Part shown: piece after piece, positions 1 to 40,358 of the stretch
Layout of the letters: every line of letters begins with the position of its first letter
Position numbering within the stretch: position 1 is the first letter of the stretch
IMG/VR virus record: IMGVR_UViG_3300031758_000178
Coordinates: 1 to 40,358 of that record
Source: a virus
Reading direction: 5' to 3' (one strand)
Length of the DNA: 40,358 nucleotides
Program-made: the position numbers and the translations under genes
The notes under the pieces: model-generated
What the model was told of the DNA's origin: nothing
Databases searched by the model: none
The model's input: the letters and a program-made list of their open reading frames with translations, nothing else

Positions 1-27
1 AATTTCCTATTGACATAGTTTATATTT

Positions 28-1356
28 TTATCTAGTAATTTCTTCCCAATCCATATGACCTAATATATTACTTCCACCACCGCCTACAGTATTAGCAGCA
101 ACACATAATGTAAATTCATTAGGAATACTTATAAGACCATTTCTTGTTAATTGATGATCAAATAAACCTGATCTATCTAATCCCGACATAGTAGTTCCCT
201 GATTAGAAGCATTAAAGAATCCACTATGTACAACACTACCTCCAGCAAAAGATGATCCTGTTATGTTATATTCAACTATAGAATCTGCACCTAGAGAAGT
301 CCATGATCCTCCAGTAGTAGTTCCTCCTTCTATTAATCTCCACTCATAAGTTCCTGTACTAATAGGTAAACAAGACATCGCTGATGGAATAGCTATACCT
401 TCTAGATTAGCAGTTTTTAATCTTATAGATACTATAGGATAATAAGTTCCTGCAACAGCCATATTATATGGAGCAGTAATAACTGTTCCTATAGATCTTG
501 ATCTACCTCTAAGTTCATAACCACCTTCAGATATAACTGTTGAGCATATTTGTCTTAAAAGTTTATTTCCAACTGATCCAGTTGTATTTTCTATTTCATA
601 TCTTAATGGTAAACAAGCTGTGGTTATATATGTAGTTGGCTCTATATTAGCATGTCTAAATATATGACATATACAAAATTGATTATCTATAACAAAGCCC
701 ATTCTTACTGATCCTACTCCTAGCCACTCCATATCCATCCATAAGATTTGAGCCTTAGTTATATTTAACTTAACACCTGAAGGACCAGTACCATCCATCT
801 TATCATAGTTCCAATCAACTTGAGGAATTGATGTTTCTACTAATACCCCTGTTACAAAACTTCTTTTTACAAAAGATAAAGTATCATCTTGTAATTCTAA
901 GCGAAACCCATTTTCATCATCATAATATCCTACTCTTTGTAATAATCCTGTTTCAGAAGGATTCATTACAAAAGTGCTCATAATAAGTAATGACTTACCT
1001 GGTTGATAAGCAAATACTTTATTAGTTTCTCTTGTTACTCGAGATCCTGGAGTTGCTACTACCTTAAGATCAACAAGACCTTTTTCAGGATTAAATACTG
1101 CTGTACCACCATTTGATAATTTTGTAGACCATAATCCATTATCACTATATCTAAAACTAGAATCAAAAAGAGTAAGTGGTTCAGATACTCTTTGTCTACC
1201 AAAAGCATCAAAAGCAACAGGAGGTAAAGGATTAATTACTGGTGTACCATTTGCTATTACACTTGAATTAATAGCATCAAGCAATTGTAATGATCTAAGC
1301 TGATAGGGAAAGTTGTTACCCTTATTGCCTTCTGTTTTTAGATTACCTATACTCAC
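28..1356 (-). CDS. Virion structural protein (fibre/tail-type)
   Basis: Encodes 442 residues from a GTG start at 1356. Residues 51-67 read AFGRQRVSEPLTLFDSS, a signature I associate with large structural proteins of marine and Bacteroidota tailed phages. The rest is Gly/Ser/Thr-rich, looks beta-rich, and shows no enzyme motif, signal peptide or membrane segment. I infer a tail fibre, baseplate or capsid-attached protein, but the exact site on the virion cannot be read from sequence. It is the last gene of the minus-strand block. A structured terminator lies just upstream (1416-1475), so it is probably transcribed separately from the two lysis-like genes before it. The stop lies 27 bases from the window edge. 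Confidence 0.7.
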   Translation of the reverse strand: MSIGNLKTEGNKGNNFPYQLRSLQLLDAINSSVIANGTPVINPLPPVAFDAFGRQRVSEPLTLFDSSFRYSDNGLWSTKLSNGGTAVFNPEKGLVDLKVVATPGSRVTRETNKVFAYQPGKSLLIMSTFVMNPSETGLLQRVGYYDDENGFRLELQDDTLSFVKRSFVTGVLVETSIPQVDWNYDKMDGTGPSGVKLNITKAQILWMDMEWLGVGSVRMGFVIDNQFCICHIFRHANIEPTTYITTACLPLRYEIENTTGSVGNKLLRQICSTVISEGGYELRGRSRSIGTVITAPYNMAVAGTYYPIVSIRLKTANLEGIAIPSAMSCLPISTGTYEWRLIEGGTTTGGSWTSLGADSIVEYNITGSSFAGGSVVHSGFFNASNQGTTMSGLDRSGLFDHQLTRNGLISIPNEFTLCVAANTVGGGGSNILGHMDWEEITR

Positions 1357-1415
1357 GATACTTGTATTGTTTAATATAATATAACTATTTCTAGTTAAAG
1401 ATACAAATTTCTAAT

Positions 1416-1475
1416 TAAAAAATTGGGCCCAGTCGCTGATTAGGCGCTTTTCCGGAGTATCACTCCGCTGGTCCC
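1416..1475 (-). terminator. Branched terminator of the minus-strand block
   Basis: An outer stem pairs 1425-1432 with 1468-1475 (eight positions, one mismatch). It encloses a 6-bp hairpin (1453-1458 with 1462-1467, 3-nt loop) and a small GCG/CGC hairpin. Read on the minus strand, the outer stem is followed directly by a T-run (1416-1423). It should end transcripts of the gene at 1483-1827. The three-way-junction shape is more elaborate than a plain intrinsic terminator. Confidence 0.7.
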
Positions 1476-1482
1476 ATAATAT

Positions 1483-1827
1483 CTATTTATTTTTTAAGTT
1501 ATCAATCTCCGCATCCATCCTTCCCCTAAAATAAGCATCCTCAATCAAATGCTTCTGGTAATCTTTGGTTAACTCAATACCCTTCTCCGTTAAATCATCA
1601 TACATCTCAGTAGTCTTTTGATAACGCTTATCAGATTCTTCATCCCTAACCTTATTCTGAATACTTATATCGTGCTTTAAGTTCTCAAGATTCTGCTCCA
1701 TCTCCTTGGCCTTAATCCATATAACAGAAATCTGATAGATAATCAAAATCATTGCAACACCAACAGATAATATCTTCCACCAGTTATCTACAAATTTCGC
1801 AGCCTTATCTAATTTACCTTCTTGCAT
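1483..1827 (-). CDS. Membrane-anchored coiled-coil protein (spanin- or holin-like)
   Basis: I take ATG 1827 as the start (114 residues); a TTG at 1842 would add five. One hydrophobic segment at about residues 18-38 is followed by a long charged helical stretch to the C-terminus (about 40-114) with heptad-like spacing. A short N-terminus, one membrane span and a periplasmic coiled coil is the architecture of inner-membrane spanins (Rz type). The upstream neighbour, ending 16 bases away, is a candidate cell-wall enzyme, which supports a lysis role. A phage membrane adaptor or holin is also possible. No lipoprotein partner lies next to it. Confidence 0.55.
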   Translation of the reverse strand: MQEGKLDKAAKFVDNWWKILSVGVAMILIIYQISVIWIKAKEMEQNLENLKHDISIQNKVRDEESDKRYQKTTEMYDDLTEKGIELTKDYQKHLIEDAYFRGRMDAEIDNLKNK

Positions 1828-1857
1828 ATTTCTAATATACAAAAAAGATGACTAATA

Positions 1858-2463
1858 TCAAAAATCCTTACCCTCTTCTAAAAGTGTATAGGTAAAAGAG
1901 TCCCCATTACCCATAGCCGTGTTTTTCTTAGCAATAGATAATACATAAGCCAAATCCTTCTTAAATCTATGAACCTGACAAGCCGCTGAGTTTGGACCTA
2001 CCTTTACCGAGTCATACCCGTGGTGCTGATTAACTCCAAAGTAACCCTCCTGCACACTCTTTACATCAAAGTCCATAATATTATCCTTATTACGATCCCT
2101 ATAAAGCTTTACCTTATTACCTATTTGTACAAATGCTTCATACTGGGCCCGCCCATGTTTACCTATTTTCCATACCCCCCGGTATTGACCCCTAGCCAAA
2201 ATACCACACCCCGCCGGATTCAGTAACTTATTTTGCATATAGTAAATCCCCGGGTCAGTAGTAAACTGATCATTAACCCATAATACCTTCTTACCATCCT
2301 CATCCAAATAAAGCAAACAAAAGAAATCATCCCAGCCGTCTACCTTACGGTTAAGAGAACGTATCCCAACCATATTAACATTATAAGGCCCAACAAAAAA
2401 CTTAAACCCAGCTTTCTCTACAGCCCTCTTTACCTTGTCATAAGTCAAATCTTCCTTTTTCAT
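1858..2463 (-). CDS. Candidate peptidoglycan-active enzyme (endolysin-like)
   Basis: I prefer ATG 2463 (201 residues). A GTG at 2532 would add 23 residues, including a hydrophobic stretch that could be a signal anchor, so the start is open. The C-terminal half has HHG (about residues 147-149) and then NSAACQV (about 158-164). That resembles the H...S-x-G-C layout of L,D-transpeptidase/YkuD-type folds, except that Gly before Cys is Ala. The central GQYRGVWKIG segment recurs in Bacteroidota phage proteins I remember as uncharacterised. Its position before a membrane/coiled-coil protein suggests a lysis cassette. The enzymatic class is inference and could be wrong. Confidence 0.45.
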   Translation of the reverse strand: MKKEDLTYDKVKRAVEKAGFKFFVGPYNVNMVGIRSLNRKVDGWDDFFCLLYLDEDGKKVLWVNDQFTTDPGIYYMQNKLLNPAGCGILARGQYRGVWKIGKHGRAQYEAFVQIGNKVKLYRDRNKDNIMDFDVKSVQEGYFGVNQHHGYDSVKVGPNSAACQVHRFKKDLAYVLSIAKKNTAMGNGDSFTYTLLEEGKDF

Positions 2464-2816
2464 ATTCCCAAAATTTTTGACCAATATAAAAATAATTCCT
2501 AAATAAACCACAATATAATCCCCCCCGGACACAACATTAATAGCGCATTACGCAGTGTTAGGGGTCTATACTAAAAAATTCCAGCAAAAAAAAAATTTGC
2601 TGTTACCCCCCATCAAAATTTCAAAGCTTTTGAAAATTATAGAAATAAAATCAAAAAGAATTCTTTTTAGAAGAATATAATAATGTTGTTATGTAGATGA
2701 TGTGATGTATCATGTTGATCTTGATGATGCTCAAGTATCTTGTGGAGAGAGCAACGAGCAAGCAACGAGAGAAGTATATAGTAGTAGTAGAAAGAAAACC
2801 TTCCCTTGTATAGTAT
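2464..2816. other. Divergent intergenic region with palindromes
   Basis: I see no convincing gene here. It separates the minus-strand block from the plus-strand early array, so it should carry divergent promoters. Visible structure: CAGCAAA/TTTGCTG inverted repeat with an all-A loop (2582-2602); TTTCAAA-GCT-TTTGAAA flanked by AATT (2615-2638), operator-like; a perfect 16-bp palindrome AAAAAGAATTCTTTTT (2653-2668); and GCAACGAG repeated within about 20 bases near 2751. AAAACCTTCCCTTG (2795-2808) is one of five copies of a repeated element. A 74-codon minus-strand ORF across it is low-complexity and I do not accept it. Confidence 0.5.
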
Positions 2817-2862
2817 AAGGATATGTTTGCTATGTGTCCTTCCCTTTTTTCTCTATAAAATA
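2817..2862 (+). promoter_or_regulatory. Terminator-promoter module 1
   Basis: AAGGA (2817-2821) pairs with TCCTT (2837-2841), followed by CCC, T6 and CTCTATAAAATA (to 2862). It is the first copy of the CCC-T(n)-TnTAAA motif. No ORF of note follows; a structured RNA candidate does. Confidence 0.5.
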
Positions 2863-3024
2863 ATATGTATACCATCGTTAACGGTGTTGTAGTATCTATT
2901 GCTGATGCAGTAGTCTATGACCATAAGTAGTAATACTTATCCGAAAGGTTTGTAGTTATCCTAAACTATGTTACCATTACTCTAGGTCTATTCAATACTA
3001 TCCTTACGGATAGTATTTTTTTTT
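2863..3024 (+). ncRNA. Structured small RNA candidate
   Basis: It starts just after a promoter-like motif and ends in a very strong intrinsic terminator (AATACTATCC 2994-3003 with GGATAGTATT 3008-3017, 4-nt loop, then T9). In between, ATAAGTA (2923-2929) pairs with TACTTAT (2934-2940) across a GTAA tetraloop, CC-GAAA-GG lies at 2941-2948, and TAGTT (2953-2957) pairs with AACTA (2964-2968). No ORF of useful length fits. About 150 nt; function unknown. Confidence 0.5.
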
Positions 3025-3026
3025 AT

Positions 3027-3058
3027 AGGGCTTATGCCCTTTTTTCTTTGTAAAATCA
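3027..3058 (+). promoter_or_regulatory. Terminator-promoter module 2
   Basis: AGGGC (3027-3031) pairs with GCCCT (3036-3040) over a 4-nt loop. The CCC arm runs into T6, then CTTTGTAAAATCA, and the next ATG is at 3060. The leader would be extremely short. Confidence 0.6.
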
Positions 3059-3059
3059 T

Positions 3060-3317
3060 ATGAGAAACTTTAGAGAAGAATTAGAGTTGTTAAGGACACA
3101 ACCTTGTACTTGTGAATCAAGTTATTATTGTCCTGATGATAATGTTACCTATCCTCCCATTCAATGTGAGAGATGTGGTGATATTGAGTGCATTGAATAT
3201 AATCTTTATGACATCGAGCTTCTTATTGAATCAGAAGTTAAAAAACAATTCGAAGAGGATTGCGAGGTGAACATGGATTATGAGATGGCAAAATGGTTTG
3301 AGCAAGAAGGATGTTAA
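3060..3317 (+). CDS. Small Cys-rich protein, possible zinc ribbon
   Basis: 85 residues, acidic. Cysteines at about 16, 18, 24, 36, 39 and 44 include CERCG at 36-40, so a small zinc-binding fold is plausible. The C-terminal half is helical and rich in Glu. I do not recognise the family. It is the first protein gene of the modular array, with module 2 directly before it and a UUCG-capped terminator after it, so it is probably monocistronic. Small acidic early proteins in phages often bind host proteins, but nothing here proves that. Confidence 0.65.
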   Translation: MRNFREELELLRTQPCTCESSYYCPDDNVTYPPIQCERCGDIECIEYNLYDIELLIESEVKKQFEEDCEVNMDYEMAKWFEQEGC

Positions 3318-3322
3318 AACCA

Positions 3323-3360
3323 AGGGAGGCTTCGGCTTCCCTTTTTTTCTTCAAAAATAA
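3323..3360 (+). promoter_or_regulatory. Terminator-promoter module 3 (UUCG loop)
   Basis: An 8-bp stem (3323-3330 with 3335-3342) is closed by a TTCG tetraloop, an exceptionally stable hairpin. T7 and CTTCAAAAATAA follow, with ATG at 3364. Confidence 0.65.
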
Positions 3361-3363
3361 ACT

Positions 3364-3573
3364 ATGAACTTTAAACTAACCTACAAGCTAGAAGACAAAA
3401 CCTTTGAGGAAATACACAAAACCAAAGAGGAGGCTGAAGACGCAGCTTTAATACCAGCAATCAACGGAGAAGACTTTGGCTACAACTTCTACGACTTCCG
3501 AATCAACGGAAAACCTGCAGACCTATGCGCTGCAAAGAAAAGAAACAAACTTAAAATACAAGGGCTTAGCTAG
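3364..3573 (+). CDS. Small hypothetical protein
   Basis: 69 residues, mixed charge, with short alternating stretches that suggest a small alpha/beta fold. The sequence NGEDFGYNFYDFRINGKP in the second half is the most distinctive part. No cysteine cluster, membrane segment or known motif is seen. The codons are richer in C-ending choices than the replication genes, as in the next gene. The stop falls inside the following terminator stem. Family not recognised. Confidence 0.6.
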   Translation: MNFKLTYKLEDKTFEEIHKTKEEAEDAALIPAINGEDFGYNFYDFRINGKPADLCAAKKRNKLKIQGLS

Positions 3574-3593
3574 CCCTTTTTTCTTTAAAAATA
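3561..3593 (+). promoter_or_regulatory. Terminator-promoter module 4
   Basis: AGGGCT (3561-3566) pairs with AGCCCT (3572-3577). Then T6 and CTTTAAAAATA follow, with the next ATG at 3598. The stem includes the stop codon of the preceding gene. Confidence 0.65.
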
Positions 3594-3597
3594 AACC

Positions 3598-3825
3598 ATG
3601 GAAAATCAAATCAAATTCCGAATCACAGGAACTTCACCGAACGCTTTCAATTACATGGGCAAAGAGATTACTTGCCCAGCTTGCCCTTGCTACTTCTCAG
3701 CAGAAGACTTAGAGAAGGCTTGCCAAGAAAAACTTGGAGAGAAATTTATTCTCAAGGACACTGAATCTTGGCCAACCTTAAAGCTTTTGGGAGAAGATAA
3801 ATCAATTTGGCTTACTGAGCTTTAG
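3598..3825 (+). CDS. Small hypothetical protein with CPACPC motif
   Basis: 75 residues. Three cysteines at about 26, 29 and 31 (CPACPC) could bind a metal or be redox-active; the rest is a short helical region and a WPTLKLLGEDKS segment. Family not recognised. It has its own module on each side (3561-3593 and 3831-3866). An overlapping 78-codon frame starting at 3476 crosses the terminator and is not real. Confidence 0.62.
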   Translation: MENQIKFRITGTSPNAFNYMGKEITCPACPCYFSAEDLEKACQEKLGEKFILKDTESWPTLKLLGEDKSIWLTEL

Positions 3826-3830
3826 CCAAC

Positions 3831-3866
3831 AAAGGGGAGGGATACTTCCCCTTTTTTTCTTTAAAT
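3831..3866 (+). promoter_or_regulatory. Terminator-promoter module 5
   Basis: AAAGGGGA (3831-3838) pairs with TCCCCTTT (3847-3854). The T-run continues into CTTTAAATTATT, followed by ATG at 3875. Confidence 0.65.
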
Positions 3867-3874
3867 TATTTATT

Positions 3875-4054
3875 ATGAAAAAGATAAGATTAAATGATGA
3901 TATTAAAGAGTACTTTAATATCATTGACAAAGATGAAAATGGATACTATGTATTTGGTTCTATTGTGTCAGAATTAATTGATGAAGTTATCATCAATACT
4001 CCTGATTATGGAAGAGTATTGTTTCCAAAGAACATCATAATAAAAGGGGATTAA
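3875..4054 (+). CDS. Small hypothetical protein (59 aa)
   Basis: A 59-residue ORF starting MKKIRLNDDI and ending in GD at a TAA that lies inside the next terminator stem. It is acidic, with a hydrophobic middle (VFGSIVSELIDEVII) too charged at its edges to be a clear membrane span. The placement is the same as its neighbours: module, short leader, ATG, terminator at the stop. That spacing is the main reason to accept it. Family not recognised. Confidence 0.6.
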   Translation: MKKIRLNDDIKEYFNIIDKDENGYYVFGSIVSELIDEVIINTPDYGRVLFPKNIIIKGD

Positions 4055-4078
4055 CTTCCCCTTTTTTTTGTAAAAATT
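4043..4078 (+). promoter_or_regulatory. Terminator-promoter module 6
   Basis: AAAGGGGA (4043-4050) pairs with TCCCCTTT (4057-4064), then further T and GTAAAAATTAAAA. The stem overlaps the stop of the previous gene; the next ATG is at 4092. Confidence 0.65.
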
Positions 4079-4091
4079 AAAACCAATCATT

Positions 4092-4277
4092 ATGAAAAAG
4101 ACAAACAACACAGGATACATCTTCCTAGTAGTCCTAGCTGTATCATTATCAGCAACAGCATTAATTGCAGTAGCCGAAGCTTTATTCGGTGTAGTAGCAG
4201 TGTTTACCGCAGCAGTGTGCCTTATACCAGTGTGCTTTGCTTGGATGTTATTAGCTGATAACAATAGGAAGTATTAA
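4092..4277 (+). CDS. Small two-span membrane protein
   Basis: 61 residues with a charged N-terminus (MKKTNN), hydrophobic segments at about residues 9-28 and 31-54, and a polar tail (NNRKY). This predicts a helical hairpin in the inner membrane. The next gene (4321-4551) has the same layout, so the two may be diverged duplicates. Candidates are a superinfection-exclusion or host-membrane effector, or a holin. Nothing decides between them. A minus-strand ORF across the same bases is a shadow. Confidence 0.62.
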   Translation: MKKTNNTGYIFLVVLAVSLSATALIAVAEALFGVVAVFTAAVCLIPVCFAWMLLADNNRKY

Positions 4278-4283
4278 TAGAAC

Positions 4284-4316
4284 AGGGGAGTAGCATCCCC
4301 TTTTTTTTGTAAAAAC
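4284..4316 (+). promoter_or_regulatory. Terminator-promoter module 7
   Basis: AGGGGA (4284-4289) pairs with TCCCCT (4296-4301), T8 follows, then GTAAAAACATA. ATG at 4321. Confidence 0.62.
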
Positions 4317-4320
4317 ATAT

Positions 4321-4551
4321 ATGAAAACTAAAGTTAAATTAACAGTAATCTTCATTGCAATATTTGCAGTAGGATTTGTAATCGCAGCGGAAACATTTTA
4401 TAATCTTCCGATTGCTTTGTGTTCATTATCAATACTTCTTGCACCAGTGTTAATTGGTTGGAAGCTTGTTGATGATATACAATATAAAGAAATGAGCCAC
4501 GACAAAAAGTATTTAAGCGACGAAGCTTTTAGAGAAAAATATTGTAAGTAG
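4321..4551 (+). CDS. Small two-span membrane protein, second copy
   Basis: 76 residues. Hydrophobic segments at about 7-24 and 29-48 are joined by ETFYNLP. A charged cytoplasm-type tail follows (DDIQYKEMSHDKKYLSDEAFREKYCK). The N-terminal layout and the PVLIGWKL end of the second span resemble PVCFAWML in the preceding gene, which suggests an old tandem duplication with a longer tail here. Function unknown; a membrane-directed early protein is likely. Confidence 0.62.
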   Translation: MKTKVKLTVIFIAIFAVGFVIAAETFYNLPIALCSLSILLAPVLIGWKLVDDIQYKEMSHDKKYLSDEAFREKYCK

Positions 4552-4569
4552 TAGATGGTTCAATTTTTT

Positions 4570-4610
4570 ACGGAGAGGCTTAGGCTTCTCCGTTTTTTTT
4601 TCTAATACTA
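4570..4610 (+). promoter_or_regulatory. Terminator-promoter module 8 (variant)
   Basis: A 10-bp stem (4570-4579 with 4584-4593) carries one G-T pair and a TTAG loop. The run reads CCG-T9-CTAATACTA rather than CCC-T(n)-TAAA. ATG follows at 4622 after a TA repeat. Confidence 0.6.
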
Positions 4611-4621
4611 TATATATATAT

Positions 4622-4765
4622 ATGAGCGATGATGTAACAGAATATTCAATAGAACATTTTCTATTTGAATGTCCACAGTTTGTAGAACTTCCTTTAGAAC
4701 TAAGGAAAGAAAAATACAACCAGTGGTTAAACAACAAATATGTAGCAATACATAGCAATCCCTAA
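4622..4765 (+). CDS. Small acidic hypothetical protein (47 aa)
   Basis: 47 residues, MSDDVTEYSIEHFLFECPQF onward, with a basic, aromatic second half (LRKEKYNQWLNNKYVAIHSNP). It begins 12 bases after module 8 and has clear coding-like composition. No intrinsic terminator follows directly; a repeated element (AAAACCTTCCCT) begins 15 bases after the stop. Family not recognised. Confidence 0.55.
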   Translation: MSDDVTEYSIEHFLFECPQFVELPLELRKEKYNQWLNNKYVAIHSNP

Positions 4766-4780
4766 AAAGATTGTATACCT

Positions 4781-4902
4781 AAAACCTTCCCTACCATGCT
4801 GCTTACCCATAGCACATAGAAAACCTAGTTTACTATCATCTATTTGCTCGGTTACACACACACTCTGCACGAGATATTCCCTTTTTTTTATCTAAATAGT
4901 AA
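4781..4902 (+). promoter_or_regulatory. Composite repeated element and standalone promoter motif
   Basis: No ORF. It holds AAAACCTTCCCT (4781-4792), TTTACTATCATC (4829-4840), a CTCG/CGAG stem (4847-4850 with 4870-4873), and then CCC-T8-ATCTAAATAGT (4880-4900) with no terminator hairpin. The part 4818-4860 matches 7799-7842 closely. The standalone motif sits directly before a structured RNA, which argues that the motif is itself a promoter. Confidence 0.5.
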
Positions 4903-5025
4903 TGGGATTGATCATCCCACTTTACCTGCAAAGATTACGCAGGAACCCATCACGTTAGGGCTATATACGTGAGACAGGTTTGAAGGGCACCCGCTTGCAA
5001 GTTGTAGATAGCAAAGCCCTTTTTT
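4903..5025 (+). ncRNA. Four-hairpin structured RNA candidate
   Basis: Begins within a few bases of a promoter motif and ends in a terminator. Helices: TGGGAT 4903-4908 with ATCCCA 4914-4919; CCTGC 4925-4929 with GCAGG 4939-4943; TCACGT 4950-4955 with ACGTGA 4967-4972; and a two-part terminal stem AAGGGC 4983-4988 with GCCCTT 5016-5021 plus TTGC 4995-4998 with GCAA 5011-5014. There is no ORF. About 120 nt; family unknown. Confidence 0.55.
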
Positions 5026-5036
5026 ATTTAAAAATA
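5018..5036 (+). promoter_or_regulatory. Promoter motif in RNA terminator tail
   Basis: The CCC arm of the preceding hairpin runs into T6-ATTTAAAAATAG, matching the motif that precedes the ORFs. The first base of the cloverleaf RNA stem is at 5037. Confidence 0.55.
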
Positions 5037-5131
5037 GTTCAGTGTGCCAACACCTCGCAGTTTAAAGGTACTGTGGTGGACACTTGGGTAGACTCCCATT
5101 TGAGCAGGAATGTAAGCCTGTGACACTGAAC
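5037..5131 (+). ncRNA. Cloverleaf-like (tRNA-like) RNA candidate
   Basis: A perfect 9-bp closing stem (GTTCAGTGT 5037-5045 with ACACTGAAC 5123-5131) encloses three arms: CACC/GGTG plus CAGT/ACTG (5051-5078); TGGG/CCCA with a 6-nt loop (5085-5098); and CAGG/CCTG with an 8-nt loop (5105-5120). The shape is a four-way junction about the size of a tRNA. The T-loop GTTCRANNC consensus is missing and the closing stem is 9 rather than 7 bp, so I do not call a tRNA. It has its own promoter motif and terminator. Confidence 0.6.
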
Positions 5132-5147
5132 TTATTTTATATCTTTT

Positions 5148-5185
5148 GGGTTAGATTAATAAAACCCTTTTTTTATCTAAATAAA
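5148..5185 (+). promoter_or_regulatory. Terminator-promoter module 9
   Basis: GGGTT (5148-5152) pairs with AACCC (5163-5167). T7 and ATCTAAATA follow. It ends the cloverleaf RNA transcript and precedes ATG 5207. Confidence 0.6.
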
Positions 5186-5206
5186 TAAATCCAAAAACCA
5201 AATCCT

Positions 5207-5383
5207 ATGAAGAAACATTATCCTTTTCTCCTAGTAGAGAAAGATGGCAAGTCCTTATTAAAGTATAACGAGGTCATCCTTAGTCACACTAAAACCTTTA
5301 GAGTAATCAGAGGTGGTCACAAGTTATTATGGTTTGTTGATGCAGTAGTGCTCACCTCACCTAATATGGCTAAAGTTAAATAA
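5207..5383 (+). CDS. Small basic hypothetical protein (58 aa)
   Basis: 58 residues, MKKHYPFLLVEKDGKSLLKY onward, basic (pI clearly high), with alternating hydrophobic residues that suggest a small beta barrel (TFRVIRGGHKLLWFVDAVVL). It begins 22 bases after module 9 and its stop lies in the stem of module 10. It may be a nucleic-acid or protein-binding early protein, but I recognise no family. Confidence 0.58.
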   Translation: MKKHYPFLLVEKDGKSLLKYNEVILSHTKTFRVIRGGHKLLWFVDAVVLTSPNMAKVK

Positions 5384-5412
5384 GGGGGTAATTCCCCTTT
5401 TTTACTATAAAC
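5382..5412 (+). promoter_or_regulatory. Terminator-promoter module 10
   Basis: AAGGGG (5382-5387) pairs with CCCCTT (5394-5399). T6 and ACTATAAACAG follow, then ATG at 5430. The stem overlaps the upstream stop codon. Confidence 0.62.
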
Positions 5413-5429
5413 AGTAAAAACATAAAACC

Positions 5430-5612
5430 ATGACAAAAAAAGAAGAAATCATGCTTAAACTCATACTAGGTATGGGTAGAGCAAATGAAACCCTGTACTT
5501 AAACTATCAGCACCACATGATAAAGATTGCAGAAGCAATAGAACAGGAAGATTTAACCTACGCAGAAGCATTAACTGATGCTATATGTAAAGAAATAGAC
5601 AAAAGGGGGTAA
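5430..5612 (+). CDS. Small helical hypothetical protein (60 aa)
   Basis: 60 residues, MTKKEEIMLKLILGMG onward, predicted almost wholly helical, acidic at the C-terminal half. Its size, helical content and EAL/AEAL repeats resemble the next gene (5661-5870), though not enough to claim homology. No motif recognised. Flanked by modules 10 and 11. Confidence 0.58.
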   Translation: MTKKEEIMLKLILGMGRANETLYLNYQHHMIKIAEAIEQEDLTYAEALTDAICKEIDKRG

Positions 5613-5637
5613 TTCCCCTTTTTTTTCTTAAAATTAG
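5601..5637 (+). promoter_or_regulatory. Terminator-promoter module 11
   Basis: AAAAGGGG (5601-5608) pairs with CCCCTTTT (5615-5622). The run continues to CTTAAAATTAG. ATG follows at 5661. Confidence 0.62.
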
Positions 5638-5660
5638 TAACCAATTAATACCTTATATAT

Positions 5661-5870
5661 ATGGACACAGGAACAGTATTAGAGATTATCAAGATGATTG
5701 ATAGTTACTCATCAGCAGCTTATGAGAAAATAGAAGCCGCACATAAAGAAGGTAAAGAGGCAAATGCTTATGATATAGGTGTATTTGACCAAATGAGTTC
5801 TTTATCTGATCATCTTCAATCATTTATTGAGGGTCAACTTAACGCAGTAGAAAACAAAGGGGGAGAATAA
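5661..5870 (+). CDS. Small acidic helical protein (69 aa)
   Basis: 69 residues, acidic and helical (IKMIDSYSSAAYEKIEAAHK at about 10-29). No cysteine, no membrane segment. The last codons, GGE then TAA, lie within the module 12 stem. Family not recognised; a small early regulatory or inhibitor protein is a guess from context only. Confidence 0.58.
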   Translation: MDTGTVLEIIKMIDSYSSAAYEKIEAAHKEGKEANAYDIGVFDQMSSLSDHLQSFIEGQLNAVENKGGE

Positions 5871-5892
5871 CCCCCTTTTTTATGTAAATGTT
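5856..5892 (+). promoter_or_regulatory. Terminator-promoter module 12
   Basis: AAAGGGGG (5856-5863) pairs with CCCCCTTT (5871-5878). T6-ATGTAAATG follows. ATG of the next gene at 5913. Confidence 0.62.
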
Positions 5893-5912
5893 TAACCTAT
5901 AATAAATACACA

Positions 5913-6197
5913 ATGGATAATAACAAACTATGGGAAGTTGAGCTATTACGCACAATCACCACTAATGAAAAAAATACCGTAAAAGTATACGGTATAATAT
6001 ATTCAAGAACAATCATTAATCCTAATACAGGACTTTATGATGATCATTGGATAGAGACACAGGTTAAGGCTTCTGATGTATTCAGAGATATAACCAGACA
6101 AGACATATTCTCATCACAGCAATTATGTTTTTACAGCACAAAGCCTGTTGATTATGTTACTGTAGAAAACGGCAAGCTTAAAACTATTAAGCTATGA
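5913..6197 (+). CDS. Hypothetical protein (94 aa)
   Basis: 94 residues with alternating strands, NTVKVYGIIYSRTIINPN and DDHWIETQVKASDVF in the middle, and VTVENGKLKTIKL at the end. The closing pattern VxxGKLKxxK resembles the end of the protein at 23403-23957 (VEIVDGKLKLK), a common tail in Bacteroidota phage proteins, but the bodies differ. No membrane or metal motif. Family not recognised. Confidence 0.6.
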   Translation: MDNNKLWEVELLRTITTNEKNTVKVYGIIYSRTIINPNTGLYDDHWIETQVKASDVFRDITRQDIFSSQQLCFYSTKPVDYVTVENGKLKTIKL

Positions 6198-6217
6198 GAA
6201 CAGTTAAAACTAAAATC

Positions 6218-6258
6218 AGGGGAGCGAATAGCTTCCCTTTTTTTTTCTAAAACTAAAA
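6218..6258 (+). promoter_or_regulatory. Terminator-promoter module 13
   Basis: An 8-bp stem (6218-6225 with 6231-6238) contains one G-T pair and a GAATA loop. T9 and CTAAAACTAAAA follow, with ATG at 6268. Confidence 0.62.
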
Positions 6259-6267
6259 CCCATAATT

Positions 6268-6582
6268 ATGAAAACAATCAAAAGAATCAATCCTGATCTA
6301 GTAACAGTGACCCTTGCTCATATGTGTGACGGCACAGATGGCCCTGCTGGCACAGCAATTATTCAACAGTTTCAACTAAATGAATATGAGCTTAGAAACT
6401 TACAGCTTGAAGTTGCTAGAGGAGAATGGCCCCATTACTATATCACTTATTCCGCAATGTGGGAAGGAGAAAAAGTTCATGGCCAAATGGAACAAACAGG
6501 TGCTCTAAGTAAGCGCATTGATATTCTATCAATTAGTAATGATATACAATTTGAACTAATCAAATTAGATCATTCTAAATAA
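6268..6582 (+). CDS. Hypothetical protein (104 aa)
   Basis: 104 residues, largest ORF of the early small-gene group. It contains CDGTDGPAGTA at about 20-30 and a Trp/Tyr-rich centre (GEWPHYYITYSAMWEGEK). No signal peptide or membrane span. Overall it looks like a compact soluble alpha/beta protein. I do not recognise the family. It is monocistronic between modules 13 and 14. Confidence 0.6.
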   Translation: MKTIKRINPDLVTVTLAHMCDGTDGPAGTAIIQQFQLNEYELRNLQLEVARGEWPHYYITYSAMWEGEKVHGQMEQTGALSKRIDILSISNDIQFELIKLDHSK

Positions 6583-6616
6583 GGGGAGCAATCCCCTTTT
6601 TTTTCTTAAATTTAAA
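6581..6616 (+). promoter_or_regulatory. Terminator-promoter module 14
   Basis: AAGGGGA (6581-6587) pairs with TCCCCTT (6592-6598) over a 4-nt loop, with T8 and CTTAAATTTAAA after it. The stem overlaps the upstream stop. ATG at 6626. Confidence 0.62.
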
Positions 6617-6625
6617 CCCATCATT

Positions 6626-6874
6626 ATGACAACAGAAATCATCAAACAAAAGGTGTCACTTATTAATGACATCAACAAGCTTAATTTACTTCTTTGTAAA
6701 AAGAGTATTAGCCCCGAAGAGTTTGACACATTGTATGATTATACAATTGAAGAACTTGAAGAGACTATTTTTACGGGTGAACAAGCCGTAAAATTAAACA
6801 ACAACCTAGATAAAATCAAAAAACTTATCTTGGAACACAGAGAAATTCGTCGAGGATTAGAGGATGGCAACTAG
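6626..6874 (+). CDS. Hypothetical helical protein (82 aa)
   Basis: 82 residues, predicted mostly helical with possible heptads (NKLNLLLCKKSISPEEFDTL, then IKKLILEHREIRRGLEDGN). No motif recognised. The end of the gene forms a GATGGC/GCCATC hairpin (6863-6879) that includes the stop codon, followed at once by an ATCCC/GGGAT hairpin. Confidence 0.58.
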   Translation: MTTEIIKQKVSLINDINKLNLLLCKKSISPEEFDTLYDYTIEELEETIFTGEQAVKLNNNLDKIKKLILEHREIRRGLEDGN

Positions 6875-6900
6875 CCATCTTCATCCCCTCGGGGATTTCT
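6863..6900 (+). terminator. Tandem hairpins at gene end
   Basis: GATGGC (6863-6868) pairs with GCCATC (6874-6879). ATCCC (6883-6887) pairs with GGGAT (6892-6896) over CTCG. There is no long T-run, so termination is likely but not typical. Confidence 0.45.
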
Positions 6901-7023
6901 TATTTAGATAAAATTCCTAGATAGTTTTACTATCATCCGCTCCTCGCGGCCCTCAAAAAATACATACTCTCGGAAACCTTCCCTTGTAACACGTGTTATT
7001 TCCCTTTTTTCTTTTAAAATTAA
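6901..7023 (+). promoter_or_regulatory. Repeated-element region and promoter motif 15
   Basis: Non-coding. GATAGT-TTT-ACTATC forms a hairpin that contains the TTTACTATCATCC motif (6926-6938). A small CCGC/GCGG hairpin follows, then AAACCTTCCCTTG (6974-6986), the palindrome AACACGTGTT, and CCC-T6-CTTTTAAAATTA (7002-7023). The two repeated elements are in the opposite order to the copies at 4781 and 7765. ATG at 7026. Confidence 0.5.
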
Positions 7024-7025
7024 TT

Positions 7026-7202
7026 ATGAATACAATTATTACTAATGAAATCATTGTGCACAACGGTAAAACCGTTAGAGCACAGCGGGTTAAATACCCA
7101 AGAACTAATCGCGAAACTATGAGAATTTGGGAAGACCCAAAATCTCCTTACGCTACCGCGATTATTGTCCTAGATAAAGGAAATACAGGATACGAATTCT
7201 AA
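7026..7202 (+). CDS. Small basic hypothetical protein (58 aa)
   Basis: I start at ATG 7026, just after the promoter motif; an upstream TTG frame at 6993 would run through the motif itself. 58 residues, basic in the middle (VRAQRVKYPRTNRETMRIW) with beta-like flanks (VLDKGNTGYEF). A small nucleic-acid-binding or host-binding role is possible but not shown. An 8-bp terminator follows. Confidence 0.58.
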   Translation: MNTIITNEIIVHNGKTVRAQRVKYPRTNRETMRIWEDPKSPYATAIIVLDKGNTGYEF

Positions 7203-7212
7203 TCCTTAAGAC

Positions 7213-7273
7213 AGATACCCGTGAAATACCGGGTATCTTTTCCTTAGATTTTTCCCTTTTTTCTTTTTAAATA
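7213..7273 (+). promoter_or_regulatory. Terminator plus promoter motif 16
   Basis: AGATACCC (7213-7220) pairs with GGGTATCT (7231-7238), followed by a short T-run. The motif CCC-T6-CTTTTTAAATA is separate, at 7254-7273, which shows that hairpin and motif can be uncoupled. ATG at 7310. Confidence 0.6.
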
Positions 7274-7309
7274 TTTATTAATTCCGTAACCCCTAAATCC
7301 CTATATCCT

Positions 7310-7696
7310 ATGTTGCAAGCAACTTACATCCGTCAGTACAGAAAACCAGGTTCTACAAAGACAACCTTTGTGTACAAAGTCGAATCTTCAAGTCCTGAAG
7401 ATTTAGCAGCCTTCGAAGCTGCGCAAGGCTCCTTCCATCGTGTTGATCCAAAGACAGGTACACCTGTTTGGTTCACCACTAGATTTGTAGGAGAAACCGC
7501 AGAGCTCATCGTCACCGATAATAACAAAGTTATCGCTGATATGTCCGAGTTTGAGAAAGCTCGTTCACTTGCTGAGCAATTCGGTGGAAACTTCGGTGAT
7601 ACCCTAGCCAACAAACTTGCCAGCAAGTTAGTTGAGCCATCCGCATCACCTAAGACCACACAAGATTCTAAGTCTGATACCATAGCAGACCTATAA
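7310..7696 (+). CDS. Conserved phage protein, paralogue A (ssDNA-binding-like?)
   Basis: 128 residues. Core: VDPKTGTPVWFTTRFVG (about 46-62), then VTDNNKVIADMSEFEKA and FGGNFGDTLANKLASKL, a polar linker, and the C-terminal end DTIADL. The gene at 8609-8986 encodes the same order of motifs (RVDPKTGETLWFTTRFVG, ADMSEFDK, YGGNLGDHLAK, ending IGDL), so these are paralogues. A compact beta domain, flexible linker and short acidic tip is the layout of small SSB-like proteins, but that role is only a suggestion. Its codons use more C-ending choices than the paralogue's. Confidence 0.7.
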   Translation: MLQATYIRQYRKPGSTKTTFVYKVESSSPEDLAAFEAAQGSFHRVDPKTGTPVWFTTRFVGETAELIVTDNNKVIADMSEFEKARSLAEQFGGNFGDTLANKLASKLVEPSASPKTTQDSKSDTIADL

Positions 7697-7705
7697 TCCC
7701 AACAA

Positions 7706-7735
7706 GAGAGCCCCTGAGAAGGGGCTTTCTTTTTT
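7706..7735 (+). terminator. Intrinsic terminator
   Basis: AGCCCC (7709-7714) pairs with GGGGCT (7721-7726), and a T-rich tract follows. No promoter motif is attached, unlike most others in this zone. Confidence 0.75.
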
Positions 7736-7760
7736 CAAAAGCCCATCGCACAAGATTTAG

Positions 7761-7870
7761 ACAAAAAACCTTCCCTCCCAAAGCTCGAAACAAAGACCGA
7801 TGAAACCTTTTTACTATCATCCTCCTTCTCGGTTCCAGACACACTCCCTCTCAAAAAAAAGTTTTATCTT
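7761..7870 (+). promoter_or_regulatory. Composite repeated element, second copy
   Basis: AAAACCTTCCCT (7765-7776), then TTTACTATCATCC (7810-7822) followed by CTCGGTT and ACACACTC-like bases. The same elements occur in the same order and similar spacing at 4781-4860. It ends in an A-run and TTTTATCTTCGTAACC rather than the CCC-T(n) motif. No ORF. ATG of the basic protein at 7891. Confidence 0.45.
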
Positions 7871-7890
7871 CGTAACCTAATTGTTCTACT

Positions 7891-8187
7891 ATGAATAAGT
7901 CAAAAAGAAACTCTCTCGCAGGTAAATCTACCGGAAAAAGTAAATCAGCTAAATACTTTGCTTCTAATCCTGAAGCTCGTGCTAAGAAAAATGAGTATAA
8001 TACTAAATACCACGCGACAGAAGAAAGAAAAAACTATCGCGAAGAGCTTAACAAAGTTAACCGGGCCAAGAAACTATATAAGGACGGTAAAGATCTTGGA
8101 CATACTAAGGACGGTAAACTCAAACAAGAATCCCGCTCAAGTAATCGCGCACGTAACGGAAAAGGCAATAATAAGCGCTTAAAATAG
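7891..8187 (+). CDS. Conserved Lys/Arg-rich phage protein
   Basis: 98 residues, extremely basic. It contains KSAKYFASNPEARAKKNEYN (about 18-37), TKYHATEERKNYREELNK, and DGKDLGHTKDGKL near the end. I recognise this pattern (NPEARAKK...YNTKYH...DGKDxxHT) from small proteins found in many tailed phages, including cyanophages, always without assigned function. Nucleic-acid binding is inferred from charge alone. No cysteine or HNH catalytic set. It is the only gene of the zone I would expect to find widely in other phages. Confidence 0.72.
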   Translation: MNKSKRNSLAGKSTGKSKSAKYFASNPEARAKKNEYNTKYHATEERKNYREELNKVNRAKKLYKDGKDLGHTKDGKLKQESRSSNRARNGKGNNKRLK

Positions 8188-8202
8188 GAATCCAATAATC
8201 CA

Positions 8203-8378
8203 AAAACCTTCCCTTGTTTGACACTCAATAAGATAGCTCTCCCTTATTTGGTCTACACCCGAAGATATGGAGACCCTCACTCGCTTACGAATCCAACAAT
8301 GTGGTTACATAATCACTCTTTTGCCCTATGGGACTCTTTATCTAAATAAAGAATACCGTCCTGCTTAAGCTATATTTT
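8203..8378 (+). ncRNA. Structured RNA candidate
   Basis: After AAAACCTTCCCTTG (8203-8216) comes a stretch with no usable ORF. ATAGCT near 8232-8237 can pair with AGCTAT near 8367-8372, enclosing GGTCT/AGACC (about 8259-8283) and CTTTAT-CTAA-ATAAAG (about 8336-8351). The end is the promoter motif of the next unit. The helices are modest, so a leader or decayed RNA is possible. Confidence 0.35.
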
Positions 8379-8396
8379 CCCTTTTTTTCTCTAAAT
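8379..8396 (+). promoter_or_regulatory. Standalone promoter motif 17
   Basis: CCC-T7-CTCTAAAT without a terminator hairpin, placed just before an RNA candidate. Supports reading the motif as a promoter. Confidence 0.5.
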
Positions 8397-8400
8397 CATT

Positions 8401-8528
8401 ATATAAGGTATACAACTCGTAACCTTGTAGCATAATGATCATTGTACCTTACTAACCCTATGGGCCCTATGTGACTCGTAAAGCTTTGAAAGCTATGGTA
8501 GTTATGGAAGATGTTAAGTACCCTTTTT
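8401..8528 (+). ncRNA. Structured RNA candidate
   Basis: AAGGTA (8405-8410) pairs with TACCTT (near 8444-8449) around the palindrome AATGATCATT. AGCTTT-G-AAAGCT forms a hairpin near 8482-8494. GGTA...TACC runs into T7 at 8522-8528 as a terminator. It shares CCCTATGGG with the preceding RNA candidate (about 8322 and 8457). No plus-strand ORF; the minus-strand ORF here is rejected. Confidence 0.45.
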
Positions 8529-8540
8529 TTCCTTAAAGTA
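8519..8540 (+). promoter_or_regulatory. Promoter motif 18
   Basis: CCC-T7-CCTTAAAGTAATTA, at the tail of the preceding RNA. It would drive the paralogue B gene (ATG 8609) with a leader of roughly 60-65 nt, longer than usual here. Confidence 0.5.
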
Positions 8541-8608
8541 ATTATTAGATATTCAGGATATCTACCAATTAATAAATCAAAGTAATAACCCAAAAAACCC
8601 AAATCAAC

Positions 8609-8986
8609 ATGGAAATCAATTATGCCCGCACCTACAAGAGTGCAAAAGGAAACACTGTATTCGTTTACACAGTAACAGGAAATGCTACAGAGTTAGCAGA
8701 TTATGAAAGAGTACAAGGTAGCTACCACCGAGTAGACCCTAAAACAGGTGAAACTCTTTGGTTCACAACACGTTTTGTTGGTGAGTCAGGTAGCTTAATT
8801 ATCACTGATAACAATAAAGTTGTTGCTGATATGTCAGAATTTGACAAACAAGCTTCACTAGTTCAACAGTATGGTGGTAATTTAGGTGATCACTTAGCTA
8901 AGTCAGCAGCTGATAAGTTAATGACCTCTAAGTCAACAGCTAAAGCAGCAGGAACACCTGCAGGTAACAACATCGGTGACCTATAA
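8609..8986 (+). CDS. Conserved phage protein, paralogue B (ssDNA-binding-like?)
   Basis: 125 residues, paralogue of 7310-7696. Shared blocks: DPKTG, WFTTRFVGE, TDNNKV-ADMSEF, GGN-GD and a final DL. The central domain is well conserved; the N-terminal 20 residues and the linker (about 98-118, Thr/Ala-rich) differ. Codons here are more A/T-ending, so the duplication is old or one copy came from another phage. Two copies of an SSB-like or host-interacting protein flanking a basic protein and RNA genes is unusual. Exact function unknown. Confidence 0.7.
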   Translation: MEINYARTYKSAKGNTVFVYTVTGNATELADYERVQGSYHRVDPKTGETLWFTTRFVGESGSLIITDNNKVVADMSEFDKQASLVQQYGGNLGDHLAKSAADKLMTSKSTAKAAGTPAGNNIGDL

Positions 8987-9001
8987 TAGAAGATAAACAT
9001 A

Positions 9002-9045
9002 TAATCACGGAACATCTAGAACAATCTAGGTGTTCCAAGTGATTA
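9002..9045 (+). other. Long imperfect hairpin
   Basis: TAATCAC (9002-9008) pairs with GTGATTA (9039-9045), GGAACA (9009-9014) with TGTTCC (9031-9036), and CTAGA (9016-9020) with TCTAG (9025-9029). This is a near-continuous 18-bp stem, 16 bases after the stop of the preceding gene and without a T-run. An RNase III-type processing site is one explanation. Confidence 0.5.
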
Positions 9046-9076
9046 AGTTAATCTCTTACTTTAGATAACACGCGAT

Positions 9077-9157
9077 AAGTCTTTGATAATCAAGAGAGAA
9101 TGAAAGAGGGTTTAATACACCCTCACTAATTATCACTTGAGTCAAAGACTTTTTTTT
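9077..9157 (+). terminator. Large branched terminator with competing stems
   Basis: A 10-bp stem AAGTCTTTGA (9077-9086) with TCAAAGACTT (9142-9151) is followed by T7. Inside, GAGGGT (9106-9111) pairs with ACCCTC (9119-9124), and TGATAAT (9084-9090) can pair with ATTATCA (9129-9135). The last helix competes with the end of the main stem, an arrangement seen in attenuators. Confidence 0.6.
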
Positions 9158-9198
9158 CCAGTAAACTATTGTGTAACTAACTATATATCTCTATTAAT

Positions 9199-9369
9199 AT
9201 GGAAGATACTAAAAATTTAGAGTTAGGAGAGGTTAAGGGAGATGAGTTGTCTGACTCTCTCTCTGATCTAGAAGAATCGGATGAACAAGTTATAGAGAAT
9301 TATCTTGAATACCTCCGCGAGGTTAGGGACTCTCAGTATCCTCTATGGATGAGAGATCTTTATATATAA
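9199..9369 (+). CDS. Small acidic hypothetical protein (56 aa)
   Basis: 56 residues, strongly acidic: ELGEVKGDELSDSLSDLEES in the first half, then VIENYLEYLREVRDSQYPLW. ATG at 9199 about 40 bases after the branched terminator; stop at 9367-9369. The large RNA candidate begins right after it, so the two may share a transcript. The acidity and helix could indicate a DNA-mimic or RNA-partner protein, but there is no direct evidence. Confidence 0.5.
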   Translation: MEDTKNLELGEVKGDELSDSLSDLEESDEQVIENYLEYLREVRDSQYPLWMRDLYI

Positions 9370-10266
9370 GCAACCGCGGGGTATGCTTTACGTCATTGTG
9401 TTTTAAAGATATTGCCGCCTATGGCAGTGGGGGATAAGCCGGGTGACCGGTATAAAAGGTAGTGTGTTAACAAACACATGTCCTGCACTGAAGACTCTTT
9501 GGGTCCCGGTGTCCTAGTAGGCAAGTGAGTAACGGTTATGATGGAGAAATCTCTGAGTAACCACAGCATGGGCATATGCTGTTGAGTAGGAAACTACAAT
9601 AGGATAGAACTCATAGGGTAAGTGTGGAACTCTCTCACCAAAGGGGGAACTGCGTTATCCAGTATTGCGAGATCTGGTAACAGGATCTTAAGATACCGTT
9701 GATTGGTAGTCAACATCGGGTTGTCATAGTACGCATTACCCAAAAGGTAGTGAGCTATTACTTGACACCACAACCCGTCAAGTGCCATTTGTTATTAACT
9801 AAAAACTAATAATCAAAAAGCGTGTCGACTTATTGAGCTAAAGAATCTTATCTGCGTGTAATATAGCAGGTCAACGAGTACCGAAAGGAAAGTTGATAGA
9901 TAGAGAGAGTATATCTAAGGAGTTGCCGGGAGGTAATGAAGAGGCATCCACCTCACTTGGTAGAAATTAAAGTCTATGAAACTCAATAAGAAAAACTCGG
10001 GAACGAGTATAAACATTGATTCTGCTACCTACTATGGAGTAATCCCTAGTGTGTTCTAGTCTTGGTAACAAGGTGAGAATGGTAGTGTAAAAGGTCAAGA
10101 CTCAGCCTTTTAACTCCTTTGGGGGAGTATAAACTTGCTTAAGCCCAAAGCGTGGTAGAAATACCGGTGCACTGCATGAAGTTAGTAGGGTATACACCAT
10201 CCGAGTGAACCCTATAGGTTATTGAGATCAACCTAGGATATGTTGAATCATAGTAGATATATCCTA
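9370..10266 (+). ncRNA. Very large ornate structured RNA candidate
   Basis: About 0.9 kb without a credible ORF, more G-rich than its surroundings and packed with local helices. GNRA-capped examples: CCGG-GTGA-CCGG (9439-9450), GTAG-GAAA-CTAC (9586-9597), ACTCG-GGAA-CGAGT (9995-10008), CTTG-GTAA-CAAG (10061-10072). Longer pairings: CGGGTTGT 9717-9724 with ACAACCCG 9770-9777; GTTGA 9698-9702 with TCAAC 9710-9714; TAGGGT 10186-10191 with ACCCTA 10209-10214; TAGGTT 10215-10220 with AACCTA 10230-10235; GGATAT 10236-10241 with ATATCC 10259-10264. Size, phage context and GNRA density recall the ornate large RNAs GOLLD and ROOL; I cannot confirm membership by eye. No group I or II intron core is visible. 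There is no T-run terminator at the 3' end, so it may be co-transcribed with the next gene. Confidence 0.7.
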
Positions 10267-10317
10267 AATGGTCTTCTAAATAAACAAGTCAACCAACCCA
10301 CTCAAAATAATAAACCT

Positions 10318-10767
10318 ATGAACCTAGAAAAATTTGTACCAATTTACCAAAATGCAACAAGCAAAGATCTTGAAGCTATGGAACAACACCTACTTGATGC
10401 TATAAACTCACTCGTTAGTCAAGAAAATAATGACCCTGAAACTACAGAAGATATTATAGCAGATCTCAAGTTAGAGATATACTACATCCAAAGTTTGCTT
10501 CACGGTACCGTAACACCCGTATTCCCTGATGACTTTAAACAAAAAATTCATCCTGTTATACTTGGTGCTACCCAATGGGTATATATCAAAGATGGTGAAG
10601 TTCAAATAAGCATTGTTGGCGGTGGCTCAGGTCTTTATGGAGATGGAGTAAGAACCTTTGAGATGTATGACTTTAGAGAACATGATGTACAAGGTTATCT
10701 TACTGAAGATGAAATCAATGAGCATCTTAGAAACAATCCTTTCCTAAATATAGCTATGACAAAATAA
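10318..10767 (+). CDS. Hypothetical protein downstream of the large RNA
   Basis: 149 residues from ATG 10318. The in-frame ATG at 10240 lies in an RNA hairpin and gives an unlikely N-terminus, so I reject it. The N-terminal half is helical and acidic (LEAMEQHLLDAINSLV); the C-terminal half has VQISIVGGGSGLYGDGVRTF, a Gly-rich strand-loop-strand region. No catalytic motif recognised. It is the first protein encoded 3' of the ornate RNA, so it could be a partner or only a passenger on the same transcript. Confidence 0.6.
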   Translation: MNLEKFVPIYQNATSKDLEAMEQHLLDAINSLVSQENNDPETTEDIIADLKLEIYYIQSLLHGTVTPVFPDDFKQKIHPVILGATQWVYIKDGEVQISIVGGGSGLYGDGVRTFEMYDFREHDVQGYLTEDEINEHLRNNPFLNIAMTK

Positions 10768-10790
10768 GTCTAGCAAAATAATAACTTATA

Positions 10791-10813
10791 CCGGGGGAGA
10801 AAATCTCCCTCGG
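10791..10813 (+). terminator. Strong hairpin without T-run
   Basis: CCGGGGGAGA (10791-10800) pairs with TCTCCCTCGG (10804-10813), nearly perfect over a 3-nt loop. The missing T-run suggests 3'-end protection or a processing signal rather than classic termination. Confidence 0.5.
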
Positions 10814-10836
10814 ATACTAACTCAAATACCAACCCT

Positions 10837-11049
10837 ATGACAACTAACTACAAAGAAATGTTCGACAAATTTGTAATGATTTATAGAAGATCACCAATCC
10901 ATGGTGACGAGTTTGCTAACTTCTGTAAGAAAATGGAGAAAAAAAATAATAGCAAAAAAACAATTAGCAATATAGAAAGATGTTTCATAGAAGAAGAAAT
11001 TCATGAAATGGAAATAGAAGATGATTACGATAACTATCTAGGTATCTAA
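10837..11049 (+). CDS. Small charged helical protein (70 aa)
   Basis: 70 residues with a basic middle (KKMEKKNNSKKTISN) and a very acidic end (EEEIHEMEIEDDYDNYLGI). Predicted helical; no membrane or metal motif. Family not recognised. Followed by an AACAGG/CCTGTT terminator module. Confidence 0.58.
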   Translation: MTTNYKEMFDKFVMIYRRSPIHGDEFANFCKKMEKKNNSKKTISNIERCFIEEEIHEMEIEDDYDNYLGI

Positions 11050-11080
11050 AGATTTAGGGATTTTTAATACCTCTAACCGT

Positions 11081-11130
11081 AACAGGGGCCACATAACGTG
11101 TGCTCCTGTTTTTTTTTATTTTTTTCTCTA
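11081..11130 (+). promoter_or_regulatory. Terminator-promoter module 19 (variant)
   Basis: AACAGG (11081-11086) pairs with CCTGTT (11105-11110), with an inner CAC/GTG helix. A long T-tract ends in CTCTAATCC. The CCC element is absent, so promoter function is less sure. Confidence 0.5.
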
Positions 11131-11149
11131 ATCCATAATAACATATTAA

Positions 11150-11338
11150 ATGATTAAACTTAAATTTATGTGGTTAATTATTACACATGTAGTAATACCA
11201 CAAGAAAAACATGAGGATAAAATGACATATACTATTGTATCTAAAGATGGTAGTGTTATTGAATATGCCTACAAAGAAGAAGTACTAGAGTATATTAAAA
11301 CAGGTACCTTTGAGTATAATGAAGATATAACTTTCTAA
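11150..11338 (+). CDS. Small hypothetical protein (62 aa)
   Basis: 62 residues from ATG 11150; an internal ATG at 11222 (38 residues) is also possible. The N-terminal part MIKLKFMWLIITHVVI is hydrophobic and could be a signal or anchor if the longer form is made. The rest is a small beta-alpha unit (YTIVSKDGSVIEYAYKEEVLEYI). Family not recognised. Confidence 0.5.
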   Translation: MIKLKFMWLIITHVVIPQEKHEDKMTYTIVSKDGSVIEYAYKEEVLEYIKTGTFEYNEDITF

Positions 11339-11341
11339 TAA

Positions 11342-11550
11342 TATCTCAACGGACTGCTATGTATACGTTGAATAGATCTAGCGTGCTGAGATCTGGTGTG
11401 GTATGGAGCAGCTAATACCACACTATAAATTATTTTTAAATAATGCACCACAACTCACTTCCCAAGGGTGAGCAGTTGTAATGAAAACATTAATCCCTAA
11501 GCAAGGTAATATGTAGCCTTGTTACAACTGAGTGCAAAGGGGATTGTAAA
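11342..11550 (+). ncRNA. Structured RNA candidate (about 210 nt)
   Basis: No ORF. Helices in order: TCAACG 11346-11351 with CGTTGA 11366-11371; AGATCT 11374-11379 with AGATCT 11389-11394; TGTGGTAT 11397-11404 with ATACCACA 11415-11422; CTCAC 11454-11458 with GTGAG 11468-11472, extended past a bulge; AATCCC 11492-11497 with GGGATT 11540-11545, enclosing CAAGG 11502-11506 with CCTTG 11517-11521. The regular series suggests a real RNA or a long structured leader of the gene at 11569. Confidence 0.5.
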
Positions 11551-11568
11551 AAAATTAAAATAAAAACT

Positions 11569-11700
11569 ATGAAAGAATACTCTCTTTACTTCGTTGACAA
11601 TAACGGAAACCTAACCTCTAACCACGGACTCATAGTAACAGGTATCCGTGGTACCATAGGACTAGATGCTATACTATTATTCTCATTACAAATAAATTAA
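11569..11700 (+). CDS. Small hypothetical protein (43 aa)
   Basis: 43 residues, MKEYSLYFVDNNGNLTSNHG onward, ending in a hydrophobic stretch (TIGLDAILLFSLQIN). ATG 11569 follows an A-rich leader typical of this genome. The next gene starts 6 bases after the stop, so the two are probably co-translated. Family not recognised. Confidence 0.5.
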   Translation: MKEYSLYFVDNNGNLTSNHGLIVTGIRGTIGLDAILLFSLQIN

Positions 11701-11706
11701 GTAAGT

Positions 11707-11994
11707 ATGAAAATAAATTTCAATCAATGGGAGTGTGAAATCCTTATAAAGAAATACCCACTCAATAATAGAACAGCTATTGAACTAGTAGATGCTGAAG
11801 ATAGTTCACCAGTAGCAGTAGCAACAGTCAACTTCCCCGATGAACCACTCAATAATGATGAAGTCCTAATAAAAGATTACTCAGAAAACGAGGGTATGTA
11901 TCAAGCTCTAGTAGATGCTAAAGTTATATCAGAAGCTATTGAGTTTATACAACGAGGATTTGTTCAGGTACCAAAATGTAAACTCTTAATCTAA
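11707..11994 (+). CDS. Hypothetical protein (95 aa)
   Basis: 95 residues, acidic, beginning MKINFNQWECEIL and containing ALVDAKVISEAIEFIQRGFVQVPKC near the end. It reads as a compact beta-sheet plus helix protein (PVAVATVNFPDEPLNNDEVLIKDY). It follows 11569-11700 by 6 bases. Family not recognised. Confidence 0.62.
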   Translation: MKINFNQWECEILIKKYPLNNRTAIELVDAEDSSPVAVATVNFPDEPLNNDEVLIKDYSENEGMYQALVDAKVISEAIEFIQRGFVQVPKCKLLI

Positions 11995-12127
11995 TCACTC
12001 CAAAAGTAAACGAGATTCGGGTTTACTATCATCCTACCTCTTAGAGTCACGAGTCATCGACCAACAAAAAAAATTAAAATATTTGCCTTTGGCAACGGTT
12101 TATGTAATGGTGGAGTATAGAGAAATT
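11995..12127 (+). other. Non-coding stretch with repeated motif
   Basis: Holds TTTACTATCATCC (12022-12034) after CGAGATTCGGG, then an A-rich tract. I see no ORF and no strong helix until the module at 12128. Confidence 0.4.
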
Positions 12128-12166
12128 AGGGCTATGTAAGTAGCCCTTTTTTTCTTTAAATGGATA
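12128..12166 (+). promoter_or_regulatory. Terminator-promoter module 20
   Basis: AGGGCTA (12128-12134) pairs with TAGCCCT (12141-12147). T7-CTTTAAATGGATA follows. A 13-codon ORF starts at 12179. Confidence 0.62.
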
Positions 12167-12178
12167 AATAAGTAAACT

Positions 12179-12220
12179 ATGAAAATACTAAATTATACAA
12201 TTGTTCCCCTTGAACCATAA
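12179..12220 (+). CDS. Leader-peptide-sized ORF (13 aa)
   Basis: ATG 12179 to TAA 12220, encoding MKILNYTIVPLEP, placed exactly where other genes of the array start and followed by about 230 nt of structured non-coding sequence. It could be a leader peptide, a remnant of a lost gene, or chance. Evidence is positional only. Confidence 0.25.
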   Translation: MKILNYTIVPLEP

Positions 12221-12482
12221 AAAACTCGGGTTTAGGCACACCCCCGATATCTGTAATAAAGGCCTAAGTTATTACGGAATCTCAGTCACATGAGGATAAG
12301 AGCAATAATAGTTGGGGAGTAGCCCAGTTGTTACCTCTTTTATTTATATATTTGTTCACCTCAAAATATTTGGGAGTCTAATGTTAGATGATTCAGTTTT
12401 TAATTTAGGTTTATTACTAAATCATAGAGCGCTCCCAAAACCCCTTGCATAAAGCTCGATAGAAATATCGGGCTTTATTTTT
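12221..12482 (+). ncRNA. Structured RNA or leader ending in a terminator
   Basis: TCGGG 12226-12230 pairs with CCCGA 12243-12247; GTAATAA 12253-12259 with TTATTAC 12269-12275; TTGGGAG 12370-12376 with CTCCCAA 12432-12438, enclosing ATGAT/ATCAT and TTTAG/CTAAA helices; and an 11-bp terminator AAAGCTCGATA 12451-12461 with TATCGGGCTTT 12466-12476. It may be an independent RNA following the mini-ORF. No known riboswitch aptamer is recognised. Confidence 0.45.
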
Positions 12483-12500
12483 TATACTAAACCATCAACT

Positions 12501-12941
12501 ATGAAAAAAATAAATATAGAAATCACTGATAAAGACATAGAGTTACTACTCTTAAATAGTTTAAAAGACTCTCCTAATAAAAAATTAATATCTAAAACCA
12601 TCATCGACCATCTTAGTACTACTGATATGGGAATCGAGTGTGTCTATAAATCTTTTTTAGGTATAAATAGAAAGTTTGATTATAAAATAGGACAAGAAAT
12701 ATGGGTGAAACTAGATATCTTACCTATTTGGAGAATGAATTTAGATAAAATGAAAGAAGAAAAAAGAATTTTTCAAGAACAAATAAGAGCTTCTATTATA
12801 GAAATATTCCCTGTAAATAAAAATTGTTATAGAGTAGAATATGAGTATTTAGATAAAGAAGATAAAGAAGTTAAAGACCAAAGTCAAATTAGTGAATATT
12901 ACGTAAACCCTATTGAAGAGATTACAATAAGTGAAATTTAG
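12501..12941 (+). CDS. Hypothetical protein (146 aa)
   Basis: 146 residues. The N-terminus IEITDKDIELLLLNSLKDS is helical. The C-terminal half looks like an SH3-type or small barrel segment (KIGQEIWVKLDILPIW; then NCYRVEYEYLDKEDKEV; ending YYVNPIEEI). Such barrels in phage proteins often mediate binding, but I do not recognise the family. A strong terminator precedes it, so it starts a new transcript with 12990-13277. Confidence 0.6.
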   Translation: MKKINIEITDKDIELLLLNSLKDSPNKKLISKTIIDHLSTTDMGIECVYKSFLGINRKFDYKIGQEIWVKLDILPIWRMNLDKMKEEKRIFQEQIRASIIEIFPVNKNCYRVEYEYLDKEDKEVKDQSQISEYYVNPIEEITISEI

Positions 12942-12989
12942 TTTAAACTTTCTATGTGTTAAACTTTTTTAATTATATTTGGTGGCAAG

Positions 12990-13277
12990 ATGATCTACCA
13001 GTTACCAAACGGCAAAGTAATACACATTACAATTGAGGAATATCTAGACCTCACTGATCAAGATATTCAATATCTTATGAGTCAAAATGTTGGTAGTTAT
13101 GCTAGTTCTCCTTGGTATAAATCATCTATCAAAAAAAAAGGTAGACCACAAGTTGAAGAAGACCAATCCATAGATTATTCACCCGAATATGATGAGCCCT
13201 TGCATGGTGACTCTTTAGAAGAGGATATTGAAGATGAATATCCGGATATCGCAGACAACATCGAAGAAATAGAATAG
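12990..13277 (+). CDS. Acidic hypothetical protein (95 aa)
   Basis: 95 residues. A folded N-terminus (QLPNGKVIHITIEEYLDLTD) is followed by a short basic patch (KSSIKKKGRPQ) and a very acidic tail (DSLEEDIEDEYPDIADNIEEIE). The acidic tail could mimic DNA or bind a basic partner. Family not recognised. A terminator with internal mismatches lies at 13310-13343. Confidence 0.6.
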   Translation: MIYQLPNGKVIHITIEEYLDLTDQDIQYLMSQNVGSYASSPWYKSSIKKKGRPQVEEDQSIDYSPEYDEPLHGDSLEEDIEDEYPDIADNIEEIE

Positions 13278-13309
13278 TCGCGTTCCTGAAGCGATGACCC
13301 TATGCAAAT

Positions 13310-13343
13310 AGCCTAATCAGAAGAACTACTGGTTGGGCTTTAT
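13310..13343 (+). terminator. Imperfect intrinsic terminator
   Basis: AGCC-AA-CAG pairs with CTG-TT-GGCT with single-base mismatches between blocks, followed by a short T-rich tail. Confidence 0.45.
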
Positions 13344-13383
13344 TAATTCATAGTTCACAATAACCAATTTAAATTCAATTAAA

Positions 13384-13848
13384 ATGAACTCAAAAGTTAG
13401 AGTATCTGCTGACCCAGCAGGCAATGTGATTGTAACCTCAAAGAGCAATCCTGAATACGGATATATCCGTGTAGAACAAGATCGTATGATTATTGATGAG
13501 CGCGGATTTGCGCGTAAGAAAAGAGTTAGCGCTCTGATCCCTGGTACTGTTAAAGACCTTAAAGGTTTTGGATGGACTAATGGTGAACAAGTAGATGGTA
13601 AGATTATAATTAAGGAATCAACAACTCCTTTCAACTCAGAAGATCCTGAGAGAGATTATAAGATTGCAGGTAAAACTGGAATCGTGTGTTGTGTAGATGG
13701 TGAACCTATCTATCGCAAAGCATTCTTTACTTTCGATTTAAGAGCTAGTGATGTTACAGTTGCTCATACTAATTCTGAAGATATCAAAGCAGCTTATGCC
13801 GCTTCTTCAGAAGAAGTAGAAAACTCTTCTTCTAGTTTACAACTATAA
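13384..13848 (+). CDS. Conserved phage protein, beta-rich (154 aa)
   Basis: 154 residues: RVSADPAGNVIVTSKSNPEY then GYIRVEQDRMIIDERGFARK in the first third, TVKDLKGFGWTNGEQVDGKI in the middle, GEPIYRKAFFTFD after it, and a Ser/Glu-rich tail. It reads like a beta-barrel protein that could bind nucleic acid. I have a weak memory of similar proteins in flavobacterial phages without assigned role. It stands alone between two terminators and has high-quality coding sequence, suggesting strong expression. Confidence 0.65.
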   Translation: MNSKVRVSADPAGNVIVTSKSNPEYGYIRVEQDRMIIDERGFARKKRVSALIPGTVKDLKGFGWTNGEQVDGKIIIKESTTPFNSEDPERDYKIAGKTGIVCCVDGEPIYRKAFFTFDLRASDVTVAHTNSEDIKAAYAASSEEVENSSSSLQL

Positions 13849-13870
13849 GATAGCTGAAATAAAAAAGATT

Positions 13871-13910
13871 AGATACAAGGATGTTATTCCTTGTATCTAG
13901 CTTTTTTTTT
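13871..13910 (+). terminator. Strong intrinsic terminator
   Basis: AGATACAAGG (13871-13880) pairs with CCTTGTATCT (13889-13898), 8-nt loop, then a T9 run. Confidence 0.8.
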
Positions 13911-13972
13911 GAAATACCTACAAAGAAAACGAAGAAGAAAATCAATTATAATAATAACGATAATTCTATCAC

Positions 13973-14440
13973 ATGGAAAAAACAAACAACACCATCATTT
14001 CTAAAGGTACCAAGCAACACATTGGAGAAACTAAAGATTTTAATGCTACTCAAAATTTGCTATTTCAAAGAGCTATGTTTGGCTTATCAATCTACAGTGA
14101 AAGTAAGATTAAGAGTATGAACTATATGAAGAGAAAGCGCATCATAAAAGTTCACAAGAAAACTCAACATCTACTTAATATGTGGAAACAAGAACTCTTA
14201 ATTGAGTTAACCAATAACTTTTTTAAGAAATATTTTCATCACTCTCCAATTACAAAAGCTTTATTAGATAATTTTGATTCTCCAGATCCAAATTTTAAAT
14301 GCACTCTTAGTAATAAAAATTTACATCTAAGTAAAAAAGAAATTGCTATGAGACTATGCGCAGAAGGTATATTACCACAAGATTTTTTTAACCCTCACAC
14401 ATTAAAAACTATTAAACATGAAAACAGAATTCTTAGTTAA
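13973..14440 (+). CDS. Basic helical hypothetical protein (155 aa)
   Basis: 155 residues, basic, largely helical (YMKRKRIIKVHKKTQHLLNM in the middle), ending in a segment (LSKKEIAMRLCAEGILPQDF) that resembles a short helix-turn-helix. DNA binding is plausible but unproven. It begins a four- to five-gene run leading to the SF2 helicase. The gene overlaps the start of the next one by 23 bases. Confidence 0.62.
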   Translation: MEKTNNTIISKGTKQHIGETKDFNATQNLLFQRAMFGLSIYSESKIKSMNYMKRKRIIKVHKKTQHLLNMWKQELLIELTNNFFKKYFHHSPITKALLDNFDSPDPNFKCTLSNKNLHLSKKEIAMRLCAEGILPQDFFNPHTLKTIKHENRILS

Positions 14441-14666
14441 TGGCGGTGTATCACTGCTAATAGCACCAGAAAATGAAATGGAGGAGCAACTCCTAAAACA
14501 ATTAGCTAAACAGGAAAATGATATCAATGAGATAAGATCAAGTGTTATCATCCTAAATAAAACATTTAGAAATGGTTTATTTATAGGTAAAAAGTTTACT
14601 CCAATTAACAATGTCCAAGATAAACAGGACAACACATCTGATGAAAGTCAACAAGAAACCGTGTGA
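14418..14666 (+). CDS. Small helical protein (82 aa)
   Basis: 82 residues. KTEFLVNGGVSLLIAPENEM forms a beta start, then EEQLLKQLAKQENDINEIRS is a likely coiled coil. The C-terminal third is polar and disordered. It overlaps the genes on both sides, typical of translationally coupled phage genes. Family not recognised. Confidence 0.6.
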   Translation: MKTEFLVNGGVSLLIAPENEMEEQLLKQLAKQENDINEIRSSVIILNKTFRNGLFIGKKFTPINNVQDKQDNTSDESQQETV

Positions 14667-15054
14667 TGGATGCGGGATCGAGAAGGTGATTTGGAAAAAT
14701 CATCAAAGGAAGCGTTACTGTAAGCAGTGCTGGAGTGCTCATGCTACAAGTCCCCGTACTAAACCAACGGTGAAGCGGAAAGCGCTTCCTTCTCGTTCCC
14801 AAAAAAGAATAAAGCAAGAGGCTGAATACTCAGCTAAAAGAAAAATATTCTTAAGCTCTCACCCTCTCTGTAAAGCAAACCTACCAGGTATCTGTACTAA
14901 CCACTCAACTGATGTGCACCATACAGCTGGGAGAATAGGAGATCTTTACTTAGATGAAACAAACTGGTTAGCTTTATGCAGATCTTGTCATATGTGGATA
15001 GAAACACATCCAAGAGAAGCTAGGGAAATGAAACTATCAAAATCTAAACTTTAA
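14641..15054 (+). CDS. HNH endonuclease-like protein
   Basis: 137 residues from ATG 14641; ATG 14611 would add 10 and enlarge the overlap. Two parts: an N-terminal Cys pair zinc ribbon (CDGCG, then CKQC) and a C-terminal HNH motif with DVHHTAGR, a central Asn-Trp (TNWLALC) and CRSCHMW. It should bind zinc and a metal and nick or cut DNA. In phages, HNH proteins act as homing enzymes, packaging nucleases or repair nickases. No intron surrounds it, and its place in a DNA-metabolism run suggests a phage enzyme rather than a selfish element. Confidence 0.75.
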   Translation: MKVNKKPCDGCGIEKVIWKNHQRKRYCKQCWSAHATSPRTKPTVKRKALPSRSQKRIKQEAEYSAKRKIFLSSHPLCKANLPGICTNHSTDVHHTAGRIGDLYLDETNWLALCRSCHMWIETHPREAREMKLSKSKL

Positions 15055-15078
15055 ATTAATTACTAAAAACTAATTATT

Positions 15079-15303
15079 ATGGGAAGAATGAAAGAAGTAT
15101 TTATGCAGATGCAAGAAGAAGCTCCAGATACTAACCCTGCGGAGTATTTAAAACAATATGCGGAAAAGTTATGTACCACGGAGATACTATGTCCTAATTG
15201 TACAAAGCATATGCTTATAGAAGAATCCGCAATAAATCTTTTCTGCAAAGGTTGTAGAGAACAATTTACAAAAACAGGTAATAATCGAGTTAAATTTAAA
15301 TAA
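15079..15303 (+). CDS. Small zinc-ribbon protein (74 aa)
   Basis: 74 residues. The N-terminal half is helical (EYLKQYAEKLCTTEIL); the C-terminal half is a treble- or ribbon-type zinc site with CPNC (about 39-42) and CKGC (about 57-60). Likely a nucleic-acid or protein-binding zinc module. Next to HNH and another Cys-pair protein. Confidence 0.65.
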   Translation: MGRMKEVFMQMQEEAPDTNPAEYLKQYAEKLCTTEILCPNCTKHMLIEESAINLFCKGCREQFTKTGNNRVKFK

Positions 15304-15308
15304 CAACA

Positions 15309-15677
15309 ATGAACGAGTTAGATAACATCAACCTCTCTTTAAAAAGAAAAACTTGTAAAGCTTGTGCTATATTTATAGAATATGATATGGATATAAGCGA
15401 GGGTGATATCCTTCCTTCGGAGGCCCCTCGCTCCATTAGTTTCTGTGAATCGTGTGCAACTTTTATGAATAGCTATTTCTTAATTATAGGAATCGATAGT
15501 TCAAAAACAACAAATCCAGATAATCCATATAGATCCGGTGATCAATGGGCTATTAGTGTAGAAAGTGCTAAGAATTATTTTACTGAAGAAGAAATAAAAA
15601 GAGGCTTTATTTGGCTATCTTTAGAGAGAGCAAAGGAGATGAAACTCCCAGAAATTAAATCTTATGAAAACAATTAG
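15309..15677 (+). CDS. Cys-pair zinc-binding hypothetical protein (122 aa)
   Basis: 122 residues. CKAC (about 16-19) and CESC (about 46-49) form a possible C4 zinc site. The rest is soluble (GDQWAISVESAKNYFTEEEI). It lies between the zinc-ribbon protein and the SF2 helicase. Family not recognised. Confidence 0.6.
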   Translation: MNELDNINLSLKRKTCKACAIFIEYDMDISEGDILPSEAPRSISFCESCATFMNSYFLIIGIDSSKTTNPDNPYRSGDQWAISVESAKNYFTEEEIKRGFIWLSLERAKEMKLPEIKSYENN

Positions 15678-15721
15678 CAAAACAAAATTCTTCTCTGAAA
15701 TATCTATTTAAAAACATCAAC

Positions 15722-16807
15722 ATGAAAACAAGAGACGAGATACAACATGAAGCATTGCAAACAATATTACCACTTAAAAGAGCTGGTGTAGGAGTATCTA
15801 TGGGAGTTGGTAAAACTCTCATAGGTCTAATGCACATGGATCATAATCATAATCTCGCATCTAAATTCTTAATCGTAGCATCAAAGAAATCTATATTAAA
15901 AGAATGGATACAGGAAGCAAAGAAACATAATCTAGCACACCTGATTCCACACATACACCTTAGTACCTATCTCTCGTTAAGCAAACAAGATCTAGACTAT
16001 GATGTTATTTATTTAGATGAGTGTCACTCTTTATTATTCTCTCACCAACTATGGCTAAATAATTTCAAAGGGAAAATTATTGGATTAACGGGCTCACCAC
16101 CTAGATATGCTTTATCTGAAAAAGGAAAGATGGTGAACAATTACTGTCCAATAGTATATACATATGAAACAGATAACGCTATAGAAGATAAAATCTTGAA
16201 CAACTATGAAATCATAATACACAAGCTAACACTAAACACAGCTAAAACAATGCTAGTGACTAAGAAAAATAATAGCTGGTATGATTCAGAGTTCAACACA
16301 TATCAATATTGGTCTAAGAGAATAGATGATGCTGTACACAAAAAAGAACAACAAATTATGACCGTGATGCGGATGAAAGCGATGATGGAGTTTCCGAGTA
16401 AAGAGTTACTATCATCCAAGCTTCTATCCAACACCACCAACAAGTGTATATTATTTGCAAACACACAAGAGCAAGCCGATCGTCTATGTAAACATAGCTA
16501 TCACAGTAAAAATCCAGACTCCGAACAAAATCTATTAGATTTCAAAGATGGTAAGATTACTAAGCTAAGCGCTGTATTACAACTAAACGAAGGTGTAAAC
16601 ATCCCCAATCTCAAAGAAGGTATTATTCTCCACGCTTATGGCAACGAGAGAAAAGCTTCCCAGAGAATTGGAAGATTATTAAGATTAAATCCTGATGATA
16701 CCGCTACTATACATATCCTATGTTATATGGGCACTGTTGATGAGAAGTGGGTATTTTCAGCTTTAGAAGGATTTGATAAAACAAAGATTAAAATTGTAGA
16801 ACACTAA
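15722..16807 (+). CDS. SF2 DNA/RNA helicase (DECH box)
   Basis: 361 residues. Walker A is SMGVGKT (about 26-32), the Walker B/DExH box is DECH (99-102), motif III-like LTGSPPR about 121-127, and motif VI QRIGRLLR (314-321). This is a compact two-RecA-domain superfamily 2 translocase without extra domains. Similar enzymes accompany replication genes in crAss-like and other large phages, where they may unwind branched DNA, remodel forks or act on RNA. It ends the 13973-16807 run; a long hairpin follows directly. TTACTATCATCC occurs inside the gene at 16406-16417. Confidence 0.9.
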   Translation: MKTRDEIQHEALQTILPLKRAGVGVSMGVGKTLIGLMHMDHNHNLASKFLIVASKKSILKEWIQEAKKHNLAHLIPHIHLSTYLSLSKQDLDYDVIYLDECHSLLFSHQLWLNNFKGKIIGLTGSPPRYALSEKGKMVNNYCPIVYTYETDNAIEDKILNNYEIIIHKLTLNTAKTMLVTKKNNSWYDSEFNTYQYWSKRIDDAVHKKEQQIMTVMRMKAMMEFPSKELLSSKLLSNTTNKCILFANTQEQADRLCKHSYHSKNPDSEQNLLDFKDGKITKLSAVLQLNEGVNIPNLKEGIILHAYGNERKASQRIGRLLRLNPDDTATIHILCYMGTVDEKWVFSALEGFDKTKIKIVEH

Positions 16808-16880
16808 AATAGAAAGACACAAACACTTTAAAACCGGGTATTATAATACAATAAATAAATCCCGGTAAAGTGTTTCTATT
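16808..16880 (+). other. Long three-segment hairpin
   Basis: AATAGAA pairs with TTCTATT, AACACTTT (16822-16829) with AAAGTGTT (16867-16874), and ACCGGG (16833-16838) with CCCGGT (16861-16866): 21 pairs with one large asymmetric bulge. It begins at the helicase stop. There is no T-run, so it may be a processing signal or a weak two-way terminator. Confidence 0.55.
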
Positions 16881-16907
16881 TTAGATAACATTATAATTTA
16901 TTTAACT

Positions 16908-17198
16908 ATGCTAAAATTAATATTATTTCCTGAAGTAGAAATAGAAGAAGAAACTGTAGAAGTTCTAGGAATAAATGATGAAAAAACATTGCTACTTATA
17001 AACGATGAGTATAATAGTTTTGATCATGTTATAGATTGTTTAATAAAATATTGTAAACATAGTTTAGAACAAGCAGAACAATGTGCCATACTCACTCATT
17101 ACAAAGGAAAATGTGAGATTAAAAGAGGAACCATAAGTCAATTGCAAGATGTATATTTTGCTCTATTAGATTGCGGTTTATCTGTAAAAATGATCTAA
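16908..17198 (+). CDS. Acidic hypothetical protein (96 aa)
   Basis: 96 residues, with two predicted helices and repeated hydrophobic strands (VEVLGINDEKTLLLINDEYN, then GTISQLQDVYFALLDCGLSV). The DEYNSF...HC.KH...A..A...TH pattern resembles ClpS, the N-end-rule adaptor (core: N-D-[DE]-x-[TN] loop, later H-x2-G). Here NDEYNSFDHVIDCLIKYC and THYKGKCEIKRG fit its layout and its roughly 80-100 residue length. ClpS delivers substrates to ClpA/ClpC. I consider a ClpS-like adaptor likely, by motif recognition only. Confidence 0.6.
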   Translation: MLKLILFPEVEIEEETVEVLGINDEKTLLLINDEYNSFDHVIDCLIKYCKHSLEQAEQCAILTHYKGKCEIKRGTISQLQDVYFALLDCGLSVKMI

Positions 17199-17203
17199 TT
17201 ATT

Positions 17204-17383
17204 ATGATAAAAAATAAAAAAAAGAGTACCACTAAGAAAAAAAAATCTTATATTAGTGCCTCGAAAAAAAAAGTCAATGAAAATTGTATACATCAATTTA
17301 CCATAATAAAAAGATCCGGAAAAAGAACTGGAATATCCACTTGGAAATGTTTATTTTGCAATAAAAAGATAAAATCTAATTAA
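17204..17383 (+). CDS. Small basic zinc-ribbon protein (59 aa)
   Basis: 59 residues from ATG 17204; the longer frame begins at a TTG inside the previous gene. The first half is almost all Lys/Ser/Thr (KNKKKSTTKKKKSYISASKK). The second half has a Cys-His pair and CLFC. A nucleic-acid-binding zinc module is likely. It is separated by 5 bases from the ClpS-like gene and 1 base from the next. Confidence 0.55.
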   Translation: MIKNKKKSTTKKKKSYISASKKKVNENCIHQFTIIKRSGKRTGISTWKCLFCNKKIKSN

Positions 17384-17384
17384 A

Positions 17385-17669
17385 ATGGCTACTACAAGTT
17401 TAAAAGTAAAAAAAGATAATCAAGTATTTAATTTACAATTTTTCACTATGCCTACAGAAAAAGGATTAATCATTGATCTAGGTGTATATGATAATGATTG
17501 GCAATTAATAAAAAATCTTGGAAAAAGTTTTGAAATTAAAACAGAAGAAGAGTATCATAAACAATTAAGATTTGAATCAGAACAACGTGGTGAATTGGAA
17601 AAATCTATGTGTACTAATCCAGAATGGAATCCTAATTATTTTGAAACAGTAAAAGATGAAACCATTTGA
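17385..17669 (+). CDS. Hypothetical protein (94 aa)
   Basis: 94 residues, beta-rich first half (LKVKKDNQVFNLQFFTM; LIIDLGVYDNDWQLIKNLGK), helical second half. Overlaps the start of the next gene by 14 bases, suggesting translational coupling. Family not recognised. Confidence 0.6.
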   Translation: MATTSLKVKKDNQVFNLQFFTMPTEKGLIIDLGVYDNDWQLIKNLGKSFEIKTEEEYHKQLRFESEQRGELEKSMCTNPEWNPNYFETVKDETI

Positions 17670-17967
17670 AGTACTTTGTATAGATGATGCTAATAGACCC
17701 GATGGTATTCCAACCTCCAAATGGATTACCAAAGGTCATCAGTATACAGTAATAGAAGTTAGTAAAATGCGTATGCAAGGAAATCTTTTAGGTTATAAAT
17801 TAGCAGAAATAGATCTTGATTCTTGTTTCCCTTATCAATATTTTGCTGCAAATAGATTTGGTATTATTGTAGATCAATTTGTAGAAGATGCTTGGGTAGA
17901 AGAGAAATTAGAAAAAATAATGAGAGAAGCTGAAAAAGAAGCAGTAGAATTCCCAGAAGCAGTATAA
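17656..17967 (+). CDS. Hypothetical protein (103 aa)
   Basis: 103 residues. The opening (VLCIDDANRPDGIPTSKWIT then KGHQYTVIEVSKM) resembles small SH3-like phage proteins that begin with a Cys-Ile-Asp strand and a KGxxYTV turn, common in Bacteroidota phages. The acidic C-terminal helix is rich in Glu. Exact role unknown. Confidence 0.6.
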   Translation: MKPFEVLCIDDANRPDGIPTSKWITKGHQYTVIEVSKMRMQGNLLGYKLAEIDLDSCFPYQYFAANRFGIIVDQFVEDAWVEEKLEKIMREAEKEAVEFPEAV

Positions 17968-17984
17968 ATAATAATTAAAATATC

Positions 17985-18455
17985 ATGACACCATGTACTC
18001 GTATGTCTTTGACATTGCGTAAAAAAATTTATCGCTATTGTATCAAAGAAAATAGAACAATATTACATACAGCAAGGTTGCTTCAATTACCATCTGAAGT
18101 AGTAAGAGATGTTATCTATATTGTATTTTCAGATTATACCGAAAGGATAAAAGTAATGCCGGCTACTGATAAATATAATCAACCAAAAGCAAAACTTAAA
18201 TCTAAGTTTACAGGATATTATACTGAATTAACAGAAGATGATTTAGAAAAGTTTTGTAATGATGGTGTAATAAAAAAATTAGATTATTCATTAAAAGATA
18301 TTGAAAGAGAAAGGTTCTATCAACACACTGAATCTAGATCTTATAAAGAAAGATTAATTCAAAAGATAGAATCAAATAATACATTCAAATCAATTGATGA
18401 ACAACTAATCTATATTAGAAAATTAAATAAAATTAAATATGAAAAAAAGATATAG
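17985..18455 (+). CDS. Basic hypothetical protein, possible HTH (156 aa)
   Basis: 156 residues, basic. RYCIKENRTILHTARLLQLP at about 16-35 has the spacing of a helix-turn-helix of the resolvase or sigma type, followed by SEVVRDVI. The rest is polar and helical. A DNA-binding or transcription-modulating role is plausible; family not recognised. The next tiny ORF starts inside its last codons. Confidence 0.55.
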   Translation: MTPCTRMSLTLRKKIYRYCIKENRTILHTARLLQLPSEVVRDVIYIVFSDYTERIKVMPATDKYNQPKAKLKSKFTGYYTELTEDDLEKFCNDGVIKKLDYSLKDIERERFYQHTESRSYKERLIQKIESNNTFKSIDEQLIYIRKLNKIKYEKKI

Positions 18456-18528
18456 TAATCGTAGCACTATTGCATTACTTATAGCTTGTATGAGCTTAAT
18501 CATATCAATTCTTGCTTTACTAAAATAA
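18439..18528 (+). CDS. Very small single-span membrane peptide (29 aa)
   Basis: ATG 18439 overlaps the end of the previous gene. 29 residues: a basic N-terminus (MKKRYSNRS), then one hydrophobic span (TIALLIACMSLIISILALLK). N-basic with a single transmembrane helix is typical of tiny phage membrane peptides, including some holin or toxin-like ones. Directly before the lipoprotein and the glucosaminidase, a lysis role is possible. Confidence 0.45.
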   Translation: MKKRYSNRSTIALLIACMSLIISILALLK

Positions 18529-18548
18529 ATAAATAAATAAAAAACAAC

Positions 18549-18869
18549 ATGAAAAAAACAACTTTAACTATTGCAGCATTAGCTTTATTAATTTTCTCTT
18601 GTTCTCCTAAAGAAGAACAACCAACCGAAACAAAAGAGGAAAAAGAATCTAGAGAAAAAATCCAAAGATTAAGAAAAAGCTCTGACTCACTTAATAGATT
18701 AGCAGACTCTACTCATGAAGCACGTGTTCATCTAGAAGAATTTTATGATCGCGCAATTAGATTTACAGAAGCAGGATTAAGTGAGAAACAAGCAATCCAA
18801 AAGGTGGCTGAAACTGATTCAGTAGGTTATGCTTTATATCTAATTAATGAAGAAAGAAGAAATAAATAA
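18549..18869 (+). CDS. Lipoprotein with surface-export-type signal
   Basis: 106 residues. The signal peptide has a Lys-Lys start, a hydrophobic core and the lipobox LIFSC with Cys18 as the acylation site. The residues after Cys (S-P-K-E-E) fit the Lys-acidic-acidic lipoprotein export signal described in Bacteroidota, so it could reach the cell surface. The mature part is charged and helical (about 25-60, coiled-coil-like). Options: an outer-membrane spanin, given the membrane peptide and hydrolase next to it, or a superinfection-exclusion lipoprotein. Confidence 0.65.
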   Translation: MKKTTLTIAALALLIFSCSPKEEQPTETKEEKESREKIQRLRKSSDSLNRLADSTHEARVHLEEFYDRAIRFTEAGLSEKQAIQKVAETDSVGYALYLINEERRNK

Positions 18870-18880
18870 ACTAATAGCTT

Positions 18881-19198
18881 ATGCTAAAATTTATTTTTAC
18901 ACTTATGTGCCAGTATATGCCGTGTGAACACGCAGAAATTGTTACTAAGCAAGCTGTATTAGAAACTGGATGGTTAAAATCTGATGCTTTTATAAACAAG
19001 TGTAATCCTTTTGGATTAAGTTACAAAGGAAAAATACAAGAATTTGAATCTGTAGAACAAGCTTGTGAAGAATATGCAAAACAAATATATTCGCGATATA
19101 AAAGAGGAAATTACTATACTTTCTTAACTAAAATTGGCTATGCTGAAGATCCTAAATACATCTGGAAACTTAAACATATTAACTTAAACTATGAATAA
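18881..19198 (+). CDS. Glucosaminidase-type cell wall hydrolase (small)
   Basis: 105 residues. EIVTKQAVLETGWLKSDAF contains the catalytic-Glu helix (Glu28 in LETGW) of the FlgJ/Bax-type glucosaminidase fold, followed by NKCNPFGLSYKG and VEQACEEYAKQI, which match the family's N-x-FG and Y motifs. The usual domain is about 130-150 residues, so this is a short version. It should cleave the glycan strand of peptidoglycan. No signal peptide. Together with 18439 and 18549 it forms a candidate lysis cluster in the early strand. Confidence 0.75.
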   Translation: MLKFIFTLMCQYMPCEHAEIVTKQAVLETGWLKSDAFINKCNPFGLSYKGKIQEFESVEQACEEYAKQIYSRYKRGNYYTFLTKIGYAEDPKYIWKLKHINLNYE

Positions 19199-19391
19199 AT
19201 TTAAAGATACAGAATTAAAAGTAGTAACTATTTCACCTAAAAATGGTGATGTGGGTATGAAATTTGAAGCACAAGTGTTATTTCATTTGCACGACACCGA
19301 TGGGAGTCAAATTATAATTTTGAAAACACCAAGAAGAGAAAGCGTAGAAAAGTTTTTGAATGATGAAATTGTTAGTAATAGCACTTCTTAA
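19191..19391 (+). CDS. Small hypothetical protein (66 aa)
   Basis: 66 residues; overlaps the hydrolase by 8 bases. Beta-rich (ELKVVTISPKNGDVGMKFEA then QVLFHLHDTDGSQIIILKTP). The last codons (NSTS) run into the left boundary of the foreign-looking cassette, so its C-terminus may have been altered by the insertion. Family not recognised. Confidence 0.55.
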   Translation: MNKFKDTELKVVTISPKNGDVGMKFEAQVLFHLHDTDGSQIIILKTPRRESVEKFLNDEIVSNSTS

Positions 19392-19800
19392 AATTGGTGC
19401 TAACGTTCCGCAGCTTGTTGTCAGTGCGGGATTTTGAAACCTATAATTATCAACTTAAAATAAAATTTCAATGGAAGCAGAAAACTTAAATGAACCGAAA
19501 AATCCCGCATTGCAACAAGGTGCTGTTACCAGCAGTGCGGATTTGGAAGATGATTTCTACGATGATGAATACTACGAAAACCAACCGCATAAGGATTGCC
19601 CTAAATGTGGCAGACACTACGATGATATTGATTTTGATTATCAAAGTTGTAGTAAATGCGGTTGGGATGCCGAAAAAGAAACATTCGGAGAAAGCAGAGA
19701 GCCAACTGACGAAGATTTTATGAACGGAGATGCAGATTTACTTACTGGACAATGGTTGTAGCATTGCTGGTAACTTGTCGCTAAGTACACTTCAATAAAT
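19385..19800 (+). mobile_element. Putative inserted gene cassette with inverted repeats
   Basis: A locally more G/C-rich segment around one ORF. CTTGTTGTCAGTGCGGGATTTT (19414-19435) is nearly the reverse complement of 19499-19519, and GTTACCAGCAGTGC (19525-19538) matches the reverse complement of 19761-19774 in 13 of 14 positions. The left edge has GGTGCTAACGTTCCGCAGC. I recall similar GCTAACGT(T/C)CGC-bounded single-gene cassettes in flavobacterial chromosomes. No transposase or integrase is present, so mobility would be in trans. Boundaries are approximate. Confidence 0.45.
19471..19761 (+). CDS. Acidic zinc-ribbon cargo protein of the cassette
   Basis: 96 residues, very acidic. Cys pairs CPKC (about 44-47) and CSKC (about 61-64, followed by GWD) form a zinc ribbon; DDFYDDEYYEN lies before it and DADLLTGQWL at the end. 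Host-type codons (GCG, CCG, TGC) differ from the neighbours. Similar CPxCG...CSKCGWD proteins are, in my memory, common in Bacteroidota genomes. The function is unknown. The start of the gene lies inside the large inverted repeat. Confidence 0.65.
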   Translation: MEAENLNEPKNPALQQGAVTSSADLEDDFYDDEYYENQPHKDCPKCGRHYDDIDFDYQSCSKCGWDAEKETFGESREPTDEDFMNGDADLLTGQWL

Positions 19801-19807
19801 TAAACCT

Positions 19808-20020
19808 ATGAGTAAAGAATTAACAATCAAAGAGTTAGCAAACAATCCATGGGCTGATGCTCATAAATATGCAGACAATAAGTATCACATGGAAAAGGGT
19901 GATCATATTTCTAAATATGAAAGATATGAAGAAATAAAAGAAGCTTTTGAAGCTGGTTATAGACAAGCTTTAGAAGATTATGCTGATAAAATAAAACAGG
20001 ATGGTAACACACGTAACTAG
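19808..20020 (+). CDS. Small charged helical protein (70 aa)
   Basis: 70 residues. EAFEAGYRQALEDYADKI near the end matches the AFxxGyxxAL-type helix that ends many small Bacteroidota phage proteins; a related stretch (EGYNQALEDNK) is in 23403-23957. It overlaps the radical SAM gene by 20 bases. Function unknown. Confidence 0.6.
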   Translation: MSKELTIKELANNPWADAHKYADNKYHMEKGDHISKYERYEEIKEAFEAGYRQALEDYADKIKQDGNTRN

Positions 20021-20864
20021 AAAGTCTATGACCATAAGATCATCGGGAAGGTCAACTGATTATATCAGCCCTTCCTTTGGTCATGGTTGTTTATATAACT
20101 GTACTTACTGTTATATGAAAAGACATAAATCTGAGGGATTAGATATAGCCACAAACACTATGGATATTCTTACAGAGATAAATAATCATTGTACCTTTGC
20201 CGATGTAGAAAAACCTAATCAAACTCACCCAGAATATATCACTTATGATATATCCTGCAATGAAGATTTTGCTTTACATGCTAAGTATCACGAGTGGCAA
20301 AAGATATTTGACTTCTTTAAGAATCATCCTAGAGCGATGGGATCCTTTGCTACCAAGTATGTAAATGAGAACTTGTTGTACTATGTACACCCACAAGGTA
20401 AAATCAGGATAAGATTTAGTCTCATGCCACAAGTATATGCAGATTATCTAGAGCCTAATACAAGTCTTATCTTAGACAGAATAAAAGCTATAGACAAATT
20501 CATTTATGCTGGGTATGATGTGCATATAAACTTCTCTCCGGTAATAGTAACAGATGGTTGGTTAGACAGCTACAGAAACTTGTTTAACATTATCAATTAC
20601 TTTGTTAAAGAAGACCACAAAGACAAGGTCAAAGCTGAGGTAATTTTCCTTACACACAATGAAGCTAAACATCAGTATAACGTAGCTAACAATCTACCAG
20701 GAGAACATCTACTATGGAACCCAGAGATCCAAGAGGATAAAGTATCACAGTATGGTGGTGAAAACATAAGGTATAAATACAATCTCAAAGCTCAGTATAT
20801 AAAAGAATGGACTGAGTTACATGATCAAATTATCCCTTGGAACACGATAAGATATATATTTTAA
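20001..20864 (+). CDS. splB: Spore photoproduct lyase-like radical SAM protein
   Basis: 287 residues; ATG 20001 overlaps the previous gene, and an internal ATG (residue 10) is an alternative. GCLYNCTYCYMKRH holds the CX3CX2C [4Fe-4S] site (Cys30, 34, 37). The flanking SGRSTDYISPSFGHG and DISCNEDFALH (Cys86) are typical of the Bacteroidota SPL-like family I know. In SPL, a radical SAM reaction reverses thymine dimers, with a Cys as hydrogen donor; Cys86 is about 49 residues after the cluster and a candidate. It likely repairs UV damage or acts on a modified base. An unusual cargo for a phage. Confidence 0.85.
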   Translation: MVTHVTRKSMTIRSSGRSTDYISPSFGHGCLYNCTYCYMKRHKSEGLDIATNTMDILTEINNHCTFADVEKPNQTHPEYITYDISCNEDFALHAKYHEWQKIFDFFKNHPRAMGSFATKYVNENLLYYVHPQGKIRIRFSLMPQVYADYLEPNTSLILDRIKAIDKFIYAGYDVHINFSPVIVTDGWLDSYRNLFNIINYFVKEDHKDKVKAEVIFLTHNEAKHQYNVANNLPGEHLLWNPEIQEDKVSQYGGENIRYKYNLKAQYIKEWTELHDQIIPWNTIRYIF

Positions 20865-20890
20865 ATTACATAAACCCAAAACAAATAAAT

Positions 20891-21172
20891 ATGAAACTAC
20901 TAGGTAAAAGAGTACTGGTAAAGAAACCAGCAAGAAAAGAATCAAAGATTGAATTAAGTGAAGCAGATAAAGCTTCTATTGATGCAGATCTAATGAAAAG
21001 TTATACTGCGCTTGAGGTTACACATGTTGGTGATGAAGTTACCAATGTTGTAGTAGGTGATCGCGTATATATTGGTACAGCATTAGAACGCGCTGAAGTA
21101 ATCCAAATAGAGAAAGACTACTTCTTTATGGTCCCAGATAGAGACATATCAATAATCTGGAAAAAAGATTAA
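20891..21172 (+). CDS. groES: GroES-like co-chaperonin
   Basis: 94 residues from ATG 20891; the upstream frame extension begins at a TTG inside the radical SAM gene. LLGKRVLVKKPAR at the N-terminus, VGDRVYIG, and YFMVPDRDI near the end follow the strand pattern of the Cpn10 fold. The loop that would correspond to the mobile GroEL-binding loop (about 15-30) is rich in Ser/Glu/Ala rather than hydrophobic. Phage co-chaperonins such as T4 gp31 alter host GroEL folding of capsid protein; a similar job is inferred. No GroEL gene is in the window. Confidence 0.7.
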   Translation: MKLLGKRVLVKKPARKESKIELSEADKASIDADLMKSYTALEVTHVGDEVTNVVVGDRVYIGTALERAEVIQIEKDYFFMVPDRDISIIWKKD

Positions 21173-21174
21173 TC

Positions 21175-21426
21175 ATGAAAGTAAGTCTTAAAGATATATG
21201 TAAAGACAAGGAGATGCTTAAGTATCTCCAGTCTATCCTTAGAGATCAACCAGTGACCAAAGGATTTGCTAATAAGCTTGAGAAAGTAATACGCTTTTAT
21301 GAAGAAGTAGAGACTGATTTAGAATTAGGAACAGAATCTATTATTGAACTTAAAGGTGGAAGATTAGAAGAAATTGAAGAGCGCAACAAGATGCTTGGGT
21401 TTCTTAATAATGCTGATGATATATAA
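21175..21426 (+). CDS. Small hypothetical protein (83 aa)
   Basis: 83 residues, helical and charged; VSLKDICKDKEMLKYLQSIL at the start and GGRLEEIEERNKMLGFLNN at the end. It starts 2 bases after the GroES-like gene, so the two are co-translated. Family not recognised. Confidence 0.58.
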   Translation: MKVSLKDICKDKEMLKYLQSILRDQPVTKGFANKLEKVIRFYEEVETDLELGTESIIELKGGRLEEIEERNKMLGFLNNADDI

Positions 21427-21447
21427 CTAATAAAATTATAATAAAAA

Positions 21448-21588
21448 ATGGAAAATATTACAATAGAAAATAGACCTCAAGTTGGGGGTATGCAAACTTT
21501 TAAAAAAACTGCTGAAGAAAAACTTGAAGTAAAGAAAGCAATTGCTGAGTATAAAAAGAAACAAAGATTACTAGGTAAAAATAAATAG
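21448..21588 (+). CDS. Very small basic protein (46 aa)
   Basis: 46 residues, MENITIENRPQVGGMQTFKK onward, ending in a Lys-rich helix (AIAEYKKKQRLLGKNK). It sits tightly between two genes (21 and 2 bases). A small helical, possibly nucleic-acid-binding protein; family not recognised. Confidence 0.55.
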   Translation: MENITIENRPQVGGMQTFKKTAEEKLEVKKAIAEYKKKQRLLGKNK

Positions 21589-21590
21589 TT

Positions 21591-22001
21591 ATGAGTAAAC
21601 ATAATATCTATCATGGTAAATTTATAAAGAATTTACTTGGAACATTAACTCCTATTTCTCCAGAAAAGTATAAGCTTTTTCTAGATGGAATAAGCGAGAG
21701 TCAACAAGTAGAAGTATTCATGGAAGCTAATGAAGATAATGGCACCGTGCCTCAATTAGCTAAAATACATGTGTGTATTCGAGAACTAGCAAAAGAATTA
21801 GGATATACCTTCGAAGATATGAAACTTGAAGTAAAAAGACAAGCTGGTCTTTGTATAAAAAAACAGATAGGAGATGAAATGTTTATGATATGTAAATCTT
21901 TAGGAGACTGTTCAAAAGATGAACTAGGTTTAGTAATAGAAGCTATTAATCAAATTGGAGAAACTGTTGGAATTAATTTCCATCAACAACCTCAAACTTA
22001 G
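21591..22001 (+). CDS. Hypothetical protein (136 aa)
   Basis: 136 residues. The central part IHVCIRELAKELGYTFEDMK and VKRQAGLCIKKQIGDEMFMI is shared, as I remember it, with small DNA-metabolism proteins of other phages, but I cannot name the family. Mostly helical, no signal peptide. Its 3' end overlaps the convergent minus-strand gene by 29 bases. Confidence 0.6.
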   Translation: MSKHNIYHGKFIKNLLGTLTPISPEKYKLFLDGISESQQVEVFMEANEDNGTVPQLAKIHVCIRELAKELGYTFEDMKLEVKRQAGLCIKKQIGDEMFMICKSLGDCSKDELGLVIEAINQIGETVGINFHQQPQT

Positions 22002-22314
22002 ATTTGATATCAGCTAAAGATTGTTCAGATAAAGAACTCTCATCAATATCCACCACTTCCATAGTAGTTAAGTTTTGCTTTTGCATAGCTTGCTCGGTCT
22101 CAGAAACAAGAGTAAGAAGAGTTTGAAGGTGTAAGTCTAAAGCATTCTCAGGTTTATTACCCGCAGTAAGCTTATTGAAAGAAACTTCAAACTCTTCCTT
22201 CGAGTGTAGACTAATAAAGTAAAACATTAAACTCTGAATCCTTTGATAGAAAACCCCTGGGATTTCTAACTTTACAAGAGACTTGGTCTCAAACGCTGGT
22301 ACCTTTATTTTCAT
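21973..22314 (-). CDS. Minus-strand hypothetical protein (113 aa)
   Basis: 113 residues from ATG 22314 (MKIKVPAFETKSLVKLEIPG); a longer frame to 22443 crosses the UDG start and is unlikely. The N-terminal half is folded (VFYQRIQSLMFYFISLHS); the C-terminal half is Glu/Ser-rich. A Bacteroidota-type promoter lies directly upstream (22319-22350), and transcription would start at or next to the ATG. It is one of two minus-strand islands in a plus-strand region, which suggests separate timing. The first 50 residues look like small tail-associated proteins, but I am not sure. Confidence 0.6.
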   Translation of the reverse strand: MKIKVPAFETKSLVKLEIPGVFYQRIQSLMFYFISLHSKEEFEVSFNKLTAGNKPENALDLHLQTLLTLVSETEQAMQKQNLTTMEVVDIDESSLSEQSLADIKSKFEVVDGN

Positions 22315-22318
22315 ATAC

Positions 22319-22350
22319 CAAAAATACAATTTTTTATTTAAATAACAAAA
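22319..22350 (-). promoter_or_regulatory. Bacteroidota-type host promoter
   Basis: On the minus strand, TTTTG (plus 22346-22350), a 19-nt spacer, then TATTTTTG (plus 22319-22326). This matches the TTTG / TAnnTTTG consensus of Bacteroidota primary sigma. It lies 4 bases from ATG 22314, so the transcript would be leaderless or nearly so. Confidence 0.65.
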
Positions 22351-22364
22351 GTTTAAATTTACAT

Positions 22365-23078
22365 ATGCTAGAAAGAGTAAACATACAAGATGTACAAAAG
22401 AAACTCTATCAAAGATTAGTACCCTCGGGATGGAGTGACCCACTCAAAGGATTCATCCTAAGTGGTGATTTTACAAACATCTTAAACACTCTATTAGAAC
22501 AAGCCAAAGACAACAAAAGATTCACTCCCGTTCTTAAACAAGTCTTTAGATGTTTCGAGGAGTGTCCTTACAATAGTCTCAAGGTGGTTTTACTATCACC
22601 CGAACCTTATCCCTACCCTGATGTAGCTGATGGTCTAGCTTTTTCCTGTAGTAATAACCATAAACTCCAAGCTTCATTACGTTATATGCTACGAGATATT
22701 AATCAAAACATCTACCAGGAAGAGGACAAAGAGATTATTACTGATTTAAAATGTTGGGCTAACCAAGGAGTATTACTTCTTAATCTCTCTCTTACTACTA
22801 CTATTAATAAAATAGATCAACACCAAAATCTATGGAGCCCCTTTATCGCATATCTATTTGATATCCTTTCACACAAGAAGAAAGATATGATATATGTTTT
22901 TCTAGGTAAAAAATCCCGCGAATGGGAAAGCTCTATACCAGATAATAATTATAAACTATTTTGTACTCATCCAGCATCAGCTAGTCAAAATAATCTACAA
23001 GTTTGGGAATCTGGAAACATCTTCGGAAAAATAAATGAAATATTAATTAGCAACAATAAACAACAAATCACATGGTAA
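22365..23078 (+). CDS. ung: Uracil-DNA glycosylase family 1 homologue, altered catalytic motif
   Basis: 237 residues, close to the usual UNG size. WANQGVLLLNLSLT (131-144) carries the base-recognition Asn140, and THPASAS (201-207) is the H-P-S loop. In UNG the water-activating GQDPYH lies here as SPEPYP (78-83): catalytic Asp is replaced by Glu80, and Gln and His are lost. Activity may be weak, altered or absent; viral UDGs can also serve as polymerase processivity factors (vaccinia D4). It may guard the phage genome against uracil or act with the PolB at 37863. TTTACTATCACC at 22589-22600 overlaps the codons before this motif. Confidence 0.85.
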   Translation: MLERVNIQDVQKKLYQRLVPSGWSDPLKGFILSGDFTNILNTLLEQAKDNKRFTPVLKQVFRCFEECPYNSLKVVLLSPEPYPYPDVADGLAFSCSNNHKLQASLRYMLRDINQNIYQEEDKEIITDLKCWANQGVLLLNLSLTTTINKIDQHQNLWSPFIAYLFDILSHKKKDMIYVFLGKKSREWESSIPDNNYKLFCTHPASASQNNLQVWESGNIFGKINEILISNNKQQITW

Positions 23079-23347
23079 AAATTATTAAATCTTATAATAG
23101 ATTAGGTATGTTCTTTTTATTTTGGGGATCCGTTACCTGGATAATAAAAACCTTATCTTATTTATTTATTGAAATTATTGGTGACACACCAAATAAAGAA
23201 ATCACATCATATATAGATACTGCAGTAAATATAATGATGTATATTGGTATATTACTTATTTTTATAGGCATGTATCAAGCTTATAAAGTAGTTATAGGAA
23301 TGATGGAAGAATCTGAAGATGAAATTTATGATCAAGAAGGACTATAA
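23072..23347 (+). CDS. Two-span membrane protein (91 aa)
   Basis: 91 residues. Hydrophobic segments at about residues 11-34 and 50-73, with an acidic C-terminus (MMEESEDEIYDQEGL). It begins 7 bases inside the end of the UDG gene. Role unknown; a membrane effector or holin candidate. I note no Cys cluster. Confidence 0.6.
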   Translation: MVKIIKSYNRLGMFFLFWGSVTWIIKTLSYLFIEIIGDTPNKEITSYIDTAVNIMMYIGILLIFIGMYQAYKVVIGMMEESEDEIYDQEGL

Positions 23348-23402
23348 AAGTAACATATGAATTTTTATATTGTACTTTAAACACTTTAAACTAAAATAAG
23401 CT

Positions 23403-23957
23403 ATGCAGAAACTAATTAAGATAAAAGAAGACCACTATGTAGTAGTGGATGATTCAAAGATAGAGGTAGATGACTGGTATATTGAAGATGCCAAACAGAT
23501 AAGGAAATTTGTTGTATCTGATGAGGTATACTGGCAATATAGACCATACGATAGAGAGTATAAAAAAATCACCCACTCAACACAACCACTTGAACTATTA
23601 AGTGAAAATGGATTATCAGGAATGGGATTTAGTAAAGTTAGACCATTGAATATTTTTGAAGTAAAAGAACTAATTGGTGAGGTGGATTTAGAAATATTAG
23701 CAGCTAATTTAGCTAATCCAAATGTATGTAAAACTACAAATTGGATAGAAGGTTATAACCAAGCTCTTGAAGATAACAAGGAAAAGAAATACACGGAGAA
23801 GGATATAAATAAAATAAGACAAATACTTGTAGAAGGAGCTATAACAAATATGTCTTGTAGTTCAGCTGTTGTTGAGCTTGATAAATATATCCAATCCCTC
23901 CAACTTAAAACAAAGTGGGAAGTAGAAATAGTAGATGGTAAACTTAAACTAAAATAA
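23403..23957 (+). CDS. Conserved Bacteroidota-phage hypothetical protein (184 aa)
   Basis: 184 residues. The opening LIKIKEDHYVVVDDSKIEVD followed by DWY, and later KKITHSTQPLELL, are phrases I associate with uncharacterised proteins in many flavobacterial phages; EGYNQALEDNKEKKY and VEIVDGKLKLK at the end are similarly common. The family appears modular (beta N-terminus, helical middle). No enzymatic motif. Role unknown. Confidence 0.68.
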   Translation: MQKLIKIKEDHYVVVDDSKIEVDDWYIEDAKQIRKFVVSDEVYWQYRPYDREYKKITHSTQPLELLSENGLSGMGFSKVRPLNIFEVKELIGEVDLEILAANLANPNVCKTTNWIEGYNQALEDNKEKKYTEKDINKIRQILVEGAITNMSCSSAVVELDKYIQSLQLKTKWEVEIVDGKLKLK

Positions 23958-23960
23958 GCT

Positions 23961-24182
23961 ATGGCACCTAGAGATAAAGCAAGAGAACTTGTAAACAGTT
24001 TTACTAAGTATTCAGAAAGCGGAATAGATAATAGTATTAAAACAATAAAGTCAAATGCTAAGAAGTGTGCACTTATTGCTGTGGATGAGATAATAGATAT
24101 ACTACATCCAGATAATTGGAATATAGAAAAGGATATGTATTATTATTGGAAAGATGTTAAAGAAGAAATCAATAATCTTTAA
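23961..24182 (+). CDS. Small hypothetical protein (73 aa)
   Basis: 73 residues, mixed charge. KARELVNSFTKYSESGIDNS at the start, ALIAVDEIIDILHPDNWNIE, and an aromatic end (YYYWKDVKEEINNL). The pattern A.ELV..F...........I.......A...A..AVDEII is widespread in small Bacteroidota phage proteins. Function unknown. Its stop is 2 bases from the end of the convergent gene. Confidence 0.62.
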   Translation: MAPRDKARELVNSFTKYSESGIDNSIKTIKSNAKKCALIAVDEIIDILHPDNWNIEKDMYYYWKDVKEEINNL

Positions 24183-24183
24183 A

Positions 24184-24594
24184 TCAGAATAAAATAAAAC
24201 TAATTAAGATACCCGAAAGGAGAGCCGTAGTAGATGCCCAAGCTAACTTAAGCATTTTTTTATGCTCATTTAGTTCGATTATCTCACTACCAAGTTCTCC
24301 TATTTTTTTTTCTCTATTCACAATAAGTGTATCCTTATAAGCTATCTGATCCTGCAGATTCTTTACTTGAAAGATTTTCTCTTGAATATGTTTATCTCTA
24401 TTAGCTATCTTAAGATTAGCATTAGAAAGCAAAGTATCACAACTGTTAGCATACTCCACTGTAGCTGCAATCTTTTGTAATTCTTTTATACCATAACATC
24501 TTATAGTATCACTATTTGGTTTTCCAACCTGCGCGAATAATTGAGTCGAGTACTGAAGGATCAGTAGTAGAAAAAATAAATTTAATTTTCTCAT
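24184..24594 (-). CDS. Signal-peptide protein with C-terminal span (spanin-like)
   Basis: 136 residues. An N-terminal signal peptide with a likely cleavage after LFAQ (about residue 22), a periplasmic part with two Cys and a coiled coil (about 60-110, ANLKIANRDKHIQEKIFQVK region), and a C-terminal hydrophobic helix (LAWASTTALLSGILISFILF). No lipobox Cys after the signal. Its start lies inside the end of the gene read before it (83-base overlap), an arrangement like Rz/Rz1. I infer a lysis membrane-fusion role. Confidence 0.6.
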   Translation of the reverse strand: MRKLNLFFLLLILQYSTQLFAQVGKPNSDTIRCYGIKELQKIAATVEYANSCDTLLSNANLKIANRDKHIQEKIFQVKNLQDQIAYKDTLIVNREKKIGELGSEIIELNEHKKMLKLAWASTTALLSGILISFILF

Positions 24595-24829
24595 TGGTTC
24601 TATATATTACTTGTTGTTCAATCGACTCTAAGCTATCATTTTCTTTTATTAATTCTAGTTCTTTAGCAAAACTTTTATTAAGTTTGTCATTCAAAACAGC
24701 AATAGAATCCTTAAGATTTTGATCACCCAATTCTGTAGTAACCTCATCTGAATCATTAATAAGTTTCCATGATAATATTGCTATTACAATTAGTAAGATT
24801 ACAATGAGTATATGAATAGCTTTAAACAT
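24512..24829 (-). CDS. Inner-membrane coiled-coil protein (i-spanin-like)
   Basis: 105 residues. One N-terminal span (about residues 5-22, IHILIVILLIVIAILSW) and then a charged, coiled-coil region (LKDSIAVLNDKLNKSFAKEL). That is the plan of an Rz-type inner-membrane spanin. A TATTTTTG element lies at 24848-24855, about 19 bases before the ATG, so host RNA polymerase probably reads it. Forms an overlapping pair with 24184-24594. Confidence 0.62.
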   Translation of the reverse strand: MFKAIHILIVILLIVIAILSWKLINDSDEVTTELGDQNLKDSIAVLNDKLNKSFAKELELIKENDSLESIEQQVIYRTNEKIKFIFSTTDPSVLDSIIRAGWKTK

Positions 24830-24847
24830 AATAAGATTTTATAAAAC

Positions 24848-24855
24848 CAAAAATA
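24848..24855 (-). promoter_or_regulatory. Bacteroidota-type -7 element
   Basis: TATTTTTG on the minus strand, within the same GTATTTTTGG context as at 22318. No perfect TTTG at 19-21 bases; the nearest TTG gives a spacer of about 25, so only the -7 part is convincing. Confidence 0.4.
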
Positions 24856-24864
24856 CTAAAATAT

Positions 24865-25497
24865 ATGAAAGAAAAAACATCAATACACATATTAGAACTC
24901 TTTAATCAAATAGTTATAGAGAAAATAACTCCTAATCAGTTCTATCTACTCTGTTCTATGAAAGAAAGTATATCTCCTAGTATTATTAATGTTCATCAAG
25001 ATTTAAAAATTTTAGAAGATAATTTCTGGGTAAAGAATATTTCTACTGATGATAACATTTCTTATGAACTCCAACCAAAAGCTATTAGTTTAATAGCAAA
25101 AGTTGATAGCTATTTTAAAATCCATAAAAAGAAAACAAGTAGCCAGTTAATGGGGAAAGAATACACAGAAAATTTAAAAACTTATAATGATACCTTTCCT
25201 AAAAAGAAAGGTGGGCACGGAAAATATCTTAGATCTTCTATAAATAATTTAGAACAAAACTTTAGATGGTTTTTTGAAAATTTTGAATATAGCTGGGAAA
25301 CAGTTCTTAAAGCAACCGCTTTTTACTTAGATAAACAAGAGCAAGAAAATTATAAATACACAAGAACATCTATGTATTTTATTAGAAAGAAAGATGGTAA
25401 TGTAATTGGCTCGGATCTAGCTGATTATTGTGCACTATTAGAAGATGGAGATATGGAAGATGAAACCCCAATAAGTTTCAAAGATAAAGTAGTATAG
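24865..25497 (+). CDS. Probable helicase loader/replication accessory (210 aa)
   Basis: 210 residues. The N-terminal part (EKITPNQFYLLCSMKESISP then SIINVHQDLKILEDNFWV) looks like a winged helix-turn-helix; the C-terminal part (NNLEQNFRWFFENFEYSWET, then YTRTSMYFIRKKDG, then SDLADYCALLEDGD) is a domain I remember next to DnaB-like helicases in Bacteroidota phages. Position directly before the helicase gene supports a loader or origin-binding role. Inference. Confidence 0.55.
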   Translation: MKEKTSIHILELFNQIVIEKITPNQFYLLCSMKESISPSIINVHQDLKILEDNFWVKNISTDDNISYELQPKAISLIAKVDSYFKIHKKKTSSQLMGKEYTENLKTYNDTFPKKKGGHGKYLRSSINNLEQNFRWFFENFEYSWETVLKATAFYLDKQEQENYKYTRTSMYFIRKKDGNVIGSDLADYCALLEDGDMEDETPISFKDKVV

Positions 25498-25558
25498 CTA
25501 AGACCATATTCTAATATCTTAGTGTTGAAATCTATGTAAGATATGTAAGAAATTATTT

Positions 25559-25578
25559 CCCTTTTTTTCTTGGAAATA
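25559..25578 (+). promoter_or_regulatory. Promoter motif upstream of replication operon
   Basis: CCC-T7-CTTGGAAATATAAA, a variant with TTGG in place of TTTA. No hairpin. It is the last clear standalone copy and lies about 120 bases before the helicase ATG at 25686. Confidence 0.45.
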
Positions 25579-25685
25579 TAAAAAAGCAATGTTAGATTTG
25601 TAGACAATTCAATCAGCAATTTTAGATCCCTTAGTTAAGCTTGATAATAACAAGCCGGGGAATAGTCACCTCTAAAAAAAACAAA

Positions 25686-26690
25686 ATGAAAAAGTGGAAA
25701 GAACTTAAAAATTCTTATCAGCAAGCTATCGACTATATGCAAGGTAGAAGAGACGGTAAAATTACTAGTCTTAAAACACCTTGGTATAAATTCAATGATG
25801 CTATTGCTGATGGAATAGAATGGAACTCGACCACAGTCATAGGCGCTAGACCAGGTACTGGTAAGACACTAATAAAAGATCAGATCGTCAGAGAATCTTT
25901 TAACCTTAATCCTAATCAAAATTTTAGAGTACTAGAATTTAGTTTAGAAATGGTTGGAAGAGTATCAGCAATGAGATCTTTCTCAGCTTTTGTTGGTAGA
26001 CCTTACAAGTATTTATGTAGCGCAGATGGTAAGATTACAAACGAAGATCTAGTAAAGTGTTTTGATTATGCTAAAACCATGACCAAATATCCAATAGATG
26101 TAGTAGAAGAATCACTTACTGTTAACGAGTTCCGTGAAACAATTGCTGAGTATATGGAAGCCCATTCAACTCAAATAAAAGATGAGAAAGGAAACATATT
26201 TAGGCAATACACCAACACAATTATCACTCTTGACCACTCATTGTTAATCAACAAAGCATCATTCGAAAAAGACAAACACGAAACACTATTTGCACTCGGA
26301 GAAGCACTCACAGCACTCAAAAGAAAATATCCAATTGCTTTCATCATTCTTAGTCAGCTTAATAGAAATATGGATAAACCTGAAAGAAATGAAGATGGTA
26401 AATATGGGAACTATATTTTAGATTCTGATATCTATGGAGCTGATGCTCTATTGCAACATGCCGACACTGTTGTAGGAGTTAATAGACCAGGTAAACAAAA
26501 GATAAGATTTTATGGACCCGATCGCTATATCATTGATGATATAAATACTCTAGTATTTCATTTTCTAAAAGCTAGAAATGGAGATACAAGGTTGAGCTTT
26601 ATGAAAGCAGAGTTTGATAGAATGAAAGTTAGTGAAATGGATACACCACCAACACAAGAAAAAAGAATAGTAACAAATGTAAAAGTATAA
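25686..26690 (+). CDS. dnaB: DnaB-like replicative helicase
   Basis: 334 residues from ATG 25686 (the longer frame starts at a TTG). Walker A GARPGTGKT at 53-61, EFSLEM after it, the Walker B region IITLDHSLLI near 195-204, and AFIILSQLNRNMDKPE near 230-245 are typical of the RecA-like C-terminal domain of hexameric DnaB/gp4 helicases. The N-terminal primase-binding domain of bacterial DnaB is absent, as in many phage forms. It should unwind the fork and work with primase 28715 and PolB 37863. Confidence 0.92.
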   Translation: MKKWKELKNSYQQAIDYMQGRRDGKITSLKTPWYKFNDAIADGIEWNSTTVIGARPGTGKTLIKDQIVRESFNLNPNQNFRVLEFSLEMVGRVSAMRSFSAFVGRPYKYLCSADGKITNEDLVKCFDYAKTMTKYPIDVVEESLTVNEFRETIAEYMEAHSTQIKDEKGNIFRQYTNTIITLDHSLLINKASFEKDKHETLFALGEALTALKRKYPIAFIILSQLNRNMDKPERNEDGKYGNYILDSDIYGADALLQHADTVVGVNRPGKQKIRFYGPDRYIIDDINTLVFHFLKARNGDTRLSFMKAEFDRMKVSEMDTPPTQEKRIVTNVKV

Positions 26691-26692
26691 CT

Positions 26693-27226
26693 ATGAGTCT
26701 AAACCCAGAAGAAAGAAGGGAAAGATTAAAAGCCCTTAAAGATTTTCACCAAGAAACTTTTAAATCATTAGGTATTGCAGATCCTAATTTTATTCCAAAA
26801 CTTGCGTATAAATATCCGGGAGTTACTGAAAAACACGTAGGATTTTTTCCTAGTGAAATAGGTAAAGGTATGGATATATATACAGAGTTAACTTCATCAG
26901 ATCTATTACCAGAAGATCCTGAAAGAACTCTTTATAAATGGAGATTTAATCCTAATTATCAAGAAGAGTATGAAGCTTTAGAAAAAGATGGTACAGTAAG
27001 ATATATGATACCAGTATCAGAATTAATCTTAGTGAAAAATAATGCACCCGAAATAATCATTGATCAAAAGTACAAAGAAACAAGTAAGGTTAAAGAATTT
27101 AGCTTTGCTAATGCTGATGAAGATGCTTCTATGAATGAGATTACAATAAGAGATTATGCAGCTATTATGTGGAAGAAACCAATCAGCAATAAAAATTGGC
27201 TAAATAATCTAATCAATAAATCATGA
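26693..27226 (+). CDS. Conserved hypothetical replication-operon protein (177 aa)
   Basis: 177 residues. It begins SLNPEERRERLKALKDFHQE and has FSFANADEDASMNEITIRDY followed by AAIMWKKPISN near the end. Soluble, with no catalytic motif. It starts 2 bases after the helicase and overlaps the next gene by 4 bases (ATGA), so it is tightly coupled to both. A replisome accessory role is inferred from position only. Confidence 0.65.
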   Translation: MSLNPEERRERLKALKDFHQETFKSLGIADPNFIPKLAYKYPGVTEKHVGFFPSEIGKGMDIYTELTSSDLLPEDPERTLYKWRFNPNYQEEYEALEKDGTVRYMIPVSELILVKNNAPEIIIDQKYKETSKVKEFSFANADEDASMNEITIRDYAAIMWKKPISNKNWLNNLINKS

Positions 27227-27984
27227 GTGAAAAAGAAAAAAAACGGGTAATAGAATTACCAAAAGCAAAGATAGCAGCTTCTCAAAAGAGTCCTTCTAAT
27301 CTTATTATATTCTCCAAGCCAAAAGTTGGTAAAACAAGTTTATTTTCTCAACTTGATAATTGTTTAATAATGGATCTTGAAAAAGGAACCAAGTATTTAG
27401 ACGCACTCAAGGTAGAAATCAATAGTTGGGAAGATATAAGAGATTACGGAGAAGAAATCAAAGCAAGTGGAAATCCATATAAATATATTGCGGTAGATAC
27501 TATTACTGCTTTAGAAGAAATGTGTCTTCCTTATGCTGAAAAGTTATATCAAGCTACACCAATGGGAAAGAATTGGCTCACAGAAGGGAAACCTAAGTAT
27601 GGAACAATACTTAATATGCCCAACGGAGCAGGATATCCATGGCTAAGAGAAGCTTTTACCAAGATCATAGAGTATATTAAAACATTAGCTCCAAGAATAA
27701 TTCTAATAGGACATATCAAAGATGTATTATTAGAGAAAAATGGAACTGATTTTAATAGTATTGATCTAGATCTAACAGGTAAACTTAAAAGAATTACCAG
27801 TTCACAATCTGATGCTATTGGTTATCTTTACAGAAAAGGTGATCAAAATATTTTGAGTTTTAAAACTACAGATGAAGTATCTTGTGGAGCAAGACCAGAA
27901 CATTTACGGAACAAAGAAATTGTTGTCTCTGAGATGACAGATGAAGGATTAATAACTTATTGGGATAAAATTTATATTGACTAA
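27223..27984 (+). CDS. Sak4-like / RecA-fold ATPase (AAA_24 type)
   Basis: 253 residues. Walker A SKPKVGKTS (31-39), a Walker B-like strand YIAVDTITALEEM, and APRIILIGHIKD after the middle. This is the phage nucleotide-binding family related to RecA and Sak4, which promotes single-strand annealing and recombination with an SSB partner. The following gene, an SSB candidate, fits that pair. Confidence 0.85.
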   Translation: MSEKEKKRVIELPKAKIAASQKSPSNLIIFSKPKVGKTSLFSQLDNCLIMDLEKGTKYLDALKVEINSWEDIRDYGEEIKASGNPYKYIAVDTITALEEMCLPYAEKLYQATPMGKNWLTEGKPKYGTILNMPNGAGYPWLREAFTKIIEYIKTLAPRIILIGHIKDVLLEKNGTDFNSIDLDLTGKLKRITSSQSDAIGYLYRKGDQNILSFKTTDEVSCGARPEHLRNKEIVVSEMTDEGLITYWDKIYID

Positions 27985-27999
27985 TTAAAATTAAAAAAA

Positions 28000-28668
28000 A
28001 TGTTAAGCACAAAAGACATCAAAACAGGAGGCGGTGGTACACCGAAGACTCTACAACCAGGAAATTTAAAAGTTAAAATTAATGCGGTAACGCTAGAAGA
28101 ATTTAAGTTCAAACCAGGAGCCTTAAATCTTATACTTCATCTCGAAGGAGAAAACCAAGGAGATGATTTCGAAGGTTTTTGGATTAATAAAGATAATGAA
28201 TCTTTAGGTCGTCACAAAGGACAAGTAGGAAAGGTAAGAGCAAGTGAATGGGCTTATGTTGATGGTGAAACTAAAAGCGGTATTAAAATTAACAGAGATA
28301 CAGAGATCTTAAAATTCTTGAAAAATCTTTGTAATGAAATAGGATTAGATAGTTGGCTAGATAGTCAAGATGGTAAACATAAAACAATTAATTCTTTAGT
28401 TGAAAAGTTTAATGACGATAAAGTATTTAAAGATAAATGGTTAAATATTTGTTTAGCTGCAAAAGAATATCTTAATAAAGAAGGTTATACTTCTTATGAT
28501 CTTTTTCTACCAAAGTATTCTAAGACTGGTGTTCCGTTTGAATCTGCTATTAAACCACAGACCAAACTAATAAAGTTCAAAGAAGCTGATCACATAAGAA
28601 AAAAGAAAGAAGAAAATCTTCCTGACTTCGGATCTAATGATGATTCAACAGGTGGATTCAAACTATAA
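28000..28668 (+). CDS. Single-stranded DNA-binding protein candidate
   Basis: 222 residues. The N-terminal half is strand-rich (KVKINAVTLEEFKFKPGALN then LILHLEGENQGDDFEGFW), with FLKNLCNEIGLDSWL in the middle. The C-terminus (EENLPDFGSNDDSTGGFKL) is flexible and acidic with a terminal hydrophobic tip, as in SSB proteins. Position between the Sak4-like ATPase and primase is typical for phage SSBs. No strict sequence signature, so the call rests on layout. Confidence 0.6.
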   Translation: MLSTKDIKTGGGGTPKTLQPGNLKVKINAVTLEEFKFKPGALNLILHLEGENQGDDFEGFWINKDNESLGRHKGQVGKVRASEWAYVDGETKSGIKINRDTEILKFLKNLCNEIGLDSWLDSQDGKHKTINSLVEKFNDDKVFKDKWLNICLAAKEYLNKEGYTSYDLFLPKYSKTGVPFESAIKPQTKLIKFKEADHIRKKKEENLPDFGSNDDSTGGFKL

Positions 28669-28686
28669 TGTTTAATCAAATAAGCG

Positions 28687-28714
28687 GGGAGGCGAGAGTC
28701 TCCCTTTTTTATTT
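28687..28714 (+). promoter_or_regulatory. Terminator-promoter module inside the replication operon
   Basis: GGGAG (28687-28691) pairs with CTCCC (28700-28704), followed by T6-ATTT and the primase ATG at 28715. It could uncouple primase expression from the upstream genes. Confidence 0.55.
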
Positions 28715-29710
28715 ATGTTAAGAACCAAATCCCTCATATCAAAACTAACAGAAATACCTAGAGAATGGGTCTTTGAATATTACTTAAAGCTAGATGAAAA
28801 ATTAACTGGACAAGATGTAAAGATTGCATCGATATTTAATCCGGGGGAAAAGAATCCCTCGATGTTTATTTATTATGCAAGTTCAGCAGGTAGCTATAAG
28901 TTTAAAGATTTTTCCTCTCAGGATAAATCGGGTGATGCAATTAGATTAGTAGAATTGATCTTTAATCTAAAAGATCGTGGTGAAGCAGCACATAAAATAA
29001 TAGAAGATTATAATCAATGGTCTCTAAATAACCAAGAAGATTATAACCTAAGAGAATTTAAAGTAAGAACTCGATATCAAGTAAAAGAATTTACTACACG
29101 GGGATGGAACACTTTAGATAAAAACTATTGGATGAGTTATGGTATAGGATCAAAGCTCTTGAAATTTTATGATGTTTCTGCATTAGACTCTTATAAGATG
29201 ATTAAAGAAGAAGATGGTGAAACAAAAGAACTAAATATCAAAGGAAGTTTTATCTATGGATATTTTAGAACTGATGGAACTTTATATAAGATCTATCAAC
29301 CTAAAGTAAAAGATAGCAAGTTTATTAAGATAAAAGAATATATCCAGGGAACTGAACAACTAACTTATCAAGCAGAATATCTTGTAATATGTAGTTCACT
29401 TAAAGATATGATGTCTCTTAGAGCTCTTGGATATAATAATGTAGAGTGTGTTGCACCAGATAGCGAGAATACTTTAATTGGAGAACAAGTTATTGAAGCT
29501 TATAAACATAAGTATAAAAATATTTGTACTCTTTTCGACAATGATGAAGCAGGTATAAAAGCTATGAATAAGTATAAAGAAAAATACAACATCCCATTTC
29601 TTCATCTAGAGATAGAAAAAGATTTGTCAGATGCTGTTAAAAAAATAGGTATAGAAGAAGTAAAAAGTATAATAACTCCTATGCTAAGAGAGACACTAAA
29701 TATTAAATAA
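28715..29710 (+). CDS. DnaG-type primase (zinc finger lost, TOPRIM altered)
   Basis: 331 residues. The N-terminal part (NPGEKNPSMFIYY, YKFKDFSSQDKSGDAIRLVE) keeps the shape of the CHC2 zinc domain but has none of its cysteines. The TOPRIM part has CSSLKDMMSLRALGY where E-G-x-x-D normally stands, then CTLFDNDEAGIKAM with the second acidic motif. The first Glu is replaced by Ser, so metal binding must differ. I still infer RNA priming, from position and family resemblance. Confidence 0.8.
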   Translation: MLRTKSLISKLTEIPREWVFEYYLKLDEKLTGQDVKIASIFNPGEKNPSMFIYYASSAGSYKFKDFSSQDKSGDAIRLVELIFNLKDRGEAAHKIIEDYNQWSLNNQEDYNLREFKVRTRYQVKEFTTRGWNTLDKNYWMSYGIGSKLLKFYDVSALDSYKMIKEEDGETKELNIKGSFIYGYFRTDGTLYKIYQPKVKDSKFIKIKEYIQGTEQLTYQAEYLVICSSLKDMMSLRALGYNNVECVAPDSENTLIGEQVIEAYKHKYKNICTLFDNDEAGIKAMNKYKEKYNIPFLHLEIEKDLSDAVKKIGIEEVKSIITPMLRETLNIK

Positions 29711-29715
29711 AAACT

Positions 29716-30228
29716 ATGAGTAAAGTATATATCGGAATCGATATAGGAAAACACGGAGCAATAGCTTCTATATTTCCTGATGGTAAAATAATAGTAGAAA
29801 AAATGCCAATGATTAAAACAGAACTTGATTATTCTTCTATACCCGGTGCATTAAATCAAGTAGGATATCAATCATATGTTGTATTTGAAAAGCTAGGAGT
29901 AATCTTTGGTAGCTCAAAGCAAACAGCATTTTCTATGGGTGAACAATCCGGTGCTGTAGAAATGAGTTGTATTTGTCAAAGTATACCTTACACTAAAGTA
30001 AGAGCAGTAGATTGGCAAAAACAAATGTTTCAAGGTATTGATCAAATTACCAAATCAAGTAAGACAGGAAAGAAACAAGTAAGAGATACTAAAGCAATGG
30101 CTTTAATGGCTATTAAAAGGATTTTTCCTGAGCTTAAATTAACTTTTGGAGATAGATCCACAGTTCCTCACGATGGTTTAATAGACGCAGTATTAATGGC
30201 AGAATATGCTAGAAGAAATAATTTATAA
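29716..30228 (+). CDS. RuvC-like Holliday junction resolvase
   Basis: 170 residues. GIDIG with Asp9, FEKL with Glu58, and HDGLIDAVLMAEY with Asp153 and Asp157 form the acidic set of the RuvC branch of the RNase H fold. QSYVVFEKLGVIFGSS and the MGEQSG helix are typical of phage members. It should cut four-way junctions before packaging or during recombination. It starts 5 bases after primase. Confidence 0.85.
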   Translation: MSKVYIGIDIGKHGAIASIFPDGKIIVEKMPMIKTELDYSSIPGALNQVGYQSYVVFEKLGVIFGSSKQTAFSMGEQSGAVEMSCICQSIPYTKVRAVDWQKQMFQGIDQITKSSKTGKKQVRDTKAMALMAIKRIFPELKLTFGDRSTVPHDGLIDAVLMAEYARRNNL

Positions 30229-30238
30229 TATAATAACT

Positions 30239-30661
30239 ATGGAGACAACAGAAAAAAAAGAAAAACTTAATGTAACAATCCCTTTAGATAGCACATTTAG
30301 TCACATTTTATTTAACCTTGCAGCCCAAGGTTATTCTCATATATGTATAGTATATGATGGTAGTGGAGATAGTGGAGATATTGAAGACATAATTCCAATA
30401 CCTAGAGATTTAGAAAATGTAATTAGTTATAATACTTGTTACGATATAGAAGATCGAATAGAATTAGATACAGAATTATATAATTTAATAGCAAATCAAG
30501 CATATAATAAAGTACTAAATGATTTAGAAGACTGGTGTAATAATGATGGTGGATATGGTCAATTATATATCTCAACAGAAGATAGTTCCTATGACTCTTA
30601 TCATTATACTAGATATACCGATATACATGATTGTTCCTCAGAAGGTAAAATAGAAGATTAA
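30239..30661 (+). CDS. YDGSGDSG-motif hypothetical protein (140 aa)
   Basis: 140 residues from ATG 30239; an in-frame ATG at 30206 lies inside the resolvase gene. The motif IVYDGSGDSGDIEDI (about 36-50) and the acidic end (YISTEDSSYDSYHYTRYTDI) mark a family I know as DUF6878-like, of unknown function. Very acidic, soluble. Paired with the next gene, also an uncharacterised conserved family. Confidence 0.7.
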   Translation: METTEKKEKLNVTIPLDSTFSHILFNLAAQGYSHICIVYDGSGDSGDIEDIIPIPRDLENVISYNTCYDIEDRIELDTELYNLIANQAYNKVLNDLEDWCNNDGGYGQLYISTEDSSYDSYHYTRYTDIHDCSSEGKIED

Positions 30662-30663
30662 TT

Positions 30664-31005
30664 ATGGCACATCCATTAGTACACTGTAAAAGTTCTGTAA
30701 AAAAATTCGGAGGTATACCCGAAGATTATATAGATATCCATAATTGGTTTGATGAAACTAAAGCTTGGATAGGTCACTCTAATCACAGACTCTTTCGTCA
30801 TCACTCAGAAGGTATCTTCGAATGTGAAAGAGTATTTGGAAAAAGCTTTAAGAATAGTGAAGGTAAAACAGTATACACTCGCTATGTTGGTGAACAACAT
30901 GTAAAAGAAGATTGTAATGGATATATTCCTTCAGCAAAAGAATGGTTAAAAGGTTTAGAAAAACCTGAACTGTGGATGATTAAAACATTAAACCTAGAAG
31001 ATTAA
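30664..31005 (+). CDS. DUF6915-like conserved protein
   Basis: 113 residues, full length for the family. MAHPLVHCKSSVKKFGG, then YIDIHNWFDETKAWIG, RHHSEGIFECERVFG and YVGEQHVKEDCNGYIPSAKEW are hallmark phrases of what I know as DUF6915. Several invariant His/Trp/Glu hint at metal or phosphate chemistry; none has been assigned to my knowledge. The stop (TAA 31003-31005) overlaps the next start. Confidence 0.75.
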   Translation: MAHPLVHCKSSVKKFGGIPEDYIDIHNWFDETKAWIGHSNHRLFRHHSEGIFECERVFGKSFKNSEGKTVYTRYVGEQHVKEDCNGYIPSAKEWLKGLEKPELWMIKTLNLED

Positions 31006-31409
31006 TGGAAAAAGAAACATTAAAAAAAATAGAAGAACTCTTATATGGCAATGATGAAGAAAGTTATATAGTAGGATTAACATTAATTAATAATTGTGAT
31101 ATAGAAGAAAATTTATTACAAATATTATTAATAAAAAGAAAAGCAAATCTTAATGCTAAATATTGGACTACTCATGCGCCTAATCTTATGAGTATTTTGA
31201 AAAAAGAAAATCTAGATATTCAAATGAATCTAAAAGCTATATATGATTTTATGAAGAATAAAGATGAAATTGTTCCTGGATATTTTTCAAAAGAAAAAAT
31301 AAAATTATTTACTGAAGAAATAGAAGAAATAATTAAAAAATCTTTTATAAATAGTGCTGGATTAGGTTGGGTTTTTATTGAAGATATAAAAATTAAAATT
31401 AAAATATAA
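31005..31409 (+). CDS. Hypothetical protein with repeat shared with two neighbours (134 aa)
   Basis: 134 residues. Residues about 8-40 (LLYGNDEESYIVGLTLINNC, then YWTTHAPNLM after a short helix) resemble MLESSDDNNNVLAIELMANC of 34593-35723 and a more diverged block in 34111-34596. These proteins flank the VWA/MoxR pair. The C-terminal helix repeats (EEIEEIIKK) look like a coil. Starts at the stop of the previous gene, ends at the start of the next. Confidence 0.6.
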   Translation: MEKETLKKIEELLYGNDEESYIVGLTLINNCDIEENLLQILLIKRKANLNAKYWTTHAPNLMSILKKENLDIQMNLKAIYDFMKNKDEIVPGYFSKEKIKLFTEEIEEIIKKSFINSAGLGWVFIEDIKIKIKI

Positions 31410-32620
31410 TGACAAATCAAGAACTAGTAGATAGTTTAGCAAAGACATCTAAAGACCTTATGCTTAAGGAACCTTTCTATGGACTATTCTTAATTATGTT
31501 ACAAAGAAAGTTTAATAATAAGCTAGAAACAGCTGGTGTATATATAAATGGTATTACATATAATCTTGAAATTAATCCTGAGTTTTGGAAAACTTTATCA
31601 AGTGACCATAGAAAAGGATTATTAAAACATGAGCTATTACATATTGCTTTCTTTCACCTTACCAACTATGAAGGATTAAGAGATGCTAAAGTAAGAAACA
31701 TAGCAATGGATTTAGAAATTAATCAGTATATAGATGAAGATTGGTTACCTCCGGGTGGCATGCTCCTTAGTTTATTTCCTGAGTTAAATCTAGAAAAGAA
31801 AAAAGGTACACACTATTATTATGATGAGCTTATGAAAGCTTCAAAGAATAAAAGTTGTCCTAATCTAAATTCAATGTTAGAGTCTCAAGGAGTAACAATA
31901 GTGTTAAGCGATGGGAATGGAGATGAAACAGAAGTAAATCTACCACAACATGACTGGGAAAATAAAGATGGTAAACCTATGGATGAAGCTACAAAGAAGC
32001 TTCTAAATAAACATACTCAAACTCTTTTAAATGAGTTAAAAGAACAGATAGAAAAAAGTAGAGGAACAATCCCAGGTGAGATATGTAATATACTAGATGA
32101 AATTAATTATACGGAACCACCTAAGTTTGATTGGAGAGGTTACCTTAGAAGATTTGCTGGTGGTAATATCAAAACCTACACTAAAAAGACACGGAGAAAA
32201 TTCAATAAAAGATATGAAGATAATCCAGGTCTGAAGATAAAATATAAAAAGCATGTTCTTGTAGGTGTTGACACTTCAGGATCAGTTAGTGATGATGAGC
32301 TCACTGAGTTTATGCAAGAGATCCATCATATCTTTAAAACAGGTGCTGAAGTTACTGTTGCACATGCTGATGTTGCTATACAAAAGATTGAAAAGTATAA
32401 TCCAAAAGCTGAAAAGAAAATATATGGCCGAGGAGGAACTAGTTTTGATCCTGTTATGGATTATTATGCAGAGAATACTAAAAAATATTCTTGTTTAATC
32501 TATCTTACAGATGGAGAAGCACCCGCTCCCTCTACTAAAGCAAATAAAGTATTATGGGTATTATCAAGTAAATCAAAAGAAACAGATCACCTACCAGGTG
32601 TAACAATTAAATTAAACTAA
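31409..32620 (+). CDS. VWA-like protein with HExxH metallopeptidase motif
   Basis: 403 residues. The N-terminal part has HELLHIAFFHL (His74, Glu75, His78), the zinc site of a DUF2201-type predicted metallopeptidase. The C-terminal part has VGVDTSGSVSD (MIDAS Asp288, Ser290, Ser292), typical of a VWA-like domain. The gene before the MoxR ATPase is the usual partner arrangement. MoxR-VWA pairs remodel or activate proteins using ATP and metal binding. In phage, roles in virion maturation or host complex remodelling are open. Confidence 0.82.
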   Translation: MTNQELVDSLAKTSKDLMLKEPFYGLFLIMLQRKFNNKLETAGVYINGITYNLEINPEFWKTLSSDHRKGLLKHELLHIAFFHLTNYEGLRDAKVRNIAMDLEINQYIDEDWLPPGGMLLSLFPELNLEKKKGTHYYYDELMKASKNKSCPNLNSMLESQGVTIVLSDGNGDETEVNLPQHDWENKDGKPMDEATKKLLNKHTQTLLNELKEQIEKSRGTIPGEICNILDEINYTEPPKFDWRGYLRRFAGGNIKTYTKKTRRKFNKRYEDNPGLKIKYKKHVLVGVDTSGSVSDDELTEFMQEIHHIFKTGAEVTVAHADVAIQKIEKYNPKAEKKIYGRGGTSFDPVMDYYAENTKKYSCLIYLTDGEAPAPSTKANKVLWVLSSKSKETDHLPGVTIKLN

Positions 32621-32622
32621 AA

Positions 32623-34104
32623 ATGAATAATAATCAAGTAAACTTAAACATTGAAGATCTAAAAAGCTTCATGAATCACATTATTAGTAACAATAGATTT
32701 CTTCAAGCTTCTGGAAAGAAACCAGTAGCCGTAGAAGTAATCGGTGATTCAGGTATTGGTAAGACAAGTTCTATATTGCAATTAGCAAACGAGACAGGTT
32801 TAAACTGTGTAAAGTTAAACTTAGCACAGATAGAAGAGTTAGGAGATCTTGTAGGATTTCCTGTAAGACAATTTCAATTGTCTAAAGAAGGATCTATTCA
32901 AGTAGCTCCTGCTGTAAAGAAAGTAAGTGCACCAACTACTCGTATGGTAAAGAAAGTTGTAAAGAAAATGATTACAGAACTTGAGACTCAAATGGTAGAA
33001 GAGTTTGATGTACAGATTTCTAAGAAACAAGTACTTGAAAATGGCAAATTTGTTACCAAAGAAGTTGAAACTAAGATTGCAAAGATGGTTCCAAAAGAAG
33101 TAGAAGTTGAGCGCGAAGTAGAAGAAGAGGTTGAAGTTATAGAGACCGTTGATGAAATAGTATCTGTTATTGAAGAACCAAGTGCTGAAGAAGGAGACTA
33201 TCTATGGATTGATGAACAAGCTATTGATGAATATGTAAAAAGAGGATATAAGTTTACCGGAAAAAAGAGAATGAGTTATTGCCCACCAGAGTGGATTGCT
33301 GATAAGCAAGGTGGTGGTATCCTAATTCTTGATGACTGGAATAGAGCAGATGTAAGATTTATCCAAGCTGTAATGGAGCTTGTAGATAGACAAGAATATA
33401 TCTCTTGGAAGTTACCAAAAGATTGGCATATTGTTTTAACCGCTAATCCAGATAATGGAGACTATTTAGTAAACAGTATTGACACTGCGCAAAGAACCAG
33501 ATTCATTAGTGTTAATCTAAAGTTTGATATGGAAGTATGGGGAACATGGGCTGAGAATGATCAGATAGATACTCGTTGTATCAATTTTATGTTGATGCAC
33601 CCAGAACTTGTTACACATAATACCAATGCTCGTAGTATTGTAAACTTCTATAACTCGATTAGCTCAATTAAAGATTTTGAAAACAATCTACCACTAATTC
33701 AGAATATTGGAGAAGGTAGTGTTGGTACAGAATTTACTACAATGTTTACAAGCTTTATTCATAATAAACTTGATAAATTAATTGAGCCAAAAGAGATCTT
33801 ACTTGGTGATAATAATAAAACAATTAGTGATAAGCTCATGTCATCTATTGGTAGTGGAGATAACTATCGCGCAGATATTGCTGCAATCATGGCTACAAGA
33901 ATTATCAACTATAGTTTATTCTATGCTGAGAAGAATAGTATTACACAAAAGATTATTGATAGAATCACTTTCCTAGTAACTGAACCAGATCTATTTACTA
34001 ATGATTTAAAATATCATATGGTAAAGAAAATCTTAAATGGTAACAAACAAAAGTTTCAAAAGATAATGGTTAATCCTGAAGTTATCAAGATGGCCGTAAA
34101 ATAA
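32623..34104 (+). CDS. MoxR-type AAA+ ATPase with long charged insert
   Basis: 493 residues, longer than the usual 300-350. Walker A GDSGIGKT (41-48), Walker B ILILDDWNRAD (about 233-243), sensor-1 VLTANPDNGD (about 271-280) and DTAQRTRF arginines (about 287-294). Between about residues 95 and 190 lies an insert dominated by Lys, Val and Glu (KEVEVEREVEEEVEV), probably a coiled or flexible arm. It should act with the VWA-like protein 31409-32620. The insert could be a partner-binding arm. Confidence 0.82.
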   Translation: MNNNQVNLNIEDLKSFMNHIISNNRFLQASGKKPVAVEVIGDSGIGKTSSILQLANETGLNCVKLNLAQIEELGDLVGFPVRQFQLSKEGSIQVAPAVKKVSAPTTRMVKKVVKKMITELETQMVEEFDVQISKKQVLENGKFVTKEVETKIAKMVPKEVEVEREVEEEVEVIETVDEIVSVIEEPSAEEGDYLWIDEQAIDEYVKRGYKFTGKKRMSYCPPEWIADKQGGGILILDDWNRADVRFIQAVMELVDRQEYISWKLPKDWHIVLTANPDNGDYLVNSIDTAQRTRFISVNLKFDMEVWGTWAENDQIDTRCINFMLMHPELVTHNTNARSIVNFYNSISSIKDFENNLPLIQNIGEGSVGTEFTTMFTSFIHNKLDKLIEPKEILLGDNNKTISDKLMSSIGSGDNYRADIAAIMATRIINYSLFYAEKNSITQKIIDRITFLVTEPDLFTNDLKYHMVKKILNGNKQKFQKIMVNPEVIKMAVK

Positions 34105-34110
34105 TTTTAT

Positions 34111-34596
34111 ATGATAAAAGAAGTAAAATGTTATCCTAATACTGAGCTCCCTATTGGGAGCTTAGTGTTAACACAAGAACAAGCTGATACAATAAAAGGT
34201 ATGTTAACTAGTAGAGATACCGAAAATATTATAATGGGTCAAAATTTAATATTAAATGTTAATCTTACTATCCCATCTAATTGGCATTATTTATATCAAA
34301 TGATACATTATAACTATACAGTAGTTACTAATTTTGCAAATCTTAGAACAAAAAAAGGAAGAGATCTAAATAAAGTATTCTCTTATAGAGAAGTATATTC
34401 CTGGAGTGAATTACAATTTGTAAGAAAATTATTAGAAAAAGATATAAATTTTGTAGATGATTTTATACAAAAGAACTATAAAGAAGCACTACATAATCAT
34501 ATAGAAAACCGAATGAAAGATTTAATAATAACAAAATTATTTAATATTACATATGATGCTAAAGATGAATATCCTCATTTAAAAAAAGATATATGA
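34111..34596 (+). CDS. Hypothetical protein, VWA/MoxR neighbourhood (161 aa)
   Basis: 161 residues. VLTQEQADTIKGMLTSRDTE and the following NIIMGQNLILN begin with a repeat that resembles the modules in 31005-31409 and 34593-35723. The rest has many aromatic residues (NWHYLYQMIHYNY). The overlap with the next gene (ATGA) indicates translational coupling. Function unknown, possibly a substrate or adaptor of MoxR. Confidence 0.6.
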   Translation: MIKEVKCYPNTELPIGSLVLTQEQADTIKGMLTSRDTENIIMGQNLILNVNLTIPSNWHYLYQMIHYNYTVVTNFANLRTKKGRDLNKVFSYREVYSWSELQFVRKLLEKDINFVDDFIQKNYKEALHNHIENRMKDLIITKLFNITYDAKDEYPHLKKDI

Positions 34597-35723
34597 TAAA
34601 AGAACTTTTTAAAAAAGCTCATGCAACAACAGGTTATAATCTTCAGTTGACGCTTAGCAAAGAAAAAACAAAATATATAGTTCCAGCTAAAACATTTAAT
34701 GATGATTGCTTTAGAGATTTATTTGCAACTAAATCAATAACAACATTAAAAGGTGGAGAGAAAATATATTTTATTCCTAATTGTATCTTACCAAGATTTA
34801 AATTAAATAAAATAAAAGAAGCTGATTTTATAAGTATAGTAAAGAATATAAAATCAGCTGATGTAATAGTGTATAATGAAAATGCTATAGATAAACTTAT
34901 AAGCAAAAAATATTCTTACTATATACAGTGTGAAGATTATACACCAATTATAAAAGAAAAAATAATTGAAGCAAAAGAAGATAATCCAAATATTTCAACA
35001 GATAAAATTAAAGATGTTCTTAATTTAACAATAGAACATCCTAATGATTTTATTGATCTTGATTGGTGGATGTTATCTTCTGAAGATAGAAGTAGATATA
35101 ATGGTAAACATTATTGGACAGTTAAAGAAACTCATCTAGAGTTATTAGATTTTTTAGTAAATACTGATAAACCTTTTATACAAGATAAAGAATTACAAAA
35201 GTATATTTCAAACGCTGTTACTATAGATGAAAAAGGCTATGAAGAAATAAGTGAGATGCTAGAATCTTCAGATGATAACAATAATGTGTTAGCAATTGAG
35301 CTTATGGCAAATTGTGATTATGAAACTTCTTTAGTATATTTGCTCTTCCTACTCAAGAACCACGGAAATACACTTAAATACAAAAAAGAGTGTAGTCACG
35401 TAAACTTCAAATCACTCCTAGAATTTTTAAATATAAAACGTAATTGGTATTATTTAAATATTGATCATGTAATTCAAATATTATCAGACCATAAACAAAT
35501 CACTAAAGAAAATATGGATATTGTTTTAGCACTTGGTAAAAAAGATGATTCAATTAGAGTAAATACTAATAGTGATTATTTTGTAGCTGATGTAATTACT
35601 CCTACTGAAGAATTACAAAAAGCTATGGAAAAAGGATGTTTTGTAAATGATGAAGAAAAAAAAGAAGAAGATATTGAAGATAATGATGATGATGAAAATG
35701 AAACAGAAGATTATCTATTTTAA
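34593..35723 (+). CDS. Hypothetical protein with shared repeat and acidic tail (376 aa)
   Basis: 376 residues. The central SSDDNNNVLAIELMANCDYE and ETSLVYLLFLLKNHG form the repeat shared with 31005-31409. The last about 20 residues are almost all Asp/Glu (EEKKEEDIEDNDDDENETED region). N-terminal half is mixed alpha/beta (KYIVPAKTFNDDCFRDLF). Acidic tail may dock on a basic partner. Family not recognised. Confidence 0.62.
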   Translation: MIKELFKKAHATTGYNLQLTLSKEKTKYIVPAKTFNDDCFRDLFATKSITTLKGGEKIYFIPNCILPRFKLNKIKEADFISIVKNIKSADVIVYNENAIDKLISKKYSYYIQCEDYTPIIKEKIIEAKEDNPNISTDKIKDVLNLTIEHPNDFIDLDWWMLSSEDRSRYNGKHYWTVKETHLELLDFLVNTDKPFIQDKELQKYISNAVTIDEKGYEEISEMLESSDDNNNVLAIELMANCDYETSLVYLLFLLKNHGNTLKYKKECSHVNFKSLLEFLNIKRNWYYLNIDHVIQILSDHKQITKENMDIVLALGKKDDSIRVNTNSDYFVADVITPTEELQKAMEKGCFVNDEEKKEEDIEDNDDDENETEDYLF

Positions 35724-35731
35724 ATTAAATT

Positions 35732-36769
35732 ATGAATAAAACAATAGAACAAAAAACAGCAGAAGAAAACTTTTATCTAAAAGATTTTTATTTTAGTTAT
35801 TCAAGTTTAAATAAACTTTTATACTCACCTAATCTATTTTATAACCATTATATATTAGGACAAAAGGAAGATGTAGAAACTTCAGCAACGCTAATGGGTA
35901 AACTTATCCATTGCTTGTTGTTGGATCCTGATAATTTTAAAAATCAGTTTATACTTCTACCGGGAAATCAACCAAGCGAAAATCCAAAAAAAGTTATCGA
36001 ACAAGTATTCCAACTTCAACTTAATCTTACTACTGTAGGTGGATTCGAAGAGCCCGCAAAGAATCAATTATCAGATCACAAAGATGCTATTATTGATATC
36101 CTCAAAGAAGTAAACCTTTATCAATCACTCAAAACAGATGAGCAAAGAATAGAAAAAATTATAACAGACTCTCATCAAGAATACTTCGAATTTTTATTTA
36201 ATCGGCAAGATAAAAGTATCGTAGATCTTCCAACTCATAGTGCATGTGTAGATATTGTAGAGCAACTCAAAGAAAATGAAGAAATAATGACCCTCTTAGG
36301 AAAATTAAATCTTGGAGAAAATAGCCAAGTATTCAATGAGTTTGGTATCCAAATAGAAAAGGAAGAGTCTCGCAATACCGGATTAAAAGGAATTCTAGAT
36401 AATCTAGTTATAGATAGCACAAATAAAAGCATTAAGATTAATGACTTAAAAACCACATCTAAAACATTATCCGAGTTTCCTGAAACCGTAGAGTTTTACA
36501 AACTATGGATACAAGCAGCATTGTATAAAAAACTAGTCACGGAAACATTTCTATTAGCAAATGGTCTTGATCCTAATGAGTGGGATATAAAGTTTACTTT
36601 TATTGTTATTGATAAATACAAACAAAGTTATTGCTTTGGTGTATCAGAGAATACAATGAAAGCTTGGGAGGAGAACCTAGAGAAAGAACTTAAGAAAGCA
36701 GATTGGCACTATTCAAATAATAGATATGATCTTCCATACGAGCTAGCAACAACCAATGTCTTACTTTAA
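35732..36769 (+). CDS. PD-(D/E)XK exonuclease (RecE/RecB-nuclease type)
   Basis: 345 residues. FYFSYSSLNKLLYSPNLFY opens, GKLIHCLLLDPDNF has the GxxxH motif, LKGILDNLV the Gly-Asp strand, INDLKTT the D-x-K of the active site, and WIQAALYKKL the Q-x3-Y helix. This is the exonuclease VIII-type fold that resects double-strand ends to give single strands for annealing by a Sak4-like protein. Known in phages together with Sak4 and SSB. Confidence 0.88.
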   Translation: MNKTIEQKTAEENFYLKDFYFSYSSLNKLLYSPNLFYNHYILGQKEDVETSATLMGKLIHCLLLDPDNFKNQFILLPGNQPSENPKKVIEQVFQLQLNLTTVGGFEEPAKNQLSDHKDAIIDILKEVNLYQSLKTDEQRIEKIITDSHQEYFEFLFNRQDKSIVDLPTHSACVDIVEQLKENEEIMTLLGKLNLGENSQVFNEFGIQIEKEESRNTGLKGILDNLVIDSTNKSIKINDLKTTSKTLSEFPETVEFYKLWIQAALYKKLVTETFLLANGLDPNEWDIKFTFIVIDKYKQSYCFGVSENTMKAWEENLEKELKKADWHYSNNRYDLPYELATTNVLL

Positions 36770-36784
36770 AATATTTTAAAAACC

Positions 36785-37366
36785 ATGGGAGGTTTATCCG
36801 TATACAAAGATTATATTCAAAAGAGCAGGTTATTTCTATATCCTGCTCTAGAATTGAAAAGAGGTAGTAGTGTTACACCAATCCAAACTTATACAAGTTG
36901 GAACGATAGATACAAATTGGAGGATAGAAAACTATCGTGTGTGTATCATTTACGAGATGATGAAGAATTTAAAAGATTCGAAAAGGATAAGCTGATGGGA
37001 CATAAAATGTTTCACGATTTCAAAATTACAAAAGATGGTATGGGGATTTATACATTTGATTTTAGTCATATGCAAAATGATTGGGATAATTTTATAAATG
37101 GTAAATACTCAAAATTAAGTAATGATCTTAAACAAAAGATTAGAAACTTTTTTGGAGTAAATAATAGAGGAATAATAGATAGCTATTTATACCCTGAAAG
37201 ATTTCATACTCTATATGTTGAGCTATTGATTGTTGATCAAAAAGATTATAAAGAGATGTACAACATATTGAAAAATGTAAAAGAATTATGTTCCAAACCA
37301 GATTTAGAAAAAGAAAATCTATTTGCAGAAATAAAAGATTTGCATATGATAAAGGGATTATCTTAA
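36785..37366 (+). CDS. Conserved hypothetical phage protein (193 aa)
   Basis: 193 residues. GGLSVYKDYIQKSRLFLYPA, LKRGSSVTPIQTY and KLSCVYHLRDDEEFKRFEKD are phrases I associate with an uncharacterised protein conserved in Bacteroidota phages, often near PolB. Soluble, aromatic, no catalytic motif. The pairing with the next gene is typical. Confidence 0.65.
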   Translation: MGGLSVYKDYIQKSRLFLYPALELKRGSSVTPIQTYTSWNDRYKLEDRKLSCVYHLRDDEEFKRFEKDKLMGHKMFHDFKITKDGMGIYTFDFSHMQNDWDNFINGKYSKLSNDLKQKIRNFFGVNNRGIIDSYLYPERFHTLYVELLIVDQKDYKEMYNILKNVKELCSKPDLEKENLFAEIKDLHMIKGLS

Positions 37367-37393
37367 TTTGTAAAAACCAATAAAAAAAAGTAT

Positions 37394-37774
37394 ATGTCAG
37401 CTAAATCAATGTTACTCTATTCATCAGATTGGGAAGGTATCCCAACTTTTAGACTAATGCCGATAACCTCGGATTGTCCTTACCTAGAAATGATTTTCAT
37501 GCCGCGTCATCAAGGACTTGGTATCATGAATAAACAAGCTAAACAAATGTTTAAGTTTATCGATAAGGTGGATGATAAAGGTAATATCGTCATGGTTAAG
37601 GGAACCAACCAACCAGCACAAGAAAGAAAACTTGTCAATGTAGAATATGAATACTTTATGATTAATAAAGAAGAGATTAGTAATATAATCGAACTCTTTG
37701 CTATTAATTTAGATTCATTTGATTATAAAAAATACTTCATTGATATGAAAGTAAAAGAAGAAGTAGAACAATAA
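37394..37774 (+). CDS. Conserved hypothetical phage protein (126 aa)
   Basis: 126 residues. MLLYSSDWEGIPTFRLMPIT and CPYLEMIFMPRHQGLGIMNK at the N-terminus, and NVEYEYFMINKEEISNII later, mark a conserved soluble protein next to 36785-37366. A strong terminator follows (37795-37824), so it ends the recombination sub-operon. Function unknown. Confidence 0.65.
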   Translation: MSAKSMLLYSSDWEGIPTFRLMPITSDCPYLEMIFMPRHQGLGIMNKQAKQMFKFIDKVDDKGNIVMVKGTNQPAQERKLVNVEYEYFMINKEEISNIIELFAINLDSFDYKKYFIDMKVKEEVEQ

Positions 37775-37794
37775 TCAAAAATAACTCAGAAGAT

Positions 37795-37824
37795 AAAGCG
37801 AGATATAATGTCTCGCTTTTTCTA
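37795..37824 (+). terminator. Intrinsic terminator before polymerase gene
   Basis: AAAGCGAGA (37795-37803) pairs with TCTCGCTTT (37811-37819), T-run after it. The polymerase gene begins at 37863. Confidence 0.75.
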
Positions 37825-37862
37825 TCTATAATCGGGGGAACAGCTTAACTGAACAATCCATT

Positions 37863-39782
37863 ATGGAAAAAACACATTGGGTAATGGACTACGAAACACT
37901 TAGTAATTGTTTTGTAGCAGTGTTTGAAGAAGTATCAAGCACAAATAGGATGATATTTATTGTCCATAAAAAAGCTAATCATATAGCTGAATTAATAAAA
38001 TTTTTAGAAAAAAATATTAGTGAGCAAGAGTGGCATGTATCCTTTAATGGATTATCCTTTGACTCGCAAATCACGGAATATATATTAAAAAATAAAACTA
38101 TCTTACTAGAGTCTCACGCAGAAGACATAGCAAAAGATATTTATAAACAAGCTCAGAAAACAATTGAAAGATCTAATACAGGAGAGTTTCCTGAGTATAG
38201 TGAAAAAAATCTATCAATAAAACAAGTAGATGTTTTTAAACTAAATCACTGGGACAATGCTGCTAAAAGATCGGGACTAAAGTGGATACAGTATTCTATG
38301 GATTGGATGAATATTCAAGAGATGCCTATACATCACACAACTGAGATAACAACAATGAAAGAGATTAATCTAATAATAGATTATTGTTGTAATGATGTAA
38401 AATCAACTAAAGAAATACTTCACAGATCTTCTTCACAAGTAAACCTTAGAGCTACTCTTACTGATGAATACAAGATCAACTTATACAGCGCCTCTGAACC
38501 AAAAATATCCAAAGAACTATTTTTACATTTTCTAAGTAAAAAACTAGGAGAGTCAAAGTATGATCTCAAACAACTCAAAACAAATAGAAAAGAAATTAAG
38601 GTAAAAGATATACTATTACCATATGTCAAATTTAATCAACCAGAATTCAAACCACTTCTTAGAGCTTATGAGAATCTTATAATAGATCCTAGAAATATAA
38701 AAGGAGCATTTAAGTTTAAGCTTAAGCATAAGAATATGCTAACAGAATATGGTCTTGGCGGACTACACGGTGCCAATAAAAATGGAATCTATGAAGCAAC
38801 AGAGGATATGATTATCATGAGCTCTGATGTAACAAGCTTCTATCCTAATTTAGCCATCCGCAATGGTTGGGCTCCGGCTCATTTACCAAAGGATCACTTT
38901 TGTAGTTTATATGAATGGTTTTTCGAAGAGAGGAAAAAAATCCCCAAGAAAGATCCAAAGAACTATGTCTACAAAATCATCCTGAATAGTACATATGGAT
39001 TAAGTATCGATCCTACATCTTTTCTATATGATGCGCAATTTGGTATGCAGATCACAATTAATGGTCAGCTATTATTAACTATGCTATATGAGATGTTATC
39101 AGAAGGTATCCCTGGAAGTATACCAGTAATGCAAAATACAGATGGTCTAGAGATGATGATACCTAAAGATAAAAAGGAAAAGTATCTAGAGATATGTAAG
39201 CAATGGGAGAATATGACTAGTTTAGAACTAGAACATGAACAATATAAAAAGATATTTCTAGCTGATGTAAATAATTATATCGCAGTATTTGAGGATCCAA
39301 ATAAGAAACCAAAATGTAAAGGTAGATTTGAATTTGAAGATATCGCTTTACATAAAAATAAAAGTTTTCTAGTAGTAAGAAAAGCTGTATATAATTATCT
39401 AGTCTATGATATCCCACCTGAGAAAACACTAACAGAAAACAAAAATATTTTTGACTACTGTGCTGGTGTAAAAATAAAAGGAGATTGGGGCTTCAAACAA
39501 ACTTGTGTAGTTAATCAAGAAATTGTTTACGGAGATTTACAAAATACTTTAAGATATTATATAACATCTAAAGGTTGTAAGATAATTAAAGTAAATAAAA
39601 CCGATAAGCGAGAGATCCAATTAGAAGCTGGTCAGTGGATGCAAGAAGTATTTAATAAAGTAGAAAATAAAAATTGGGAAGAGTATTCTATAGATGAAAG
39701 CTACTATCTAAAAAGTATCTATAAAGAGATAGCTAGTGTCATCCCCAAGAAAAATAATCAAATAGAAATAATCTATAATTAA
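37863..39782 (+). CDS. Family B DNA polymerase
   Basis: 639 residues, short for the family. Exonuclease motifs: ExoI MDYETL (Asp9, Glu11), ExoII FNGLSFD (61-67), ExoIII DYCCND (Tyr174, Asp178). Polymerase motifs: A SDVTSFYPN (Asp322), B KIILNSTYG (371-379), C QNTDG (Asp427). Motif C reads NTD instead of DTD, losing the first acidic residue but keeping the second, which is the conserved metal ligand. Only about 44 residues separate motifs A and B, so the fingers/insert region is reduced. It should be the replicative polymerase with proofreading. Confidence 0.9.
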   Translation: MEKTHWVMDYETLSNCFVAVFEEVSSTNRMIFIVHKKANHIAELIKFLEKNISEQEWHVSFNGLSFDSQITEYILKNKTILLESHAEDIAKDIYKQAQKTIERSNTGEFPEYSEKNLSIKQVDVFKLNHWDNAAKRSGLKWIQYSMDWMNIQEMPIHHTTEITTMKEINLIIDYCCNDVKSTKEILHRSSSQVNLRATLTDEYKINLYSASEPKISKELFLHFLSKKLGESKYDLKQLKTNRKEIKVKDILLPYVKFNQPEFKPLLRAYENLIIDPRNIKGAFKFKLKHKNMLTEYGLGGLHGANKNGIYEATEDMIIMSSDVTSFYPNLAIRNGWAPAHLPKDHFCSLYEWFFEERKKIPKKDPKNYVYKIILNSTYGLSIDPTSFLYDAQFGMQITINGQLLLTMLYEMLSEGIPGSIPVMQNTDGLEMMIPKDKKEKYLEICKQWENMTSLELEHEQYKKIFLADVNNYIAVFEDPNKKPKCKGRFEFEDIALHKNKSFLVVRKAVYNYLVYDIPPEKTLTENKNIFDYCAGVKIKGDWGFKQTCVVNQEIVYGDLQNTLRYYITSKGCKIIKVNKTDKREIQLEAGQWMQEVFNKVENKNWEEYSIDESYYLKSIYKEIASVIPKKNNQIEIIYN

Positions 39783-39786
39783 TCTT

Positions 39787-40358
39787 ATGTCAAGAAGAAT
39801 AAACATTGTACCTAAGAGCACACTAATAAATGCTGCTCTACCAAATCATGCTAGTACCTACACAGTAATACCACATCAGTTTGTTATTGATGAAGTAAAT
39901 AAAGCGTTAACAGACGCGGGATTTTCAATAGAAAGTGAGGAGTATAAAGCTTCTCACGAATGCCAAGTAGCCTCGGGTCGTATACACCTAAAAGGAGGAG
40001 AAGATCAAGAAATGAAGATGATGTTTGCTTGGGCAAATTCATATGATAAATCGATGAGATTCAAATGTGCAACAGGTGGATATTTGCCAACATCGGGGAG
40101 TATTGTTTTATCTGGAAACCTAGGAACATGGGGAAGAAAACACACAGGGGATGCCGATACAGAAACAATAACAACAATCAAAAACCAAATACAATCAGCC
40201 CAAAAATATTATGATATACTAGTGCAAGACAAGGAGGCTATGAAGAATATAATCCTAACAACTCGAACTAGAGCCGAGATTATGGGAGTGCTTTATGTTG
40301 AGCACAATTTACTATCATCAGAACAGCTTAACATTGTTTGTAGTGAGATCAAAAAACC
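39787..40358 (+). CDS. Partial DUF932-like phage protein (cut by window edge)
   Basis: 190 codons to the window edge, no stop. NIVPKSTLINAALPN, VIPHQFVIDEVNKALTDAGF and, in the middle, MMFAWANSYDKSMRFKCATG and WGRKHTGDADTET are phrases I associate with a widespread phage/plasmid protein related to DUF932, of unknown function. It follows PolB by 4 bases. TTTACTATCATC lies near its visible end (40308-40319). Confidence 0.65.
   Translation, partial: MSRRINIVPKSTLINAALPNHASTYTVIPHQFVIDEVNKALTDAGFSIESEEYKASHECQVASGRIHLKGGEDQEMKMMFAWANSYDKSMRFKCATGGYLPTSGSIVLSGNLGTWGRKHTGDADTETITTIKNQIQSAQKYYDILVQDKEAMKNIILTTRTRAEIMGVLYVEHNLLSSEQLNIVCSEIKK

Follow-up and report, generated by a model that had tools for sequence, protein, structure and literature searches.

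Positions 9370-10266 of the window (by which we mean the whole stretch of phage DNA analysed here, 40,358 nucleotides of IMG/VR record IMGVR_UViG_3300031758_000178) raise the question of what a phage keeps in about 0.9 kb that appears to encode no protein. The original prediction had read this stretch as a single ornate non-coding RNA resembling GOLLD or ROOL. ROOL is a giant ornate phage RNA that forms cages, and GOLLD also forms RNA cages, seen as a 14-mer by cryo-EM, its function being given as unknown (PMC12286853). We find three RNAs in tandem: a GOLLD-type RNA, a Pistol ribozyme, and a new RNA of about 100 nt. The likeness to an ornate phage RNA holds for about 740 nt, which are of the GOLLD type and not of the ROOL type, and the block is not one RNA: its final 155 nt consist of a Pistol ribozyme followed by a distinct small RNA, which other phages carry without an adjoining GOLLD. 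The ribozyme, situated between the large RNA and the last helices, had been overlooked. GOLLD and Pistol stand 4 nt apart, beside a new RNA that starts at the predicted Pistol cut in phages in which no tRNA gene was found and at a tRNA end in tRNA-rich phages.

Layout of the RNA block

The two ORFs named in the original prediction as flanking the block are present, and no credible reading frame was found between them on either strand, ORFs of at least 30 aa within 9370-10239 reaching 64 aa at most. The features of the region are the following.

9077-9157, plus strand: terminator-like element, a 10-bp stem (9077-9086/9142-9151) with a 55-nt loop and then a T run, upstream of the 56-aa ORF
9199-9369, plus strand: 56-aa acidic ORF, directly 5' of the RNA block
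9370-9715, plus strand: presumed variable 5' domain of the GOLLD-type RNA, assigned by position (as in GOLLD) and folding
9716-10108, plus strand: 3' domain of the divergent GOLLD-type RNA, aligned end to end with positions 1-416 of the RF02032 model
10016-10112, plus strand: terminal module of the GOLLD 3' domain, three covarying helices and then an AAAAGG...CCTTTT hairpin
10113-10172, plus strand: putative Pistol self-cleaving ribozyme, with P1, pseudoknot TTTGGG/CCCAAA, P2, and P3 with a GAAA loop
10167-10168, plus strand: predicted Pistol cleavage site between G and U, placed by analogy with the known Pistol cut
10168-10267, plus strand: new structured RNA of about 100 nt, starting at the predicted Pistol cut, with covariation
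10318-10767, plus strand: 149-aa ORF, downstream of the RNA block

The structural signs from which the prediction was made proved sound. Its four GNRA-capped hairpins are all there, and a loop scan gave five GNRA loops closed by at least four Watson-Crick pairs (at 9443, 9590, 10000, 10065, and 10158), the last of which belongs to P3 of the Pistol ribozyme; in 1000 dinucleotide shuffles the mean number of such hairpins is 0.15, and five are never reached. The 8-bp stem 9717-9724/9770-9777 is present and forms part of the first stem in the Rfam GOLLD model, and the raised G content is seen as a GC skew of +0.18 in 9501-10000. The plus strand of 9370-10266 folds with a z score of -4.84 (none of 20 shuffles as good), and the minus strand folds more weakly (z -2.05, 1 of 20 shuffles as good).

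No Rfam family matched in the window at curated thresholds; when 9100-10450 was searched by E value, two families, GOLLD and Pistol, stood out, and the other four matches had E values of at least 0.3. ROOL gave no match in the window at curated thresholds, nor up to E 10 over 9100-10450, and over the same interval and up to the same E value no second ribozyme was found at the 5' end of the block.

The terminator-like element at 9077-9157, whose 55-nt loop places it outside the list from our terminator scan (loops of 3-8 nt), suggests that the RNA block behind it may have a start (promoter) of its own. The 56-aa ORF has no family match and no tblastn match in the loci of a sister phage described below. 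The 149-aa ORF likewise has no tblastn match there and no relative in 50,697 phage records; its one weak PHROG match is to a family with no function assigned in PHROG. Neither the RNA block, the 149-aa protein, nor the new RNA gave a blastn or tblastn match in the phage records.

Elsewhere in the window, two paralogous small proteins, 51% identical, are encoded upstream of the RNA block (7310-7696 and 8609-8986), and in other viral contigs this pair was seen only in the sister phage, apart from one short match in contig L002. A protein encoded at 20001-20864 matches the Pfam family of spore photoproduct lyase (E 2e-27), here in a phage.

A divergent GOLLD-type RNA

The 3' domain at 9716-10108 matches the Rfam GOLLD model (RF02032) with 67.1 bits and E 6.9e-17, which is below the curated cut-off of 150 bits. 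Like GOLLD, the RNA has a complete 3' domain in the same order, a terminal GG...CTCAGCCT motif, and an AT-rich linker, and it shares with GOLLD a presumed separate 5' domain, carriage by a phage, and a length of about 740 nt. It differs from GOLLD in its score (67 bits against 150), its place in a divergent branch, and the Pistol behind it. By this match and by the covariation given below, 9370-10108 is a divergent GOLLD-type RNA and not a member at curated level; we use the label "divergent GOLLD-type" because the 150-bit score is not reached. The presumed 5' domain (9370-9715) folds with z -3.0 on the plus strand and -0.3 on the minus strand and its sequence matches none of the relatives' 5' regions. 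A switch in which the GOLLD 5' end would pair with the Pistol core was considered and rejected, since 14 of 100 shuffles were equally good.

A pattern for the GOLLD 3' terminus returned 30 viral stretches, of which 22 were GOLLD-like and 8 were dropped as non-GOLLD, both by eye; a stricter pattern for the GOLLD end returned no matches. One of the 22 is a 107-kb contig, IMGVR_UViG_3300031857_000053, that carries the window's phage (99.99% identical over 8.4 kb). Rfam detects GOLLD in 12 of 13 further loci, five at 170-328 bits and seven at 76-103 bits, one of the seven being truncated by a contig end. The window's own branch comprises six relatives, and the five detected by Rfam score 76-103 bits; L110, the nearest relative by BLAST (60% over 336 nt), is nonetheless missed by Rfam. 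One locus (L117) aligned badly and was excluded from the later alignments.

Covariation with these relatives supports the assignment. R2, a model that covers the last 93 positions and was made from the six relatives with the window excluded, matches 10016-10112 with 55.7 bits and E 3.4e-9, the next-best match being at E 0.68. In the 23-pair structure of this terminal module, 98.1% of alignment cells are paired and 11 of the 23 pairs have changed on both sides, and slid controls reach 40-55% paired. Over the whole 3' domain, RNAalifold predicts 90 pairs from seven sequences of the branch, 52 of them with at least one compensatory change and some broken in some sequences.

A second model, R1, when run over 41 records, recovers the window's two records and the six relatives from which it was built. 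In 10 other GOLLD records its best match lies at the GOLLD end in eight, weakly (E 0.004-0.26); in the remaining two there is no match (G053) or one elsewhere than the GOLLD end (G062). In Pistol-only records it gives weak matches in 2 of 23 (E 0.1-0.2). A search of 50 records with RF02032 returned nothing although one of them (G001) carries the window's own RNA, and it is not usable as a negative.

A Pistol ribozyme and a new small RNA behind it

The candidate ribozyme at 10113-10172 covers the Pistol model (RF02679, 1-68) completely, at 33.9 bits and E 4e-4, against a cut-off of 34.5 bits. Like other Pistols it is carried by a phage and has P1, P2, P3, the loop pseudoknot, and the conserved core: 22 letters are common to all 12 aligned Pistols (itself and 11 others). 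Its P2 has three pairs instead of four. On these features, 10113-10172 should be a Pistol ribozyme with a conserved core, predicted to cleave itself; the cut between G10167 and U10168 is placed by analogy with the known Pistol cleavage position after P3.

The decisive evidence for the putative Pistol of the window comes from the sister phage, which is represented by four records (99.9% identical over shared stretches, the longest 109,874 bp) and whose genes are 30-67% identical to the window's proteins and in the same order. In all four records a Pistol stands in the syntenic place at 51.1 bits, and the ribozyme with its 3' flank (window 10118-10219) is 73% identical over 110 nt between the two phages. 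Among 39 pairs in helices chosen by hand across Pistol and the new RNA, 12 have changed on both sides, 5 on one side, and none is broken; the pairs of P1 and P3 are among those kept by compensatory change. No GOLLD end was found in three of the sister records, and the fourth gave one place at chance level (R1; 13 bits, E 0.68). Two intergenic stretches of the sister phage (L008 1717-1871 and 2205-2438) fold with z -6.8 and -7.6 and may be repeats or further structured RNAs.

Judged by sequence comparison, the stretch from 10168 to 10267 is a previously undescribed, covarying small RNA. None of 4227 Rfam families matches it up to E 10, barring the few bases shared with Pistol, and its homologues in four loci (L249-L252) have no Rfam match up to E 0.05, again barring Pistol-shared bases in L249. 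Its helices are 10185-10191/10209-10215 and 10235-10244/10256-10265, with a loop GAAnnnTAGTA. Of the three consecutive 3' helices that had been assigned to the end of the large RNA, the first and third covary, and for the middle one only three shared pairs are modelled.

When 815 kb were searched with a model built from the window and the sister phage (R3), a third copy, which had not been anticipated, turned up in L108 (39 bits, E 1.5e-5). It lies in a GOLLD-carrying phage, with a tRNA gene on either side. A pattern for the core of the new RNA itself then gave 10 viral stretches, which amount to seven places when the four sister records, nearly identical to one another, are counted as one, and the records of all these stretches score at least 36 bits with R3. 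Run over 38 records, R3 found two and missed three (G067, G071, and G078) in which cmsearch on the loci detects the new RNA. Six distinct sequences give an alignment with 94.6% of cells paired and both-side change in 12 of 23 pairs (none of 500 shuffles as good; slid controls 34-51% paired), although it was fitted to the model, which favours structure, and the core pattern itself fixes some bases. In all six, a leader of 11-13 nt separates the AAGTT/AGTT core from the predicted cut or the end of the tRNA.

Pistol or tRNA as the boundary of the new RNA

What stands directly 5' of the new RNA falls into two kinds: a Pistol in 6 of the 10 core-pattern stretches (the window's phage, the four sister records, and L249) and the 3' end of a tRNA in the other 4 (L108, L252, L250, and L251). 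In L252 and L108, which share the same RNA sequence, and in L250, a tRNA-Gly ends at the first base of the new-RNA match; in L251 a tRNA-Glu ends 2 nt before it. At the protein level, the 14-kb locus of L249 does not match the window at E 1e-4, and its Pistol scores 49.3 bits; the activity of this copy is less sure because, by our reading, a G replaces the U at the predicted cut. The records differ in the same sense in their tRNA content. No tRNA genes were found in the Pistol-type records searched (G000, G001, G050, G006, and G077, that is, without sister records G075 and G076), and 34, 25, 24, and 23 were found in the tRNA-type records G078, G079, G067, and G071; this exchange is seen in three lineages of each kind, a small number, and in records that may be fragments.

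GOLLD, too, often stands near tRNAs. In 7 of 21 other GOLLD loci, a tRNA-Met follows GOLLD at a distance of 9-15 nt, and of the 23 GOLLD-carrying records, 21 were searched for tRNA genes and 17 have them (G057 and G063, whose GOLLD ends duplicate those of G056 and G060, are left out of the tRNA and Pistol-model counts). The association is not general: no tRNA was found in four GOLLD records, namely the window, the 107-kb record of its phage, and two fragmentary records (18-20 kb). The order in L108 is GOLLD, 11 tRNAs, new RNA, and tRNA-Gln; that in the window is GOLLD, Pistol, and new RNA. The best reading of these arrangements is that Pistol replaces tRNA processing and would separate GOLLD from the RNA downstream.

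To our knowledge, the natural role of Pistol ribozymes is unknown, and no paper naming both GOLLD and Pistol was found in the open-access literature searched. In its main text, the report on RNA cages does not contain the string "self-cleav" (PMC12286853). A precedent for ribozymes beside tRNAs exists in theta ribozymes at the 3' ends of phage tRNAs, which have been proposed as an alternative to protein tRNA-processing enzymes and which, like the Pistol discussed here, are small self-cleaving ribozymes at an RNA boundary in phage genomes; theta ribozymes have an HDV-like fold and process tRNA, whereas here a Pistol stands where other phages have a tRNA (PMC10879173).

The pairing of GOLLD with Pistol is itself rare. 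The Pistol model, run over 20 GOLLD-carrying records, matches only in the window's phage (33.9 bits; next best 12.0). We retrieved 40 Pistol stretches of 44 unique cores (the scanned set thus lacks 4 of the 44), one being that of the sister phage, and all 40 reach the Pistol cut-off. Unlike these others, in which neither GOLLD nor ROOL was found at E 0.05 within up to 1.5 kb upstream, the window's copy lies behind a giant RNA and before another structured RNA. Exact patterns for a GOLLD end followed by Pistol, which would miss variants outside the pattern, gave no other case in viral contigs or in a genome set of 84,980 species with one genome each: in the one viral-contig match besides the window's phage (L079) Rfam finds neither GOLLD nor Pistol, and none of the 57 genome-set stretches has the Pistol P1 and GGG loop. 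The pairing is known from one phage species, in two records that are 99.99% identical over 8.4 kb.

We consider it likely that the tandem is made as one transcript and cut by Pistol, which would act in place of tRNA processing. In such a scheme, all three RNAs would be transcribed as a unit, beginning with the roughly 740-nt GOLLD-type RNA, and Pistol, by analogy with known members of its family, would cut the emerging transcript at about G10167/U10168. The 5' product would be the GOLLD RNA, which would carry the folded ribozyme at its 3' end, terminate in a 2',3'-cyclic phosphate, and perhaps assemble into a cage; the 3' product would be the new RNA with a defined 5'-OH start. In tRNA-rich phages, tRNA-processing enzymes would make the 5' end of the new RNA at the tRNA 3' end; in tRNA-less phages, Pistol would do so without a protein. 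For the wider claim, that tRNA and Pistol are interchangeable punctuation releasing the new RNA class and, in this phage, a GOLLD-type cage RNA, the ribozyme taking over the processing role of tRNA in tRNA-less phages, we see the chances as evenly balanced. Were it true, Pistol ribozymes would have a natural function and the maturation of GOLLD would become testable: a natural swap would assign Pistol and tRNA the same job, and it predicts exact 5' and 3' ends.

The ribozyme might instead serve its downstream side only, that is, the new RNA and the mRNA of the 149-aa protein, with GOLLD having come to lie upstream by insertion and otherwise ending as in its close relatives. In the sister phage and in L249, small protein ORFs, and not GOLLD, directly precede the Pistol with its new RNA; a Pistol was found in none of 19 other GOLLD records; and in 30 of 42 other Pistol placements a same-strand frame of at least 70 aa ends within 64 nt upstream. 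The six closest GOLLD relatives have no tRNA or ribozyme behind GOLLD within 157 nt (L113) or 1.4-1.5 kb (the others), so that GOLLD itself seems to have no need of Pistol in that branch. Because the sister phage has Pistol and the new RNA without a clear GOLLD, the older partner of Pistol is probably the new RNA rather than GOLLD. Against a role confined to the downstream side, GOLLD and Pistol are just 4 nt apart, a spacing that resembles the 9-15 nt between GOLLD and tRNA, and the terminator scan (loops of 3-8 nt) gave no terminator-like site after GOLLD on the plus strand; cleavage would consequently set the 3' end of GOLLD whatever its original purpose. We regard the downstream-only role as rather unlikely.

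It is very improbable that the Pistol is a decayed, inactive remnant within one read-through RNA. Its score just below the cut-off and its short P2 would fit decay, but the 22 core letters shared with 11 aligned Pistols are kept, and the compensatory changes in P1 and P3, with none of 39 pairs broken against the sister phage, speak against it. A single new 0.9-kb class unrelated to GOLLD, which the lack of a curated Rfam match might have suggested, we hardly entertain, its simple form being already refuted: the GOLLD match runs end to end, with covariation among GOLLD relatives, and the last 155 nt recur in other phages without GOLLD directly upstream. A decayed coding region, for which the site within a gene array with small ORFs could speak, is equally implausible in view of compensatory base-pair change at the RNA level, strand-specific folding, and the lack of an ORF.

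The tandem of three RNAs, cut by Pistol, remains our preferred reading, and several other loci gathered in these searches hold structured RNAs of their own. In L153, a Pistol follows at a distance of 54 nt behind a weak match to manA RNA (641-983, minus strand; 37.8 bits, cut-off 55.2), another case of a structured RNA directly before a Pistol. The Pistol of L170 (655-717, minus strand) is surrounded by a dense tRNA array in a phage contig of 124 kb. The stretch 11863-12590 of L249 includes a Hatchet ribozyme match (48.5 bits, cut-off 51) and then about 470 ORF-poor bases that fold well (z -3.1); a 78-aa ORF, Pistol, and the new RNA come next, and the whole may be a further array of RNAs punctuated by ribozymes. 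In the tRNA array of L250, 7793-7975 resembles archaeal RNase P RNA, though below the threshold (35.6 bits, cut-off 84, E 1e-6), and may encode a phage RNase P-like RNA. In L251, a freshwater-1 RNA (RF02979; 9263-9325, minus strand; 72.4 bits) is flanked by tRNA genes and precedes the new RNA by about 110 nt.
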